From an uncultured Bacilli bacterium (GTDB lineage Bacteria > Bacillota_I > Bacilli_A > RF39 > UBA660): a stretch of 45,119 nucleotides of DNA. A program made the translations under genes and the position numbers. Shown here in pieces: positions 1-45,119 of this stretch. A model generated the notes under the pieces. The model was given only the letters and a program-made list of their open reading frames with translations. It ran no database searches and was not told the DNA's origin. Each line of letters opens with the position of its first letter. Positions within the stretch are counted from its first letter, which is position 1. The stretch is from NCBI GenBank assembly GCA_947600335.1, contig CANQGB010000006.1, forward strand, positions 1 through 45,119, read 5' to 3'.

Positions 1-146
1 TGATTACATTGTAATCCTTTTTTGTTTCATATAAGGCATAACTCTTATTTAACAATATACCCCCCCCCCAGACACATTCCTGCTATGCCTAGAGCGAGGA
101 GAGTCTTCTTATATTTATTGTTTTTCTTGAATTTTTTCAATTCCAT
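1..146 (-). CDS. SipW-type surface protein, N-terminal part only, phase-OFF by poly-G tract
   Basis: The ATG at 146 follows a purine-rich ribosome site (AGAGGGAGAG). It opens a lysine-rich N-region and a hydrophobic stretch (TLLALGIAGMCLGGG) of the kind seen in TasA/camelysin-class signal peptides. Ten G at 60-69 encode the glycine run. With ten G the frame stops at TAA after YIVK; with nine G it reads on through LLNKSYALYETKKDYNVI and stays open to the window edge. The SYALY/SYAYW motif after the hydrophobic core is typical of SipW-processed secreted proteins of gut Firmicutes. The gene continues beyond the left edge, so its mature domain is unseen. Promoter, tract and the first residues after the tract match the gene at 38902-40927. 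That it is secreted is family knowledge; that it is switched by slippage is inference. Confidence 0.7.
60..69 (-). repeat. G10 homopolymer in the signal-peptide coding region
   Basis: Ten consecutive C on the plus strand (G on the coding strand). Nine G would keep the surface-protein frame open; ten closes it. A run of this length is a slippage site, and it has an equal-length twin at 40850-40859. Confidence 0.85.
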
Positions 147-177
147 TTTTTTCTCTCCCTCTATTTTTTATACCTTT

Positions 178-206
178 ATTATAATTTGTATTACTCTTAA
201 TTACAA
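178..206 (-). promoter_or_regulatory. SigA-type promoter of the left surface-protein gene
   Basis: On the minus strand TTGTAA (206-201) and TATAAT (183-178) are separated by 17 bp. The same boxes and spacing, with similar flanks, lie upstream of the second surface-protein gene (40960-40988). Confidence 0.75.
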
Positions 207-308
207 TATCTATATGGTACTTTCTTTACATTTATAAATTAACATAAAAGCCAAAAATATTTTGTCAGTTTAACGACACAAAGTTAATAATTTTAAACAA
301 ATGTTTGC

Positions 309-314
309 TATAAT
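309..314 (+). promoter_or_regulatory. Extended -10 promoter of the small hydrophobic peptide gene
   Basis: TTTGCTATAAT gives a perfect TGnTATAAT extended -10 element at 306-314. No good -35 box at 17 bp is visible. Transcription would start near 321 and leave a leader of about 60 nt before the peptide ATG. Confidence 0.6.
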
Positions 315-382
315 AATATTTAGGAAAGTGATTTAGTTGCTGGTGTCTACCTCTTCTTTTTAGTGAAAGGAGTTGGTTAAAT

Positions 383-472
383 ATGAAATACAAGACGTTT
401 ATTCTCTATCTTTTGAAATACATTTCATTTCTAATTTTATGCATAGCCTTACTTATGGCTATTATAAAATAA
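383..472 (+). CDS. 29-residue hydrophobic peptide, candidate type I toxin
   Basis: The ATG at 383 lies 10 nt after a strong AAAGGAG site. The 29-residue product is basic at its start (MKYK) and then almost entirely hydrophobic, ending MAIIK, so it should form one membrane helix. Its message appears to end at the hairpin and T-run at 526-565. A convergent RNA, about 588 to 475, overlaps the message 3' end. The heptamer TGTCTAC occurs both in the leader (344-350) and in the overlap (503-509), so the antisense RNA also carries the complement of a leader segment. This is the layout of Fst/par-type type I toxin-antitoxin loci. The peptide lacks the recognisable Fst motif, so family assignment is open and toxicity is inference. 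Confidence 0.6.
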   Translation: MKYKTFILYLLKYISFLILCIALLMAIIK

Positions 473-474
473 AT

Positions 475-506
475 AAAAAACGACACTTAAGTTAAACTTA
501 AATGTC
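475..506 (-). terminator. Terminator of the antisense RNA
   Basis: GACATTTAAG pairs with CTTAAGTGTC (G-U allowed) around a short loop, followed on the minus strand by CG and six T. Confidence 0.6.
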
Positions 507-525
507 TACAAATCAATATAGGTAG

Positions 526-565
526 GCATTCAGCATTCTGAAACTGAATTGCTTTCCTTTTTTTT
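526..565 (+). terminator. Terminator of the hydrophobic-peptide message
   Basis: GCATTCAG (526-533) pairs with CTGAATTGC (544-552, one bulge), followed by TTTCC and eight T (558-565) on the plus strand. Confidence 0.55.
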
Positions 566-593
566 ATTTTATGTAAATTTCTTTACCTATATT

Positions 594-666
594 CATTTTA
601 ACATATCTTTATTACTTTAACAAGCTCATTTTAACATATCTTTATTACTTTAACAAGCTCATTTTA
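594..666 (-). repeat. 33-bp tandem duplication carrying two complete promoters
   Basis: Two perfect 33-bp units (594-626 and 627-659) are followed by the first bases of a third. On the minus strand each unit holds TTGTTA, a 17-bp spacer and TGTTAAAAT, i.e. a full -35 and extended -10. Both point at the antisense RNA, so the duplication doubles the antitoxin promoter. Confidence 0.8.
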
Positions 667-845
667 GCTATTGGCAATTATTGTTACTAGATATGGATTG
701 CTTTGCTCTCCTGTTCCACTTAAATATTTAACAGAGAATTTTAAGTAACATGTTGGCTTTATTGTAAATAAATTATATATTATTTTTTTATTTAAATTAA
801 ATTATTATTTAAAAATTCGAAAACTTTAATTTCAAATTTTTTAAA
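667..845. other. Non-coding stretch, nothing recognised
   Basis: AT-rich sequence between the antisense promoters and the acetyltransferase stop. I see no reading frame with a ribosome site and no convincing hairpin or promoter pair. Confidence 0.5.
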
Positions 846-1316
846 TCATTCATTTTTAAAAGTTATTACTGCTCTATTAAATTTTCCAATATGTTCAATG
901 TCAAAATTATTTTTGGTATAATCCTTAACAACATTAGTCCAAAAAGTTTCTGCTCTTTTGGAACATGGTAACGATTTTATTTCCCATTTACCTTTAAACA
1001 TATCAAAAATTTCATTGACAGCAGTTTTTCCTATACTATTTCTTTTATAATTGTTGAGAATAAATATTTCTTGAATTATATTTTTATCTTCATTAAAATT
1101 GACCAAAATAAAACCATTTATATCATCTTTATTTTTTATAAAATATGCTTTAGAATTTTCATTTTCAAAATAAGGCTCTAAATCATAATCGTATAAACCA
1201 TTCGTAGAATTAAAATCAATAGGAAAATCAATACTTATATCATGCAAATACAATTGCATTAATCTTTCTAATATTTTCTTTTTTTCTAGTGATACTACTT
1301 CTAATTTTACTTTCAT
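846..1316 (-). CDS. GNAT-family N-acetyltransferase
   Basis: 156 residues. The middle region (about 65-105) holds the GNAT core: the strand INGFILVNF, then IQEIFILNNYKRNSIGKTAVNEIF, matching the acetyl-CoA-binding pattern with Q/R-x-x-G-x-G/A relaxed to KRNSIG. A late strand (EHIGKFNRAVITF) closes the fold. The substrate cannot be read from sequence. It is the last gene of a short minus-strand run after the membrane-protein gene 21 bp upstream, and its own ribosome site is weak (AGAAAG). GNAT assignment is moderately sure. Confidence 0.7.
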   Translation of the reverse strand: MKVKLEVVSLEKKKILERLMQLYLHDISIDFPIDFNSTNGLYDYDLEPYFENENSKAYFIKNKDDINGFILVNFNEDKNIIQEIFILNNYKRNSIGKTAVNEIFDMFKGKWEIKSLPCSKRAETFWTNVVKDYTKNNFDIEHIGKFNRAVITFKNE

Positions 1317-1337
1317 TTTAACATTTCTTTCTGTTAT

Positions 1338-1856
1338 TTATTTCTTATTATATAAAATTTCGAAAACCTTTATGACTATTACATAAATAATAAACAAAGC
1401 GATATACATAACAGCTAAAGGTAAGAAAAAATCTAACAAAGAACAAAAGACTAATAAAGCAAAAATAAATACTACAAACAACACTAAATATTTTAAGCCA
1501 TTACTTGCCCCATTAGCTTGTTTTAAATCTTCTAGATATTGTTTATCTTTTAAAGTTTCTAAATCATCTTGCTTTTCTAAAATATCAGCTGAATCATATT
1601 CTTTATCTTTTTTCTTTTTCCAATTCCATAACACGAAAATTACTAAAAAAATAATAAAGAAAATTAAAACATATTTCAATACAATCGTGGCATTTTGTAA
1701 ATTATTCCATAATTTGTTAAATCCATTATAATATTTTCCATAAACATAAAATATTACTAACGCGGTAAAGATAAAAAGACCGCGCATTAAATATAAATAT
1801 TTTTTCGGTAACTTATTTTCTTCTTCAATTTTTTTATTTTGCTTATTTTTAGCCAT
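1338..1856 (-). CDS. Four-helix membrane protein, function unknown
   Basis: 172 residues with a charged lysine/glutamate-rich N-terminus, predicted membrane helices near 25-42, 60-78, 120-140 and 143-165, and a charged cytoplasmic loop of about 40 residues between helices 2 and 3 (WNWKKKKDKEYDSADILEKQ). No catalytic motif is visible. It probably shares a transcript with the downstream acetyltransferase. I do not recognise the family. Confidence 0.65.
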   Translation of the reverse strand: MAKNKQNKKIEEENKLPKKYLYLMRGLFIFTALVIFYVYGKYYNGFNKLWNNLQNATIVLKYVLIFFIIFLVIFVLWNWKKKKDKEYDSADILEKQDDLETLKDKQYLEDLKQANGASNGLKYLVLFVVFIFALLVFCSLLDFFLPLAVMYIALFIIYVIVIKVFEILYNKK

Positions 1857-1923
1857 GACTATCTCAACTCACTTTTAACCATTATATCAATATTCTTAAA
1901 TAAAAAAAAGAGTTTAACCCTTC

Positions 1924-2283
1924 CTATATCCAACGTGAGATATAAATATTTCGATAAGTTTCCTCTTCGTATCTATCAAAAATAGCAACAATACTTTCAA
2001 CAATAACTTTTAAAATATTAGAACAAGCTTTTTTAATTCGTACATTAAATATTTCTGTTTGCATTTTTCTTCTAAATAAATAATCATCAATATATTTGCC
2101 TAAAACATAATCGATTTGTTTAGCTAATTTTAATTCTTCTTCATTAGCAATATCTACTTTAAAAATATAACTTTCATATATCTTGATTAGTTTATCAGTT
2201 ACGACATCTTCTTCAAAATATTCAAAATTTTTAATACGATAAAAGTTAGGACAATTATTTAGAATAATTTTATTCTTGTTCAT
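1924..2283 (-). CDS. Hypothetical protein, 119 residues
   Basis: A soluble, mostly helical and charged protein with no recognised motif. The ATG at 2283 follows AGAGAGG at workable spacing. It is transcribed divergently from the carboxypeptidase gene, with about 135 bp between the starts. Short T-rich sequence after the stop may terminate it. Confidence 0.55.
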   Translation of the reverse strand: MNKNKIILNNCPNFYRIKNFEYFEEDVVTDKLIKIYESYIFKVDIANEEELKLAKQIDYVLGKYIDDYLFRRKMQTEIFNVRIKKACSNILKVIVESIVAIFDRYEEETYRNIYISRWI

Positions 2284-2391
2284 CTACTCAAACCTCTCTC
2301 TAGTATTAAGATAATGATACTATAAAACTATAGGCTTGTAAATAGAACAAATGTTTTTTATATTTGTCATAGAGAATCTTAAAAAGTATGT

Positions 2392-2397
2392 TATAAT
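2392..2397 (+). promoter_or_regulatory. Extended -10 promoter of the VanY-like gene
   Basis: ATGTTATAAT gives TGnTATAAT with the -10 at 2392-2397, 21 bp before the ATG. No -35 box at normal spacing is apparent. Confidence 0.5.
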
Positions 2398-2418
2398 TTA
2401 GTAAAGGTAGGGAATTTG

Positions 2419-3387
2419 ATGAAAAGATTAAGACTTAAAAAAAGTGTCATTCATTTTTTAATTATTATAATCTGTTTAGGAGTTGGAACTTGGTTTATTT
2501 TAAATTATGGCCAAAAGTTCTTCCAAGAAAAAATATATAAGAACAATTATGAAAGCGATTTAGTAGAACATGGCTTTACGACGGAAGAAGCTAAAGAGTT
2601 AATTAAATTATTTGATGATGATAAATTAGATGTTATTTTAATTAATGAACCTAATTCTAAAATTATCGAGTTAGCTAAAGAAAAATATTTTATATTTGAT
2701 AATTTAAGTCGTTATATAAGTTATTATGATAATAACCCTACTGTTTCTATAAAAGATGTTATTGCTTTAGTCAATACTAAGAACGATTTAGAAAAATATC
2801 CAACTGATTTAGCAAGTGATACCTCATTAAATAAAAGTATTTTAGTAAATAAATATTATAGTTTACCCGAAGATTATATTCCCGAAAATTTAGTTACCAT
2901 TAGTAATAGTTATGCTTATGATGATAATAAAGTAACAAGTGAAGCTTACGAAGCATTTATAAATATGTGGAATAAAGCTAATGAGGATGGTTGGAAATTA
3001 ATTATTAATTCTAGTTATCGAAGTTATGCTAGTCAAAAAGAAGTTTACGATGATTATGTTAAAAGATATGGGACTACTAAAGCTGAAGAGTTAGCAGCTC
3101 GCCCAGGATTTTCTGAACATCAAACTGGTTTAGCTATCGATGTTTTTGAAATGAACAATCAATTAACTAGTACTTTTAAAGATTCCGAAGCCTATACTTG
3201 GTTAAAAGAAAATGCTTATCTTTATGGCTTTATTGAAAGATATCCTGAAGGTAAAGAAAATATTACAGGTTATAGTGCTGAAGCTTGGCATTGGCGTTAT
3301 GTGGGTGAAAAAATTGCTAAAGTTATCCATGATGAAGATATTACCTTTGATGAATATTATGCTTACTATATAGAAAATCAAGCCTAA
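2419..3387 (+). CDS. VanY-like D-alanyl-D-alanine carboxypeptidase (peptidase M15B)
   Basis: 322 residues from the ATG at 2419, which follows AGGTAGGGA at good spacing; a TTG one codon earlier is less likely. A basic N-terminus and a membrane helix (about 11-29) anchor it outside the membrane. The C-terminal half is the M15B domain, with zinc and catalytic residues in FSEHQTGLAIDVF (S232, H234, D241) and EAWHWRYVG (E288, H291). Such enzymes remove the terminal D-Ala of peptidoglycan stem peptides. The region between the helix and the catalytic domain is family-variable. It is a single-gene unit: a hairpin terminator overlaps its stop codon. No vancomycin-resistance genes surround it, so a housekeeping wall-trimming role is more likely. 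Confidence 0.9.
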   Translation: MKRLRLKKSVIHFLIIIICLGVGTWFILNYGQKFFQEKIYKNNYESDLVEHGFTTEEAKELIKLFDDDKLDVILINEPNSKIIELAKEKYFIFDNLSRYISYYDNNPTVSIKDVIALVNTKNDLEKYPTDLASDTSLNKSILVNKYYSLPEDYIPENLVTISNSYAYDDNKVTSEAYEAFINMWNKANEDGWKLIINSSYRSYASQKEVYDDYVKRYGTTKAEELAARPGFSEHQTGLAIDVFEMNNQLTSTFKDSEAYTWLKENAYLYGFIERYPEGKENITGYSAEAWHWRYVGEKIAKVIHDEDITFDEYYAYYIENQA

Positions 3388-3402
3388 AAGCTTGACTTTT
3401 TT
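3378..3402 (+). terminator. Terminator overlapping the VanY-like stop codon
   Basis: TCAAGC (3378-3383) pairs with GCTTGA (3390-3395), followed by C and six T. The TAA stop lies in the loop. Confidence 0.75.
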
Positions 3403-3432
3403 AATACTTAATTTTTAAAAGAAACAATCTTT

Positions 3433-3713
3433 TTATTTAATATTTTGGCTACCGGATCCCGAACTCTTTTCTTGAGTCCCATTTTCCCTATCATTATCAA
3501 CTCTAGTCCAATTTTCATTTAAATCTGATTTTACATGTGTTGAATTATGTGGAGTGTTACCATATGAACTTTTATCATAGTAATCATATTTATATTCTCT
3601 ACCATTAGAATAAGGGGGGTAACTTTAAATTCGGCACCATCTTTTCCAACATAGCATTCTCTATTTGTATCATATTCCATATCCTTTATTTTATCATAAT
3701 CAAATTTTGACAT
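3433..3713 (-). pseudogene. Small hypothetical gene, frameshifted in a C6 run
   Basis: From the ATG at 3713 the first 32 residues read MSKFDYDKIKDMEYDTNREC and so on to EFKVT. At six C (plus-strand G at 3614-3619) the frame shifts into low-complexity I/M-rich sequence. With seven C the frame continues as PPYSNGREYKYDYYDKSSYG and runs to a TAA at 3433, giving a coherent 93-residue hydrophilic protein ending SSGSGSQNIK. The one-base loss is either a real mutation, a slippage switch or an assembly error. It is coupled to the upstream 99-residue gene (TAA, one base, ATG). Function unknown. Confidence 0.6.
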
Positions 3714-3714
3714 A

Positions 3715-4014
3715 TTATTTTTCTCTGTTATCTTTTCTCATTTTTTTTACAGTTTCATCATGTATTTTTCTTTTTATTTGAACATATAACGGGCTGAAAT
3801 AGTATGATAATTCATTACAATTATTATATTTTACCTCTAAATCAACTTCTATTTTTTGAAGTTCATCTAGTTTTTCATTTGTGGGCAAATCTGTTTTAAA
3901 TTTTTCTAATTCATTATATAAATATAAAATCTTTTGTTCATCACTACCAAATTCATTTTTTTCTAATACATCTTTTAAAAAAGACAATAAATTTTGTAAA
4001 ATATCAGATTCCAT
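3715..4014 (-). CDS. Hypothetical helical protein, 99 residues
   Basis: Charged and helical, with heptad-like leucines in the first half (LQNLLSFLKDVLEKNEF), no membrane segment and no recognised domain. The ATG follows AAAGGAAT at 11 nt; TATAAT near 4045 could be its -10. The stop is one base before the next ATG, so the two products are probably translated together. Function unknown. Confidence 0.6.
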   Translation of the reverse strand: MESDILQNLLSFLKDVLEKNEFGSDEQKILYLYNELEKFKTDLPTNEKLDELQKIEVDLEVKYNNCNELSYYFSPLYVQIKRKIHDETVKKMRKDNREK

Positions 4015-4207
4015 AAAATTTAAAATTCCTTTCTTAAAGATATTATATATTAAAAATTGTGAAATGAAAAAGTAAATTCCAGTTTCATTATATTAATGTA
4101 GAATTTAGTCTTACATTTTTAAAAATTCTAAGTCTTTTGTCTTTTCGGCATGGCAAAATTTCTAAATATTTTTAGTATTCTATCATATTTTTTCAATTTT
4201 AATTCAT

Positions 4208-4235
4208 AAAAAAACCTCTTTAAAATAGAGGTTTC
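4208..4235 (-). terminator. Terminator of infC-rpmI-rplT
   Basis: On the minus strand AACCTCTATTTTAAAGAGGT forms a perfect stem followed by a T-run of seven, 8 bp after the rplT stop. Confidence 0.85.
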
Positions 4236-4242
4236 TCTTACA

Positions 4243-4812
4243 TTATTTTAGATTACTAATTAATTCATCTTTTTTCATTGTAGAATAGCCTTTAACGCCT
4301 TGGTCTTTGGCAACATTTTTTAATTCAGCTAAAGTCATTTTACTGTAATCAACTTTTTCTTCTTTTTTAGTTTCTTTTTTTACTTCGGTTTTTTCTTTAC
4401 TAGCTGAAATTGGAGCTTTTTCTACTTTTTCAGTAGCTTTTTCAACTTTCTTACCACTTTTTAAGGCTTCTTTAGCTACATTAACTAAATTAGTAAATGC
4501 GGCAGCATCATCGATAGCTAATTCACTTAACATTTTTCTATTTACTTCAATACCAGCAATATTTAAACCATTGATAAATTTAGAATAACTAATGTCATTA
4601 TTACGACATGCAGCATTAATTCTGGTAATCCATAATTTCCGGAAATTTCTTTTATTTTGTCTTCTATCACGATAAGCATAAACTCCACTATGAAGAACTT
4701 GTTCTTGAGCTGATTTATATAATCTATGTTTACTTCCAAAATAACCTTTGGCTTCTTTTAAAACTTTTCTTCTTCTTGTTTTTGGTAGTGATCCACCTTT
4801 AACTCTTGTCAT
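4243..4812 (-). CDS. rplT: Ribosomal protein bL20 with a C-terminal SAP/Rho-N-like extension
   Basis: Residues 1-118 are a normal bL20: basic start [20 protein letters not shown], the RNA-binding [15 protein letters not shown] and the end [11 protein letters not shown]. bL20 binds 23S rRNA early in 50S assembly and represses its own operon. The protein then continues for about 70 residues: a lysine/glutamate/alanine linker (about 119-157) and a compact end, [20 protein letters not shown], with [11 protein letters not shown], that fits the SAP/Rho-N helix-extended-helix pattern. Ordinary bL20 is about 118 residues, so the tail is an accretion, probably nucleic-acid-binding by inference. It is the last gene of the operon, 15 bp after rpmI. 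Confidence 0.95.
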
Positions 4813-4827
4813 ATTTTCCCCACCTTA

Positions 4828-5025
4828 CTAGATAACAGATTTAATTCTGTTAGTATCTCCTTTACTTAATGTTCCTTGATTTCTTCTTTGACGAACTTGT
4901 TTAGCAGTATCTTTATTAGTTTTATGGTTTCCACCACTCTTTTTATAAGATAATGTGCCATTAGCTCTTTTTTTGAAAACTTTGCTACTTGCTTTATGTG
5001 TCTTTTGTTTTGGTCCTTTAGCCAT
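4828..5025 (-). CDS. rpmI: Ribosomal protein bL35
   Basis: 65 residues, highly basic, starting MAKGPKQKTHKASSKVFKKR and ending GDTNRIKSVI. The KTHK/S...KRF-type core and length are typical of bL35, a 50S subunit protein. It sits between infC and rplT in the conserved order, 16 bp after infC, with AAGGATG before its ATG. Confidence 0.95.
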   Translation of the reverse strand: MAKGPKQKTHKASSKVFKKRANGTLSYKKSGGNHKTNKDTAKQVRQRRNQGTLSKGDTNRIKSVI

Positions 5026-5041
5026 AATACATCCTTCTTTC

Positions 5042-5572
5042 TTATTTGTTATTTTTAGGTGCTAAGATAATATACATATTTTTACCCTCTTGCTTAATCG
5101 GCGTATCAATTTCTGCATATTCACTTAAGCTTTCCGCAAACTTATTTAAGACATCCCGTCCAAGCTCTGGATGAGCCATTTGTCTTCCTTTAAAACGAAT
5201 TAAACCTTTTACTTTATGCCCTTTTTCTAAGTAAGAAGCAGCATTTTTTTTCCGTGTTTCAAAATCATGAATGTCAATAGTTACCGATAAACGATATTCT
5301 TTTAATTCTTTATTTGTTTCGCGTTGTTTTTTTTGGGCTTCTTTTAATTTCTTTTGCTTTTCATATTTATATTTATTATAATCTATGATTTTAGCAACTG
5401 CTGGAGTAGAATTTTCGTTCATTAAAACTAAATCTAAGCCGGCATAATTCGCTAGGGTTAAAGCATCAGCTAACTTTTTGATTCCCATTTGTTCACCATT
5501 GGGACCAATAACCATTAGTTCTGGTACTTTAATTTGGTCATTAATTGGTAATTCGTTTTTACTATTTGCTAT
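5042..5572 (-). CDS. infC: Translation initiation factor IF-3, non-AUG start
   Basis: IF-3 keeps the ribosomal subunits apart and checks the start codon. The N-domain (LPINDQIKVPELMVIGPNGE) and C-domain (RLSVTIDIHDFETRKKNA, then VKGLIRFKGRQMAHPELG) are intact. The first ATG in frame (5515) would cut into the N-domain and has no ribosome site. GGAGG at 5586-5582 instead serves ATA at 5572 (9 nt) or ATT at 5578 (3 nt). I place the start at ATA 5572 by spacing, giving 176 residues; ATT, the known infC start in other bacteria, is the alternative. Non-AUG infC starts allow IF-3 to limit its own synthesis. First gene of the infC-rpmI-rplT operon, behind a structured leader. Confidence 0.93.
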   Translation of the reverse strand: MANSKNELPINDQIKVPELMVIGPNGEQMGIKKLADALTLANYAGLDLVLMNENSTPAVAKIIDYNKYKYEKQKKLKEAQKKQRETNKELKEYRLSVTIDIHDFETRKKNAASYLEKGHKVKGLIRFKGRQMAHPELGRDVLNKFAESLSEYAEIDTPIKQEGKNMYIILAPKNNK

Positions 5573-5581
5573 ATAAATGCA

Positions 5582-5712
5582 CCTCCATACATTATAAAAG
5601 GCGGATATATAGTATCCACCTAAAAGCTCTTTATTTTTTTCTTGGCCTTTTACCTATTACTTTTTGTAATCAGGTGGACTGTGGATACAATCTCTTTCCT
5701 TTTTGTAACAAC
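5582..5712 (-). ncRNA. L20-type autoregulatory leader of infC-rpmI-rplT
   Basis: The 5' leader contains TATCCAC (near the 5' end), which can pair at a distance with GTGGATA, and the latter can instead form a local hairpin (GGTGGATA with TATCCGCC) followed by TTTT just before the ribosome site. This pair of exclusive structures is the design of the Firmicute L20 leader, in which bL20 binding favours early termination. Recognition is by layout and operon; I did not run a covariance model. Confidence 0.65.
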
Positions 5713-5715
5713 TAG

Positions 5716-5745
5716 ATTATATATTAAAGTATACGCTAATGTCAA
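5716..5745 (-). promoter_or_regulatory. Promoter of infC-rpmI-rplT
   Basis: TTGACA (5745-5740), 18-bp spacer, TATAAT (5721-5716) on the minus strand. Confidence 0.8.
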
Positions 5746-5793
5746 GTAAAATATTAGCTAAATTGGCCAAGCTGCCTATATATTTCTTAATAT

Positions 5794-7623
5794 TTAATTT
5801 TTAGATAAACACCTACTGTTTTCATTGATATTAAAATTCTGTAACCAAATATTGTTGGCTAAACACCAAGAACCTATATATTTTATATTGGGTAAATTAA
5901 GATTTACTAGTGAAACATTTTCATATAAAAAGTAATTGGCTATTTTCAATATATTAGGTAAATATATTTCTTGTAAGCATTTATTATTACATAAAAAATT
6001 ATCTTCTATTTCTAAAACCTTTGGTAAATATAAAGTTTTTAATGCGTTATTATAATATAAAAAATTTTTGTCAATTTTTACAACATTTGATAAATTTATT
6101 TGATATAAATCTTGATTATTGCATAAAAAATTATAACCTACTTTAGTTACTTGAGGTAAATTTAATTCTTTTAAGATAGTGTTTTGTGATAAAAAGGTAT
6201 CGCCAACTATTTCTAATTTTGGAAAATTTACTTTAGTTAATGATGTATTACTATACATAAAATCCGACCCGATTATTTTAACTTGAGGTAAAAATATTTG
6301 TTTAAGAATTTGATTATAGTATAAAAAACTATCTTCTATTTCCAAGACATTGGGTAAATATATTTCTTCCAAGGCTTCATTATCACTTAAAAAATTATAG
6401 CCAATAGTTTTTACACAGGGCAAAGCGATTTTTTTTAAAATTTCATTGGAATCTAAAAAATGAGTTCCTATTTCTATGACTTTTGGCAATTCTATTGCTT
6501 TTAAGCTTTTAGAAAATGTTAAAAAATTATTACCAATTATCTTAACTTGAGGTAATTCTATTTTAGTTAATGATTCATTATAATATAAAAAATCATCATT
6601 TATTTCTTCAATATAAGGGTTTGTTAAACCAATGATGCGGTTTCTTTGGTCTAGCTCTAATGTTACTAATCCTTTTATTGTTTCGATTTTAACTACTTTA
6701 GTATCAGCAATTATTACCAAGTCTATTTTTTTAATGGGATTATCTTGAAAAAATTGGGGAAAGCAATCAGATTCTTCTTGGTCATAGCATCTAATAGTTT
6801 TTTCTTGCCTATCTATTAAAAAGTAATCAGCTAAAATGTATCTTTCTTTAGGAAACTTTATAATTTCATGGTTAACTAAGATGCAATTATTAGGACAATA
6901 ATTGATGCCATTTATTTCATAATTGTATTTATAATTTTTACCTTGGCCATCGCAAATATAATCTGGGATTTCAAATTCACTAATATATTTTTGATTTAAA
7001 TTATAATAATGGGCAAAACTAGAAGTTAGACCTTCAACAATGTTATCTAGGTTGTTAGAGAATGTGGCATCGGGATTTTTTACAGTATGATTGTATCTGT
7101 TTTTAATAGATAAAGTATGCGCCTCATTTTTATCAAATTGAATACTGATAACGGATGTTCCATATAAGTCTTGTCTTTTGGGATGGTTAAAATCTTCTCT
7201 TTTGATATTATCAACATCTTTTTTGACCGCAAAGAAGACATAGCAATCATTTAAGCGACCACCATTAAAAGTACATAATTTTTCACATGGAGCATAATAT
7301 TTTTTAAAGCTTTGAATATCTTCTTCACTTTTACATTCATATAAATCATAACCAACACTAGCAAGGAGTTCTTGAGGAGTTTTGTTTTCAGTAATAGTTA
7401 ATATTTCTTCTTTATTAAATTTTCGATAAATAAATGATTTAAAATTAGCTTCCAAATTGGCTTTTTTTAAATCGTTGAATAACTCTTTGGAAGGTTCAAA
7501 AAAGGTTAGTAATAAATCGGATAAAACACCTGGTTCCTCTAAAATAGTTGCAAAATTATCCCGACAAAAGTGCATCATTTTTTCACCATATTTTTTCTTA
7601 ATTATTTTTAAATCCTCTATCAT
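5794..7623 (-). CDS. LRR paralogue 5 (12 repeats, divergent tail)
   Basis: Cytoplasmic by lack of a signal peptide or membrane helix. Residues 1-200 are the family's conserved N-domain (MIEDLKIIKKKYGEKMMHFC, then the blocks CTFNGGRLNDCYVFFAVKKD and YGTSVISIQFDKN). A middle region (about 215-335) includes the shared ILADYFLIDRQEKTI. Residues about 340-600 are twelve 22-residue repeats of the form xxFLxxNxxLxxIxLPxVxxIG, close to the BspA/Treponema LRR type. The tail (NENSRCLSKN) differs from all four sisters. I start at the second of two ATGs (7623), which matches the sisters. It has its own strong promoter. Molecular function unknown; LRRs usually bind proteins. Confidence 0.85.
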   Translation of the reverse strand: MIEDLKIIKKKYGEKMMHFCRDNFATILEEPGVLSDLLLTFFEPSKELFNDLKKANLEANFKSFIYRKFNKEEILTITENKTPQELLASVGYDLYECKSEEDIQSFKKYYAPCEKLCTFNGGRLNDCYVFFAVKKDVDNIKREDFNHPKRQDLYGTSVISIQFDKNEAHTLSIKNRYNHTVKNPDATFSNNLDNIVEGLTSSFAHYYNLNQKYISEFEIPDYICDGQGKNYKYNYEINGINYCPNNCILVNHEIIKFPKERYILADYFLIDRQEKTIRCYDQEESDCFPQFFQDNPIKKIDLVIIADTKVVKIETIKGLVTLELDQRNRIIGLTNPYIEEINDDFLYYNESLTKIELPQVKIIGNNFLTFSKSLKAIELPKVIEIGTHFLDSNEILKKIALPCVKTIGYNFLSDNEALEEIYLPNVLEIEDSFLYYNQILKQIFLPQVKIIGSDFMYSNTSLTKVNFPKLEIVGDTFLSQNTILKELNLPQVTKVGYNFLCNNQDLYQINLSNVVKIDKNFLYYNNALKTLYLPKVLEIEDNFLCNNKCLQEIYLPNILKIANYFLYENVSLVNLNLPNIKYIGSWCLANNIWLQNFNINENSRCLSKN

Positions 7624-7652
7624 CATAAAACCCCTTTTTTATATTGGAGGGT

Positions 7653-7681
7653 ATTTTACCATACTTTATGATAGCTGTCAA
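7653..7681 (-). promoter_or_regulatory. Promoter of LRR paralogue 5
   Basis: TTGACA (7681-7676), 17 bp, TAAAAT (7658-7653) with an extended TG. A near-consensus site in the 86-bp gap before the gene. Confidence 0.8.
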
Positions 7682-7712
7682 ATTAACTAGACCACCCAGT
7701 TAAAATAAGTTC

Positions 7713-9632
7713 TTAGCGATGTTTTTTCTGTAACTTTAAAGTGTTAGAACAATTTTTTTTCATCTCCAAAAATATTTGTTTTAAAGTGTATAAATTAATA
7801 TGTTCTTTTAATATTTGATGGTAAACATTTTCATCTAAAACATTTATTACTTGCAACATTTTATCATTTGGTAAAAAACTTTTACCTATTTCGGTAACAT
7901 AAGGCATATCTACTATTTTTAAAATTTTATTAGAATATAGAAATTCCTCATATATAGTTTTAGCCCTTGGTAAATTTATTTCGGTTAGAAATTCATTATT
8001 ATGTAAAAACCAAGCACCGATTATTTCCGCCTCTGGTAAATCAATTTTAGTTAAGAAAACATTATTACGCAAAAAATTATAACCTATTTTTTTAACTTGG
8101 GGAAGTACAATTTCCTTTAAAGCCAAATTAATATATAAAAAGTTATAGCTAATCTCTTCACATTTAGGTAACTTAATATTTCTTAACTTCTTATTATTAT
8201 TCATAAATCCAGAATCGATAGTTTTAACATTTGGTAAATTGATTGTTTCTAGGTTTTCATTCTTTTGTAAAAAATTACAACCTATCTTTGTCGCCTGAGA
8301 AAGCAAAATTTCTTGTAAGAAAATATTATTGTCTAAAAAATGATTAGGTACCTTTTTAACATTAGGCAAAGCTATTTTTTCTAAAAATTCATTATGTTGT
8401 AAAAAGCCTGCGGCAATACTTTTTACTTTTGGTATATCTATGTGGTTAAGAATTTTATTGAATCTTAAAAAATCTTGGCCTATAGTAATGACATTGGGCA
8501 AGTTGATTGTTTCTAATAATACATTATTATTTAAAAAATAAGAACCTATATTTCTCACTTTGGGTAAATCTATGGCTTTTAACCATTTATTATAGAACAT
8601 AAAATTATCGCCTATTTCTTTAACATAGGGAATAATTAAACTAATAATTTTGTTTTCTTGGTCTAGTTCTAAAGTTACTGTGCCTTTGATGGTTTCTATT
8701 TTAACTATTTTCCTATCGTTTTGATTTTCTAAGTCTATCTTTTTTATAGGAGTTTTTTTAAACATCGAGATAAAGCCATCTTCTCTGTTTCTGTAACATT
8801 TAATAGTTTTTTCTTGTCTATCAATGATAAAATAATCAGCCAAGATATATCTTTCCTTAGGATAACGAATGGCTCGACGATAATCAATTATAATATTATT
8901 TGTTCCATAACAAGTGCCATACATTTCGTAATTATATTTGTAGTATTTTCCTTGATTATCTCTAGTATATTCTGGAATGTCAAACTTCGTAATGTGGACT
9001 TGTTTGAGATTATAATGCAGAGCAAAACTATCGGTTAAGCCTTCAACGATGTTATCTAAGTTATTGGAGAATGTGGCATCAGGATTATTCACTGTATGAT
9101 TATAACGATTTTTAATAGATAAGGTATGGGCATCATTTTTATCAAATTGAATGCTAATCACGGATGTTCCATATAAGTCTTGTCTTTGAGGCTTTTTAAA
9201 ATTTTTTCGTTTAATATTATCAACATCTTTTTTGACAGCAAAGAAAACATAACATTGATTTAACCTACCACCATAAAAAGTACAAAGTTCTTCATCAGGT
9301 TCATAATACTTTTTAAATTTTTGAATATCTTTTTCACTTTTACACTCATATAAAATATACCCAACACTAGCCAGTAATTCTTGGGGAGTTTTAGCTCCAG
9401 ATATAATTAATTTTCCTTCTTTATTAAATTTCTGATAGATAAAGTCTTTAAAATCATCTTCTAAATTGGCTTTTTCTAAATCAGCAAATAATTCTTTGGA
9501 TGGTTCAAAATAAGTCAGTAATAAATTGGATAATATTCCTGGTTCTTCCAAAATAGTCGCAAAAGCTTCCCGACAAAAATGCATCATATCTTCTCCATAT
9601 TTTTTCTTGATTATCTTTAAGTCATCTATCAT
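7713..9632 (-). CDS. LRR paralogue 4 (12 repeats, tail type A)
   Basis: 639 residues with the family N-domain, middle region and twelve 22-residue repeats (FMFYN through FLPND), then a helical basic tail of about 45 residues ending CSNTLKLQKKHR. That tail is shared only with the most upstream paralogue (13508-15166), not with its immediate neighbours. The ATG follows the previous stop by four bases (TGA TAAT ATG), so it is translated from the same message as paralogues 2 and 3. The N-domain has small changes, e.g. YILYECKS. Function unknown. Confidence 0.85.
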   Translation of the reverse strand: MIDDLKIIKKKYGEDMMHFCREAFATILEEPGILSNLLLTYFEPSKELFADLEKANLEDDFKDFIYQKFNKEGKLIISGAKTPQELLASVGYILYECKSEKDIQKFKKYYEPDEELCTFYGGRLNQCYVFFAVKKDVDNIKRKNFKKPQRQDLYGTSVISIQFDKNDAHTLSIKNRYNHTVNNPDATFSNNLDNIVEGLTDSFALHYNLKQVHITKFDIPEYTRDNQGKYYKYNYEMYGTCYGTNNIIIDYRRAIRYPKERYILADYFIIDRQEKTIKCYRNREDGFISMFKKTPIKKIDLENQNDRKIVKIETIKGTVTLELDQENKIISLIIPYVKEIGDNFMFYNKWLKAIDLPKVRNIGSYFLNNNVLLETINLPNVITIGQDFLRFNKILNHIDIPKVKSIAAGFLQHNEFLEKIALPNVKKVPNHFLDNNIFLQEILLSQATKIGCNFLQKNENLETINLPNVKTIDSGFMNNNKKLRNIKLPKCEEISYNFLYINLALKEIVLPQVKKIGYNFLRNNVFLTKIDLPEAEIIGAWFLHNNEFLTEINLPRAKTIYEEFLYSNKILKIVDMPYVTEIGKSFLPNDKMLQVINVLDENVYHQILKEHINLYTLKQIFLEMKKNCSNTLKLQKKHR

Positions 9633-9636
9633 ATTA

Positions 9637-11523
9637 TCATCTCTTCTCTTTTGCTAATTTTCTAGTTAAAGTTTTCCCTTGATATTCGGGATGTTGTCTG
9701 ATAAATTCTTGATATGCTTCTTCGCTATTAATGATAACTTCGTTTAAAATCGTGTTTTTAGTTAAGAAATCATCATATAGATATATTACATTTGATAAAT
9801 CTATTTTAGTTAAAGCAATATTATTATATAAAAAACTATCACCGATGGTTTCAATATTTGGCATATATATATCTTGTAAGCATTTATTCATAAATAAAAA
9901 GTAAGTGCCAATTATTTTAAGTTGAGGTAAATATATTTTTTCTAATGAATCATTATTAAATAAAAAATCATCATTTATTTCTAAGACATTTGGTAAATTT
10001 ATTGTTGTTAACACGCGATTATTGTACAAAAAACAACTGTCTATCGTTTTTACATTGGGCAAATCTATTTTTTCTAAAGATATATTGTCTAATAAAAAAT
10101 CATCTCCAATCCTTTCAACATTAGATAAATCTATTTTCTTTAAATTTTTATTACATCTTAAAAAATTATTACCAATTTCTTTAACCTTAGGAATACTCAA
10201 TTCTTGCAAACATCTATTAGCTGTTAAAAAATCGTGAGGGATAACTTCAATTTCTGGCAATGTAAGAGTTTTTAAACTAGAATTATAGGTTAAAAATTGG
10301 GTTCTTATTTCTTTTACTTTAGGCATTGTTAATTCTTTTAACTGGACATTAAAATGTAAAAAATGATTTCCTACTTTCGTAACATTTGGTAAATTTAATT
10401 CTTTTAGGCATTCATTTTGACATAAAAAATCATTCCCAATAATCTTAACTTGAGGTAGTTCTATTTTAGATAATGCTTCATTATAATACAAAAAATCATT
10501 ACCTATTTCTTCAATATAAGGATTGGTTAAACCAATAATTTTATTTTCTTTATCTAGTTCTAATGTTATTGTTCCTTTTTGGGTTTCAATTTTAACTATT
10601 TTGATATCATTTTTAATTTCTAAATCTATCTTTTCTATAGGGTTATCATCAAACATTTCAACAAATGCATCTTCTAAATTATCATAAGTGGTAATAGTTT
10701 TTTCTTGTCTATCAATTAGAAAATACTCAGCTAAGATATATCTTTCTTTCGGAAACTTTATAGCTTCGTGCTCAACTAATATACAATTATTAGTACAATA
10801 ATAAGTCCCATCAATCTCATAAATATATTTATAATATTTTCCTTGATTATCTCGTTCATAATTTGGTATTTCAAATTCGTTAACATATTTTTGTTTTAAG
10901 TCATAATATTCTGCAAAACTATCAGTTAAACCTTCAACGATGTTATCTAGGTTATTGGAGAATGTGGCATCAGGATTGGCAACAGTATGATTATATCTAT
11001 TTTTGATAGATAAGGTATGGGCATCATTTTTATCAAATTGAATGCTTATCACCGAAGTACCATATAAGTCTTGTCTTTTGGGATTGTTAAAATCTTCCCG
11101 TTTGATATTATCAACATCTTTTTTGACAGCAAAGAAAACATAACATTTATTTAATCGTCCGCCATTAAAAGTACATAGCTTTTCACCTTTAGCATAATAT
11201 TTTTTAAATTTTTGAATATCTTCTTCACTTTCACATTCAAATAAATCATAACCAACACTAGATAGTAATTCTTGAGGGGTTTTATTTCTGTTTATAACTA
11301 ATGGTTCTTCTTTATTAAATTTTCGATAAATAAAGTTTTTAAAATCAGTTTCTAAATTTTCTTTTTCTAAATCGGAAAATAATTCTTTAGATGGTTCAAA
11401 ATAAGTTAGTAATAAATTGGATAAAACACTTGGTTCTTCTAAAATAGTCGCAAAAGCATCTCGACAAAAATGCATCATTTCTTCGCCATATTTTTTCTTG
11501 ATTATCTTTAAGTCATCTATCAT
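9637..11523 (-). CDS. LRR paralogue 3 (12 repeats, tail type B)
   Basis: 628 residues in the family layout. Twelve repeats run from NDFLYYN to DDFLTKN. The tail HPEYQGKTLTRKLAKEKR is shared with paralogue 2. It is separated from both neighbours by four-base gaps, with AAGGAAAAAAGTGATAAT before its ATG. The residues that vary between repeats lie at the two x positions after FL and around the LxxIxL strand, which are the solvent-exposed LRR positions; the F, L, N, LP and IG scaffold is nearly fixed. Function unknown. Confidence 0.85.
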   Translation of the reverse strand: MIDDLKIIKKKYGEEMMHFCRDAFATILEEPSVLSNLLLTYFEPSKELFSDLEKENLETDFKNFIYRKFNKEEPLVINRNKTPQELLSSVGYDLFECESEEDIQKFKKYYAKGEKLCTFNGGRLNKCYVFFAVKKDVDNIKREDFNNPKRQDLYGTSVISIQFDKNDAHTLSIKNRYNHTVANPDATFSNNLDNIVEGLTDSFAEYYDLKQKYVNEFEIPNYERDNQGKYYKYIYEIDGTYYCTNNCILVEHEAIKFPKERYILAEYFLIDRQEKTITTYDNLEDAFVEMFDDNPIEKIDLEIKNDIKIVKIETQKGTITLELDKENKIIGLTNPYIEEIGNDFLYYNEALSKIELPQVKIIGNDFLCQNECLKELNLPNVTKVGNHFLHFNVQLKELTMPKVKEIRTQFLTYNSSLKTLTLPEIEVIPHDFLTANRCLQELSIPKVKEIGNNFLRCNKNLKKIDLSNVERIGDDFLLDNISLEKIDLPNVKTIDSCFLYNNRVLTTINLPNVLEINDDFLFNNDSLEKIYLPQLKIIGTYFLFMNKCLQDIYMPNIETIGDSFLYNNIALTKIDLSNVIYLYDDFLTKNTILNEVIINSEEAYQEFIRQHPEYQGKTLTRKLAKEKR

Positions 11524-11527
11524 ATTA

Positions 11528-13414
11528 TCACTTTTTTCCTTTTGTTAATTTTCTAGTTAAAGTTCTCTCTTGATATTCAGGATGTTGCCATAAGAAATCT
11601 TGATATGCTTTTTCATTATCAATAATAACCTCTTCTAGCCATTTGTTTTTTTGCAAAAAGCACATTCCAATTATTTTAATTTTGGGCAAGTATATTTTAG
11701 TTAATGAATTATTATTGTGCATAAAATAATGTTCTATTCTCACTACATTTGGCATATTTATTTTTTCTAAAATTTGATTACAGTCTAAAAAATTAGAATC
11801 TATTATTTCTACATTTGGTAAATCTATTTCTTTTAAATTTTGATTATGACATAAGAAACGATAACCAATTGTTTTAACATTCGGTAAAGATATATTAGAT
11901 AAAGACTCATTGTGATACAAAAAATTATTATCAATTCTTTCAACTTTAGGTAATTCTATTTGAATTAAAGACTTGTTATTAGCTAAAAAATTAGAACCAA
12001 TTATTTTAACATTTGGTAAAGATATTTGGCTAATAATTTCATTGTCATCCAAAAAGTAGTTATCTATTTCTAAGGCATTTGGAATGTTTATTCTTTCTAA
12101 TGTTTTATTATACTTTAAAAAACTAGAGCCGATACTTTCAACTTTAGGTAAATCTACTTCTTTCAAATTGTTATTATGCATTAAAAATCCCATATTTATT
12201 CTTAAGACATTGGGCATATTTATTTTATCTAATAATTCATTAATATGCAAAAAATCATAACCAACTCTATGAACTTTTGGCAAATCTATCTCTTTTAAAT
12301 TTTGGTTATTGGCTAAAAAATTATTCCCAATTATTTTAACTTGAGGCAATTCTATTTTAGATAAAGACTTATTATAATATAAATAGTTGCTCTCTATTTT
12401 TTCAATATAGGGATTAGTTAAACCAATTATTCTGTTTCTTTTATCTAATTCTAGAGTAACCAATCCTTTAGTTGTTTCAATTTTAACTAGTTTGACGTTA
12501 TCCTTTATTTCTAAGTCTATCTTGCTAATCGGATTGTCTTTAAAAAATTTGGGAAAGTAATCATCTTCTTGATTAAAACATTTAATAGTTTTTTCTTGTC
12601 TATCTATCAAAAAATAATCAGCTAATATATACCTATCTTTAGGAAACTTTATAGCTTCGTGATTAAGTAGTATACAATTATTAGGACAATAATTGACGCC
12701 TTCTATTTCATAATTATATTTGTAATATTTTCCTTTATAATCTCGAATATAATCTGGTATTTCAAATTCGTTAACATGTTTTTGTTTTAAGTCATAATGC
12801 AAGGCGAAACTATCAGTTAAACCTTCAACGATGTTATCTAAGTTGTTTGAAAATGTTGCATCGGGATTGGCAACAGTATGATTGTACCTGTTTTTGATAG
12901 ATAAAGTATGGGCTTCGTTTTTATCAAATTGTATACTAATCACAGATGTCCCATATAAGTCTTGTCTTTCTGGAGTTTTAAAATCTTCCCGTTTAATATT
13001 ATCAACGTCTTTTTTGACAGCGAAGAAGACATAACATTTATTTAACCTGTCTCCATTAAAAGTACACAATTCTTCACCTTTAGCATAATATTTTTTAAAT
13101 TTTTGAATATCTTCTTCACTTTCACACTTATATAAATCATAACCAACACTAGATAGTAATTCTTGAGGAGTTTTGGTTTCTGTTATAGTAACTTGCTCTT
13201 CATTATTAAATTTACGATAGATAAAAGATTTGAAATTATTTTCTAAATTTTCTGTTTGTAAATCAGAAAATAATTCTTTGGAAGGTTCAAAATAAGTTAA
13301 TAATAAATCAGATAAAACTCCAGGTTCTTCTAAAATAGTCGCAAAAGCATCTCGACAAAAATGCATCATTTCTTCGCCATATTTTTTCTTGATTATCTTT
13401 AAGTCATCTATCAT
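11528..13414 (-). CDS. LRR paralogue 2 (12 repeats, tail type B), first gene of a three-gene operon
   Basis: From the ATG at 13414 the product has 628 residues; a GTG three codons earlier is in frame, but AGGGGTG spaces correctly only to 13414, and the sisters begin there. Twelve 22-residue repeats follow the N-domain and middle region; the tail HPEYQERTLTRKLTKGKK is type B. A strong promoter with a 39-bp leader segment identical to that of paralogue 1 drives this gene and paralogues 3 and 4. Function unknown. Confidence 0.85.
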   Translation of the reverse strand: MIDDLKIIKKKYGEEMMHFCRDAFATILEEPGVLSDLLLTYFEPSKELFSDLQTENLENNFKSFIYRKFNNEEQVTITETKTPQELLSSVGYDLYKCESEEDIQKFKKYYAKGEELCTFNGDRLNKCYVFFAVKKDVDNIKREDFKTPERQDLYGTSVISIQFDKNEAHTLSIKNRYNHTVANPDATFSNNLDNIVEGLTDSFALHYDLKQKHVNEFEIPDYIRDYKGKYYKYNYEIEGVNYCPNNCILLNHEAIKFPKDRYILADYFLIDRQEKTIKCFNQEDDYFPKFFKDNPISKIDLEIKDNVKLVKIETTKGLVTLELDKRNRIIGLTNPYIEKIESNYLYYNKSLSKIELPQVKIIGNNFLANNQNLKEIDLPKVHRVGYDFLHINELLDKINMPNVLRINMGFLMHNNNLKEVDLPKVESIGSSFLKYNKTLERINIPNALEIDNYFLDDNEIISQISLPNVKIIGSNFLANNKSLIQIELPKVERIDNNFLYHNESLSNISLPNVKTIGYRFLCHNQNLKEIDLPNVEIIDSNFLDCNQILEKINMPNVVRIEHYFMHNNNSLTKIYLPKIKIIGMCFLQKNKWLEEVIIDNEKAYQDFLWQHPEYQERTLTRKLTKGKK

Positions 13415-13420
13415 TAAAAA

Positions 13421-13459
13421 CACCCCTAGATTTAGGTTCCTATTCTAGCATAAAAACTA
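13421..13459 (-). repeat. 39-bp leader duplication, copy 1
   Basis: Identical base for base to 15174-15212. It contains the extended -10, the transcript start and the AGGGGTG ribosome site. Confidence 0.85.
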
Positions 13460-13470
13460 ATACCTGTCAA
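13442..13470 (-). promoter_or_regulatory. Promoter of LRR paralogues 2-4
   Basis: TTGACA (13470-13465), 17 bp, TAGAAT (13447-13442) with extended TGC. It overlaps the 39-bp segment 13421-13459 that is repeated exactly at 15174-15212. Confidence 0.8.
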
Positions 13471-13507
13471 AAAAACTAAAAAGATGAAGAAAATAAATTT
13501 TAATAAT

Positions 13508-15166
13508 TTATCTATGTTTTTTCTGTAACTTTAAAGCATTAGAACAACTTTTTTTCATTTTCAATAACGCTTGTTTTAAAATGTATAAATTAATATGTTT
13601 TCTTAATATGTGATAATAAACAGTCTTATCTAAAACATTAATTATTTGTAACTCTTTATCATTTTCTAAAAAATTTTTACCTATTTTCGTAACATAAGGG
13701 ATATCGATTCTTTTTAAAATTTTATTGGAATATAGAAATCCATCATATATAGTTTTAGCACTTGGTAAATTTATTTCTGTTAAGGATTCATTATTATATA
13801 AAAACCAAGAACCGATAGTTTCAATTTGAGGTAAATAAATATCTTTTAAATTTTCATTATAATATAGGAAACTACGACCAATTAATTTTACTTGAAACAA
13901 ATTTATTTTAGATAAAGATAAATTATTATACAAAAAGTCATCCTTAATTATTTCTACTTTAGGTAAATCTATTTTTTTTAAATTATTATTATCATATAAG
14001 AAACCTTGACCAATTATTTTTGCTTGAGGTAAATTTAATTCTTTTAATTCTAAGTTTTGATATAAAAAATCATTCCCAATAACCTTAACTTGAGGTAGTT
14101 CTATTTTAGATAAACATTCGTTCAACCATAAAAAGAGGTTACCTATTTCTTCAATATAAGGATTAGTTAAGCCAATTATTCTATTTCTTTTATCTAATTC
14201 TAGAGTTACCAATCCTTTAGTTGTTTCTATTTTAACTATTTTGGTATTATCGATTATTTCTAAGTCTATTTTCTTTATCGGATTATCTTGAAAAAATTGA
14301 GGAAAACTATCAATATTTTCTTCATCATAACATTTAATAGTTTTTTCTTGTCTATCTATCAAAAAATAATCAGCTAAGATGTATCTTTCTTTGGGATATT
14401 TGATGGCCTCGTGCTCAACTAATACACAATTATTAGTACAATAATGAACACCATTCATTTCATAATTATATTTATAATATTTTCCTTGATTATCTCGTTC
14501 ATAACTTGATATTTCAAATTCGTTAATATATTTTTGTTTTAAGTCATAATATTCTGCAAAACTATCAGTTAAACCTTCAACGATATTATCTAGGTTATTG
14601 GAGAATGTTGCATCAGGATTATCTACAGTATGATTGTATCTATTTTTGATAGATAAAGTATGGGCTTCATTTTTATCAAATTGAATGCTTATAACCGAAG
14701 TTCCATATAAGTCTTGTCTTTTTGGATTGCTAAAATCTTCTCTTTTGATATTATCAACATCTTTTTTGACAGCAAAGAAAACATGACATTGATTTAATCT
14801 GCCTCCGTTAAAAGTACACAGTTCTTCACCGGGTGCATAATATTTCTTAAATTTTTGAATATCTTCTTCGTTTTTACATTCATACAAATCATAACCGACG
14901 CTTGCTAAAAGTTCTTGAGGAGTTTTGGTTTCTGTTATAGTAACTTGCTCTTCTTTATTAAATTTACGATAGATAAAAGATTTAAAATCATTTTCTAAAT
15001 TTTCTTCTTGTAAATCAGAAAATAATTCTTTTGATGGTTCAAAATAAGTTAATAATAAATTGGATAAAACACCTGGTTCTTCTAAAATAGTCGCAAAAGC
15101 ATCTCGGCAAAAATGCATCATTTCTTCGCCATATTTTTTCTTAATTATCTTTAAGTCATCTACCAT
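13508..15166 (-). CDS. LRR paralogue 1 (8 repeats, tail type A)
   Basis: 552 residues, the shortest member. N-domain and middle region are complete, but only eight 22-residue repeats are present (NLFLWLN to KNFLEND), against twelve in each sister. The basic tail ending CSNALKLQKKHR is type A, shared with paralogue 4; the two differ in length by 87 residues, about four repeats. This points to loss or gain of four whole repeats by recombination. It has its own promoter and a leader identical to that of paralogue 2. Start at the ATG at 15166 behind AGGGGTG. Function unknown. Confidence 0.85.
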   Translation of the reverse strand: MVDDLKIIKKKYGEEMMHFCRDAFATILEEPGVLSNLLLTYFEPSKELFSDLQEENLENDFKSFIYRKFNKEEQVTITETKTPQELLASVGYDLYECKNEEDIQKFKKYYAPGEELCTFNGGRLNQCHVFFAVKKDVDNIKREDFSNPKRQDLYGTSVISIQFDKNEAHTLSIKNRYNHTVDNPDATFSNNLDNIVEGLTDSFAEYYDLKQKYINEFEISSYERDNQGKYYKYNYEMNGVHYCTNNCVLVEHEAIKYPKERYILADYFLIDRQEKTIKCYDEENIDSFPQFFQDNPIKKIDLEIIDNTKIVKIETTKGLVTLELDKRNRIIGLTNPYIEEIGNLFLWLNECLSKIELPQVKVIGNDFLYQNLELKELNLPQAKIIGQGFLYDNNNLKKIDLPKVEIIKDDFLYNNLSLSKINLFQVKLIGRSFLYYNENLKDIYLPQIETIGSWFLYNNESLTEINLPSAKTIYDGFLYSNKILKRIDIPYVTKIGKNFLENDKELQIINVLDKTVYYHILRKHINLYILKQALLKMKKSCSNALKLQKKHR

Positions 15167-15173
15167 TACAAAA

Positions 15174-15212
15174 CACCCCTAGATTTAGGTTCCTATTCTA
15201 GCATAAAAACTA
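15174..15212 (-). repeat. 39-bp leader duplication, copy 2
   Basis: Identical to 13421-13459; the upstream sequence, including the -35 region, differs. Confidence 0.85.
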
Positions 15213-15224
15213 CTATAAACTCAA
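15195..15224 (-). promoter_or_regulatory. Promoter of LRR paralogue 1
   Basis: TTGAGT (15224-15219), 18 bp, TAGAAT (15200-15195) with extended TGC. The -35 is weaker than the TTGACA of the sister promoter. Confidence 0.65.
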
Positions 15225-15225
15225 G

Positions 15226-15254
15226 AAAAAACAGCACTTAATTTTAAATGCTGT
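15226..15254 (-). terminator. Terminator of the suf operon
   Basis: On the minus strand ACAGCATTT and its partner AAGTGCTGT form a long stem followed by six T, just after the sufU stop. Confidence 0.8.
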
Positions 15255-15258
15255 TTGA

Positions 15259-15690
15259 TTAATCAAGTTCTTCTAACTTAGCAATTATTTTTTTTATACC
15301 AACATAAGGAAGTAAAGCACAATGTTTACGATTATTTTGTTTATAAATCTCATTGTATGCTAAACCTTCGTTTAAAATACTTTCATCATATTCTTTTTCA
15401 TTTATCATATTTTCAAAATTTTGAATATACTCTTTGGCTTCTTCTAAAGTTTTGCCAATTAAGTTAGTTATCATAATAGAAGTAGATGACGTAGAAATAG
15501 CGCAAGCTTCTCCATTAAATTTTATGTCTTTAATTATGCCTTCTTCATATAAAACATAAATATCGATATTATCAATACAAGACTCATTGTTGGAATTGAT
15601 TTTAATGTATCTCTCATCTTGAATAGTTTCTTTATTTTTGGGATTTTGATAATGGTTCATTAAAATATCTCTTCGTAAATTTTCATCCAT
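15259..15690 (-). CDS. sufU: SufU, sulfur-transfer/zinc partner of SufS
   Basis: 143 residues. In Firmicutes SufU receives persulfide sulfur from SufS and passes it to the SufBCD scaffold. The ligand set is present: C38 and D40 (NNESCIDN), C63 (GEACAIS) and C124 (RKHCALL), matching the Cys-Asp-Cys-Cys zinc site of SufU and the gap pattern that separates SufU from IscU. The start is MDENLRRDILMNHYQNPKNK, the usual N-terminal YxxxILdHYxNPrN motif. It is the last gene of sufCDSU, 2 bp after sufS. Confidence 0.93.
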   Translation of the reverse strand: MDENLRRDILMNHYQNPKNKETIQDERYIKINSNNESCIDNIDIYVLYEEGIIKDIKFNGEACAISTSSTSIMITNLIGKTLEEAKEYIQNFENMINEKEYDESILNEGLAYNEIYKQNNRKHCALLPYVGIKKIIAKLEELD

Positions 15691-15692
15691 TT

Positions 15693-16889
15693 CTATAACA
15701 TCTCCTTTAATATCTTATCTTTATCGGTTAATAAATCAACTAACATATCAATTTCTTCATAAGTATTATAAAAATATAGACTAACTCTTATCGTATTAGT
15801 AACTCCAACTTCTTTTTTTAAAATCTTAGCACAATGACTACCAGCTCTAACACATATATTATATTTATTTAAGTAATAAGCTACATCTTGACTAAAGATA
15901 TCGGTAACATTAAAAGAAACTATGCCACTGTCACTTTCAATATTAATAATGTCAATATGAGGAATATCAATCAATTTATCAATTAAGTATTTTCTTAATT
16001 TCTTTTCATAATTTTCAATATTTTTTAAACCAATATTGTTAAGATATAGGATGGCTGAACCAAAAGCAATAACCCCGGCAATGTTAGGAGTTCCGGCTTC
16101 TAATCGAGCGGGCAATTCTTTTAAATAAACCTCATTTTCGTTATCAAATGATTCATTCATGCCGCCCCCTAAAACTACGGGTTCTAATTCTTCTAGTAAT
16201 TCTTTTTTACCATACAAAACTCCGACACCCGTTGGACCACACATTTTATGAGCCGAAAAAACTAGAAAATCGACATCTAAATCTTGAACATCAGTTTTAA
16301 TATGACCAATACTTTGAGCCGCATCGACCATGACAAAAATATTATTTTGATGGGCAAATTCGACGATTTCTTTAATAGGCCGAACATCACCAATCACATT
16401 AGTAATATAAGCCAAACTAATGACTTTAGTATTAGGGGTAACTACTTTTTTGATGTTATCTAAAGTAACATAATGATTATCATCTAAAGGAATATAATTA
16501 ACTTTAATTCCATTAGTCTTAGCCAATCTAAACCAAGGTAAAACATTGGAAGCATGCTCAGCTTTGGTAATTAAAACTTCATCGTTTTCTTCTAATAATT
16601 TGGTAAAAAAGCCATTAACTACTAAATTCAAGCCTTCGGTTGCCCCAGCCGTAAAGATAATTTCTTCTAAATTTTGGGCATTAATAAATTCTTTAACTAA
16701 CCTTCTAGTATTTTCATATTCTAAGTCAACTTTATATGATATATCATAATCGCCTCGATGGGCATTGGCTCCATATTTTTCATAATATTCGACGGTTTTA
16801 TCAATTACACATTTTGGTTTTAAAGTGGTCGCGCCATTATCTAAATAGACAATATCTTGGGCTAACATAGGAAAATCTTCTCTATTCAT
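15693..16889 (-). CDS. sufS: SufS cysteine desulfurase (group II)
   Basis: 398 residues, a fold-type I PLP enzyme that takes sulfur from cysteine for Fe-S assembly. The PLP lysine is K215 in FSAHKMCGPTGVGVLYG; the PLP-stacking/aspartate motif is VDAAQSIGH; the active cysteine is C353 in RAGSHCAKIL. The short loop around the cysteine marks group II (SufS) rather than IscS. The GGGM motif follows. It is preceded by GGAGGTGAAACG and lies 11 bp after sufD. High confidence from motifs and context. Confidence 0.96.
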   Translation of the reverse strand: MNREDFPMLAQDIVYLDNGATTLKPKCVIDKTVEYYEKYGANAHRGDYDISYKVDLEYENTRRLVKEFINAQNLEEIIFTAGATEGLNLVVNGFFTKLLEENDEVLITKAEHASNVLPWFRLAKTNGIKVNYIPLDDNHYVTLDNIKKVVTPNTKVISLAYITNVIGDVRPIKEIVEFAHQNNIFVMVDAAQSIGHIKTDVQDLDVDFLVFSAHKMCGPTGVGVLYGKKELLEELEPVVLGGGMNESFDNENEVYLKELPARLEAGTPNIAGVIAFGSAILYLNNIGLKNIENYEKKLRKYLIDKLIDIPHIDIINIESDSGIVSFNVTDIFSQDVAYYLNKYNICVRAGSHCAKILKKEVGVTNTIRVSLYFYNTYEEIDMLVDLLTDKDKILKEML

Positions 16890-16900
16890 CGTTTCACCTC

Positions 16901-17536
16901 CTACTTTTTTAAAATACTGTTTAAGAAACCTTTTTTGATGAGTTCTAAAGCTTTATCATAAGTAAGACCTTTACTCCTTAAATAAAACATATAATCTTGG
17001 TTTACTGGGGAAATAACCGCATTATGATTTGCCTCAACTAAATTGGATTCTACTAACAAATCGGGCATGATAGTTACTAGACTATTATCTTTGGTCATAA
17101 CTCGGATATCTTCTAAATATTTATTATCTTTGGTTTCGGGATATATTTTACCAACTGCTAAAACTTTGATTTTTCCCCCATCTTCTATCCCCCGAAAATG
17201 AATATTGGTAATACTATTATTAACATTTACTTGATTATTAATAACCAAAGAATTTTCATTATGAAAGACTGTTGCTAAATTAAATTCTAAATAACTATTT
17301 TCGCCACTGATAAAATTAAAAGTATTTTGATTATTATCAAAATCTAACTCCATATCTATCTGCAATCTACTATTGGCTTCTAACTGAAGATTCAAAGTTA
17401 AATTGGCTGGTATTTTGGTTATTTTTAAATAAACTTCATTACAAATATCGATATTTATTTTAGGAGTAGTAATCCAAATTTCCTTTTTTTCATCTTGAAA
17501 TTTATATTCATCTTGTTCTAATACTATTTTATTCAT
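16901..17536 (-). CDS. sufD: SufD, short form
   Basis: SufD forms the Fe-S scaffold complex with SufB and SufC. The C-terminal signature is clear: VEANHNAVISPVNQDYMFYL, then RSKGLTYDKALELIKKGFL, which is the SufB/SufD family end. The protein is only about 211 residues from the ATG at 17536, against roughly 400 or more in most Firmicutes: most of the N-terminal half is missing, leaving the beta-helix end and the C-terminal helices. The ATG at 17536 overlaps the sufC stop by 8 bp and has GAGTAGGA at 9 nt; an ATG at 17545 lies directly on that site and is less likely. No broken upstream remnant is seen, so it appears to be a compact form. Confidence 0.85.
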   Translation of the reverse strand: MNKIVLEQDEYKFQDEKKEIWITTPKINIDICNEVYLKITKIPANLTLNLQLEANSRLQIDMELDFDNNQNTFNFISGENSYLEFNLATVFHNENSLVINNQVNVNNSITNIHFRGIEDGGKIKVLAVGKIYPETKDNKYLEDIRVMTKDNSLVTIMPDLLVESNLVEANHNAVISPVNQDYMFYLRSKGLTYDKALELIKKGFLNSILKK

Positions 17537-18281
17537 GTAAATCATTCCTACTCATAATGCTTGCCCCAAAACCATTTTTAAATATTTCTAAAGCGAGATT
17601 ATAGTCGCCACTTTGAACAATTTTTCCGTTCTTTAAGACATGAACATAATCGGGTTTTAATATTTCTAATAACTTTGGTTGATGAGTAATTATAAGCATA
17701 CTCGGATGATTTTCTTCATAATATTCTTTTAAAGAATTAGCTACTAAATTTAAAGCATCGATATCTAGCCCCGAATCAATTTCATCTAAAATCACAAGTT
17801 TTGGTTGTAAAACAAAAAGATGCATTAATTCATTTTTCTTCTTTTCTCCACCACTCATATTGTAATTAATATCGCGATGAATAAAAGATTCCGGGATATT
17901 CAATTTTTGACATATTTTTACTAAATTCCGATTGAATTCTAGGACATTTGCTGGCATTTCATTTAAATCATTCAAAACAGTTCTTAACATCTCGGCATTA
18001 GTAACACCTTCGATTTCCATTGGACTTTGGCTAATTAAACTTATCTTTTCGCGAGCTACTTCGGTTGTATTCATTTTAAGTAAATCTTTATCATTATAAG
18101 TTATAGAGCCTTTAGTTATTTCATAATTTAAATCACGCATAATGACTTTGGAAATAGTACTTTTTCCAGCCCCATTTGGTCCCATTAAAACATGAATCTC
18201 ACCATCATTTATTTCTAAATTAAAATTTTCTAAAATGGTTTTATCTAAAACTTTAACCGTTAAATTATCAATTTTTAACAT
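17529..18281 (-). CDS. sufC: SufC, Fe-S assembly ATPase
   Basis: About 250 residues, an ABC-type ATPase energising the SufBCD scaffold. Walker A is GPNGAGKST (34-42), the signature is NMSGGEKKK, and Walker B is LVILDEIDSGLD with the SufC-typical DEIDSGLD. I start at the ATG at 18281 behind AGGTG (6 nt); a GTG three codons upstream is possible. First gene of the operon sufC-sufD-sufS-sufU. The usual fifth gene, sufB, is 8.4 kb away at 26709-28001. Confidence 0.96.
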   Translation of the reverse strand: MLKIDNLTVKVLDKTILENFNLEINDGEIHVLMGPNGAGKSTISKVIMRDLNYEITKGSITYNDKDLLKMNTTEVAREKISLISQSPMEIEGVTNAEMLRTVLNDLNEMPANVLEFNRNLVKICQKLNIPESFIHRDINYNMSGGEKKKNELMHLFVLQPKLVILDEIDSGLDIDALNLVANSLKEYYEENHPSMLIITHQPKLLEILKPDYVHVLKNGKIVQSGDYNLALEIFKNGFGASIMSRNDLHE

Positions 18282-18298
18282 ATTAAACACCTAGAGTT

Positions 18299-18327
18299 AT
18301 TCTATCATAATTCCCCGATTCGTTAAA
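18299..18327 (-). promoter_or_regulatory. Promoter of sufCDSU
   Basis: TTTAAC (18327-18322), 17 bp, TAGAAT (18304-18299) with extended TGA. Short leader of about 15 nt. Confidence 0.6.
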
Positions 18328-18343
18328 GATTTATTTTTAGAGC

Positions 18344-18387
18344 AATAAAAAAGATTAATATAGAATTTTTAGCAGAATATTAATCTT
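18344..18387 (-). terminator. Terminator of the ezrA-thiI gene run
   Basis: AAGATTAATAT pairs perfectly with ATATTAATCTT around a 15-nt loop, followed by six T on the minus strand. It overlaps the stop of the 64-residue gene. Confidence 0.8.
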
Positions 18388-18580
18388 ATTTTTTAGGATT
18401 GATTTTTTTTAAATTCCGACAGTTATATTTACTAATTAAATTGTCATAATCGATTTCGCGTCTTTTATTACTGCCAAGATTTAAACCATAATCATTAAAA
18501 CATTCGCGAGTAATTCTTTCTCTTTCACTAAAGTTAAGCATATCATAACATTTATAGTAATCAGAACAATGTTTGCGCAT
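18386..18580 (-). CDS. Small cysteine-containing hypothetical protein
   Basis: 64 residues, basic, with five cysteines (MRKHCSDYYKC near the start, RECFNDYG in the middle and KYNCRN near the end) and no membrane segment. The ATG follows TTAGGTGAAGAAAAT, a good site. It is 47 bp after thiI and ends in a terminator hairpin, so it is probably co-transcribed with the sulfur genes upstream. The cysteines could bind metal, but spacing fits no zinc-finger family I know. Function unknown. Confidence 0.6.
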   Translation of the reverse strand: MRKHCSDYYKCYDMLNFSERERITRECFNDYGLNLGSNKRREIDYDNLISKYNCRNLKKINPKK

Positions 18581-18627
18581 ATTTTCTTCACCTAATATTA
18601 TTGTTCCTCAAACTGGGTTAAATATAC

Positions 18628-19818
18628 TTACAATAAGTCTTCAAAATTATTTTCAACAGTATTAGTTATTTTGATAACTTCATGATTTTTAATAGCTTTA
18701 TAAATCATATCTTCATAAGGAATAAGTTTTTCATATTCACTACATAAATGACTTTCAGGGTTAATTACAGGATGCTCAGGAACAAAGATAGTACAACAAT
18801 CTTCATAAGGTAAAATGCTAGTTTCATAGGTACCAATTTTTTTGGCAACATCAATAATTTCTAGTTTATCAAAACAAGCAACAGGTCTTATAACCGGAAT
18901 TTTGATAACTTCATTAATGGCTTTCATACTCGTTAAAGTTTGACTAGCTACTTGACCAATGGATTCACCATTAACAAGAATTTTGGCATTATTATTATGA
19001 GCAATGATGGCGGAGATACGGTACATCATTCGCCGCATAATGGTTATTAAGTAATTATGTGGAATATTTTTATAGATAGCTTCTTGAATTTCGGTAAAAT
19101 TTATGACATGTAACTTGATATCATTATTATACTTGGCTAAGATTTTAGCTAAAGCTATGACTTTATTTTTGGCTTCGATACTTGTATGAGGTGGACTTTC
19201 AAAATAAATTGCTTCGATTTTAACCCCTCTTTTAATAGCCATGTAACCAGCAACTGGCGAATCAATTCCCCCGCTTAACATTAAAATTCCTTTACCTAAA
19301 GTACCGACAGGATAACCACCTAAGCCAGCCACTTTCGTAAAATATACGTAACTTTCATTATTTCTGATTTCTAAGTTTAAAGTTAGTTCAGGATTATGCA
19401 CATCTACTTGACAAGATGATTTATTTTTTAAAATATAAGCTCCGATTAAAGAACTTATCTCAACACTAGTTAAATTAATATTTTTATTACTTCTTTTGGT
19501 TACGACTTTAAAAGTAGCAAAATTTTTGTCATTGATTAATTCTAAAACGTGAGTTTTGATTTCTTCTAAATCAACGGTGGCTAATTTAAAAGCTAAAATT
19601 ATTTCATGGATGCCAAATACTTCTTGCAATAAACTGATTATCTCGGTATAGTCTTCGGTAGAACTTTCAATAAACATCCGTCCTTTATCATGAATTATAT
19701 CGACATTTTTGTTAAAAAGTTTTTGGGTAATATTTTGTTTTAAAGTTTTGATAAATAAATTGATATTATCTTTTTTGGTAGTTAGTTCACCATATTTAAT
19801 AAGTATTACTTTTTTCAT
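18628..19818 (-). CDS. thiI: ThiI, tRNA 4-thiouridine synthetase
   Basis: 396 residues. ThiI adenylates U8 of tRNA and inserts sulfur received as persulfide. An N-terminal ferredoxin-like and THUMP region (1-165) is followed by the PP-loop SGGIDSPVAGYM (182 onward) and the C-terminal core with LPYEDCCTIFVPEHP, which holds the conserved cysteine. There is no C-terminal rhodanese domain, as in Bacillus, so sulfur probably comes straight from the neighbouring desulfurase. It lies 36 bp after that gene. Confidence 0.95.
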   Translation of the reverse strand: MKKVILIKYGELTTKKDNINLFIKTLKQNITQKLFNKNVDIIHDKGRMFIESSTEDYTEIISLLQEVFGIHEIILAFKLATVDLEEIKTHVLELINDKNFATFKVVTKRSNKNINLTSVEISSLIGAYILKNKSSCQVDVHNPELTLNLEIRNNESYVYFTKVAGLGGYPVGTLGKGILMLSGGIDSPVAGYMAIKRGVKIEAIYFESPPHTSIEAKNKVIALAKILAKYNNDIKLHVINFTEIQEAIYKNIPHNYLITIMRRMMYRISAIIAHNNNAKILVNGESIGQVASQTLTSMKAINEVIKIPVIRPVACFDKLEIIDVAKKIGTYETSILPYEDCCTIFVPEHPVINPESHLCSEYEKLIPYEDMIYKAIKNHEVIKITNTVENNFEDLL

Positions 19819-19854
19819 ATAATCACCAATTAGTCTCGTATTATAGCATAAACA

Positions 19855-20988
19855 TTATTTTTGAACAAGAGCATTAAGGCGATTGTAAACGATTTTAAAA
19901 CAAGATAAAAATTTATTAATTTCATCCGTTGTTGTTAGATATGATAAACTAATGCGAATAGTACTGGAAGCCCGTTTTTTATCTTTATAAACAGCTAAAA
20001 CACTGCTAGATAAGTCACCACTAGCACAAGCTGTATTGGTTCCTAAATAAATTTCATAAGCTTCCATGGCATGAATGAAGGTTTCCGATTTAATGTTTTC
20101 AAAAGAAATGTTTAAAATATGCGGGATAGAATATTTCGTTTTATTGATTAAAATGCCCGGATAAGTTTCTAGTTCTTTAACTATTTTATCATTTAAACGA
20201 CTGATAAAGGCTTCCCGACGGTCGATATCATTTAGGGAAAGACGAATGGCTTTGGCCATGGATACAATTAAAGGTAAGGCAGGTGTTCCTGGTCTTAAAC
20301 TTTGTTCTTTACTGCTACCATGAATTAAAGGAACAAGATTAATGCGACTGTTTTTATAAAATAAGCCGATTCCTTTAGGACCATAGATTTTATGAGCTGA
20401 ACAACTGGCTAAATCAACATCGTGAAAACTAACCGGTATTTTGCCTAAAGCTTGAGTCATATCACTATGAAAATAAGTATTAGGGTTTTCTTTTTTGATA
20501 ATTTGGCGAATCATTTTTAAAGGTTGTCTAATGCCTAATTCACTATTAACGGCCACGATACTAACTAAAATCGTTGTTGGGCGAATTTTTCTTTTTAGGT
20601 CTTCAAAATCAATTAAACCATCACTATCATTATCTACATAACTGATTTCAAAGCCTAAAGTTTCTAAGTATTCACATATTTTATATATTGAGGGATGTTC
20701 TAATTTGGATGTGATAATGTGGTTACCTTTTTTAATATTAGCTAAAGCCACCCCAACTAAAGCCATGTTATTAGATTCGGTTGCTCCACTAGTGAAGGTT
20801 AGTTCACTATCTAAAACATTGAATAAATCACTTATTTGTTTAATAGCACTATTCATTAAAGTTTTGGATTTAACACCGAGGCTATGTAAAGAATTAGGAT
20901 TGCCGATAAAATCTTTACTGGTTTTAATATAAGTTTCTAATACATCATAACTAACTGGAGTAGTAGCACTGTAATCTAAATAAATCAT
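19855..20988 (-). CDS. NifS/IscS-type cysteine desulfurase serving ThiI
   Basis: 377 residues, a PLP enzyme of group I. It starts MIYLDYSATTPV, carries the substrate histidine region (LEHPS), the PLP lysine K200 in CSAHKIYGPKG, the LRPGT motif and the active cysteine C321 in TNTACASGD on a long flexible loop, as in IscS. In Bacillus the equivalent gene (nifZ) sits beside thiI and donates sulfur to it; the order here is the same. Its ribosome site is a full GGAGG, 2 bp after the GNAT gene. It is distinct from SufS at 15693-16889. Confidence 0.93.
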   Translation of the reverse strand: MIYLDYSATTPVSYDVLETYIKTSKDFIGNPNSLHSLGVKSKTLMNSAIKQISDLFNVLDSELTFTSGATESNNMALVGVALANIKKGNHIITSKLEHPSIYKICEYLETLGFEISYVDNDSDGLIDFEDLKRKIRPTTILVSIVAVNSELGIRQPLKMIRQIIKKENPNTYFHSDMTQALGKIPVSFHDVDLASCSAHKIYGPKGIGLFYKNSRINLVPLIHGSSKEQSLRPGTPALPLIVSMAKAIRLSLNDIDRREAFISRLNDKIVKELETYPGILINKTKYSIPHILNISFENIKSETFIHAMEAYEIYLGTNTACASGDLSSSVLAVYKDKKRASSTIRISLSYLTTTDEINKFLSCFKIVYNRLNALVQK

Positions 20989-20990
20989 AT

Positions 20991-21473
20991 TTACCTCCTA
21001 TTGCGGGCGACATATACATAAAAATCATCCCGTTTTTCTTCGATATAGCCAGTATTCTTGGCAACTCCCCGACTAGCATAATTATTCTTTTCAATAACCC
21101 CTTGGAGTTTGGTAACTTCCGGTAAATGTTCTAAAATATAGTCACTAACAATATTAAGGATTTTGGTTGCTAAATTTTGATTACGATATTCTGGGGAAAC
21201 AGCGATTTGGAGTCTTAAACTGCCATCAACTCTTAAATCTTCTAAGCGAATATAACCAACATATTCCTCTTTATATTTAACAAAGTAGGAATGATTATAT
21301 TTTAAACACTCATCGGTGGTTAAGTCGATACTTTCTTTTAAGCGTTCACTAAGATTTTTCGTAACGTATTGGCGAAAACTTTTATCATTATTTAAAGCAT
21401 ATTTTAAATGATTTTGTTCCGCATCATTAGGGTCATAACTATGAATTTCTAAGTCTTTAACTTTTATAACCAT
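20991..21473 (-). CDS. GNAT-family N-acetyltransferase (RimJ/RimL-like)
   Basis: 160 residues. The acetyl-CoA motif is LRLQIAVSPEYRNQNLATKI (residues about 87-106), with QNLA in place of the usual Q/R-x-x-G-x-G/A. The later VIEKNNYASRGVAKNTGYIE is the RimJ/L-like end in which the Asn/Gly-Y motif packs on the cofactor. The acceptor cannot be told. It is between ezrA (9 bp) and the desulfurase (2 bp), so it is part of that transcript. GGAGG precedes the ATG. Confidence 0.85.
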   Translation of the reverse strand: MVIKVKDLEIHSYDPNDAEQNHLKYALNNDKSFRQYVTKNLSERLKESIDLTTDECLKYNHSYFVKYKEEYVGYIRLEDLRVDGSLRLQIAVSPEYRNQNLATKILNIVSDYILEHLPEVTKLQGVIEKNNYASRGVAKNTGYIEEKRDDFYVYVARNRR

Positions 21474-21482
21474 AATTTCCTC

Positions 21483-23195
21483 CTATTTGTATTCTTCAAT
21501 TAGTTTTTTATATATACCTGGTTCAACGATGTTTAAAGAATTAATAGCATTTTCTAAAGATTTTTTAAAGTTACCTTTGTAGAACATAATTTCGGCTTTG
21601 GTAAGACCATTGTTAACTTCTTTATTATTCCGATAGCGATTACCGTAGACAATAGTCATTTCGGCCATTTTAGCCGTTTTAACATATTCTTTCGCGGTAT
21701 TATAAACTTTAAAGACTAAATCTCTGGCTGTATCAACCCGCGTATTTAAAGTTTTAATCGAAATAGGAGTTCTATCTAATTCTTTGACAATTTCACTAAT
21801 AGCTTCACTCGCTTCAGAAAGTTCAACATAGTAGTTATCAGGAATGACTGGTAATTTAAAATCGCGAACTAAAGCTTTGGCTTGCATTAATAAGTCTTTA
21901 ATTTCATCTAATTGTTCCCGAGCTCTTAATTCATCATCTTTCAAACTGCCAATGGTTCTTAAAGTTAGTTCTAGTTTTTCTTCGGTTTTAGTTAATTTGA
22001 CATTGATTTTTTCCATTTCTTTGGCTAGTTTTGTGAAATAAGAAGTCTTACTGCGATATAAGTTAATTATTTCTTCATACTTTTCTTTAATTTCTTTTAA
22101 AGCTGTTTTAATTTCTCCAATGACAGCAACATCTTCATTGGTTAAGTCATAACTATATTTAATGTCATCTATTTTACGATATAAATCATTATTTATTTTT
22201 TCGTATTTGGTTACTTTAACTAATATATTCCGCGAATATTCTTCAAAAGTTTTTTTAGCAAGTCTTTCTTTATCAAAGTCATTATCGGTTGATTCGAAGA
22301 AATCTAAGATGGTTTTTAGTTCAAAGATAGAATCTTCTAAATTTAAAACATTTAAACGACGAAAGATGTCAGCAATTTTTTTATTGGTTTCGTTAATATT
22401 GTAGTCTAAGTTTAAGAAACTTAAGTTATAGCCTTCTTTTTCCATTTTTTCTTTAGTTTTTAAAATTTCGGTAATTTTGTTAGGAATAAGTTTTTGACCC
22501 ATTAAGATAATACTTGGAGCTTCTTCGATGACAATTTTTAAGTTGCCAATCGTAATGTCAATGGCTTTAACGATTTTACCAATTTCTTGATAGGCTTTTT
22601 TGTCCATAGCGGTTTCAAAAGCTCCGAATAATTTATCGACATTTTCAAATTGAAGTTCCATAGGCGAAGCAATTAAGTTGTAATCATCTTTGTTTTCATG
22701 ATATTTAGTTAAGATTTCGCGATAACTTGCCTTTAATTTAGTGATGGTTTCGCGGTTTCGTTCTTCGCTTAAAGTAATCGATTTAATTTCTTCTAATAAA
22801 AATTCGGCTTTGGTTTTAGCATAGGCAATATCTAATTCGGTATGAGTTATTTTTTTTCTTAGTTCTTTATACTTTTGCTCAGCATATAAATCTTCAATAT
22901 CGATTAAAGCATCAGTAATTTTAGGTACATCATCATCTTTAATTTCTTTAAACCTTCTTTGCCATTCGACAAATAATTCTTTAGAGTCCGAATTGTTGAT
23001 AAGTGGTTCAACTCGATTTAGTTCCGATAAAATACTGGCGGAGATGATAAGGTTTTTCTCCCGTTCTAAATTTTCAATTTCTTTTTTATATTTTTGGCGT
23101 TCTTTTTTATTGATAAAATTAAGTACTAGAATAATTAAAACTACGGATACTATATAGTAAGTTATCCCAATTAAAATAAAAGAAGTTCTAGACAT
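21483..23195 (-). CDS. ezrA: EzrA, septation-ring regulator
   Basis: 570 residues, near the usual 560-575. One N-terminal membrane helix (about 6-26) is followed by a long coiled-coil, spectrin-like cytoplasmic part rich in K/E/L heptads. EzrA binds FtsZ, limits Z-ring assembly away from midcell and links division to wall synthesis. The C-terminal TIVYGNRYRNNKEVNNGLTK block, then AEIMFYKGNFKKSLENAINS, is the conserved QxYGNRYR-type patch of the family. The neighbourhood ezrA-desulfurase-thiI is as in Bacillus. An extended -10 (TGCTAAAAT) lies near 23225. Confidence 0.95.
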   Translation of the reverse strand: MSRTSFILIGITYYIVSVVLIILVLNFINKKERQKYKKEIENLEREKNLIISASILSELNRVEPLINNSDSKELFVEWQRRFKEIKDDDVPKITDALIDIEDLYAEQKYKELRKKITHTELDIAYAKTKAEFLLEEIKSITLSEERNRETITKLKASYREILTKYHENKDDYNLIASPMELQFENVDKLFGAFETAMDKKAYQEIGKIVKAIDITIGNLKIVIEEAPSIILMGQKLIPNKITEILKTKEKMEKEGYNLSFLNLDYNINETNKKIADIFRRLNVLNLEDSIFELKTILDFFESTDNDFDKERLAKKTFEEYSRNILVKVTKYEKINNDLYRKIDDIKYSYDLTNEDVAVIGEIKTALKEIKEKYEEIINLYRSKTSYFTKLAKEMEKINVKLTKTEEKLELTLRTIGSLKDDELRAREQLDEIKDLLMQAKALVRDFKLPVIPDNYYVELSEASEAISEIVKELDRTPISIKTLNTRVDTARDLVFKVYNTAKEYVKTAKMAEMTIVYGNRYRNNKEVNNGLTKAEIMFYKGNFKKSLENAINSLNIVEPGIYKKLIEEYK

Positions 23196-23251
23196 TGCCC
23201 TCGCCCCTATTCTTCTTTTATTTTAGCACATTTTGTCGAACTTGGAAATAT

Positions 23252-24523
23252 TTATTCGCTCTTGGGCTTTAAAACTGTAATTGCTAAATTTTCCGTATCA
23301 ATAGCTTGAATAACTTTTTGAACATCTTCTAATTTAATCGCATTAAGAATTTCTTTAACATTGTCGATAACTTTATGAAAATATAAAACATCAGTTAAGA
23401 TAGTTTCATTGACATCGTTGATATCATCATAGTATAAAACTAAAGTCGCAATAGTCGATTTTATTTTACGTTCTAAATTGCTTTCCGTCATGGTTAAGTT
23501 TTGGAAACTTTCTTTGATTTTATCGATAACTTCACTAACATATTTGGTTTCTAAAGTAATAGTTATAAGAATATAATCTTCGATAAAACTTCGACTAGCA
23601 CTCATATAGCTAATTAATTCTTCTTCCATTAAGTATTCTTTTAAATCACTAGTTGGGCCAAAGTTACTGATGACTATTAAAGACGTAATTAGTCTTAAAG
23701 TAATTTCATCCCAGTTTTTAAAATTATTTAGCGGGATTTTTAAAGATATTTTTACTTTAGGATTTTCGACATTACCAACAATTTCTTCATATTTAGTATG
23801 AACCCGAGCCGGTTCTTTATATTTTTTTAACTTAACAATCGGACTAGGTAAGATATCCTTTTTATTTAAATTGTCTTGGACTAATTTGAAAACTTCATGT
23901 TGATTGACATTACCACAAACGACTAAAAACATATTACTCGGATGATAAAAAGTTTGATAGACTAGTTCGATATCTTCTAAAGTTATATTTTTGATATCTT
24001 CAACTAAGCCCGTGATTTGATGCCGATATTTGTATTTATGAAATAAGTCTTGGTAATGAGTATAATACAAATTACTTTCCGGCATATCTTCATCTGCCCG
24101 AGTTTCTTCGATAATTATACTGCGTTCTTTGTTGACAATTTTTTTACTAAAATGAGGAGTTAAAACAAAGTCGATTAAATGATTTAAGTTTTCTAAATAG
24201 TGATTAGTCGTATATACATAATAACTGGTATATTCAAATGTTGTGTAGGCATTTACTTCACTACCATATTCACTAAAATAACCCGTAGCCGTAGTCGTAT
24301 CGCTTTCATAGAAATTTAAGTGTTCGAGAAAATGAGCAATACCACTGGGAACTTTATAGTTTTTGCCATTAACTCTAAACTCTTGATGAATTGAGCCATA
24401 GCGGACATTTAAAGAAGATATCATGCCTTTAACTTTTTCGTTTTTCCAAATATAAACCGGTAAGCCTTCGATAACATCATAGTAAATTACTTCCTTTAAG
24501 CCTTTTATTTCGATTTCTTGCAT
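23252..24523 (-). CDS. ymfH: YmfH-like M16 zinc peptidase
   Basis: 423 residues. The inverted zinc motif HFLEH is at 64-68 and the distal glutamate is in RSIIIEETRADED (E139/E140), so the active site looks complete. The second half is the inactive M16 lobe (VVCGNVNQHEVF and beyond). In Bacillus, YmfH and YmfF form a pair of processing-peptidase-like proteins of uncertain substrate. The ATG at 24523 overlaps the ymfF end by 19 bp. Confidence 0.9.
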   Translation of the reverse strand: MQEIEIKGLKEVIYYDVIEGLPVYIWKNEKVKGMISSLNVRYGSIHQEFRVNGKNYKVPSGIAHFLEHLNFYESDTTTATGYFSEYGSEVNAYTTFEYTSYYVYTTNHYLENLNHLIDFVLTPHFSKKIVNKERSIIIEETRADEDMPESNLYYTHYQDLFHKYKYRHQITGLVEDIKNITLEDIELVYQTFYHPSNMFLVVCGNVNQHEVFKLVQDNLNKKDILPSPIVKLKKYKEPARVHTKYEEIVGNVENPKVKISLKIPLNNFKNWDEITLRLITSLIVISNFGPTSDLKEYLMEEELISYMSASRSFIEDYILITITLETKYVSEVIDKIKESFQNLTMTESNLERKIKSTIATLVLYYDDINDVNETILTDVLYFHKVIDNVKEILNAIKLEDVQKVIQAIDTENLAITVLKPKSE

Positions 24524-25791
24524 GTGTTACTCTCCTCACTTTTTAATTCATAAATAAAATTTAGTTTTAGTTTTTTGGCTAATTTAATTAATTCTTCTTT
24601 GGTTATTTTATTTATTTCAGTTTTTAAATCTTCAACTTTGGGAGTACCCACGATGGAGTTAAAGACATAATTGTTGGTTAAACTACTTTGATTATCTAAG
24701 ATAACATCAGCATACATGGTTAGTTGTTTTTTAAATTTAGCAATTTCTTCATCATCAAATTTACCTAAAGTCATATCTTTAAGACATTTTTTAATTAATT
24801 TGATGGCTAATTCCACATTTTCTTCTTCAAGGCTAACATGAATGACTTCTAAATTATCGTATTTAAAACTAGATAAGGAAACACTGTAACATAGTTGATT
24901 GTCTTCTCTTAAGGCTTTACATAGTTTAGAGTTTAGTCCCCCAGTGCCTAAGATTTCGTTAAATAAGTTTAAAGTTATATGACGTTCTTTTTCAGTTAAA
25001 TTAACTAGATTATAACCAACGACTAAATTGGCTTGTAAAAAAGGACCATTGTCTTGGGTGACTAAGGCTTTTTTGCGTTCTTTATTTTTGATATAGAAAT
25101 CGACTTTATGATTTTTTAAACACCGATTATGGAAGTTTTCTTTAATTAAATTAACCATTTTATCCATATCTAAATTGCCAATGATGTAAATATTGCACAT
25201 GCTGTTTTGATAAAATTCTTGATAAAATTTATATAATGATTCGGGAGTTATGTAGTCAACATCTTCTTTAGTACCAATGACCGGGTAAGCCGTGATTGAT
25301 TCACTGTCCATTTTTTGAAGGGCCTCTTTAAAAGCTAAAGACCGGGGATTTTCTTTAACAGACGCAATTTCATCTAAAATTCTCTTTTTGATAATTTTAA
25401 ATGTTCGCAGGTCAAATTCTTCATTGGTAACATTAGGATTTTCGATTACTTCAAAAATAAATTTGATAACATTATCTAAGTATTTAGTGTCATCGATATA
25501 TTCGGGGTTTAAAAAATCGTAGATAAAATTAGAAAAAATCATATTGCCAACTTTACTCGTTACCCCATAAAGACTAGCTTGATAAAGTTCTTCTAACTTA
25601 ATAACTAAGTCTTTTCTTTTGGGATAATTTTTCGAAGAATGACACAAGATAGAAGTTAAAAAATTGACTTTGGCTAAAGATTCTTTTTGAACATTATCAT
25701 AGTAAACAATTTCCATGTGGCAATTTTTAAACTTATCGGTTTTAATAGTATAAATATTATAAGTTTCCAATTCAAACTTTTTGTATTCCAT
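24505..25791 (-). CDS. ymfF: YmfF-like M16 family protein, inactive partner
   Basis: 428 residues with the M16 two-lobe layout, but at the place of the HxxEH motif it reads LTSILCHSSKNYPKRKDLVI, with no zinc ligands. The glycine-rich R/Y region (NEILGTGGLNSKLCKALRED), typical of the second M16 domain, is present. It therefore probably forms a heterodimer with the active YmfH, as in other M16B pairs (inference). GAGGTG precedes the ATG at 25791. First gene of the pair. Confidence 0.88.
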   Translation of the reverse strand: MEYKKFELETYNIYTIKTDKFKNCHMEIVYYDNVQKESLAKVNFLTSILCHSSKNYPKRKDLVIKLEELYQASLYGVTSKVGNMIFSNFIYDFLNPEYIDDTKYLDNVIKFIFEVIENPNVTNEEFDLRTFKIIKKRILDEIASVKENPRSLAFKEALQKMDSESITAYPVIGTKEDVDYITPESLYKFYQEFYQNSMCNIYIIGNLDMDKMVNLIKENFHNRCLKNHKVDFYIKNKERKKALVTQDNGPFLQANLVVGYNLVNLTEKERHITLNLFNEILGTGGLNSKLCKALREDNQLCYSVSLSSFKYDNLEVIHVSLEEENVELAIKLIKKCLKDMTLGKFDDEEIAKFKKQLTMYADVILDNQSSLTNNYVFNSIVGTPKVEDLKTEINKITKEELIKLAKKLKLNFIYELKSEESNTCKKSK

Positions 25792-26080
25792 AGTACACCT
25801 CTTTTTTTAGTATATACATAAAATATTTATTTATAATGGTGATATTATATCATTTTTAGCCTAACTAATAAATTAGCAGAAATAATTATTTTATGTTTAA
25901 CTCCTCTATTATATATTTTCAACAAAAATTGGTAATTTCCTTTTTTATTTTAAAAAAAAATATTATATTTTTATAAGTACATTTATAAATATCAATTTAG
26001 ACTATGTTTGCATATTGGTATAATTCCTGATGCTTTAGCGGAAATTAGTAATCTTTTTTTAGATAATGATTTTAAATGTT
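25792..26080. other. Intergenic region with a dispersed repeat and a possible gene scar
   Basis: Very AT-rich. It holds the ymfF upstream sequence, one copy of a 41-bp dispersed repeat (25906-25946) and, on the plus strand near 26018-26082, a short open stretch (HIGIIPDALAEISNLFLDND) ending at TAA with no start or ribosome site, possibly a decayed gene end. Confidence 0.4.
25906..25946. repeat. 41-bp dispersed repeat, copy 1
   Basis: 36 of 41 bases match 34443-34483 in the same orientation (CTATTATATATTT, CAAC, TTTCCTTTTTT conserved). Both copies lie after a gene's terminator and before the next minus-strand promoter. Confidence 0.7.
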
Positions 26081-26108
26081 AAAAAATACTATGTAATGTC
26101 ATAGTATT
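26081..26108 (-). terminator. Terminator of the 138-residue hypothetical gene
   Basis: AATACTATG and CATAGTATT pair perfectly around six bases; the minus strand continues with TTTT. It is 33 bp after the stop. Confidence 0.8.
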
Positions 26109-26140
26109 AAATAATATATTAAGTAACATGAATAAAAATT

Positions 26141-26557
26141 TTATATTCCTTTATCATTCGATTTTTGTAACACATGAGACAACTTTTTACTTGTACTTAC
26201 TTCAGCAGTTTTTAAATGATTGTTCAAAATTTCTAATCTTCTTGTTTCAATTTTTATAAAGAATTCCAAAATTAAAGATTCATTAGTTAAAACATCCATT
26301 AATTTATCAGGAAGTATATCCAAATCAATGCAACATTCATCAGTAACAGTAATAATATCGTTTTTTACATTAAAATTTTCTCTACTTAATTCAGAAATAA
26401 TTACCACGCCAAATTCACGGGCATTAAATTCTTGTTGCATAAATACTGTAAATTGATTAAGTTCTGTGGTAGTAACAAAATTTTCATAAAAAATTTGATA
26501 TTTTGCTTTAATTAGTGCTAAAACCACATAATCATTTGATAAAAATAAACTTGCCAT
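26141..26557 (-). CDS. Hypothetical protein, 138 residues
   Basis: Soluble alpha/beta protein without a recognised domain. It has a hydrophobic start (MASLFLSNDYVVLALIKAKY) that is too broken to be a signal peptide, a central CC pair (TDECCIDLD) and a helical C-terminus. GAGAGGTG precedes the ATG, and a clean terminator follows, so it is a single-gene unit between sufB and ymfF. Function unknown. Confidence 0.65.
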   Translation of the reverse strand: MASLFLSNDYVVLALIKAKYQIFYENFVTTTELNQFTVFMQQEFNAREFGVVIISELSRENFNVKNDIITVTDECCIDLDILPDKLMDVLTNESLILEFFIKIETRRLEILNNHLKTAEVSTSKKLSHVLQKSNDKGI

Positions 26558-26708
26558 ACTATTTCACCTCTCAATATGATTATATAATATTTTTATTTTT
26601 TTTGGGCATAAATATTTTAGGAAAATCTAATATATTTTTAAAAGTAGTAAAATTATAATTTAAAATTTTAAAATTCAGTATTTTAATTACAAAAGTTATT
26701 AAAAACTA

Positions 26709-28001
26709 TTAATCTTTTATTAAACGATTTAATTCGATAGCGTATTCCATCGGTAGTTCTTTTTTAAAGTCCGCAATAAAGCCCATGATTATTAATTCTT
26801 TAGCCCTATCTTGAGTAAGACCTTTGCTCATTAAATAAAATAGTTTGTCGGCATCAAATTTAGAGATAGTTGCTTCATGGGAAATTGAAGAAGATGAGTT
26901 TTCAATTATATTAGTGGGATATGTATCACTTTGGGAGATTTCATCCATTAATATTGTATCACATTTGACTAAAGCTTCACTATTGGTGGCATTTTTGCCA
27001 ATGCGAACTAAACCACGATAGTTACTAAGGCCGCCATTTTCGGCGATAGATTTACTGATGATTTGACTTTTAGTGTTTTTACCGAGATGAATCATTTTGG
27101 CCCCGGCATCTAGTTTTTGATTATTTTTAGCATAGGCAATACTTAAAGAATTTCCCACGGCATAATCGCCTTGTAAAATACAGGAAGGATATTTCATAGT
27201 TATTTTACTACCAATGTTACCATCAATCCATTCCATTTTGCCATAGTCTGAAACGATAGCCCGTTTAGTTACGAGGTTATAAACATCAGTACTCCAGTTT
27301 TGAATAGTTGAATAACGCATGTTAGCGTGTTTGCCAACATAAATTTCGACTACTCCGGCATGTAAAGAGTTCGAAGAATAACTTTTAGCCGTACAACCTT
27401 CAATATATTCTAGGCTCGCATAATCATCGACAATAATTATCGTTCTTTCAAATTGGCCAAGATTTTTAGTATCAATGCGAAAATAACTTTGTAAAGGTCT
27501 ATCTAATATGACATTTTTCGGAATATAGATGAATGTTCCCCCACTCCAAACAGCTCCATTTAAAGCGGTATATTTGTTTTCATCGTATTTAACTAAGTTG
27601 TTAAAATATTTTTGAAATAATTCGGGATATTTTTGTAATGCTTCATCGGTACTTAAAAAGATTATGTCTTTATCGACTTTTTGATTGTGGTAAATAACTT
27701 CACTTTCGTATTGGTTAGAAACCCCCGCTAAATACTTTTCTTCCGCGGCAATTACGCCTAAAGATTCAAAGGTATTTTTAACTTCATGGTCAACTTTTTC
27801 CCAATTATTTTGATTTTTGGCATGATTATTTTTATAATACAATATTTCTTCTAAATCTAAGTCGATTAAAGGGCCAAACTTGGGATTATCTAGTTCTAAA
27901 AACTTAGCATAAGATTTTAACCGAAAGTCTAACATCCACTTTGGTTCATTTTTGGCTTTAGATAATTCGATAATAAATTCTTTAGTTAATTTCTTTTGCA
28001 T
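26709..28001 (-). CDS. sufB: SufB, Fe-S cluster scaffold
   Basis: 430 residues from ATG 28001 (a GTG at 28010 is in frame). The core motifs are present: LNGAVWSGGTFIYIPKNV, the YASLEYIEGCTAKSYSSNSL block, the VKCDTILMDEISQSDTYPTN region with the conserved cysteine, and SSSISHEATISKFDADKLFY with the essential histidine. SufB carries the nascent cluster on the SufBCD complex. Here it is a separate unit, 8.4 kb from sufCDSU, whereas it normally ends that operon. No ribosome site is visible: the predicted transcript starts only about 12 nt before the ATG. Confidence 0.95.
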   Translation of the reverse strand: MQKKLTKEFIIELSKAKNEPKWMLDFRLKSYAKFLELDNPKFGPLIDLDLEEILYYKNNHAKNQNNWEKVDHEVKNTFESLGVIAAEEKYLAGVSNQYESEVIYHNQKVDKDIIFLSTDEALQKYPELFQKYFNNLVKYDENKYTALNGAVWSGGTFIYIPKNVILDRPLQSYFRIDTKNLGQFERTIIIVDDYASLEYIEGCTAKSYSSNSLHAGVVEIYVGKHANMRYSTIQNWSTDVYNLVTKRAIVSDYGKMEWIDGNIGSKITMKYPSCILQGDYAVGNSLSIAYAKNNQKLDAGAKMIHLGKNTKSQIISKSIAENGGLSNYRGLVRIGKNATNSEALVKCDTILMDEISQSDTYPTNIIENSSSSISHEATISKFDADKLFYLMSKGLTQDRAKELIIMGFIADFKKELPMEYAIELNRLIKD

Positions 28002-28018
28002 ATCAATCACTAGTTGCC

Positions 28019-28047
28019 ATTATATCAAAAAAATGCCTTGATAACAA
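28019..28047 (-). promoter_or_regulatory. Promoter of sufB
   Basis: TTGTTA (28047-28042), 17 bp, TATAAT (28024-28019) with extended TGA. Its -35 directly abuts the -35 of the divergent promoter. Confidence 0.75.
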
Positions 28048-28076
28048 TTGCAAAACAGGAAAACTTTTGATATACT
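28048..28076 (+). promoter_or_regulatory. Promoter of the two-gene unit 28103-28781
   Basis: TTGCAA (28048-28053), 17 bp, TATACT (28071-28076) with extended TGA. Confidence 0.7.
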
Positions 28077-28102
28077 CTAAGTGATAATAGGGAGGATAAG
28101 AA

Positions 28103-28402
28103 ATGGAGTTTAATGAAAACATCTTTGCCAATGTTGCTTATATTGAACATATCAAATCTCATAATCCCAAATTAAAAGATATCAAGTGTTCAGGGAAGTA
28201 TTTAGAATATTTAAATGAAAAAATCGACATTTCCGAGATATATATTCAAGATATTTTAACTAACAAAATGCTGTTTGATAGTTTAGGGACTATCGAAGCC
28301 GAAGATTTTTTAACCATTATCAAGTTGCATATCGGAGCTATAAAAATTAAAGAAAAAGAACTTATATATAAGATGGGAGAAATGAAAAATGAACATGAAT
28401 AA
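28103..28402 (+). CDS. Hypothetical protein, 99 residues
   Basis: Small, soluble, mixed helix protein (LEYLNEKIDISEIYIQDILT in the middle) with a charged helical end. GGGAGGATAAGAA gives a strong start. Its end overlaps the following gene by 14 bp, so the two are translationally coupled. No motif recognised. Confidence 0.65.
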   Translation: MEFNENIFANVAYIEHIKSHNPKLKDIKCSGKYLEYLNEKIDISEIYIQDILTNKMLFDSLGTIEAEDFLTIIKLHIGAIKIKEKELIYKMGEMKNEHE

Positions 28403-28781
28403 ATTAATAAGTGTTACCGAATATTTTAAGTTAATTGAAAAAGCCGAAACAAATCCTGCTGAGTTTACTAATGAGGATAGAATGAAAGTTAATCAATTCG
28501 AAAATTTTATTACAACAGCAATTCAATATGAAGATACAGCAAGTGAGGCTTTAAAATCAGTTATTGCGATGTATCGGGATCATATTCGAGTTTTATATAG
28601 TACAGGAAAAGAAAATTTGGCTAATAAAATTGAAGAAAAGATGGCTGTTAGATTACCAGAAAAAGAAAATACTAGAACATTAAGTTTACCTAAAGCTGGT
28701 TATGTTAGTTCTAGCATTATCGTAGTTGTTTTATTAAATCTTGGCTTTATTATTGCTTTAACTATTTTGGGTAGTTTATAA
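28389..28781 (+). CDS. Tail-anchored hypothetical protein, 130 residues
   Basis: A charged helical cytoplasmic part (1-103) and a single C-terminal membrane helix (about 107-128, SSSIIVVVLLNLGFIIAL), i.e. a tail-anchored topology. It starts at ATG 28389 inside the previous gene (GGGAG at 9 nt); a second ATG two codons later is possible. The pair may form a membrane-tethered complex, which is inference. Function unknown. Confidence 0.65.
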   Translation: MNMNKLISVTEYFKLIEKAETNPAEFTNEDRMKVNQFENFITTAIQYEDTASEALKSVIAMYRDHIRVLYSTGKENLANKIEEKMAVRLPEKENTRTLSLPKAGYVSSSIIVVVLLNLGFIIALTILGSL

Positions 28782-28814
28782 TCTAAAGCCTTTTTTATTG
28801 GTATAAATTTTTAC

Positions 28815-28882
28815 AAAAAAAATGCCTAAGGGGCAGCGTACTTAACATACGCTTAACTTTTAGTTACCTTCCTTAGGTCTGT
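28815..28882 (-). ncRNA. Orphan structured small RNA, about 68 nt
   Basis: On the minus strand a promoter is followed by ACAGACCTAAGG, two internal inverted repeats (TAACT/AGTTA and GCGTA/TACGC) and CCTTAGG then CA and eight T. CCTAAGG pairs perfectly with CCTTAGG to close a three-way junction, and the closing helix plus T-run is an intrinsic terminator. No gene follows in this direction (the next feature is the convergent end of 28389-28781), and no ribosome site or reading frame is inside. It matches no riboswitch I can name. Confidence 0.6.
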
Positions 28883-28889
28883 AGAGAAT

Positions 28890-28918
28890 ATATTAACATA
28901 AGATTAAATGAATATCAA
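28890..28918 (-). promoter_or_regulatory. Promoter of the orphan small RNA
   Basis: TTGATA (28918-28913), 17 bp, TAATAT (28895-28890) with extended TGT. Predicted start is the A at 28882. Confidence 0.65.
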
Positions 28919-28980
28919 ACATCTTTAGTTAAAATTATTTAAATTTTTTGGTATGTAAAATTAAAAGCTTAATTCTAGTT

Positions 28981-29691
28981 TTATCTTTCTTTACTATTGC
29001 TAGTTGTATCTTCCCAATCTAAGTCTGTCAAATCTGCATTTTCCGAGTACTCATTTATTACCGATGAATCATTTACTATATTTTCTGGGAAAGTCAAAGT
29101 GCTTCTATCTAGCCTTTCTTTTGTTTTTTCTAAGGTTTCTTTGTACTGAGAAGTTAATTCTTGAATAGTTGAAGGTGATAATTGTCTTTCAAAACCGGGA
29201 TTTAATTTTACTAATTGTTTTTCAACATCAAAACAACCTACTATAAACTTAGGATTGAGATAATTAATGATTTTTCCATCTTGAGTGGCTTTTTTGAGCA
29301 TAAAAGCACCATACATTTCGCCATCTAAATCTCCTCTATCACCCATCATATTTATATATTCCGTAGGTATTCGGATAATAATTATTTTTTGTGAATCTAA
29401 ATGTTGCCAATTATTAAATTGTTTTTTTAAACTAGCAATTGTAGGTTCAGGAAGACCAAATTCAGCATATTGTTGTTTTAACTCAGGAGTTGGTGTACTT
29501 AAGCCTACGGTTGTATAGTATAAAGAATTATCTTTGGTTCTTAAGCCTTCTTGAAAAATGGCATCAACTATTTCTTCAGAATCACCACTTCTTCCGGTTC
29601 CATGTCCTAAACACATATAGCCACTTTCTGATAAAATGGGAGCTAAGTCTTCTAGTAAAATATAATTATATTCATCTGATTTATCTAACAT
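28981..29691 (-). CDS. Candidate ADP-ribosyltransferase-fold protein
   Basis: 236 residues, no signal peptide. The N-terminal half follows the H-Y-E ART pattern: a strand ending in YMCLGHGTGR (H30), a helix ending IFQEGL, a strand NSLYYTTVGLS (Y58/Y59), then KIIIIRIPTEYI and a possible glutamate E125 in DLDGEMYG, with a final strand PKFIVGCFD. HGT-x(n)-GL followed by a YYT strand is typical of ART-like enzymes that use NAD. The last 75 residues are hydrophilic and probably disordered. It is the last gene of a three-gene unit; an ADP-ribosylglycohydrolase is 1.6 kb upstream. GAGAGGTAAATTAT precedes the ATG. The fold call is moderate and activity is unproven. Confidence 0.5.
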   Translation of the reverse strand: MLDKSDEYNYILLEDLAPILSESGYMCLGHGTGRSGDSEEIVDAIFQEGLRTKDNSLYYTTVGLSTPTPELKQQYAEFGLPEPTIASLKKQFNNWQHLDSQKIIIIRIPTEYINMMGDRGDLDGEMYGAFMLKKATQDGKIINYLNPKFIVGCFDVEKQLVKLNPGFERQLSPSTIQELTSQYKETLEKTKERLDRSTLTFPENIVNDSSVINEYSENADLTDLDWEDTTSNSKER

Positions 29692-29705
29692 ATAATTTAC
29701 CTCTC

Positions 29706-30644
29706 TTATATTAATTTACCTAAGATAACTACTATAATTGAAAGAACTAAGATAATAAGCAGTTCTTTAGGTATAAATTTTCCATATTTCTTTTCCAGTT
29801 CCGTTATTTTATTTCTATTTTCTAAATTATTTATATTTTTTCCAATTATTATTTCACTGGTATTTAAATACTCATCGATATCATCTTTATAAATACTTTT
29901 CATATTTTTAGAATCGTAACCGGCATATTTTTTTGGTGGGGTAATATTAGCATAAAGATTATCTATTTTTCTTTCAAAAAAAGTTGTGCCTATCATAAAT
30001 CCTAATATTAAAGTTGCTATCGGAAATAGTACAAAAGTCATACTATAGGCATATCTTACAGCTGGAACGAATACTAATAAAGTACAAATAATAATACTCG
30101 GTATCATTCCTAAAGCGAAAGTTACTTTATTTGTAATAGCATTTTTCTTTTTAATTAATCTATCATATTTTTCTGGAGCGTTTGTAATTTTTTCTTTGAT
30201 TAATCGGAATACATCATCCATTTTATCATCTTCACTACTTAAATTGACTTCTATATCCATTTTATTTTCATAAATATTCATATTAATATATTGTCTAACA
30301 CTTTTGGAAAAATCTCTTCCATGTTCAATCCAATAACTAAAGTCATATCTTACCCACATATCTTTAACTTCTTGAAGTCTAGTATTAAATATTGGCATAA
30401 AAGTATTATAATTATCAACGGTTATGGTAGTGTCATCATAAAAATTAAAGGTACACTTAAAAGAGGCTTCAAAATTTTTCATTGTCCAGTTTTGATATTC
30501 GCGTTCAAATTTCTCATTTTGCAATATTTCTTGATTCGAAATTTTTTTGCTTTCTAACATTTCTTCATTCATTTTTTGAAAAATATCCATTAAATCACTA
30601 TCAGATATTATTTTATTTGCAACTTTTATTGTATCATTATACAT
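29706..30644 (-). CDS. Three-helix membrane protein, 312 residues
   Basis: A cytoplasmic N-terminal domain (1-165) with aromatic-rich beta segments (NFYDDTTITVDNYN, WVRYDFSYWIEHG) is followed by two membrane helices (about 172-194 and 198-218), a charged loop and a C-terminal helix (about 293-311). GGAGG precedes the ATG. It lies between the 186-residue-frame gene and the ART-like gene with gaps of 17 and 14 bp, so it belongs to that operon. No recognised domain; it could be the membrane partner of the ART-like protein. Confidence 0.65.
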   Translation of the reverse strand: MYNDTIKVANKIISDSDLMDIFQKMNEEMLESKKISNQEILQNEKFEREYQNWTMKNFEASFKCTFNFYDDTTITVDNYNTFMPIFNTRLQEVKDMWVRYDFSYWIEHGRDFSKSVRQYINMNIYENKMDIEVNLSSEDDKMDDVFRLIKEKITNAPEKYDRLIKKKNAITNKVTFALGMIPSIIICTLLVFVPAVRYAYSMTFVLFPIATLILGFMIGTTFFERKIDNLYANITPPKKYAGYDSKNMKSIYKDDIDEYLNTSEIIIGKNINNLENRNKITELEKKYGKFIPKELLIILVLSIIVVILGKLI

Positions 30645-30661
30645 TTTGAACCTCCGTTTTA

Positions 30662-31198
30662 TTATTTTTCTTTGTTACAAAAAATACAATTTGCCACAGG
30701 AAATTTTTTTAATATCGAATTAATTTGTTCTTCTATTTGATTCATACTTATATCATTATAATTAGATTTTCTAGCGAATGTTATTTCATAAGGTTTAAAT
30801 ATAATAACAAAAGAGTTTTCATGTTCTACTAAATCATTTCCTTTTCCTCGTTGAAAATCCATACATAATTTAATATCCATACTAGATATATTATTTAAAT
30901 TTCCATTTTTAATAGCGGTGATAAATGTTTCATAATCTTTACAAGTAATATTATTATAACTTTTTTCTCTAATATAAATTTCTAATTGTTGACCATAAGA
31001 ATGTTTGTAATTGTATTCTTTATATTCTGGTTTAAACTTTTTATTTTTTTCTTCATCGGCTTCAACTAGTTTGATTAATTGCTTGTTCATACTATCACAA
31101 TATTGGACTAAATATGAAACGGCTTCAATAGTTGGCAAGATGTTAGAATAATCAAATTCGTTATTAATAATAGCTTGACTTGTAAAATCATCGTTCAT
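30662..31198 (-). CDS. Hypothetical protein with C-terminal CxxC
   Basis: 178 residues from the ATG at 31198, chosen because AAGGAG lies 9 nt upstream; an in-frame TTG at 31222 would include that site. A soluble protein, helical in its first third (YSNILPTIEAVSYLVQYCDS), with beta strands later (ENSFVIIFKPYEITFARK) and ending NCIFCNKEK, a CxxC that could bind metal. First gene of the unit leading to the ART-like gene; an extended -10 (TGCTATAAT) is at 31240-31245. Function unknown. Confidence 0.65.
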   Translation of the reverse strand: MNDDFTSQAIINNEFDYSNILPTIEAVSYLVQYCDSMNKQLIKLVEADEEKNKKFKPEYKEYNYKHSYGQQLEIYIREKSYNNITCKDYETFITAIKNGNLNNISSMDIKLCMDFQRGKGNDLVEHENSFVIIFKPYEITFARKSNYNDISMNQIEEQINSILKKFPVANCIFCNKEK

Positions 31199-31239
31199 AA
31201 TTTTTTTCTCCTTCACTGACAAGAGTATTATCTTTTTAA

Positions 31240-31245
31240 ATTATA
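31240..31245 (-). promoter_or_regulatory. Extended -10 promoter of the ART-like operon
   Basis: TATGCTATAAT on the minus strand gives TGnTATAAT; no clear -35 at 17 bp. Confidence 0.5.
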
Positions 31246-31304
31246 GCATAGAACGTCAAACTTTACACCGTTATTTGCCTTTGTTTACAGTTTTTGGCAA
31301 TATA

Positions 31305-32447
31305 TCAATTAGTTTTATTTTTATTAGCATGAACATACTTGGCTATCCATAATTCATCTTGATTTACAGGGCAATCATTATATAAATCAGTAGCTAATTC
31401 AAGAATTGTTTCTTTTAATTCTAAATTTTCTTTATAATATGTGGGAATCGAATCATAGCCTAAATATGCTCCCATAATATTACCTGTTAGAGCACCAGTT
31501 GAATCACTATCTCCACTATGGTTAACGGCACAGATAATGGCTTTTTCAAAACTATCTGAGTATTTTAGAGATGCATAAACGGCAATCGCTATTGTTTCTT
31601 CAGCAACCCAGCCTTCTCCTAATTTATCTATAGCATTTTCATCAGCCATATCTAATTTGGATAAAGAAATAGCACTATTAATGAGTTTGGTAAAATATTT
31701 TAAATCTTTCGAATATTTTTTCATATTTTTATTTACACTACTTAAAGCTGATTTAATAGAATTTATTAACTTTTCATTTTTGTAAACAATATTATTGATG
31801 ATTGCTGTCATAAAATAAGAAGAAATGTGGGATAAAGGATGCCCATGAGTTAAGGCCGAGATTTTAGCACCAAGTAAATAGATATCTTCCTTACTTTTAT
31901 ATTGGGGATTAAAATACAAACCTACTGGAGCTACTCTCATTACACCACCGCAACCCTTACTATTATTTATGGGATTATTTATATTTTGAAATATTTCATC
32001 AGTACTTTTTGATAAGGCTTCTATACAAGTACCTCCAGGCGCTCTTTGAACATGTAACTCAGCAATATTATAAATCCAAGTAATACTATTGTATTCTTGG
32101 GGAACATTTTTATATTGAGTATAATACCAGTCTTTATATGCTAAACTGAGGTAAAATTCATATTCTTTATTTTTTCCTAACATTTGGTTTTGCGTTTGGC
32201 CATACAATAAGCCATTAGCCGTAAATAAAGTCATTTGGGTATCATCAGAGATAAGAGCTTTTCCATTATTTAAATCATATCTAGTTATCCCTAGTTGACC
32301 ATATTTTCTTTTAATATTAGGTAAATACATAAATTCAACTGAAGAACCTAAGGCATCGCCAACAGCTCCACCTATTAAGCAGCCCTTAAATTGATTTAAA
32401 TCTTTTAATTTATAATTATTAGTTTTTGTATACTTAAAAATTCTCAT
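31305..32447 (-). CDS. ADP-ribosylglycohydrolase (DraG/ARH family)
   Basis: 380 residues. These di-metal enzymes remove ADP-ribose from proteins or other acceptors. The motifs are complete: GCLIGGAVGDALGSSVEF (D31, E38), LISDDTQMTL (D68, D69 of the SDDT motif), and HSGDSDSTGALTGNIMGAYL (310 onward, with the aspartates that bind the two metals). A TAATG junction couples it to the 142-residue gene upstream. The proximity of an ART-like gene suggests opposing activities in one pathway, which is inference. Members of this family also act on free ADP-ribose derivatives, so substrate is open. Confidence 0.9.
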   Translation of the reverse strand: MRIFKYTKTNNYKLKDLNQFKGCLIGGAVGDALGSSVEFMYLPNIKRKYGQLGITRYDLNNGKALISDDTQMTLFTANGLLYGQTQNQMLGKNKEYEFYLSLAYKDWYYTQYKNVPQEYNSITWIYNIAELHVQRAPGGTCIEALSKSTDEIFQNINNPINNSKGCGGVMRVAPVGLYFNPQYKSKEDIYLLGAKISALTHGHPLSHISSYFMTAIINNIVYKNEKLINSIKSALSSVNKNMKKYSKDLKYFTKLINSAISLSKLDMADENAIDKLGEGWVAEETIAIAVYASLKYSDSFEKAIICAVNHSGDSDSTGALTGNIMGAYLGYDSIPTYYKENLELKETILELATDLYNDCPVNQDELWIAKYVHANKNKTN

Positions 32448-32875
32448 TAAATTTCTAAAAACTCTCCATATTTTATTGATTTAATGCCTATTGTATATTT
32501 CTTATTATATATAAGTTCATCGGGGTAATTTAAATCATAAGTTTTGCCATTAGCAATAATTATTTCATCATCTTTATTATCATATTTTAATTCTTCGGGA
32601 ATTAAAAACATATTTCTGAAACTAAGATTGCTTTCTTTATTTTTGTATTGTTCATTAATATCAAACTTTATCACTACAGAATTATCTATTACATTTACAA
32701 AACTAGCAACTATCATTCCGTTATTTCCTAAATTAAATTTCGATGCGGGATAACAATTTCTGTTAATAAAACTTTTTATAGTTGTTTCTTCAATATTATC
32801 CTCTTCATCAGAAATTTTATAATATATTTCAACTACTACTCCTGAAGACATTTCATTTTTGGTTTCTTTAAACAT
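32447..32875 (-). CDS. Hypothetical beta-rich protein, 142 residues
   Basis: Alternating hydrophobic/charged strands (VVVEIYYKI, GMIVASFVNV, DNSVVIKFDI, KYTIGIKSI) suggest a small beta fold, soluble and acidic. GGAGGTATAAAA precedes the ATG; its stop and the ARH start share one base (TAATG), so the two are tightly coupled. No recognised family. It may be an accessory or immunity partner of the ARH, but nothing in the sequence proves it. Confidence 0.65.
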   Translation of the reverse strand: MFKETKNEMSSGVVVEIYYKISDEEDNIEETTIKSFINRNCYPASKFNLGNNGMIVASFVNVIDNSVVIKFDINEQYKNKESNLSFRNMFLIPEELKYDNKDDEIIIANGKTYDLNYPDELIYNKKYTIGIKSIKYGEFLEI

Positions 32876-32970
32876 TTTTATACCTCCGATTTCATTTTAT
32901 ATTTTTATATTTATTATTTCAATATATTCATAAAAAGGCTGTAAACTATTTATCAATTTTTTTTGGGCAT

Positions 32971-32994
32971 AAAAAAACTAGAACTAAATTCTAG
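32971..32994 (-). terminator. Terminator of spoVS
   Basis: CTAGAA and TTCTAG around a five-base loop, followed on the minus strand by seven T, 12 bp after the spoVS stop. Confidence 0.85.
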
Positions 32995-33005
32995 AATTTT
33001 GATTA

Positions 33006-33266
33006 TTATTTATTTTCTACGATTAATTTAATCGCTGTTTTTTGTTCACCATTAATAGTTATATCACTGAATGCAGGGATAACTACTAAATTCTCGCCAC
33101 CCGGAGCCACAAAACCTCGGGCAATGGCAATAGCTTTAATGGCTTGGTTTAAACTACCTGCTCCAATTGTTTGGATTTCTACACACTTATTTTCGCGATA
33201 AATATTAGCAATCGCTCCCGCTACTTTACTGGGATTTGATTTTGTTGATACTTTTAAAATTTCCAT
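33006..33266 (-). CDS. spoVS: Stage V sporulation protein S
   Basis: 86 residues, the full length of the family. The conserved start MEILKVSTKSNPSKVAGAIA and the block IQTIGAGSLNQAIKAIAIAR identify SpoVS, an Alba-like small protein needed in Bacillus for spore coat and core completion and also found in non-spore-formers. AGAGGAGG precedes the ATG. It is a single-gene unit with its own terminator. Its presence hints at, but does not prove, sporulation. Confidence 0.95.
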   Translation of the reverse strand: MEILKVSTKSNPSKVAGAIANIYRENKCVEIQTIGAGSLNQAIKAIAIARGFVAPGGENLVVIPAFSDITINGEQKTAIKLIVENK

Positions 33267-33326
33267 ATTTCCTCCTCTAATTAAATCTAATTAACTATAT
33301 GATTGAAATTTAAAAATAATACAAAA

Positions 33327-33836
33327 TTAAGACTCTTCGATGAAATTTTTACTTTTATGAGGTTCTTCGGTTAATAAATCACGATAATCTTGTTGTCTTA
33401 AAGCTTCATAAACCATGATGGCAACTGTATTAGATAAATTTAAAGCCCGAACATTTTTAGTCATCGGAATTCGCATACAATGGTCAATGTATGGTTTTAA
33501 AATTTGGGGAGGAATTCCGGTACTTTCTTTACCAAAGATAAAATAAATATTTTCATCTTTATTACTATAATCAAAACTAGTATGAGGTTTATGACCATAA
33601 CGGGTTAAAAAATAAAAAGTTCCTTGGTTTTTAGCAAAAAAATCTTCAATGTTTTCATAAATTGTATAAGTACATTTATCAATATAATTGACACCACTTC
33701 TTTTGATATACTTTTCTTCTAACGAAAAACCTAGAGGTTTTATTAAATGAAGTTTGGTATCGGTAGCTACACAAGTACGCATAATATTTCCCGTATTGCC
33801 AGGTATTTCCGGTTCAAATAAAACAACATTTAACAA
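33327..33836 (-). CDS. trmL: TrmL, tRNA (cytidine/uridine-34)-2'-O-methyltransferase
   Basis: SPOUT-class methyltransferase acting on the wobble base. Motifs: NVVLFEPEIPGNTGNIMRTC at the start, YFIFGKESTGIPPQIL in the middle and MTKNVRALNLSNTVAIMVYE at the end, which form the trefoil-knot AdoMet site. I prefer a TTG start at 33836 (170 residues; GTAGGTG at 6 nt, product MLNVVLF) over a GTG at 33845, which lies on the ribosome site. Gap to the upstream gene is one base. Confidence 0.95.
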   Translation of the reverse strand: MLNVVLFEPEIPGNTGNIMRTCVATDTKLHLIKPLGFSLEEKYIKRSGVNYIDKCTYTIYENIEDFFAKNQGTFYFLTRYGHKPHTSFDYSNKDENIYFIFGKESTGIPPQILKPYIDHCMRIPMTKNVRALNLSNTVAIMVYEALRQQDYRDLLTEEPHKSKNFIEES

Positions 33837-33837
33837 C

Positions 33838-34371
33838 TTACTCACCTACTTTATTAAATTCATAAATATCTAATATTTTAGCTAAATCACCCGCTAGGAT
33901 AGCCTCTTTATTAAGGATGCCTTCACTCGCAATTTGACCATCCACCATATAAATGATAATTGGAAGGTCTTGAATTACATTATCTAAATTTAAATCGTGG
34001 TTTAAATTAGCAAAATAGTTCTCTTGACTTTGCATCGTTGTAGCATCAATATAGTAAAAACGGTCTTTTAAGTTGTAAGCATCGATTAAAGGTTTAAGCT
34101 TTTTTTCTAAGTTGTAAATTTCTTTATTATTAGTTTCCGAAATCATTATAAAATAACTATTTAAATCCGTATTATTTTTTATTTCAGCTATACTCGTGGC
34201 TTCTAAATTAAGTGTTTTACTTTTTAAAAGATAAGGTTCACTGTAAAGGTTAGTTTGATAATTTTTGTAAATGTTAAAAATCCAAGCAAAGATAAAAATC
34301 GTCCCTAAAACTAGGATAATAGCTAAAAGATAATTGGAAGAAGAAACAGTCTTTTTTTTATTTTTTTTCAT
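33838..34371 (-). CDS. Membrane-anchored thioredoxin-fold protein without CxxC
   Basis: 177 residues: a lysine-rich start, one membrane helix (about 14-33), then an extracytoplasmic domain with the thioredoxin-like order of strand (FIMISETNN), helix, strand (RFYYIDATTM) and the cis-proline-like IQDLPIIIYMVDG. No CxxC is present where the redox site would be (SETNNKE), so it is probably not an oxidoreductase. It is co-transcribed with trmL. An extended -10 (TGCTAGAAT) with TTGCCT at 16 bp lies before it. Confidence 0.65.
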   Translation of the reverse strand: MKKNKKKTVSSSNYLLAIILVLGTIFIFAWIFNIYKNYQTNLYSEPYLLKSKTLNLEATSIAEIKNNTDLNSYFIMISETNNKEIYNLEKKLKPLIDAYNLKDRFYYIDATTMQSQENYFANLNHDLNLDNVIQDLPIIIYMVDGQIASEGILNKEAILAGDLAKILDIYEFNKVGE

Positions 34372-34442
34372 AATTAATCACTCATTTCTATTCTAGCACT
34401 TTTTGCTAAAAAGGCAATTTAATATTTGTTAAAATTTTCCAC

Positions 34443-34483
34443 CTATTATATATTTACAACGAAAATCTGTTATTTCCTTTTTT
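34443..34483. repeat. 41-bp dispersed repeat, copy 2
   Basis: Matches 25906-25946 at 36 of 41 bases; it lies between the cotJC terminator and the promoter of the thioredoxin-fold gene. Confidence 0.7.
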
Positions 34484-34489
34484 CCAACC

Positions 34490-34515
34490 AAAAAAAGCTA
34501 TTAATAGCCTTTTTT
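34490..34515 (-). terminator. Terminator overlapping the cotJC stop
   Basis: GCTATTAATAGC flanked by A- and T-runs; the minus strand ends in seven T. Confidence 0.7.
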
Positions 34516-35058
34516 CTTATAGTATTTAAATAATTCTTTGAAACGATTAAAATGAACAATTTCTCTTTGGCGTAAGAATAAAAGTACTCCTAGAACATCT
34601 TCATCGGTTGTTAAATCAATTAAGTTTTCATAAACAGCCCGGGCTTTTTGTTCGGCAGCCATGTCTTCAGAAATATCGGCAAGTGGGTCCCCCGTTACGG
34701 CAACATAAGTGATAGTAAAAGGAACGCCGGATGCATTAGATGGGTATATTCCATAACCATGTTCACTAAACATGTCACCTAAGCCAGCCGCTTTTAATTC
34801 TTCCACACTTGCATTTTTAGTTAATTGTTTAATCATCGTGGCAATCATTTCACAATGGCCAAGTTCTTCGGTAGCGATATCGTTTAATAAAGATGCTCCA
34901 ACATCATCAGGCATAGAGAATTTTTGACTAAAATATCTTAAAGCCGCCGCTAATTCAGAGTTAGCCCCACCAAATTGCGTATATAAATATTTCGCCATTT
35001 TTAAATCTTTTTTCTTAATATCAATTGGATAATTAAGAGTTTTCATATACTTAAACAT
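34501..35058 (-). CDS. cotJC: CotJC-like manganese-catalase-family protein
   Basis: 185 residues from the ATG at 35058, with GGAGGTGA 5 nt upstream; an in-frame ATG at 35106 would put that site inside the gene. Four-helix-bundle ferritin-like domain with metal-binding carboxylates and histidines: NSELAAALRYFSQKF, IATEELGHCEMIATMI (E-x-x-H), MAAEQKARAVYENLI and REIVHFNRF. The family includes the CotJC spore-coat protein and Mn catalases. It overlaps cotJB by 8 bp in the usual cotJ order. Spore-coat role is inferred from the family; peroxide detoxification is the alternative. Confidence 0.88.
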   Translation of the reverse strand: MFKYMKTLNYPIDIKKKDLKMAKYLYTQFGGANSELAAALRYFSQKFSMPDDVGASLLNDIATEELGHCEMIATMIKQLTKNASVEELKAAGLGDMFSEHGYGIYPSNASGVPFTITYVAVTGDPLADISEDMAAEQKARAVYENLIDLTTDEDVLGVLLFLRQREIVHFNRFKELFKYYKKKGY

Positions 35059-35497
35059 ACATGTCACCTCCATTATCCCAAGGCCAAGGATTTTTATACC
35101 ATTCATAATTGTTTGAAGATGTTTCTTCTAAACATAAAGGTCCATATTTTTTAGCATATTCATCCTTTAAACTTAAATATTTTTCGGTATAACTTTTAAA
35201 TTTTTCATACATATCTCGGTCATCAGGATGTAAATCTAAATAAAGATTCAAGTCGTTAATGGCAAAACTCATTTCCATAACTTTATATAGTAATTCTTCT
35301 CTTTCATTTTTAGGGCGTAATTCACGATAAGTTAAATTTTTATAAGGAACATATTCATTAGCAAACATGTTGCCACGCATGAAGCCTTCTTTCGAAGAAA
35401 CGAGTTTGTCATTCATCATAAATTTTTTATTATCCGGAAAATTTAAGTTGGATAAATCAAAAAAACTATAATCAAAATTATTTTCATCAAATAACAT
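35051..35497 (-). CDS. cotJB: CotJA-like/CotJB fusion, spore-coat associated
   Basis: 148 residues. The C-terminal 80 are CotJB: LLYKVMEMSFAINDLNLYLD, LHPDDRDMYEKF and the aromatic end NNYEWYKNPWPWDNGGDMYV. The N-terminal part has a CotJA-like patch (GFMRGNMFANEYVPYKNLTY). In most Firmicutes cotJA and cotJB are separate genes, so this looks like a fusion or an extended CotJB. GGAGGT precedes the ATG. Translated just before CotJC. In Bacillus the cotJ operon is made in the mother cell. Confidence 0.85.
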   Translation of the reverse strand: MLFDENNFDYSFFDLSNLNFPDNKKFMMNDKLVSSKEGFMRGNMFANEYVPYKNLTYRELRPKNEREELLYKVMEMSFAINDLNLYLDLHPDDRDMYEKFKSYTEKYLSLKDEYAKKYGPLCLEETSSNNYEWYKNPWPWDNGGDMYV

Positions 35498-35555
35498 TTT
35501 TCAATACCTCCTAAAATAAGATATTCGCGGATTCTTATTTAGAAAAGGCGAATGA

Positions 35556-36047
35556 CTAGTTTAGGAAAAAATAAACGACATCGATAAGATATAAAATGCC
35601 TAAGATGATGATAACAAAATTGGGAATTTTAGCAATTAGTTTTTTTAAATGAGGATAAATTAAATACATGATGATGGTACTGGCAATACCCCAGAAAAGA
35701 GTGGCTTCTAAACAATTAAAATCGTTGTATTGAAAAGTCATATTTTGATAGTTCCAATAAATAACATGCATTCTTTCAAAGATAAATAAACCACAGATGT
35801 ATTCTAGAAAAGTTAAGGCTAAGGCTGATAGGAAAAAGTATAAACCGATTTCAAACCATTTTTTGAGTTTAAATTTTTTGACTAGTTTAAAGACAAAGAG
35901 CATTAAAAAGATACCTAAGCCATAGACAGTAGTCCAAGGGCCATATAAAACACTGCTATTAAAATTGGTACCTAAAAAAATAGCCCCGAGACTTTCAAAC
36001 ATAAAGCCAATAAAACAAAAGACTAAATAAAGTTTTACATAATACAT
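35556..36047 (-). CDS. Membrane protein of the ABC-transporter type IV (CmpB-like) family
   Basis: About 163 residues with five hydrophobic segments: an opening one with the FCFIGFMFESL patch, then GPWTTVYGLGIFLMLFVF, LYFFLSALALTFLEYICGLF, WGIASTIIMYLIYP and FVIIILGILYLIDVVYFF. The GPW-xxVYG and LEYICG motifs match the putative ABC-transporter permease family of Firmicutes, whose role is unknown. ATG 36047 has GGTGG at 5 nt; an ATG at 36059 has no site. It lies 59 bp after the ATPase gene. Confidence 0.75.
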   Translation of the reverse strand: MYYVKLYLVFCFIGFMFESLGAIFLGTNFNSSVLYGPWTTVYGLGIFLMLFVFKLVKKFKLKKWFEIGLYFFLSALALTFLEYICGLFIFERMHVIYWNYQNMTFQYNDFNCLEATLFWGIASTIIMYLIYPHLKKLIAKIPNFVIIILGILYLIDVVYFFLN

Positions 36048-36106
36048 ATAATCCACCATTTTTATTGTGGTCTAATTAAGGTTATTTATGTAAATAAGAG
36101 TAAAGT

Positions 36107-38725
36107 TTAAACGCTTCTTACTTTATGGTGTTTTTGTAAATAATATTTACGGGCTAAATCAAAGGGAATAACACTGAATGATAAAAGGATGACTAGACAG
36201 AATTCTTTGAGAGTAAGTCCATAAGTCCGGAATAAACTTCCACCATGATAAATTAAATAAATTTGAACAGTGATAATAAAACCGATGATAAGTAAAAATA
36301 TTTTATTTTGTTTGATGTCAGCTAATAAGTTTAACCTTTCGCTACGAGCATTAAAGGCATTACAAACCCCGATAAAAATAAATAAAGCAAAGTAAGCTGT
36401 CATAAAGTATTCGTAGTTTTCACCAGTTCGAATTAAAGTTTTAAATAAAGGCAATTTTAAAAATAGAATACATAAAATAGCGGAATATAAGCCGGTGATA
36501 ATGATTTGATTATACATGTAACTGTTCATGATGGGCTCATTTTTTTTCTTAGGCAGTTCATACATATATCTTTTAAGGGGTGGTTCAAAAGAAAAAGCTA
36601 AACCGGCGAAGGTATCCATTATCATGTTTATCCAGAGCATTTGAATGATCGTAATGGGCGTATTAACTCCGATAAAAGGACCGATTATGGACAAGAATAA
36701 AGCACACATGTTGCAAGTTAATTGATATATAATAAATTTACGAATACTTTTAAATATAGTTCGGCCATAAAGAATGGCTTTACTGATAGAGATAATGTTA
36801 TCATCTAAAATGACGATATCGGAGGCTTCTTTACAAACTTCCGTTCCACTACCCATGGCAAAACCAACATTGGCTTTTTTTAAGGCAGGGGCATCATTGA
36901 CCCCATCACCAGTCATCCCGACAATTAAATCCATTTCTTCAAATATTTTAACTAACCGACTTTTGTCTTGAGGTAAAGCCCGAGCAACAACTTTGATATT
37001 TAAGCCGATATTTTTGATTTCTTCATCTGTCATTTTATTTAGTTCATCACTGGTTAAAACTAAATCATCTTTGGTAGTTAGAAGACCAGCTTCAGTCGCG
37101 ATAGCAGTGGCCGTATCTTTGTGGTCCCCAGTTATCATGATGATATTAATGCCGGCATTTTTGATTAAATTAATCCCCTCTTTTGCTTCATCTCTTAATT
37201 CATCTTTGATGGCAACTAAGCCTAAGAATACTAAATCGTTTAAAGGATTATTGAAAACATTTTTTCGACTGTAAGCCAAGACTAAAACACGAATACCTTG
37301 ATGAGTAAGATTATTGATTTTTTCATTAATTTTGTCTTGATTGATTAAAGTTCGTTCTTTGTTATCTTCACTTAAATATTTGGTACATTTAGTTAAAAGT
37401 TTTTCCGCGGCTCCTTTAATATAAATTAATTGGTCTTCATTATCTATTTGAGTCATGGAGTATTTATTTTGGCTATCGAAAGGCAAGTTTTGGAGAATTT
37501 TGTAATTGTTATTTTCTTTTTGACCTAAGAATTTTAATAACGCACGGTCAGTTGTATTACCGCCGATGATAGTATTATCACTACCCCACATGCTTTCGTT
37601 GTTGTAGTAAAGGGCTTCATAAATTTTAGGAGCAAACTTTTCTAATTTTAGGTTGGCATAATTTTTATAACTTTTTAAATTACCACTGATAAATTCCGAT
37701 ACTTCGAGTTTTCCTTTAGTTAGCGTTCCCGTTTTATCGGTTAATAAAACATTTAAACTACCGGCAGTTTCGATACCAACTAATTTTCGAACTAAAACAT
37801 TATTTTTGAGCATTCTTTTCATGTTGCTAGATAAAACTAAAGTAATCATCATTGGTAAACCTTCTGGAACAGCCACGATTATGATGGTAACACTCAAGGT
37901 TAAAGCGTATAAAAGATAGTCGAACATTAAACGATAGTTAGATAAAGTTTGTAAAATGGCCGTTTTTTCAAAGTCATTAGCAATTACAATGACGGAAAAA
38001 AGATATGAAATGGTAACTAAAGCAGCACCGATATAACCAATGCGACTAATTATTTTGGCTAAGCCTCGTAAGCGTAATTTTAAAGGACTAATGGGTTCTT
38101 TTTCAGTTAGTTCCATAGCTAAATGACCATATAAAGTATCATTACCAACTTTGGTGACTTTCATTAAGGCATTACCACTATAACAAATAGAACCACGATA
38201 TACTAAATTTTCTTCTTTGGGATTGTTTAAAAAGGTGCTAACTTTTTCTGTTTCCCTTGCTTCACCATTAATGCTAGATTCATCGACAGCTAATTTACCA
38301 CTGATAAGATAACCATCGGCCGGAATTTTATCCCCGGTATTTAGTAAAACAATATCACCGACTACGACATCAGCAATTTCAATTTCCATTACGGTATTAT
38401 CTCGTTTAACTTTAACTTTTATTTTCGCAGCTTCTTTAACTAAGTTGTCAAAAGCTGCTTCACTACCATATTCGCTAATGGTGGAAATAAAAGAAGCTAA
38501 AAAGATGGCGATTAAGATTCCGATAGTTTCAAACCAGTCAAAACTGCGAAATAGAATTACCACTTTAACGGCAAGAGCAATTAGTAAGATTTTGATAATC
38601 GGGTCGCCTAGGGATTCTAAAAGTAGATGGAGAAAGGTACTTCTTTTCTTACGAACTAATTCATTGTTTCCATGTTTTTTTCGAGATTCTATAACTTCAT
38701 TTGTTGTTAAACCTTTTATGTTCAT
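36107..38725 (-). CDS. P-type Ca2+-transporting ATPase (P2 type)
   Basis: 872 residues from ATG 38725 (GGAGG at 7 nt; in-frame codons further up are unlikely). A cation-transporter N-domain (GLTTNEVIESRKKHGNNEL) precedes the actuator with the TGE-like loop (INGEARETEKV), the ion-site PEGLP in M4, the phosphorylated D330 in DKTGTLTKG, the hinge TGDGVNDAPALKKANVGFAM and the M6 motif NMIMDTFAGLAF. PEGLP with N and D in M6 fits calcium pumps of the PMCA type. It exports Ca2+ in exchange for protons (family knowledge). Single transcript with the small membrane gene below. Confidence 0.92.
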   Translation of the reverse strand: MNIKGLTTNEVIESRKKHGNNELVRKKRSTFLHLLLESLGDPIIKILLIALAVKVVILFRSFDWFETIGILIAIFLASFISTISEYGSEAAFDNLVKEAAKIKVKVKRDNTVMEIEIADVVVGDIVLLNTGDKIPADGYLISGKLAVDESSINGEARETEKVSTFLNNPKEENLVYRGSICYSGNALMKVTKVGNDTLYGHLAMELTEKEPISPLKLRLRGLAKIISRIGYIGAALVTISYLFSVIVIANDFEKTAILQTLSNYRLMFDYLLYALTLSVTIIIVAVPEGLPMMITLVLSSNMKRMLKNNVLVRKLVGIETAGSLNVLLTDKTGTLTKGKLEVSEFISGNLKSYKNYANLKLEKFAPKIYEALYYNNESMWGSDNTIIGGNTTDRALLKFLGQKENNNYKILQNLPFDSQNKYSMTQIDNEDQLIYIKGAAEKLLTKCTKYLSEDNKERTLINQDKINEKINNLTHQGIRVLVLAYSRKNVFNNPLNDLVFLGLVAIKDELRDEAKEGINLIKNAGINIIMITGDHKDTATAIATEAGLLTTKDDLVLTSDELNKMTDEEIKNIGLNIKVVARALPQDKSRLVKIFEEMDLIVGMTGDGVNDAPALKKANVGFAMGSGTEVCKEASDIVILDDNIISISKAILYGRTIFKSIRKFIIYQLTCNMCALFLSIIGPFIGVNTPITIIQMLWINMIMDTFAGLAFSFEPPLKRYMYELPKKKNEPIMNSYMYNQIIITGLYSAILCILFLKLPLFKTLIRTGENYEYFMTAYFALFIFIGVCNAFNARSERLNLLADIKQNKIFLLIIGFIITVQIYLIYHGGSLFRTYGLTLKEFCLVILLSFSVIPFDLARKYYLQKHHKVRSV

Positions 38726-38832
38726 TGCTTGTCCTCCTAAAAATATATATGTAGACAAGCCGGAAATTATACGAAAGAATATTGTGAATTAGATGAGGAT
38801 TTTGTTTGTTTTTAGATTTAGTTAAAATTAAT

Positions 38833-38880
38833 AAAAAAGTGTAATATCAATTACATTTGTAATCAATTATTACACTTTTA
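38833..38880 (-). terminator. Terminator of the surface-protein gene
   Basis: GTGTAATA (38839-38846) pairs with TATTACAC (38869-38876), with an inner repeat ATTAC/GTAAT; the minus strand runs into six T. A-rich flanks make it usable in both directions. Confidence 0.75.
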
Positions 38881-38901
38881 TTGTTGTAACTTTTTTAGCA
38901 T

Positions 38902-40927
38902 TTAAGATTTGGGAGCTAAAACGATACGATATGTTGATTGATTTGTATTTTCACCAGCAGAATTTATAAAAGCAAATATATTATTTTCATTTCCAAACGT
39001 ATAATATCCACCCCGCGTAATAATTGGTCTTGCAATTCCCAAAAACCAAGCTGCTGAAAAATACCACGAATTTATCCATTGACTTTGATATGTATTTTCT
39101 CTTTTAGCAAAAGGTCCTAATTCGCCAGTAGCATCACCCAATATTCTTCTAGTATAATTATTTTCAGAGGTTCCATAATTATATACATCATAATATTCTT
39201 TTTTGGTACTAGGAAAATCAATACCATCTGCTTTAGGAGTAAAAGCACCACCGTAATATTGTAATAAACCATTATATCCAGAATTACGCTCAGAATCCAT
39301 ACCAACGATATATTGACTATCTTCACTTATTTCTATACTCATCATATATTCTTCGGCTCCACCACTCATGTCATATATGCCAGTATAATTTCCAGTGGTA
39401 CTGGCAACTACACTATTTGGATTATTATAATTATAGCTATAAGTATTATCTGATTCTGGATTTACATCTTCATAATCTTTATAATTTAAATAATCTGCTT
39501 TGGGAAAACTTTTAGCTGCATAACCAGTCACATAATTCCCACTATTATTTAACATAATTTCTGTATTACCTTTTTCAACTGTATATTTACCATATTTACT
39601 ATGCGATAAATATGCTACTGCTCCCCATTCGGTATTTTTCATTAAATGACTATCTAATATAGTTTGATATTTAATACTATTTTCAAATGCATTAGACATA
39701 TTTATATTTCTCCAACTATATACATTTGGTTTAATTACTATTTCTTCTGTCACAATCTTATTTGTATTTGTGACATCCTCCGCTTCTGCTTTAGACTGAG
39801 CATCTTTATATCCTGTTTCAAATTTACCAATCCATAATCCATTTACTTCAAATGAGATAAATGCTGGATGAGTCATGAAATCTCCTACTTTACATTCTCC
39901 ACTATCTCCTGATTTTCCTTGCTTTCCATCTTCTGTCATTGGCGTTGTACATTCACCTTTAACACTATCTTTTGTATCTGTGGTTCCAAATTTGATTGGT
40001 ATTGTATGTACTTTACTTTCATCTATAGAAGTTAAGCCTTCATATAAACCTAAATCCCATAGTTGATAACTATATTTTGGTATCCAGACAAAATAACTTT
40101 CGATGTCATCTTCGGGTATTGGATTTCCAATACCTGGGTCTTGTTTGTCATCTGCAAGTATTACAGCATTCGCCCACTCAGAATTAGCATAGTTATACCA
40201 TTTCTTAGTTGTATCTGCCCTGGTTACTTTTCCATTCTCTCCAATTATAACTGGAATTAATCCTTCTCCTAATACTGGGTCTGTTCCATGTAAGATTTCT
40301 TCTGTATATTCGCCTTCTTGATTGTCAATTTCAGCTTCAATTGTTACTTTACTTTGAAATTCTTTATTCATTATTTCTTTTGATTTATCTACTTTAACTC
40401 CATCTACTGTCTCGTATAACTCTACTTCTTCTCCCATCCACATCCGTACATCGATACTCATTACTTGGTCTTTCTTTAAATGCCCTTCGTATACTTTGTA
40501 GGCTTTTGAATGATTCTCTATTATTCCTGTTGTTTCTGGATATGTTGTTAATACTTTATTTTCTTCATAATTTACTTTCGCTGTTATATATTTATCTGCT
40601 AATTTATCTTTGTTATTTAATGTTTCAATATTTACTTGATACTTTATATCGTTATCACAAATATTTTTTATTGTTACATTATATGGTTTTAATTGCTCGC
40701 CTTCACTATTTAATATGGACATGACATTGTTTAGTTGAATAGCATCAGTATCACTAAACTCCATTTCAAAACATTCACTGGCAAGACTATTTACTTCGGT
40801 TTGTTCATAACTCATTTTCCAATAAGCATAGCTCTTATTTAACAATATACCCCCCCCCCAGACACATTGTTGCTATGCCTAGAGTTAGGAGGGTATTCTT
40901 TATTATTTTATTTTTTTCTTTTTCCAT
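38902..40927 (-). CDS. SipW-type secreted surface protein with FGE/C-lectin-like domain, phase-OFF by poly-G tract
   Basis: ATG 40927, after TAGGAGGA, opens a signal peptide (TLLTLGIATMCLGGG). G10 at 40850-40859 puts a TAA soon after; with G9 the frame runs through LLNKSYAYWKM into 647 residues. After the SYAYW motif comes a TasA/camelysin-like beta domain (SECFEMEFSDTDAIQLNN and PYNVTIKNICDNDIKYQVNI). Residues about 230-647 resemble the formylglycine-generating/C-type-lectin-like fold: YFVWIPKYSYQLW, WIGKFETGY, GGAEEYM, ITRGGYYTF and a final YRIVLAPKS. Such proteins are secreted and assembled on the surface, and the lectin-like fold often binds ligands. Translation could also start weakly at TTG 40845, but that would lack the signal. 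Own promoter and terminator. Confidence 0.8.
40850..40859 (-). repeat. G10 homopolymer in the signal-peptide coding region
   Basis: Ten G on the coding strand. n divisible by 3 opens the frame, so nine or twelve G would be ON and ten is OFF. Confidence 0.9.
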
Positions 40928-40959
40928 TTTTTATTTTCCTCCTATTTTTCTATACCTTT

Positions 40960-40988
40960 ATTATAATTTGGATTTCTTTCAATTACAA
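40960..40988 (-). promoter_or_regulatory. SigA-type promoter of the surface-protein gene
   Basis: TTGTAA (40988-40983), 17 bp, TATAAT (40965-40960); same boxes as at 178-206. Confidence 0.75.
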
Positions 40989-41042
40989 TATCTTTATTCT
41001 ATCTTTTACATTTATAATTAACTAACTGTTGTAATTTTAGGC

Positions 41043-41079
41043 AAAAAAATACACTAATTCTTCCTTTAAAGAACTAATG
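41043..41079 (-). terminator. Terminator of nrdD-nrdG-dut
   Basis: CATTAGTTCTT pairs with AAGAATTAGTG (G-U pairs) around a six-base loop, followed by a T-rich run on the minus strand, 13 bp after the dut stop. Confidence 0.75.
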
Positions 41080-41091
41080 CATTTTAGTTAA

Positions 41092-41547
41092 TTACTTATC
41101 TGTTGAACCTATTCCACCAGTTCTAATGCCACTAGCATCATCATTATCACAAATTAAATATTTTTGAAAGATTACTTGGCCAATACAATCACCTTTTTTA
41201 ATTTCAATATCATGGTCTAAAACATTGTAAAATTGAAAATAAAAATGCCCATCATTGCTTTCATTACCATAGTAATCTTTATCGATAATGCCAATACTGT
41301 TAGCCATAACTAAACCTTTTTTCGGTCCTGAGCTTCGATTTACTAACATATAATATTCATCATCTTGACAATATGCTTTCAAACCTGTGGGAATAAGAGT
41401 TGGCTTAACTCCTGGTTTAAAGGCCGGGATAACTATATCTTCGGCGGCTTCAACATCATAACCAGCACTAAATTTAGTTTTTCTAACAGGGATATTTATT
41501 CCTTTATCTTCCCATCCTTTAGCAATTTCAAAACCTCTTAATTTCAT
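41092..41547 (-). CDS. dut: dUTPase-family nucleotidohydrolase
   Basis: 151 residues, trimeric dUTPase type. It hydrolyses dUTP to dUMP and diphosphate, keeping uracil out of DNA and feeding dTMP synthesis. Motif 1 SAGYDVEAAED, motif 2 VNRSSGPKKG, motif 3 NSIGIIDKDYYG, motif 4 KGDCIGQVIFQK and motif 5 RTGGIGSTDK are all visible; in motif 3 the catalytic D of the G-x-I-D-x-x-Y pattern is intact. It overlaps nrdG by four bases (ATGA), with GAGGTAAATGG as ribosome site. Co-expression with ribonucleotide reductase makes metabolic sense. Confidence 0.92.
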   Translation of the reverse strand: MKLRGFEIAKGWEDKGINIPVRKTKFSAGYDVEAAEDIVIPAFKPGVKPTLIPTGLKAYCQDDEYYMLVNRSSGPKKGLVMANSIGIIDKDYYGNESNDGHFYFQFYNVLDHDIEIKKGDCIGQVIFQKYLICDNDDASGIRTGGIGSTDK

Positions 41548-42107
41548 CCATTTACCTCTTTCTTTTTCTTAGCTTCAATTATGTCCGAATTATCAATATA
41601 TAAAACTATTTCATTATTATTCGCTAAAGTTTTGGGAACATCAATAATTCTTTGATTAGCACTACCCACATAACGTAATTTTTCTTCCGCCTCTTTTAAT
41701 ACAAAGCGACCATCTAATAAAACATCAATATTTTCTAAAATTCCTTGTAAATTTTTATCAGTTTTAACTTGGTCCATTAATTCTTCCCAAGTATAACCAG
41801 TATAAGACCAGATAGTTTTATTAGGATATAGTTTTTTGACATTGGAAACTAAATTTTTAATTGTCTCCCGATTCGGAATGAATAAGGGGTCGCCTCCTGA
41901 TAAAGTAAGACCACTACACCAATCATTTTCTAACTCAGCATAGATTTCCTTTATAGCATCATCATCAAAATCTAAGCCATCAAATTCATCCCAAGTTAGA
42001 GCATTTTGGCAAGCAGGGCAATGATGAATGCACCCACTTGACCACAAAACAACTCTTAAACCTTCCCCATTTAACATATCAGCTTTGGTAATATTATGAT
42101 ACTTCAT
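41544..42107 (-). CDS. nrdG: NrdG, anaerobic ribonucleotide reductase activase
   Basis: 187 residues. A radical-SAM enzyme that installs the glycyl radical on NrdD. The 4Fe-4S cysteines are C26, C30 and C33 in SSGCIHHCPACQN; the SAM-binding glycines are in LTLSGGDPLF. The N-terminus MKYHNITKADMLNGEGLRVV is typical. It shares one base with the nrdD stop (TAATG) and so is translationally coupled to it. Confidence 0.95.
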   Translation of the reverse strand: MKYHNITKADMLNGEGLRVVLWSSGCIHHCPACQNALTWDEFDGLDFDDDAIKEIYAELENDWCSGLTLSGGDPLFIPNRETIKNLVSNVKKLYPNKTIWSYTGYTWEELMDQVKTDKNLQGILENIDVLLDGRFVLKEAEEKLRYVGSANQRIIDVPKTLANNNEIVLYIDNSDIIEAKKKKEVNG

Positions 42108-44263
42108 TACATAGATACCCTTTCTGAGATTTCAACCATTTTCGCTTTATTAAGTCTTGTATCACCATGAACTCTTGAATAAGATAAGTAACCATTCATT
42201 CTATCAATTTTAGTCAAATCATCACTACCACACTTTGGACAAGTATCCATATCCAATTCTTCATGACCACAGTTATTACAATAAGCAAGTGATAAATTAA
42301 CTCCTTCATAGAAACCTTTTTCCATAGCTCTTTCAATATAAGTAATCATGGCTTTTTTATTATAATTTAAGTTATATCTTACATATTGAATTCGGCCACC
42401 TCTAAATAAATCCCAGAATCTATTTTCTAAGTCTTGTTTTTGAATACCATTGATATTTTCCCAAACTCCACAATGGAAAGAATTACTTACATATTCCCGA
42501 GAAGATACTCCTTCAATAATGCCATATTTCTTTCTAAATTGTTCGATTTGTAAACCACATAAATTTTCAGCTGGAGTACCATAAATAGCATATAGAATAT
42601 GGTCTTCTTTCTTAAATTCTTGAATCTTTTTATTAATATATTCCATTACTTCTAAGGCAAAAGCTCCATCTTCTACTAAAGATTTACCATTATATAATTC
42701 TTGTAATTCGTTTAAAGCGGTGATGCCAAAAGATGCTGTAGATGCTTCTAATAAAGGTGCAATACAATCACCTGGTTTTAAGTTACCTTTATAGAAACCA
42801 CCTTCACAGTAAGCTAAAGGATTAGTACTAGCTTTTTTCTTACCTAAATAATCATAAGTCCGAATATGAACTTTTCTAATCATTTCTAGATAATAATCTA
42901 ATACTTCATAAAAATCTTTTTGTTCTTCCCGAGCTTTAGCTAAAATCATTGGTAAGTGTAGAGAAATAGCCCCGATATTGAAACGACCAATAAACACTGG
43001 TTTATCATCTTTATCAGCTGGTTCAAAGCCCCCTCTTTCAAAGTAAGGACTTAAGAAAGCCCGACAACCCATAGGACTTACAACCCGACCGTATTTTTTA
43101 TACATTTCTGGAACATAGCCTTCACCAGTTAATGATAAATAATCTGGGTACATTGTTTTAGAACTACATTCAATAGCCGCTAAGAAGTTTTCTCTTAATT
43201 CTTTGCCTTCACCATGTAAATTTTTATCATATAAGAAAACTAATTTAGGAAATAAAGTTGGTTTTTTAAAGCCTTCTTTACCTTGACCTTTTTGATGGGT
43301 TTCTAAAATAGTTTTAGCAATTAATCTTCCAAACCTACTAGTATCAATTCCAAAAGTAAAGGTTACAAATGGATAATCACCACGACTAGAACCGACACTG
43401 TTTAATTTATATTCAATGCCTTGATATCCTTGTTCACATTCTCTTCTTGTTTTTTTCCAAGCATATTCTTTAGCTTTTTCTTCTAAAGCATCATCGCCTT
43501 TAATATCTAAATATTCTTGATAATATTTATTATAAGTTTTTTCCGCATAAGGTGCTAAAATCGTATCAACCTCTGGAACCGTAAATCCTCCATATTGCAT
43601 TGCAGCCGTACTAATGATAACATCGCCCATAACATCAAAAGCTGTATCTAAGGTCTTTGGCTCATTATACCAAAGATTACCCATTTCAAAACCGCCTTTC
43701 ATGATATTACCAACATCACATAAGCAACAGTTCATAGTATCGCGGCGCGCTGACATATCATGAATATATATATAACCATCTTCACAAGCTTCAACTTCGG
43801 CACTAGTTAAGAAGAATTTTTTATACAGTTCCTTATTTAAAGAACCATAAACTAAACTTCTTTGGGTAGCTACTAAAGCACTATCTGTATTGGAATTTTC
43901 TTTATCACCAATATAATTAATAGCTTGGGCTTTTTTATAAACTTTATCTAAAATATGGACAAATTCATTTTTATAGTTCCGATATTCCCGATAACTTTTA
44001 GCTACTAGTGGATTAATTTGTTCCAAAGCGGCTTCCACACAGTTATGCATTTGTTGAACTTCCGGATTAGTTGTTTGGGTTTCTAAAAGGGCTAAAACAA
44101 TCGTAACAACTTCATCTTCAGCTTCTGGGGTCAATTTAACCATAACTCTTTCAGCGCTTTTTCGAATGGCAATTTTGATTTTCTCGGGGTCAAAATCTTG
44201 TTCGTTACCATTTCTTTTAATAACTTTTATTTTTTTAGCAAATGCTGCTTCTTTTTTATTCAT
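42107..44263 (-). CDS. nrdD: NrdD, anaerobic (class III) ribonucleoside-triphosphate reductase
   Basis: 718 residues from ATG 44263 (AGGAG at 8 nt; a GTG three codons up is in frame). An ATP-cone regulatory domain (KVIKRNGNEQDFDPEKIKIA and on to about residue 90) precedes the glycyl-radical barrel. The C-terminal zinc site is YCNNCGHEELDMDTCPKCGS and the radical glycine is in RMNGYLSYSR. It reduces NTPs to dNTPs without oxygen, so the host grows anaerobically. First gene of nrdD-nrdG-dut. An extended -10 (TGATAAAAT) is at 44296-44301, with the perfect palindrome 44320-44341 just upstream. Confidence 0.96.
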   Translation of the reverse strand: MNKKEAAFAKKIKVIKRNGNEQDFDPEKIKIAIRKSAERVMVKLTPEAEDEVVTIVLALLETQTTNPEVQQMHNCVEAALEQINPLVAKSYREYRNYKNEFVHILDKVYKKAQAINYIGDKENSNTDSALVATQRSLVYGSLNKELYKKFFLTSAEVEACEDGYIYIHDMSARRDTMNCCLCDVGNIMKGGFEMGNLWYNEPKTLDTAFDVMGDVIISTAAMQYGGFTVPEVDTILAPYAEKTYNKYYQEYLDIKGDDALEEKAKEYAWKKTRRECEQGYQGIEYKLNSVGSSRGDYPFVTFTFGIDTSRFGRLIAKTILETHQKGQGKEGFKKPTLFPKLVFLYDKNLHGEGKELRENFLAAIECSSKTMYPDYLSLTGEGYVPEMYKKYGRVVSPMGCRAFLSPYFERGGFEPADKDDKPVFIGRFNIGAISLHLPMILAKAREEQKDFYEVLDYYLEMIRKVHIRTYDYLGKKKASTNPLAYCEGGFYKGNLKPGDCIAPLLEASTASFGITALNELQELYNGKSLVEDGAFALEVMEYINKKIQEFKKEDHILYAIYGTPAENLCGLQIEQFRKKYGIIEGVSSREYVSNSFHCGVWENINGIQKQDLENRFWDLFRGGRIQYVRYNLNYNKKAMITYIERAMEKGFYEGVNLSLAYCNNCGHEELDMDTCPKCGSDDLTKIDRMNGYLSYSRVHGDTRLNKAKMVEISERVSM

Positions 44264-44319
44264 AAACTTCACTCCTCTACCTTTTTATTAAAACCATTTT
44301 ATCACTTCTATTTTGTTAT

Positions 44320-44341
44320 TTTTGTTGCAATTGCAACAAAA
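44320..44341. promoter_or_regulatory. Perfect 22-bp palindrome, probable operator
   Basis: Core TTGTTGCAATTGCAACAA with one more T and A on each side. It sits between divergent nrdD and a Crp/Fnr-like gene remnant, overlaps the -35 of the latter and lies about 20 bp upstream of the nrdD -10. It does not resemble NrdR boxes. Likely site of a dimeric regulator. Confidence 0.65.
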
Positions 44342-44359
44342 CATTTTTTTTGTTATAAT
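44331..44359 (+). promoter_or_regulatory. Promoter of the Crp/Fnr-like remnant
   Basis: TTGCAA (44331-44336), 17 bp, TATAAT (44354-44359) with extended TGT. The -35 is the right half of the palindrome, so a bound regulator would block it. Confidence 0.7.
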
Positions 44360-44392
44360 TTTTTTAAGTAGACAAAAAAGAGGTCCTAAAAT

Positions 44393-44566
44393 ATGCAGAA
44401 TTTAAGCCAAAAAAAAATCAATGATTTACAATTCAAAGTCATGTCAAGCTGTGTCAATTCTCGAATGGCTAAATTTAAAGCTGGGGAATATATCACGAGT
44501 TTTGGCCTAAGACAAAAGACTTTAGGCTTAGTTATATCTAAAAATCTCGGTATAATACTCTTATAA
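44393..44566 (+). pseudogene. Truncated Crp/Fnr-family regulator
   Basis: 57 residues behind AGAGGTCC. MQNLSQKKINDLQFKVMSSC, then AKFKAGEYITSFGLRQKTLG and LVISKNLGIILL resemble the start of the cyclic-nucleotide-binding domain (F-x-x-GE-x-I-x-x-x-G, then LG-x-V-x-x-G). The frame stops there; the same frame continues DNKYIRCTND, then another stop. The rest of the sensor domain and the helix-turn-helix are absent, so it is a broken gene or a degenerate copy. Its promoter and ribosome site are intact. Family call is moderate because only the first 57 residues remain. Confidence 0.5.
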
Positions 44567-44722
44567 GATAATAAATATATCAGATGTACAAATGATTAAA
44601 AATCATAATTTAATTTTAAGCAATAAAAAAACTCTTAAATGAGGAATTTTAAAGTTATTCACATCAATTTAAAAGCATTTTTTTACAACTAATTATAATG
44701 CATTTTTGCATCTTTTAAAGCA

Positions 44723-44980
44723 TTATCTTTTTTGGTTCATTTCGTTTTCTTGTACCCATTGGTCAAATTCTTCTTTTGTTTCTGGTAAAGGGTTGGGTAT
44801 ATTTGATAAATTTAAATCATCTAAAGAAGCTGACAAATCTAAATCTTCGGAAACCCTTTTTGGCCCATTTATTTCTTTTAATTGGTCAACATTTGTAAAT
44901 GAAGCACTACTTTCATTTTCAAATATTTTCTTCATTTTATTTAATTCTTCTTTATTTAATTTTGATAAATCATAATCCAT
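44723..44980 (-). CDS. Small acidic hypothetical protein, 85 residues
   Basis: The ATG at 44980 follows AAGGAGGATTTAGCAT, a strong site, which decides for this strand over an overlapping plus-strand frame. The protein is acidic and hydrophilic with no membrane segment; an initial helix (LSKLNKEELNKMKKIFENES), a disordered middle and NPLPETKEEFDQWVQENEM near the end. Function unknown; upstream genes lie outside the window. Confidence 0.6.
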   Translation of the reverse strand: MDYDLSKLNKEELNKMKKIFENESSASFTNVDQLKEINGPKRVSEDLDLSASLDDLNLSNIPNPLPETKEEFDQWVQENEMNQKR

Positions 44981-45119
44981 ATGCTAAATCCTCCTTTTGC
45001 TGTATATATTACACTAATTTTAATCATTTGTAAATATAAAGTTTTTTTGAGTTTAGGTATTTTATGAATTTTTTTGTTAAATCAACCTTATTTTATATAT
45101 GATTTAAATAATAAATAAA

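Follow-up and report, generated by a model that had tools for sequence, protein, structure and literature searches.

The window analysed here, a stretch of 45,119 nucleotides from an uncultured Bacilli bacterium, carries on its minus strand a gene that is interrupted by a run of guanines. A Shine–Dalgarno sequence (TAGGAGG, 40938..40944) precedes an ATG at 40927-40925, and the leader frame that starts at this codon (40835..40927) contains ten consecutive G at positions 40850..40859. At this length the gene encodes 30 residues (MEKEKNKIIKNTLLTLGIATMCLGGGYIVK), which can be read as MEKEKNKIIKNTLLTLGIATMC-L-GGG-YIVK, followed by a TAA stop at 40837-40835. In contrast, nine G would join the leader to a body of 648 open codons and a stop (38902..40848), which begins with ILLNKSYAYW and spans the end of the signal peptide, the mature protein and a weakly FGE-like C-terminal part. 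With stops expected at 0.074 per codon for this base composition, the chance of 648 open codons is about 2e-22. These observations confirm the first-pass annotation of this DNA with respect to the ribosome site, the start codon, the ten G, the dead end at ten and the joined frames at nine, and also its statement that the assembly caught the gene in the OFF state. The body had been described as a frame of 647 residues; the long open body is real, but the 647-aa open reading frame begins at a TTG within the signal peptide, which is not an alternative start. The promoter proposed in the same annotation (TTGTAA-17-TATAAT, 40988..40960, minus strand) is the top promoter-like match of the region. 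Since such matches are no commoner in this region than in shuffled sequences (13 versus 15.6), we keep it as a mere consensus match.

Runs of at least eight G form two tracts in the window (six matches, compared to a mean of 0.05 matches in shuffles). The second tract (60..69, minus strand) also consists of ten G and is also in the OFF state. It lies in the 5' end of a second, typical member of the same gene family (1..146, minus strand; ATG at 146-144), which is cut by the contig start. The gene at 40927, with its leader MEKEKNKIIKNTLLTLGIATMC and a different body, is a divergent member of this family.

The first-pass annotation had assigned this gene to a SipW-type, TasA-like protein with a lectin-like C-terminal domain. 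The SipW-type designation agrees with the layout of the signal peptide (a hydrophobic stretch, then SYA-x-W/Y) and with a SipW/archaeal-type signal peptidase encoded in the same genome (TIGR02228, 92 bits, over the cut-off), but the cognate signal-peptide model TIGR04088 matched neither the window body nor a full ON gene (L011:1176-2372); only L188 scored, with 13.3 bits below the cut-off of 19. The TasA-like designation could not be upheld, as the window protein gave no match in Pfam or NCBIfam and no sequence match to the TasA/camelysin family. The resemblance to lectins is weak: seven of 12 relatives weakly touch PF03781 (E 0.0026-0.1), but these scores are below the curated cut-off and the window protein itself does not match this model. 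A profile built from the 12 relatives found nothing among PDB sequences. With a mean pLDDT of 45 and no match in PDB at E<=0.001, the structure predicted for the window protein was of too low quality to inform on the fold. We infer that the proteins of this family are surface-exposed binders.

Rfam and tRNA scans of the window returned nothing. Elsewhere in the window, five tandem paralogs of 552-639 aa (5794-15166, minus strand) share an N-terminal domain and contain BspA-type leucine-rich repeats (LRR_5 match, for the one paralog that was scanned). The region 28981-32447 encodes an ADP-ribosylglycohydrolase (PF03747; 31305-32447, minus strand) and a small protein (28981-29691, minus strand) with no Pfam match that by eye resembles ADP-ribosyltransferases.

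The genome to which the window belongs (1.23 Mb, 69 contigs) contains 18 tracts of nine or ten G but none of exactly seven or eight, counted as runs with a different base on either side. Fourteen of these 18 tracts, the window gene included, are located at the same codon of near-identical leaders, which typically read MELKKFKKNNKYKKTLLALGIAGMC-L-GGG. Among the 14 leaders the tract length is certainly nine in three (C13, C47 and C51) and ten in ten, and the tract on C31 is cut by the contig end. In a further copy, on C34 (L054:147-156), the tract is interrupted (GGGGGAGGGG), and the leader is not in frame with the intact body of 351 aa. Such a tract should hardly be prone to slip, and this family member is perhaps a locked-OFF copy. 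We counted at least 25 related bodies in this genome; because many of them lost their 5' end to contig breaks, a tract is not established for every one. In this family the tract is surrounded by a repeat that is conserved from -205 to about +70, and because of this repeat many contigs, including the one that begins with the window, end near a tract. Contig ends near tracts were therefore rejected as a sign of mixed tract lengths.

In the same genome, a G9 tract (L013:6964-6972 on C30) is located where a gene for a bacterial sugar transferase (PF02397) begins. At nine G this gene is out of frame with the upstream start, and its tract has no strong hairpin; we regard it as a candidate for another switch. 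The G9/G10 tracts on contigs C38 (L015) and C55 (L023) occur in different contexts, the latter in a region with a G+C-rich hairpin, and these two contigs may be foreign to the bin.

The first-pass annotation had missed a genus-wide gene family, a hairpin that contains the tract, and a retroelement. The sequence TG10T is present in 22 of the 22 genomes searched in the genus, and TG9T in 14 of them. The listed counts sum to 272 G10 and 34 G9 tracts (about 8:1), and the highest G10 counts per genome are 51, 40 and 35. Tracts of eight and eleven G were also found, so that lengths range from 8 to 11 with a mode of ten; since sampling was uneven (all G9 and most G11 tracts were fetched, G10 tracts only partly), we draw no inference from the exact shape of this distribution. 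Of 86 catalogued switch candidates, 68 have a long body, and 67 of these need a tract length of n = 0 mod 3. The single exception is a sugar transferase, and nine G corresponds to the ON state in all 67 surface-protein switch genes that could be scored, which bears out the ON/OFF architecture of the first-pass annotation. Because the leaders share ancestry, the constant register does not amount to independent evidence from 67 genes. The tract is located either inside the hydrophobic stretch, as in the window's own type, or in a short lead that precedes a complete signal peptide (MKKKNKNLPTLDSS-L-GGG-ILDNHKPRLEKFIKNKKQKQILIGTIIGIIVLIGGITLYRTFAMY). Similar short leads are fused to several distinct bodies.

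Public records with a coding-type tract come from uncultured Bacilli or Tenericutes, many of them from 'Lapin' samples. Outside the genus, the tract pattern was found in only four of 150 genera sampled in the family. None of these four contained a clear coding switch, and in three of them the tracts are preceded by TTGAC(A)-like hexamers, an arrangement expected of promoter spacers. The own-type leader gave no match in viral contigs, and a looser pattern matched 29 contigs. Tracts of G9-G11 also lie between TTGAC(A)-like and TATAAT-like hexamers at L098:1946, L106:2252, L295:1138, L327:1631, L334:1511, L348:1492 and L349:1478; promoter-spacer tracts of this kind within the genus are likely transcriptional switches that act by spacer length.

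In the window gene, the tract is part of a predicted hairpin in the coding leader (40848..40895, minus strand), with TACCCTCCT as 5' arm (pyrimidine run at 40893-40887) and a 3' arm that includes the G tract. A 131-nt stretch of the window folds at -31.7 kcal/mol (z -4.9), and the first five leaders that we folded gave z-scores of -3.7 to -4.9. As a control, we held the protein fixed and resampled the codons from the usage of the window. With this control, we obtained a mean z of -3.56 for 71 leaders, with p<=0.05 in 97% of them, and 94% of the tract bases were paired with the leader. The pyrimidine arm occurs in the variants CCCTCCT, CTCTCCTC and CCTCCC, and uses the leucine codon CTC, which accounts for 2.4% of leucine codons in six window genes. 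Nearly all changes in both stems of a 37-module alignment preserve G-C or G-U pairs. Since none of the pairs in this alignment changed on both sides, as formal covariation would require, support for the hairpin consists of the synonymous-codon control and the one-sided wobble changes. Folding predicts a strong structure for the RNA but a weak one for the DNA. The leader hairpins are not independent cases because of their shared ancestry, and the hairpin is not obligatory, since a few surface-protein switch genes do without it (L276, L280, L330 and L331).

The Shine–Dalgarno sequence of the window gene (40944-40938) is complementary to CCTCCTA in the leader (40893-40887; 7 bp), and in the main family AGGAGAG pairs with CTCTCCT. 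Sequestration of the ribosome site by the pyrimidine arm was nevertheless rejected, because between-species covariation is weak (cognate 5.5 versus 5.3 bp, permutation p 0.019) and folding favours the pairing of this arm with the G tract instead.

The genome of the window contains one detected reverse transcriptase (RT). This gene is part of a complete diversity-generating retroelement (DGR) on contig C19 (positions 5753-9467 of L055, which is C19:9001-21100). In order, the element comprises a 413-aa family member that lacks a G tract, an Avd-like protein, a tandem pair of template repeats (7423-7330 and 7143-7050 in L055, minus strand) and the RT. The RT matches PF00078 and the RT structure 8ub7 (5.5e-15), and the accessory protein matches phrog_3206, 'Avd protein of DGR' (1.1e-7). 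The template repeat TR2 (peptide AVTNSTNFANVNNNGNANNNNASNSDGGVRP) differs from the variable repeat of the cassette at 16 sites, 14 of which are TR adenines, and from a remote variable repeat on C30 at 18 substituted sites, 16 of them at adenines; a second count for the C30 repeat differs slightly. TR1 resembles a copy of TR2 that has been mutated at adenines. All of the 25 bodies end in YWLKAV, about 30 variable residues and GVRPRFLI, or close to that. Over all bodies, the mismatch rates to the template are 0.60 for A, 0.45 for C (mainly C to T), 0.28 for G and 0.22 for T, which suggests that most remote copies are old targets or otherwise diverged; in older paralogs the adenine bias is much less clear.

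The sister species G008 provides the link between the two systems. Three of its G10-switched genes carry an adenine-mutated variable repeat, with 18 of 21 (L268), 16 of 21 (L266) and 18 of 25 (L262) differences from the local template located at A; the bias is weaker in other genes of this species. The main family is a DGR target, and in this sister species the G10 switch and the adenine-mutated repeat reside in the same gene. In several species that are rich in G tracts no RT was detected, so the switch is independent of the retroelement. The templates of the RT in the window's own genome match another body type than that of the window gene; these templates include none for the C-terminus of the window gene, and we do not claim that the window gene itself is mutated by the retroelement. 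Template repeats that accompany RTs of 330-360 aa in sister species were set aside as belonging to other retroelements with other target types; the adenine-biased template/variable-repeat pairs near sister-species RTs at L232, L236, L242 and L251 also concern other target types.

To examine OFF genes, we used a set of 50 with at least 900 bases downstream of the tract. An ON-frame body of at least 200 aa is kept in 49 of them (median 373 aa), where a random open frame of 200 codons has a probability of 2e-7. The median dN/dS among comparable OFF paralogs is 0.30 (G007) and 0.38 (G010); two other sets of OFF paralogs, which mix body types, gave 0.73-0.76. Intact bodies and the low dN/dS where paralogs are comparable indicate that genes which are OFF in the assembly are used at least sometimes. 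The first-pass annotation had named uniform ten G with decay of the downstream frame as the pattern that would speak against a switch; such decay is not what these genes display.

Taken together, we consider it probable that this genus uses slipped-strand ON/OFF phase variation of a large repertoire of surface proteins, most of them OFF in any one cell. Every family gene would be switched separately through its leader, whose hypermutable G tract would gain or lose one G by slipped-strand replication errors. At nine G leader and body would be joined and the protein exported, whereas at ten (the commonest length), eight or eleven G the body would be out of frame. Because most copies are at ten, few of the approximately 25-50 proteins would be made per cell at once, and with genes that switch one at a time, the combinations of ON genes would differ from cell to cell. 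For some family members, the DGR would also rewrite the final ~30 residues; the target within its own cassette lacks a G tract. From the sequences we infer that the tracts slip in living populations, and presumably selection favours variation in the face of phage or host.

The excess of G10 and the RNA-level hairpin also fit programmed transcriptional slippage, and this reading has real support. Ten G would then be the working DNA length, and the nascent hairpin would make RNA polymerase drop one G in some transcripts, so that G10 genes give some full-length protein without any change in DNA. Conservation of the hairpin with the protein held fixed, arm changes that preserve G-C or G-U pairs, a structure that is strong as RNA but weak as DNA, and the dominance of one length from which every gene needs the same -1 change all point in this direction, and a nascent RNA stem loop is known to act in this manner in a Roseiflexus insertion sequence (PMC5009743). 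We still judge this explanation unlikely: DNA lengths vary from 8 to 11, the four surface-protein switch genes named above lack a hairpin, and the hairpin of the known case lies next to its tract instead of being built from it. Furthermore, the same-genus promoter-spacer tracts have no strong hairpin and can act only via DNA length, which supports switching at the level of DNA. A combination of both mechanisms is a similarly tentative option. In such a two-level switch, arm and tract would form an RNA slippage module that provides low levels of surface protein from G10 genes, and DNA slippage to nine would bring heritable high expression; if true, transcriptional and genetic control would be laid over retroelement-diversified proteins.

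Ribosomal +1 frameshifting on GGG codons, aided by the hairpin re-forming behind the ribosome, would also rescue G10 genes, which need a +1 shift, and the run does allow re-pairing on GGG codons within a hairpin. We consider this very improbable, because the shift point lacks a stop or slow codon, we found no known example of such a layout, and the changes in length are left unexplained. Homopolymers of this length are hard to call, and an assembly or sequencing error could in principle hide a true length of nine everywhere, with genes that are always on. However, G9 and G10 occur in one assembly at near-identical sites, and G10 recurs in every genome searched, some from separate public projects. 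In addition, in this AT-rich genome GGG makes up 8.5% of glycine codons, and a glycine run needs no pure G run. Error as the general explanation is therefore even less probable than frameshifting. The least credible reading is that most copies are dead pseudogenes with the tract as their lesion. The majority of copies are indeed out of frame and the C34 copy has the interrupted tract GGGGGAGGGG, but the intact OFF bodies and the dN/dS of 0.30-0.38 where comparable largely refute this idea.

Most of what is known about simple-repeat phase variation comes from pathogens in culture, whereas mutagenesis by retroelements is best known from phages and a scatter of hosts. Mycoplasmas contain multigene phase-variable surface families, such as vlhA of Mycoplasma gallisepticum. 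In layout, our family is like vlhA: a large paralog family with a repeat switch for each gene and most copies off. In vlhA, however, the repeats consist of GAA and lie upstream of the gene, and the products are lipoproteins. As cited in PMC9187656, gsmA of M. agalactiae has a G tract. Another parallel is the gut commensal Bifidobacterium breve, in which replication slippage of G tracts switches sortase-dependent pili (PMC9187656). Both systems share an intragenic G tract of similar length, a frame fusion that leads to a surface structure, a gut commensal as host and an ON state that is often in the minority. Unlike the two loci of B. breve, about 25-50 paralogs per genome are found here, with another protein family and export route, a hairpin around the tract and retroelement-diversified tips. 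The poly-G contingency genes of Campylobacter, Helicobacter and Neisseria are also numerous in each genome and include coding and promoter-spacer tracts (PMC4965091, PMC8355987, PMC5084427). Most of those genes encode glycan enzymes or are of mixed kinds, and their 5' ends are unrelated, whereas here one leader module with one constant ON length serves a multigene family.

As in known DGRs, RT, Avd and template and variable repeats are all present in the window's own genome, template and variable repeats differ with an adenine bias, and the target end is hypervariable. What sets the present case apart from known DGRs is that a G-tract ON/OFF switch is found in remote targets of a sister species, and that the own genome has two tandem template repeats. 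In the Roseiflexus insertion sequence, hairpin-stimulated transcriptional slippage produces transcripts that lack one nucleotide (reviewed in PMC5009743). A nascent RNA hairpin at a homopolymer is common to both cases, and here the full-length product of G10 genes would, under transcriptional slippage, likewise depend on transcripts short of one nucleotide; the Roseiflexus hairpin is adjacent to a T5C5 site, whereas here the G run itself is the 3' arm. Phase variation by a G tract is already known for the surface structure of a gut commensal (PMC9187656), and retroelements are known as well. In titles and abstracts of mainly open-access literature, we found no report of slippage or phase variation joined with a retroelement target, or of either in the present lineage.

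Standard annotation overlooks the proteins of this family because most copies appear truncated. If the tracts do slip, gut metagenomes should contain mixed nine and ten G at family loci, and the conserved hairpin prompts the question of whether a homopolymer switch is tuned by RNA structure. Although its genomes measure just 1-1.5 Mb, this uncultured Bacilli genus assigns as many as about 50 genes to G-tract switching; in some of its species, a retroelement targets the switched genes as well. Two tasks would thereby be separated: the G tract would decide which variant is made, and the retroelement what this variant looks like.
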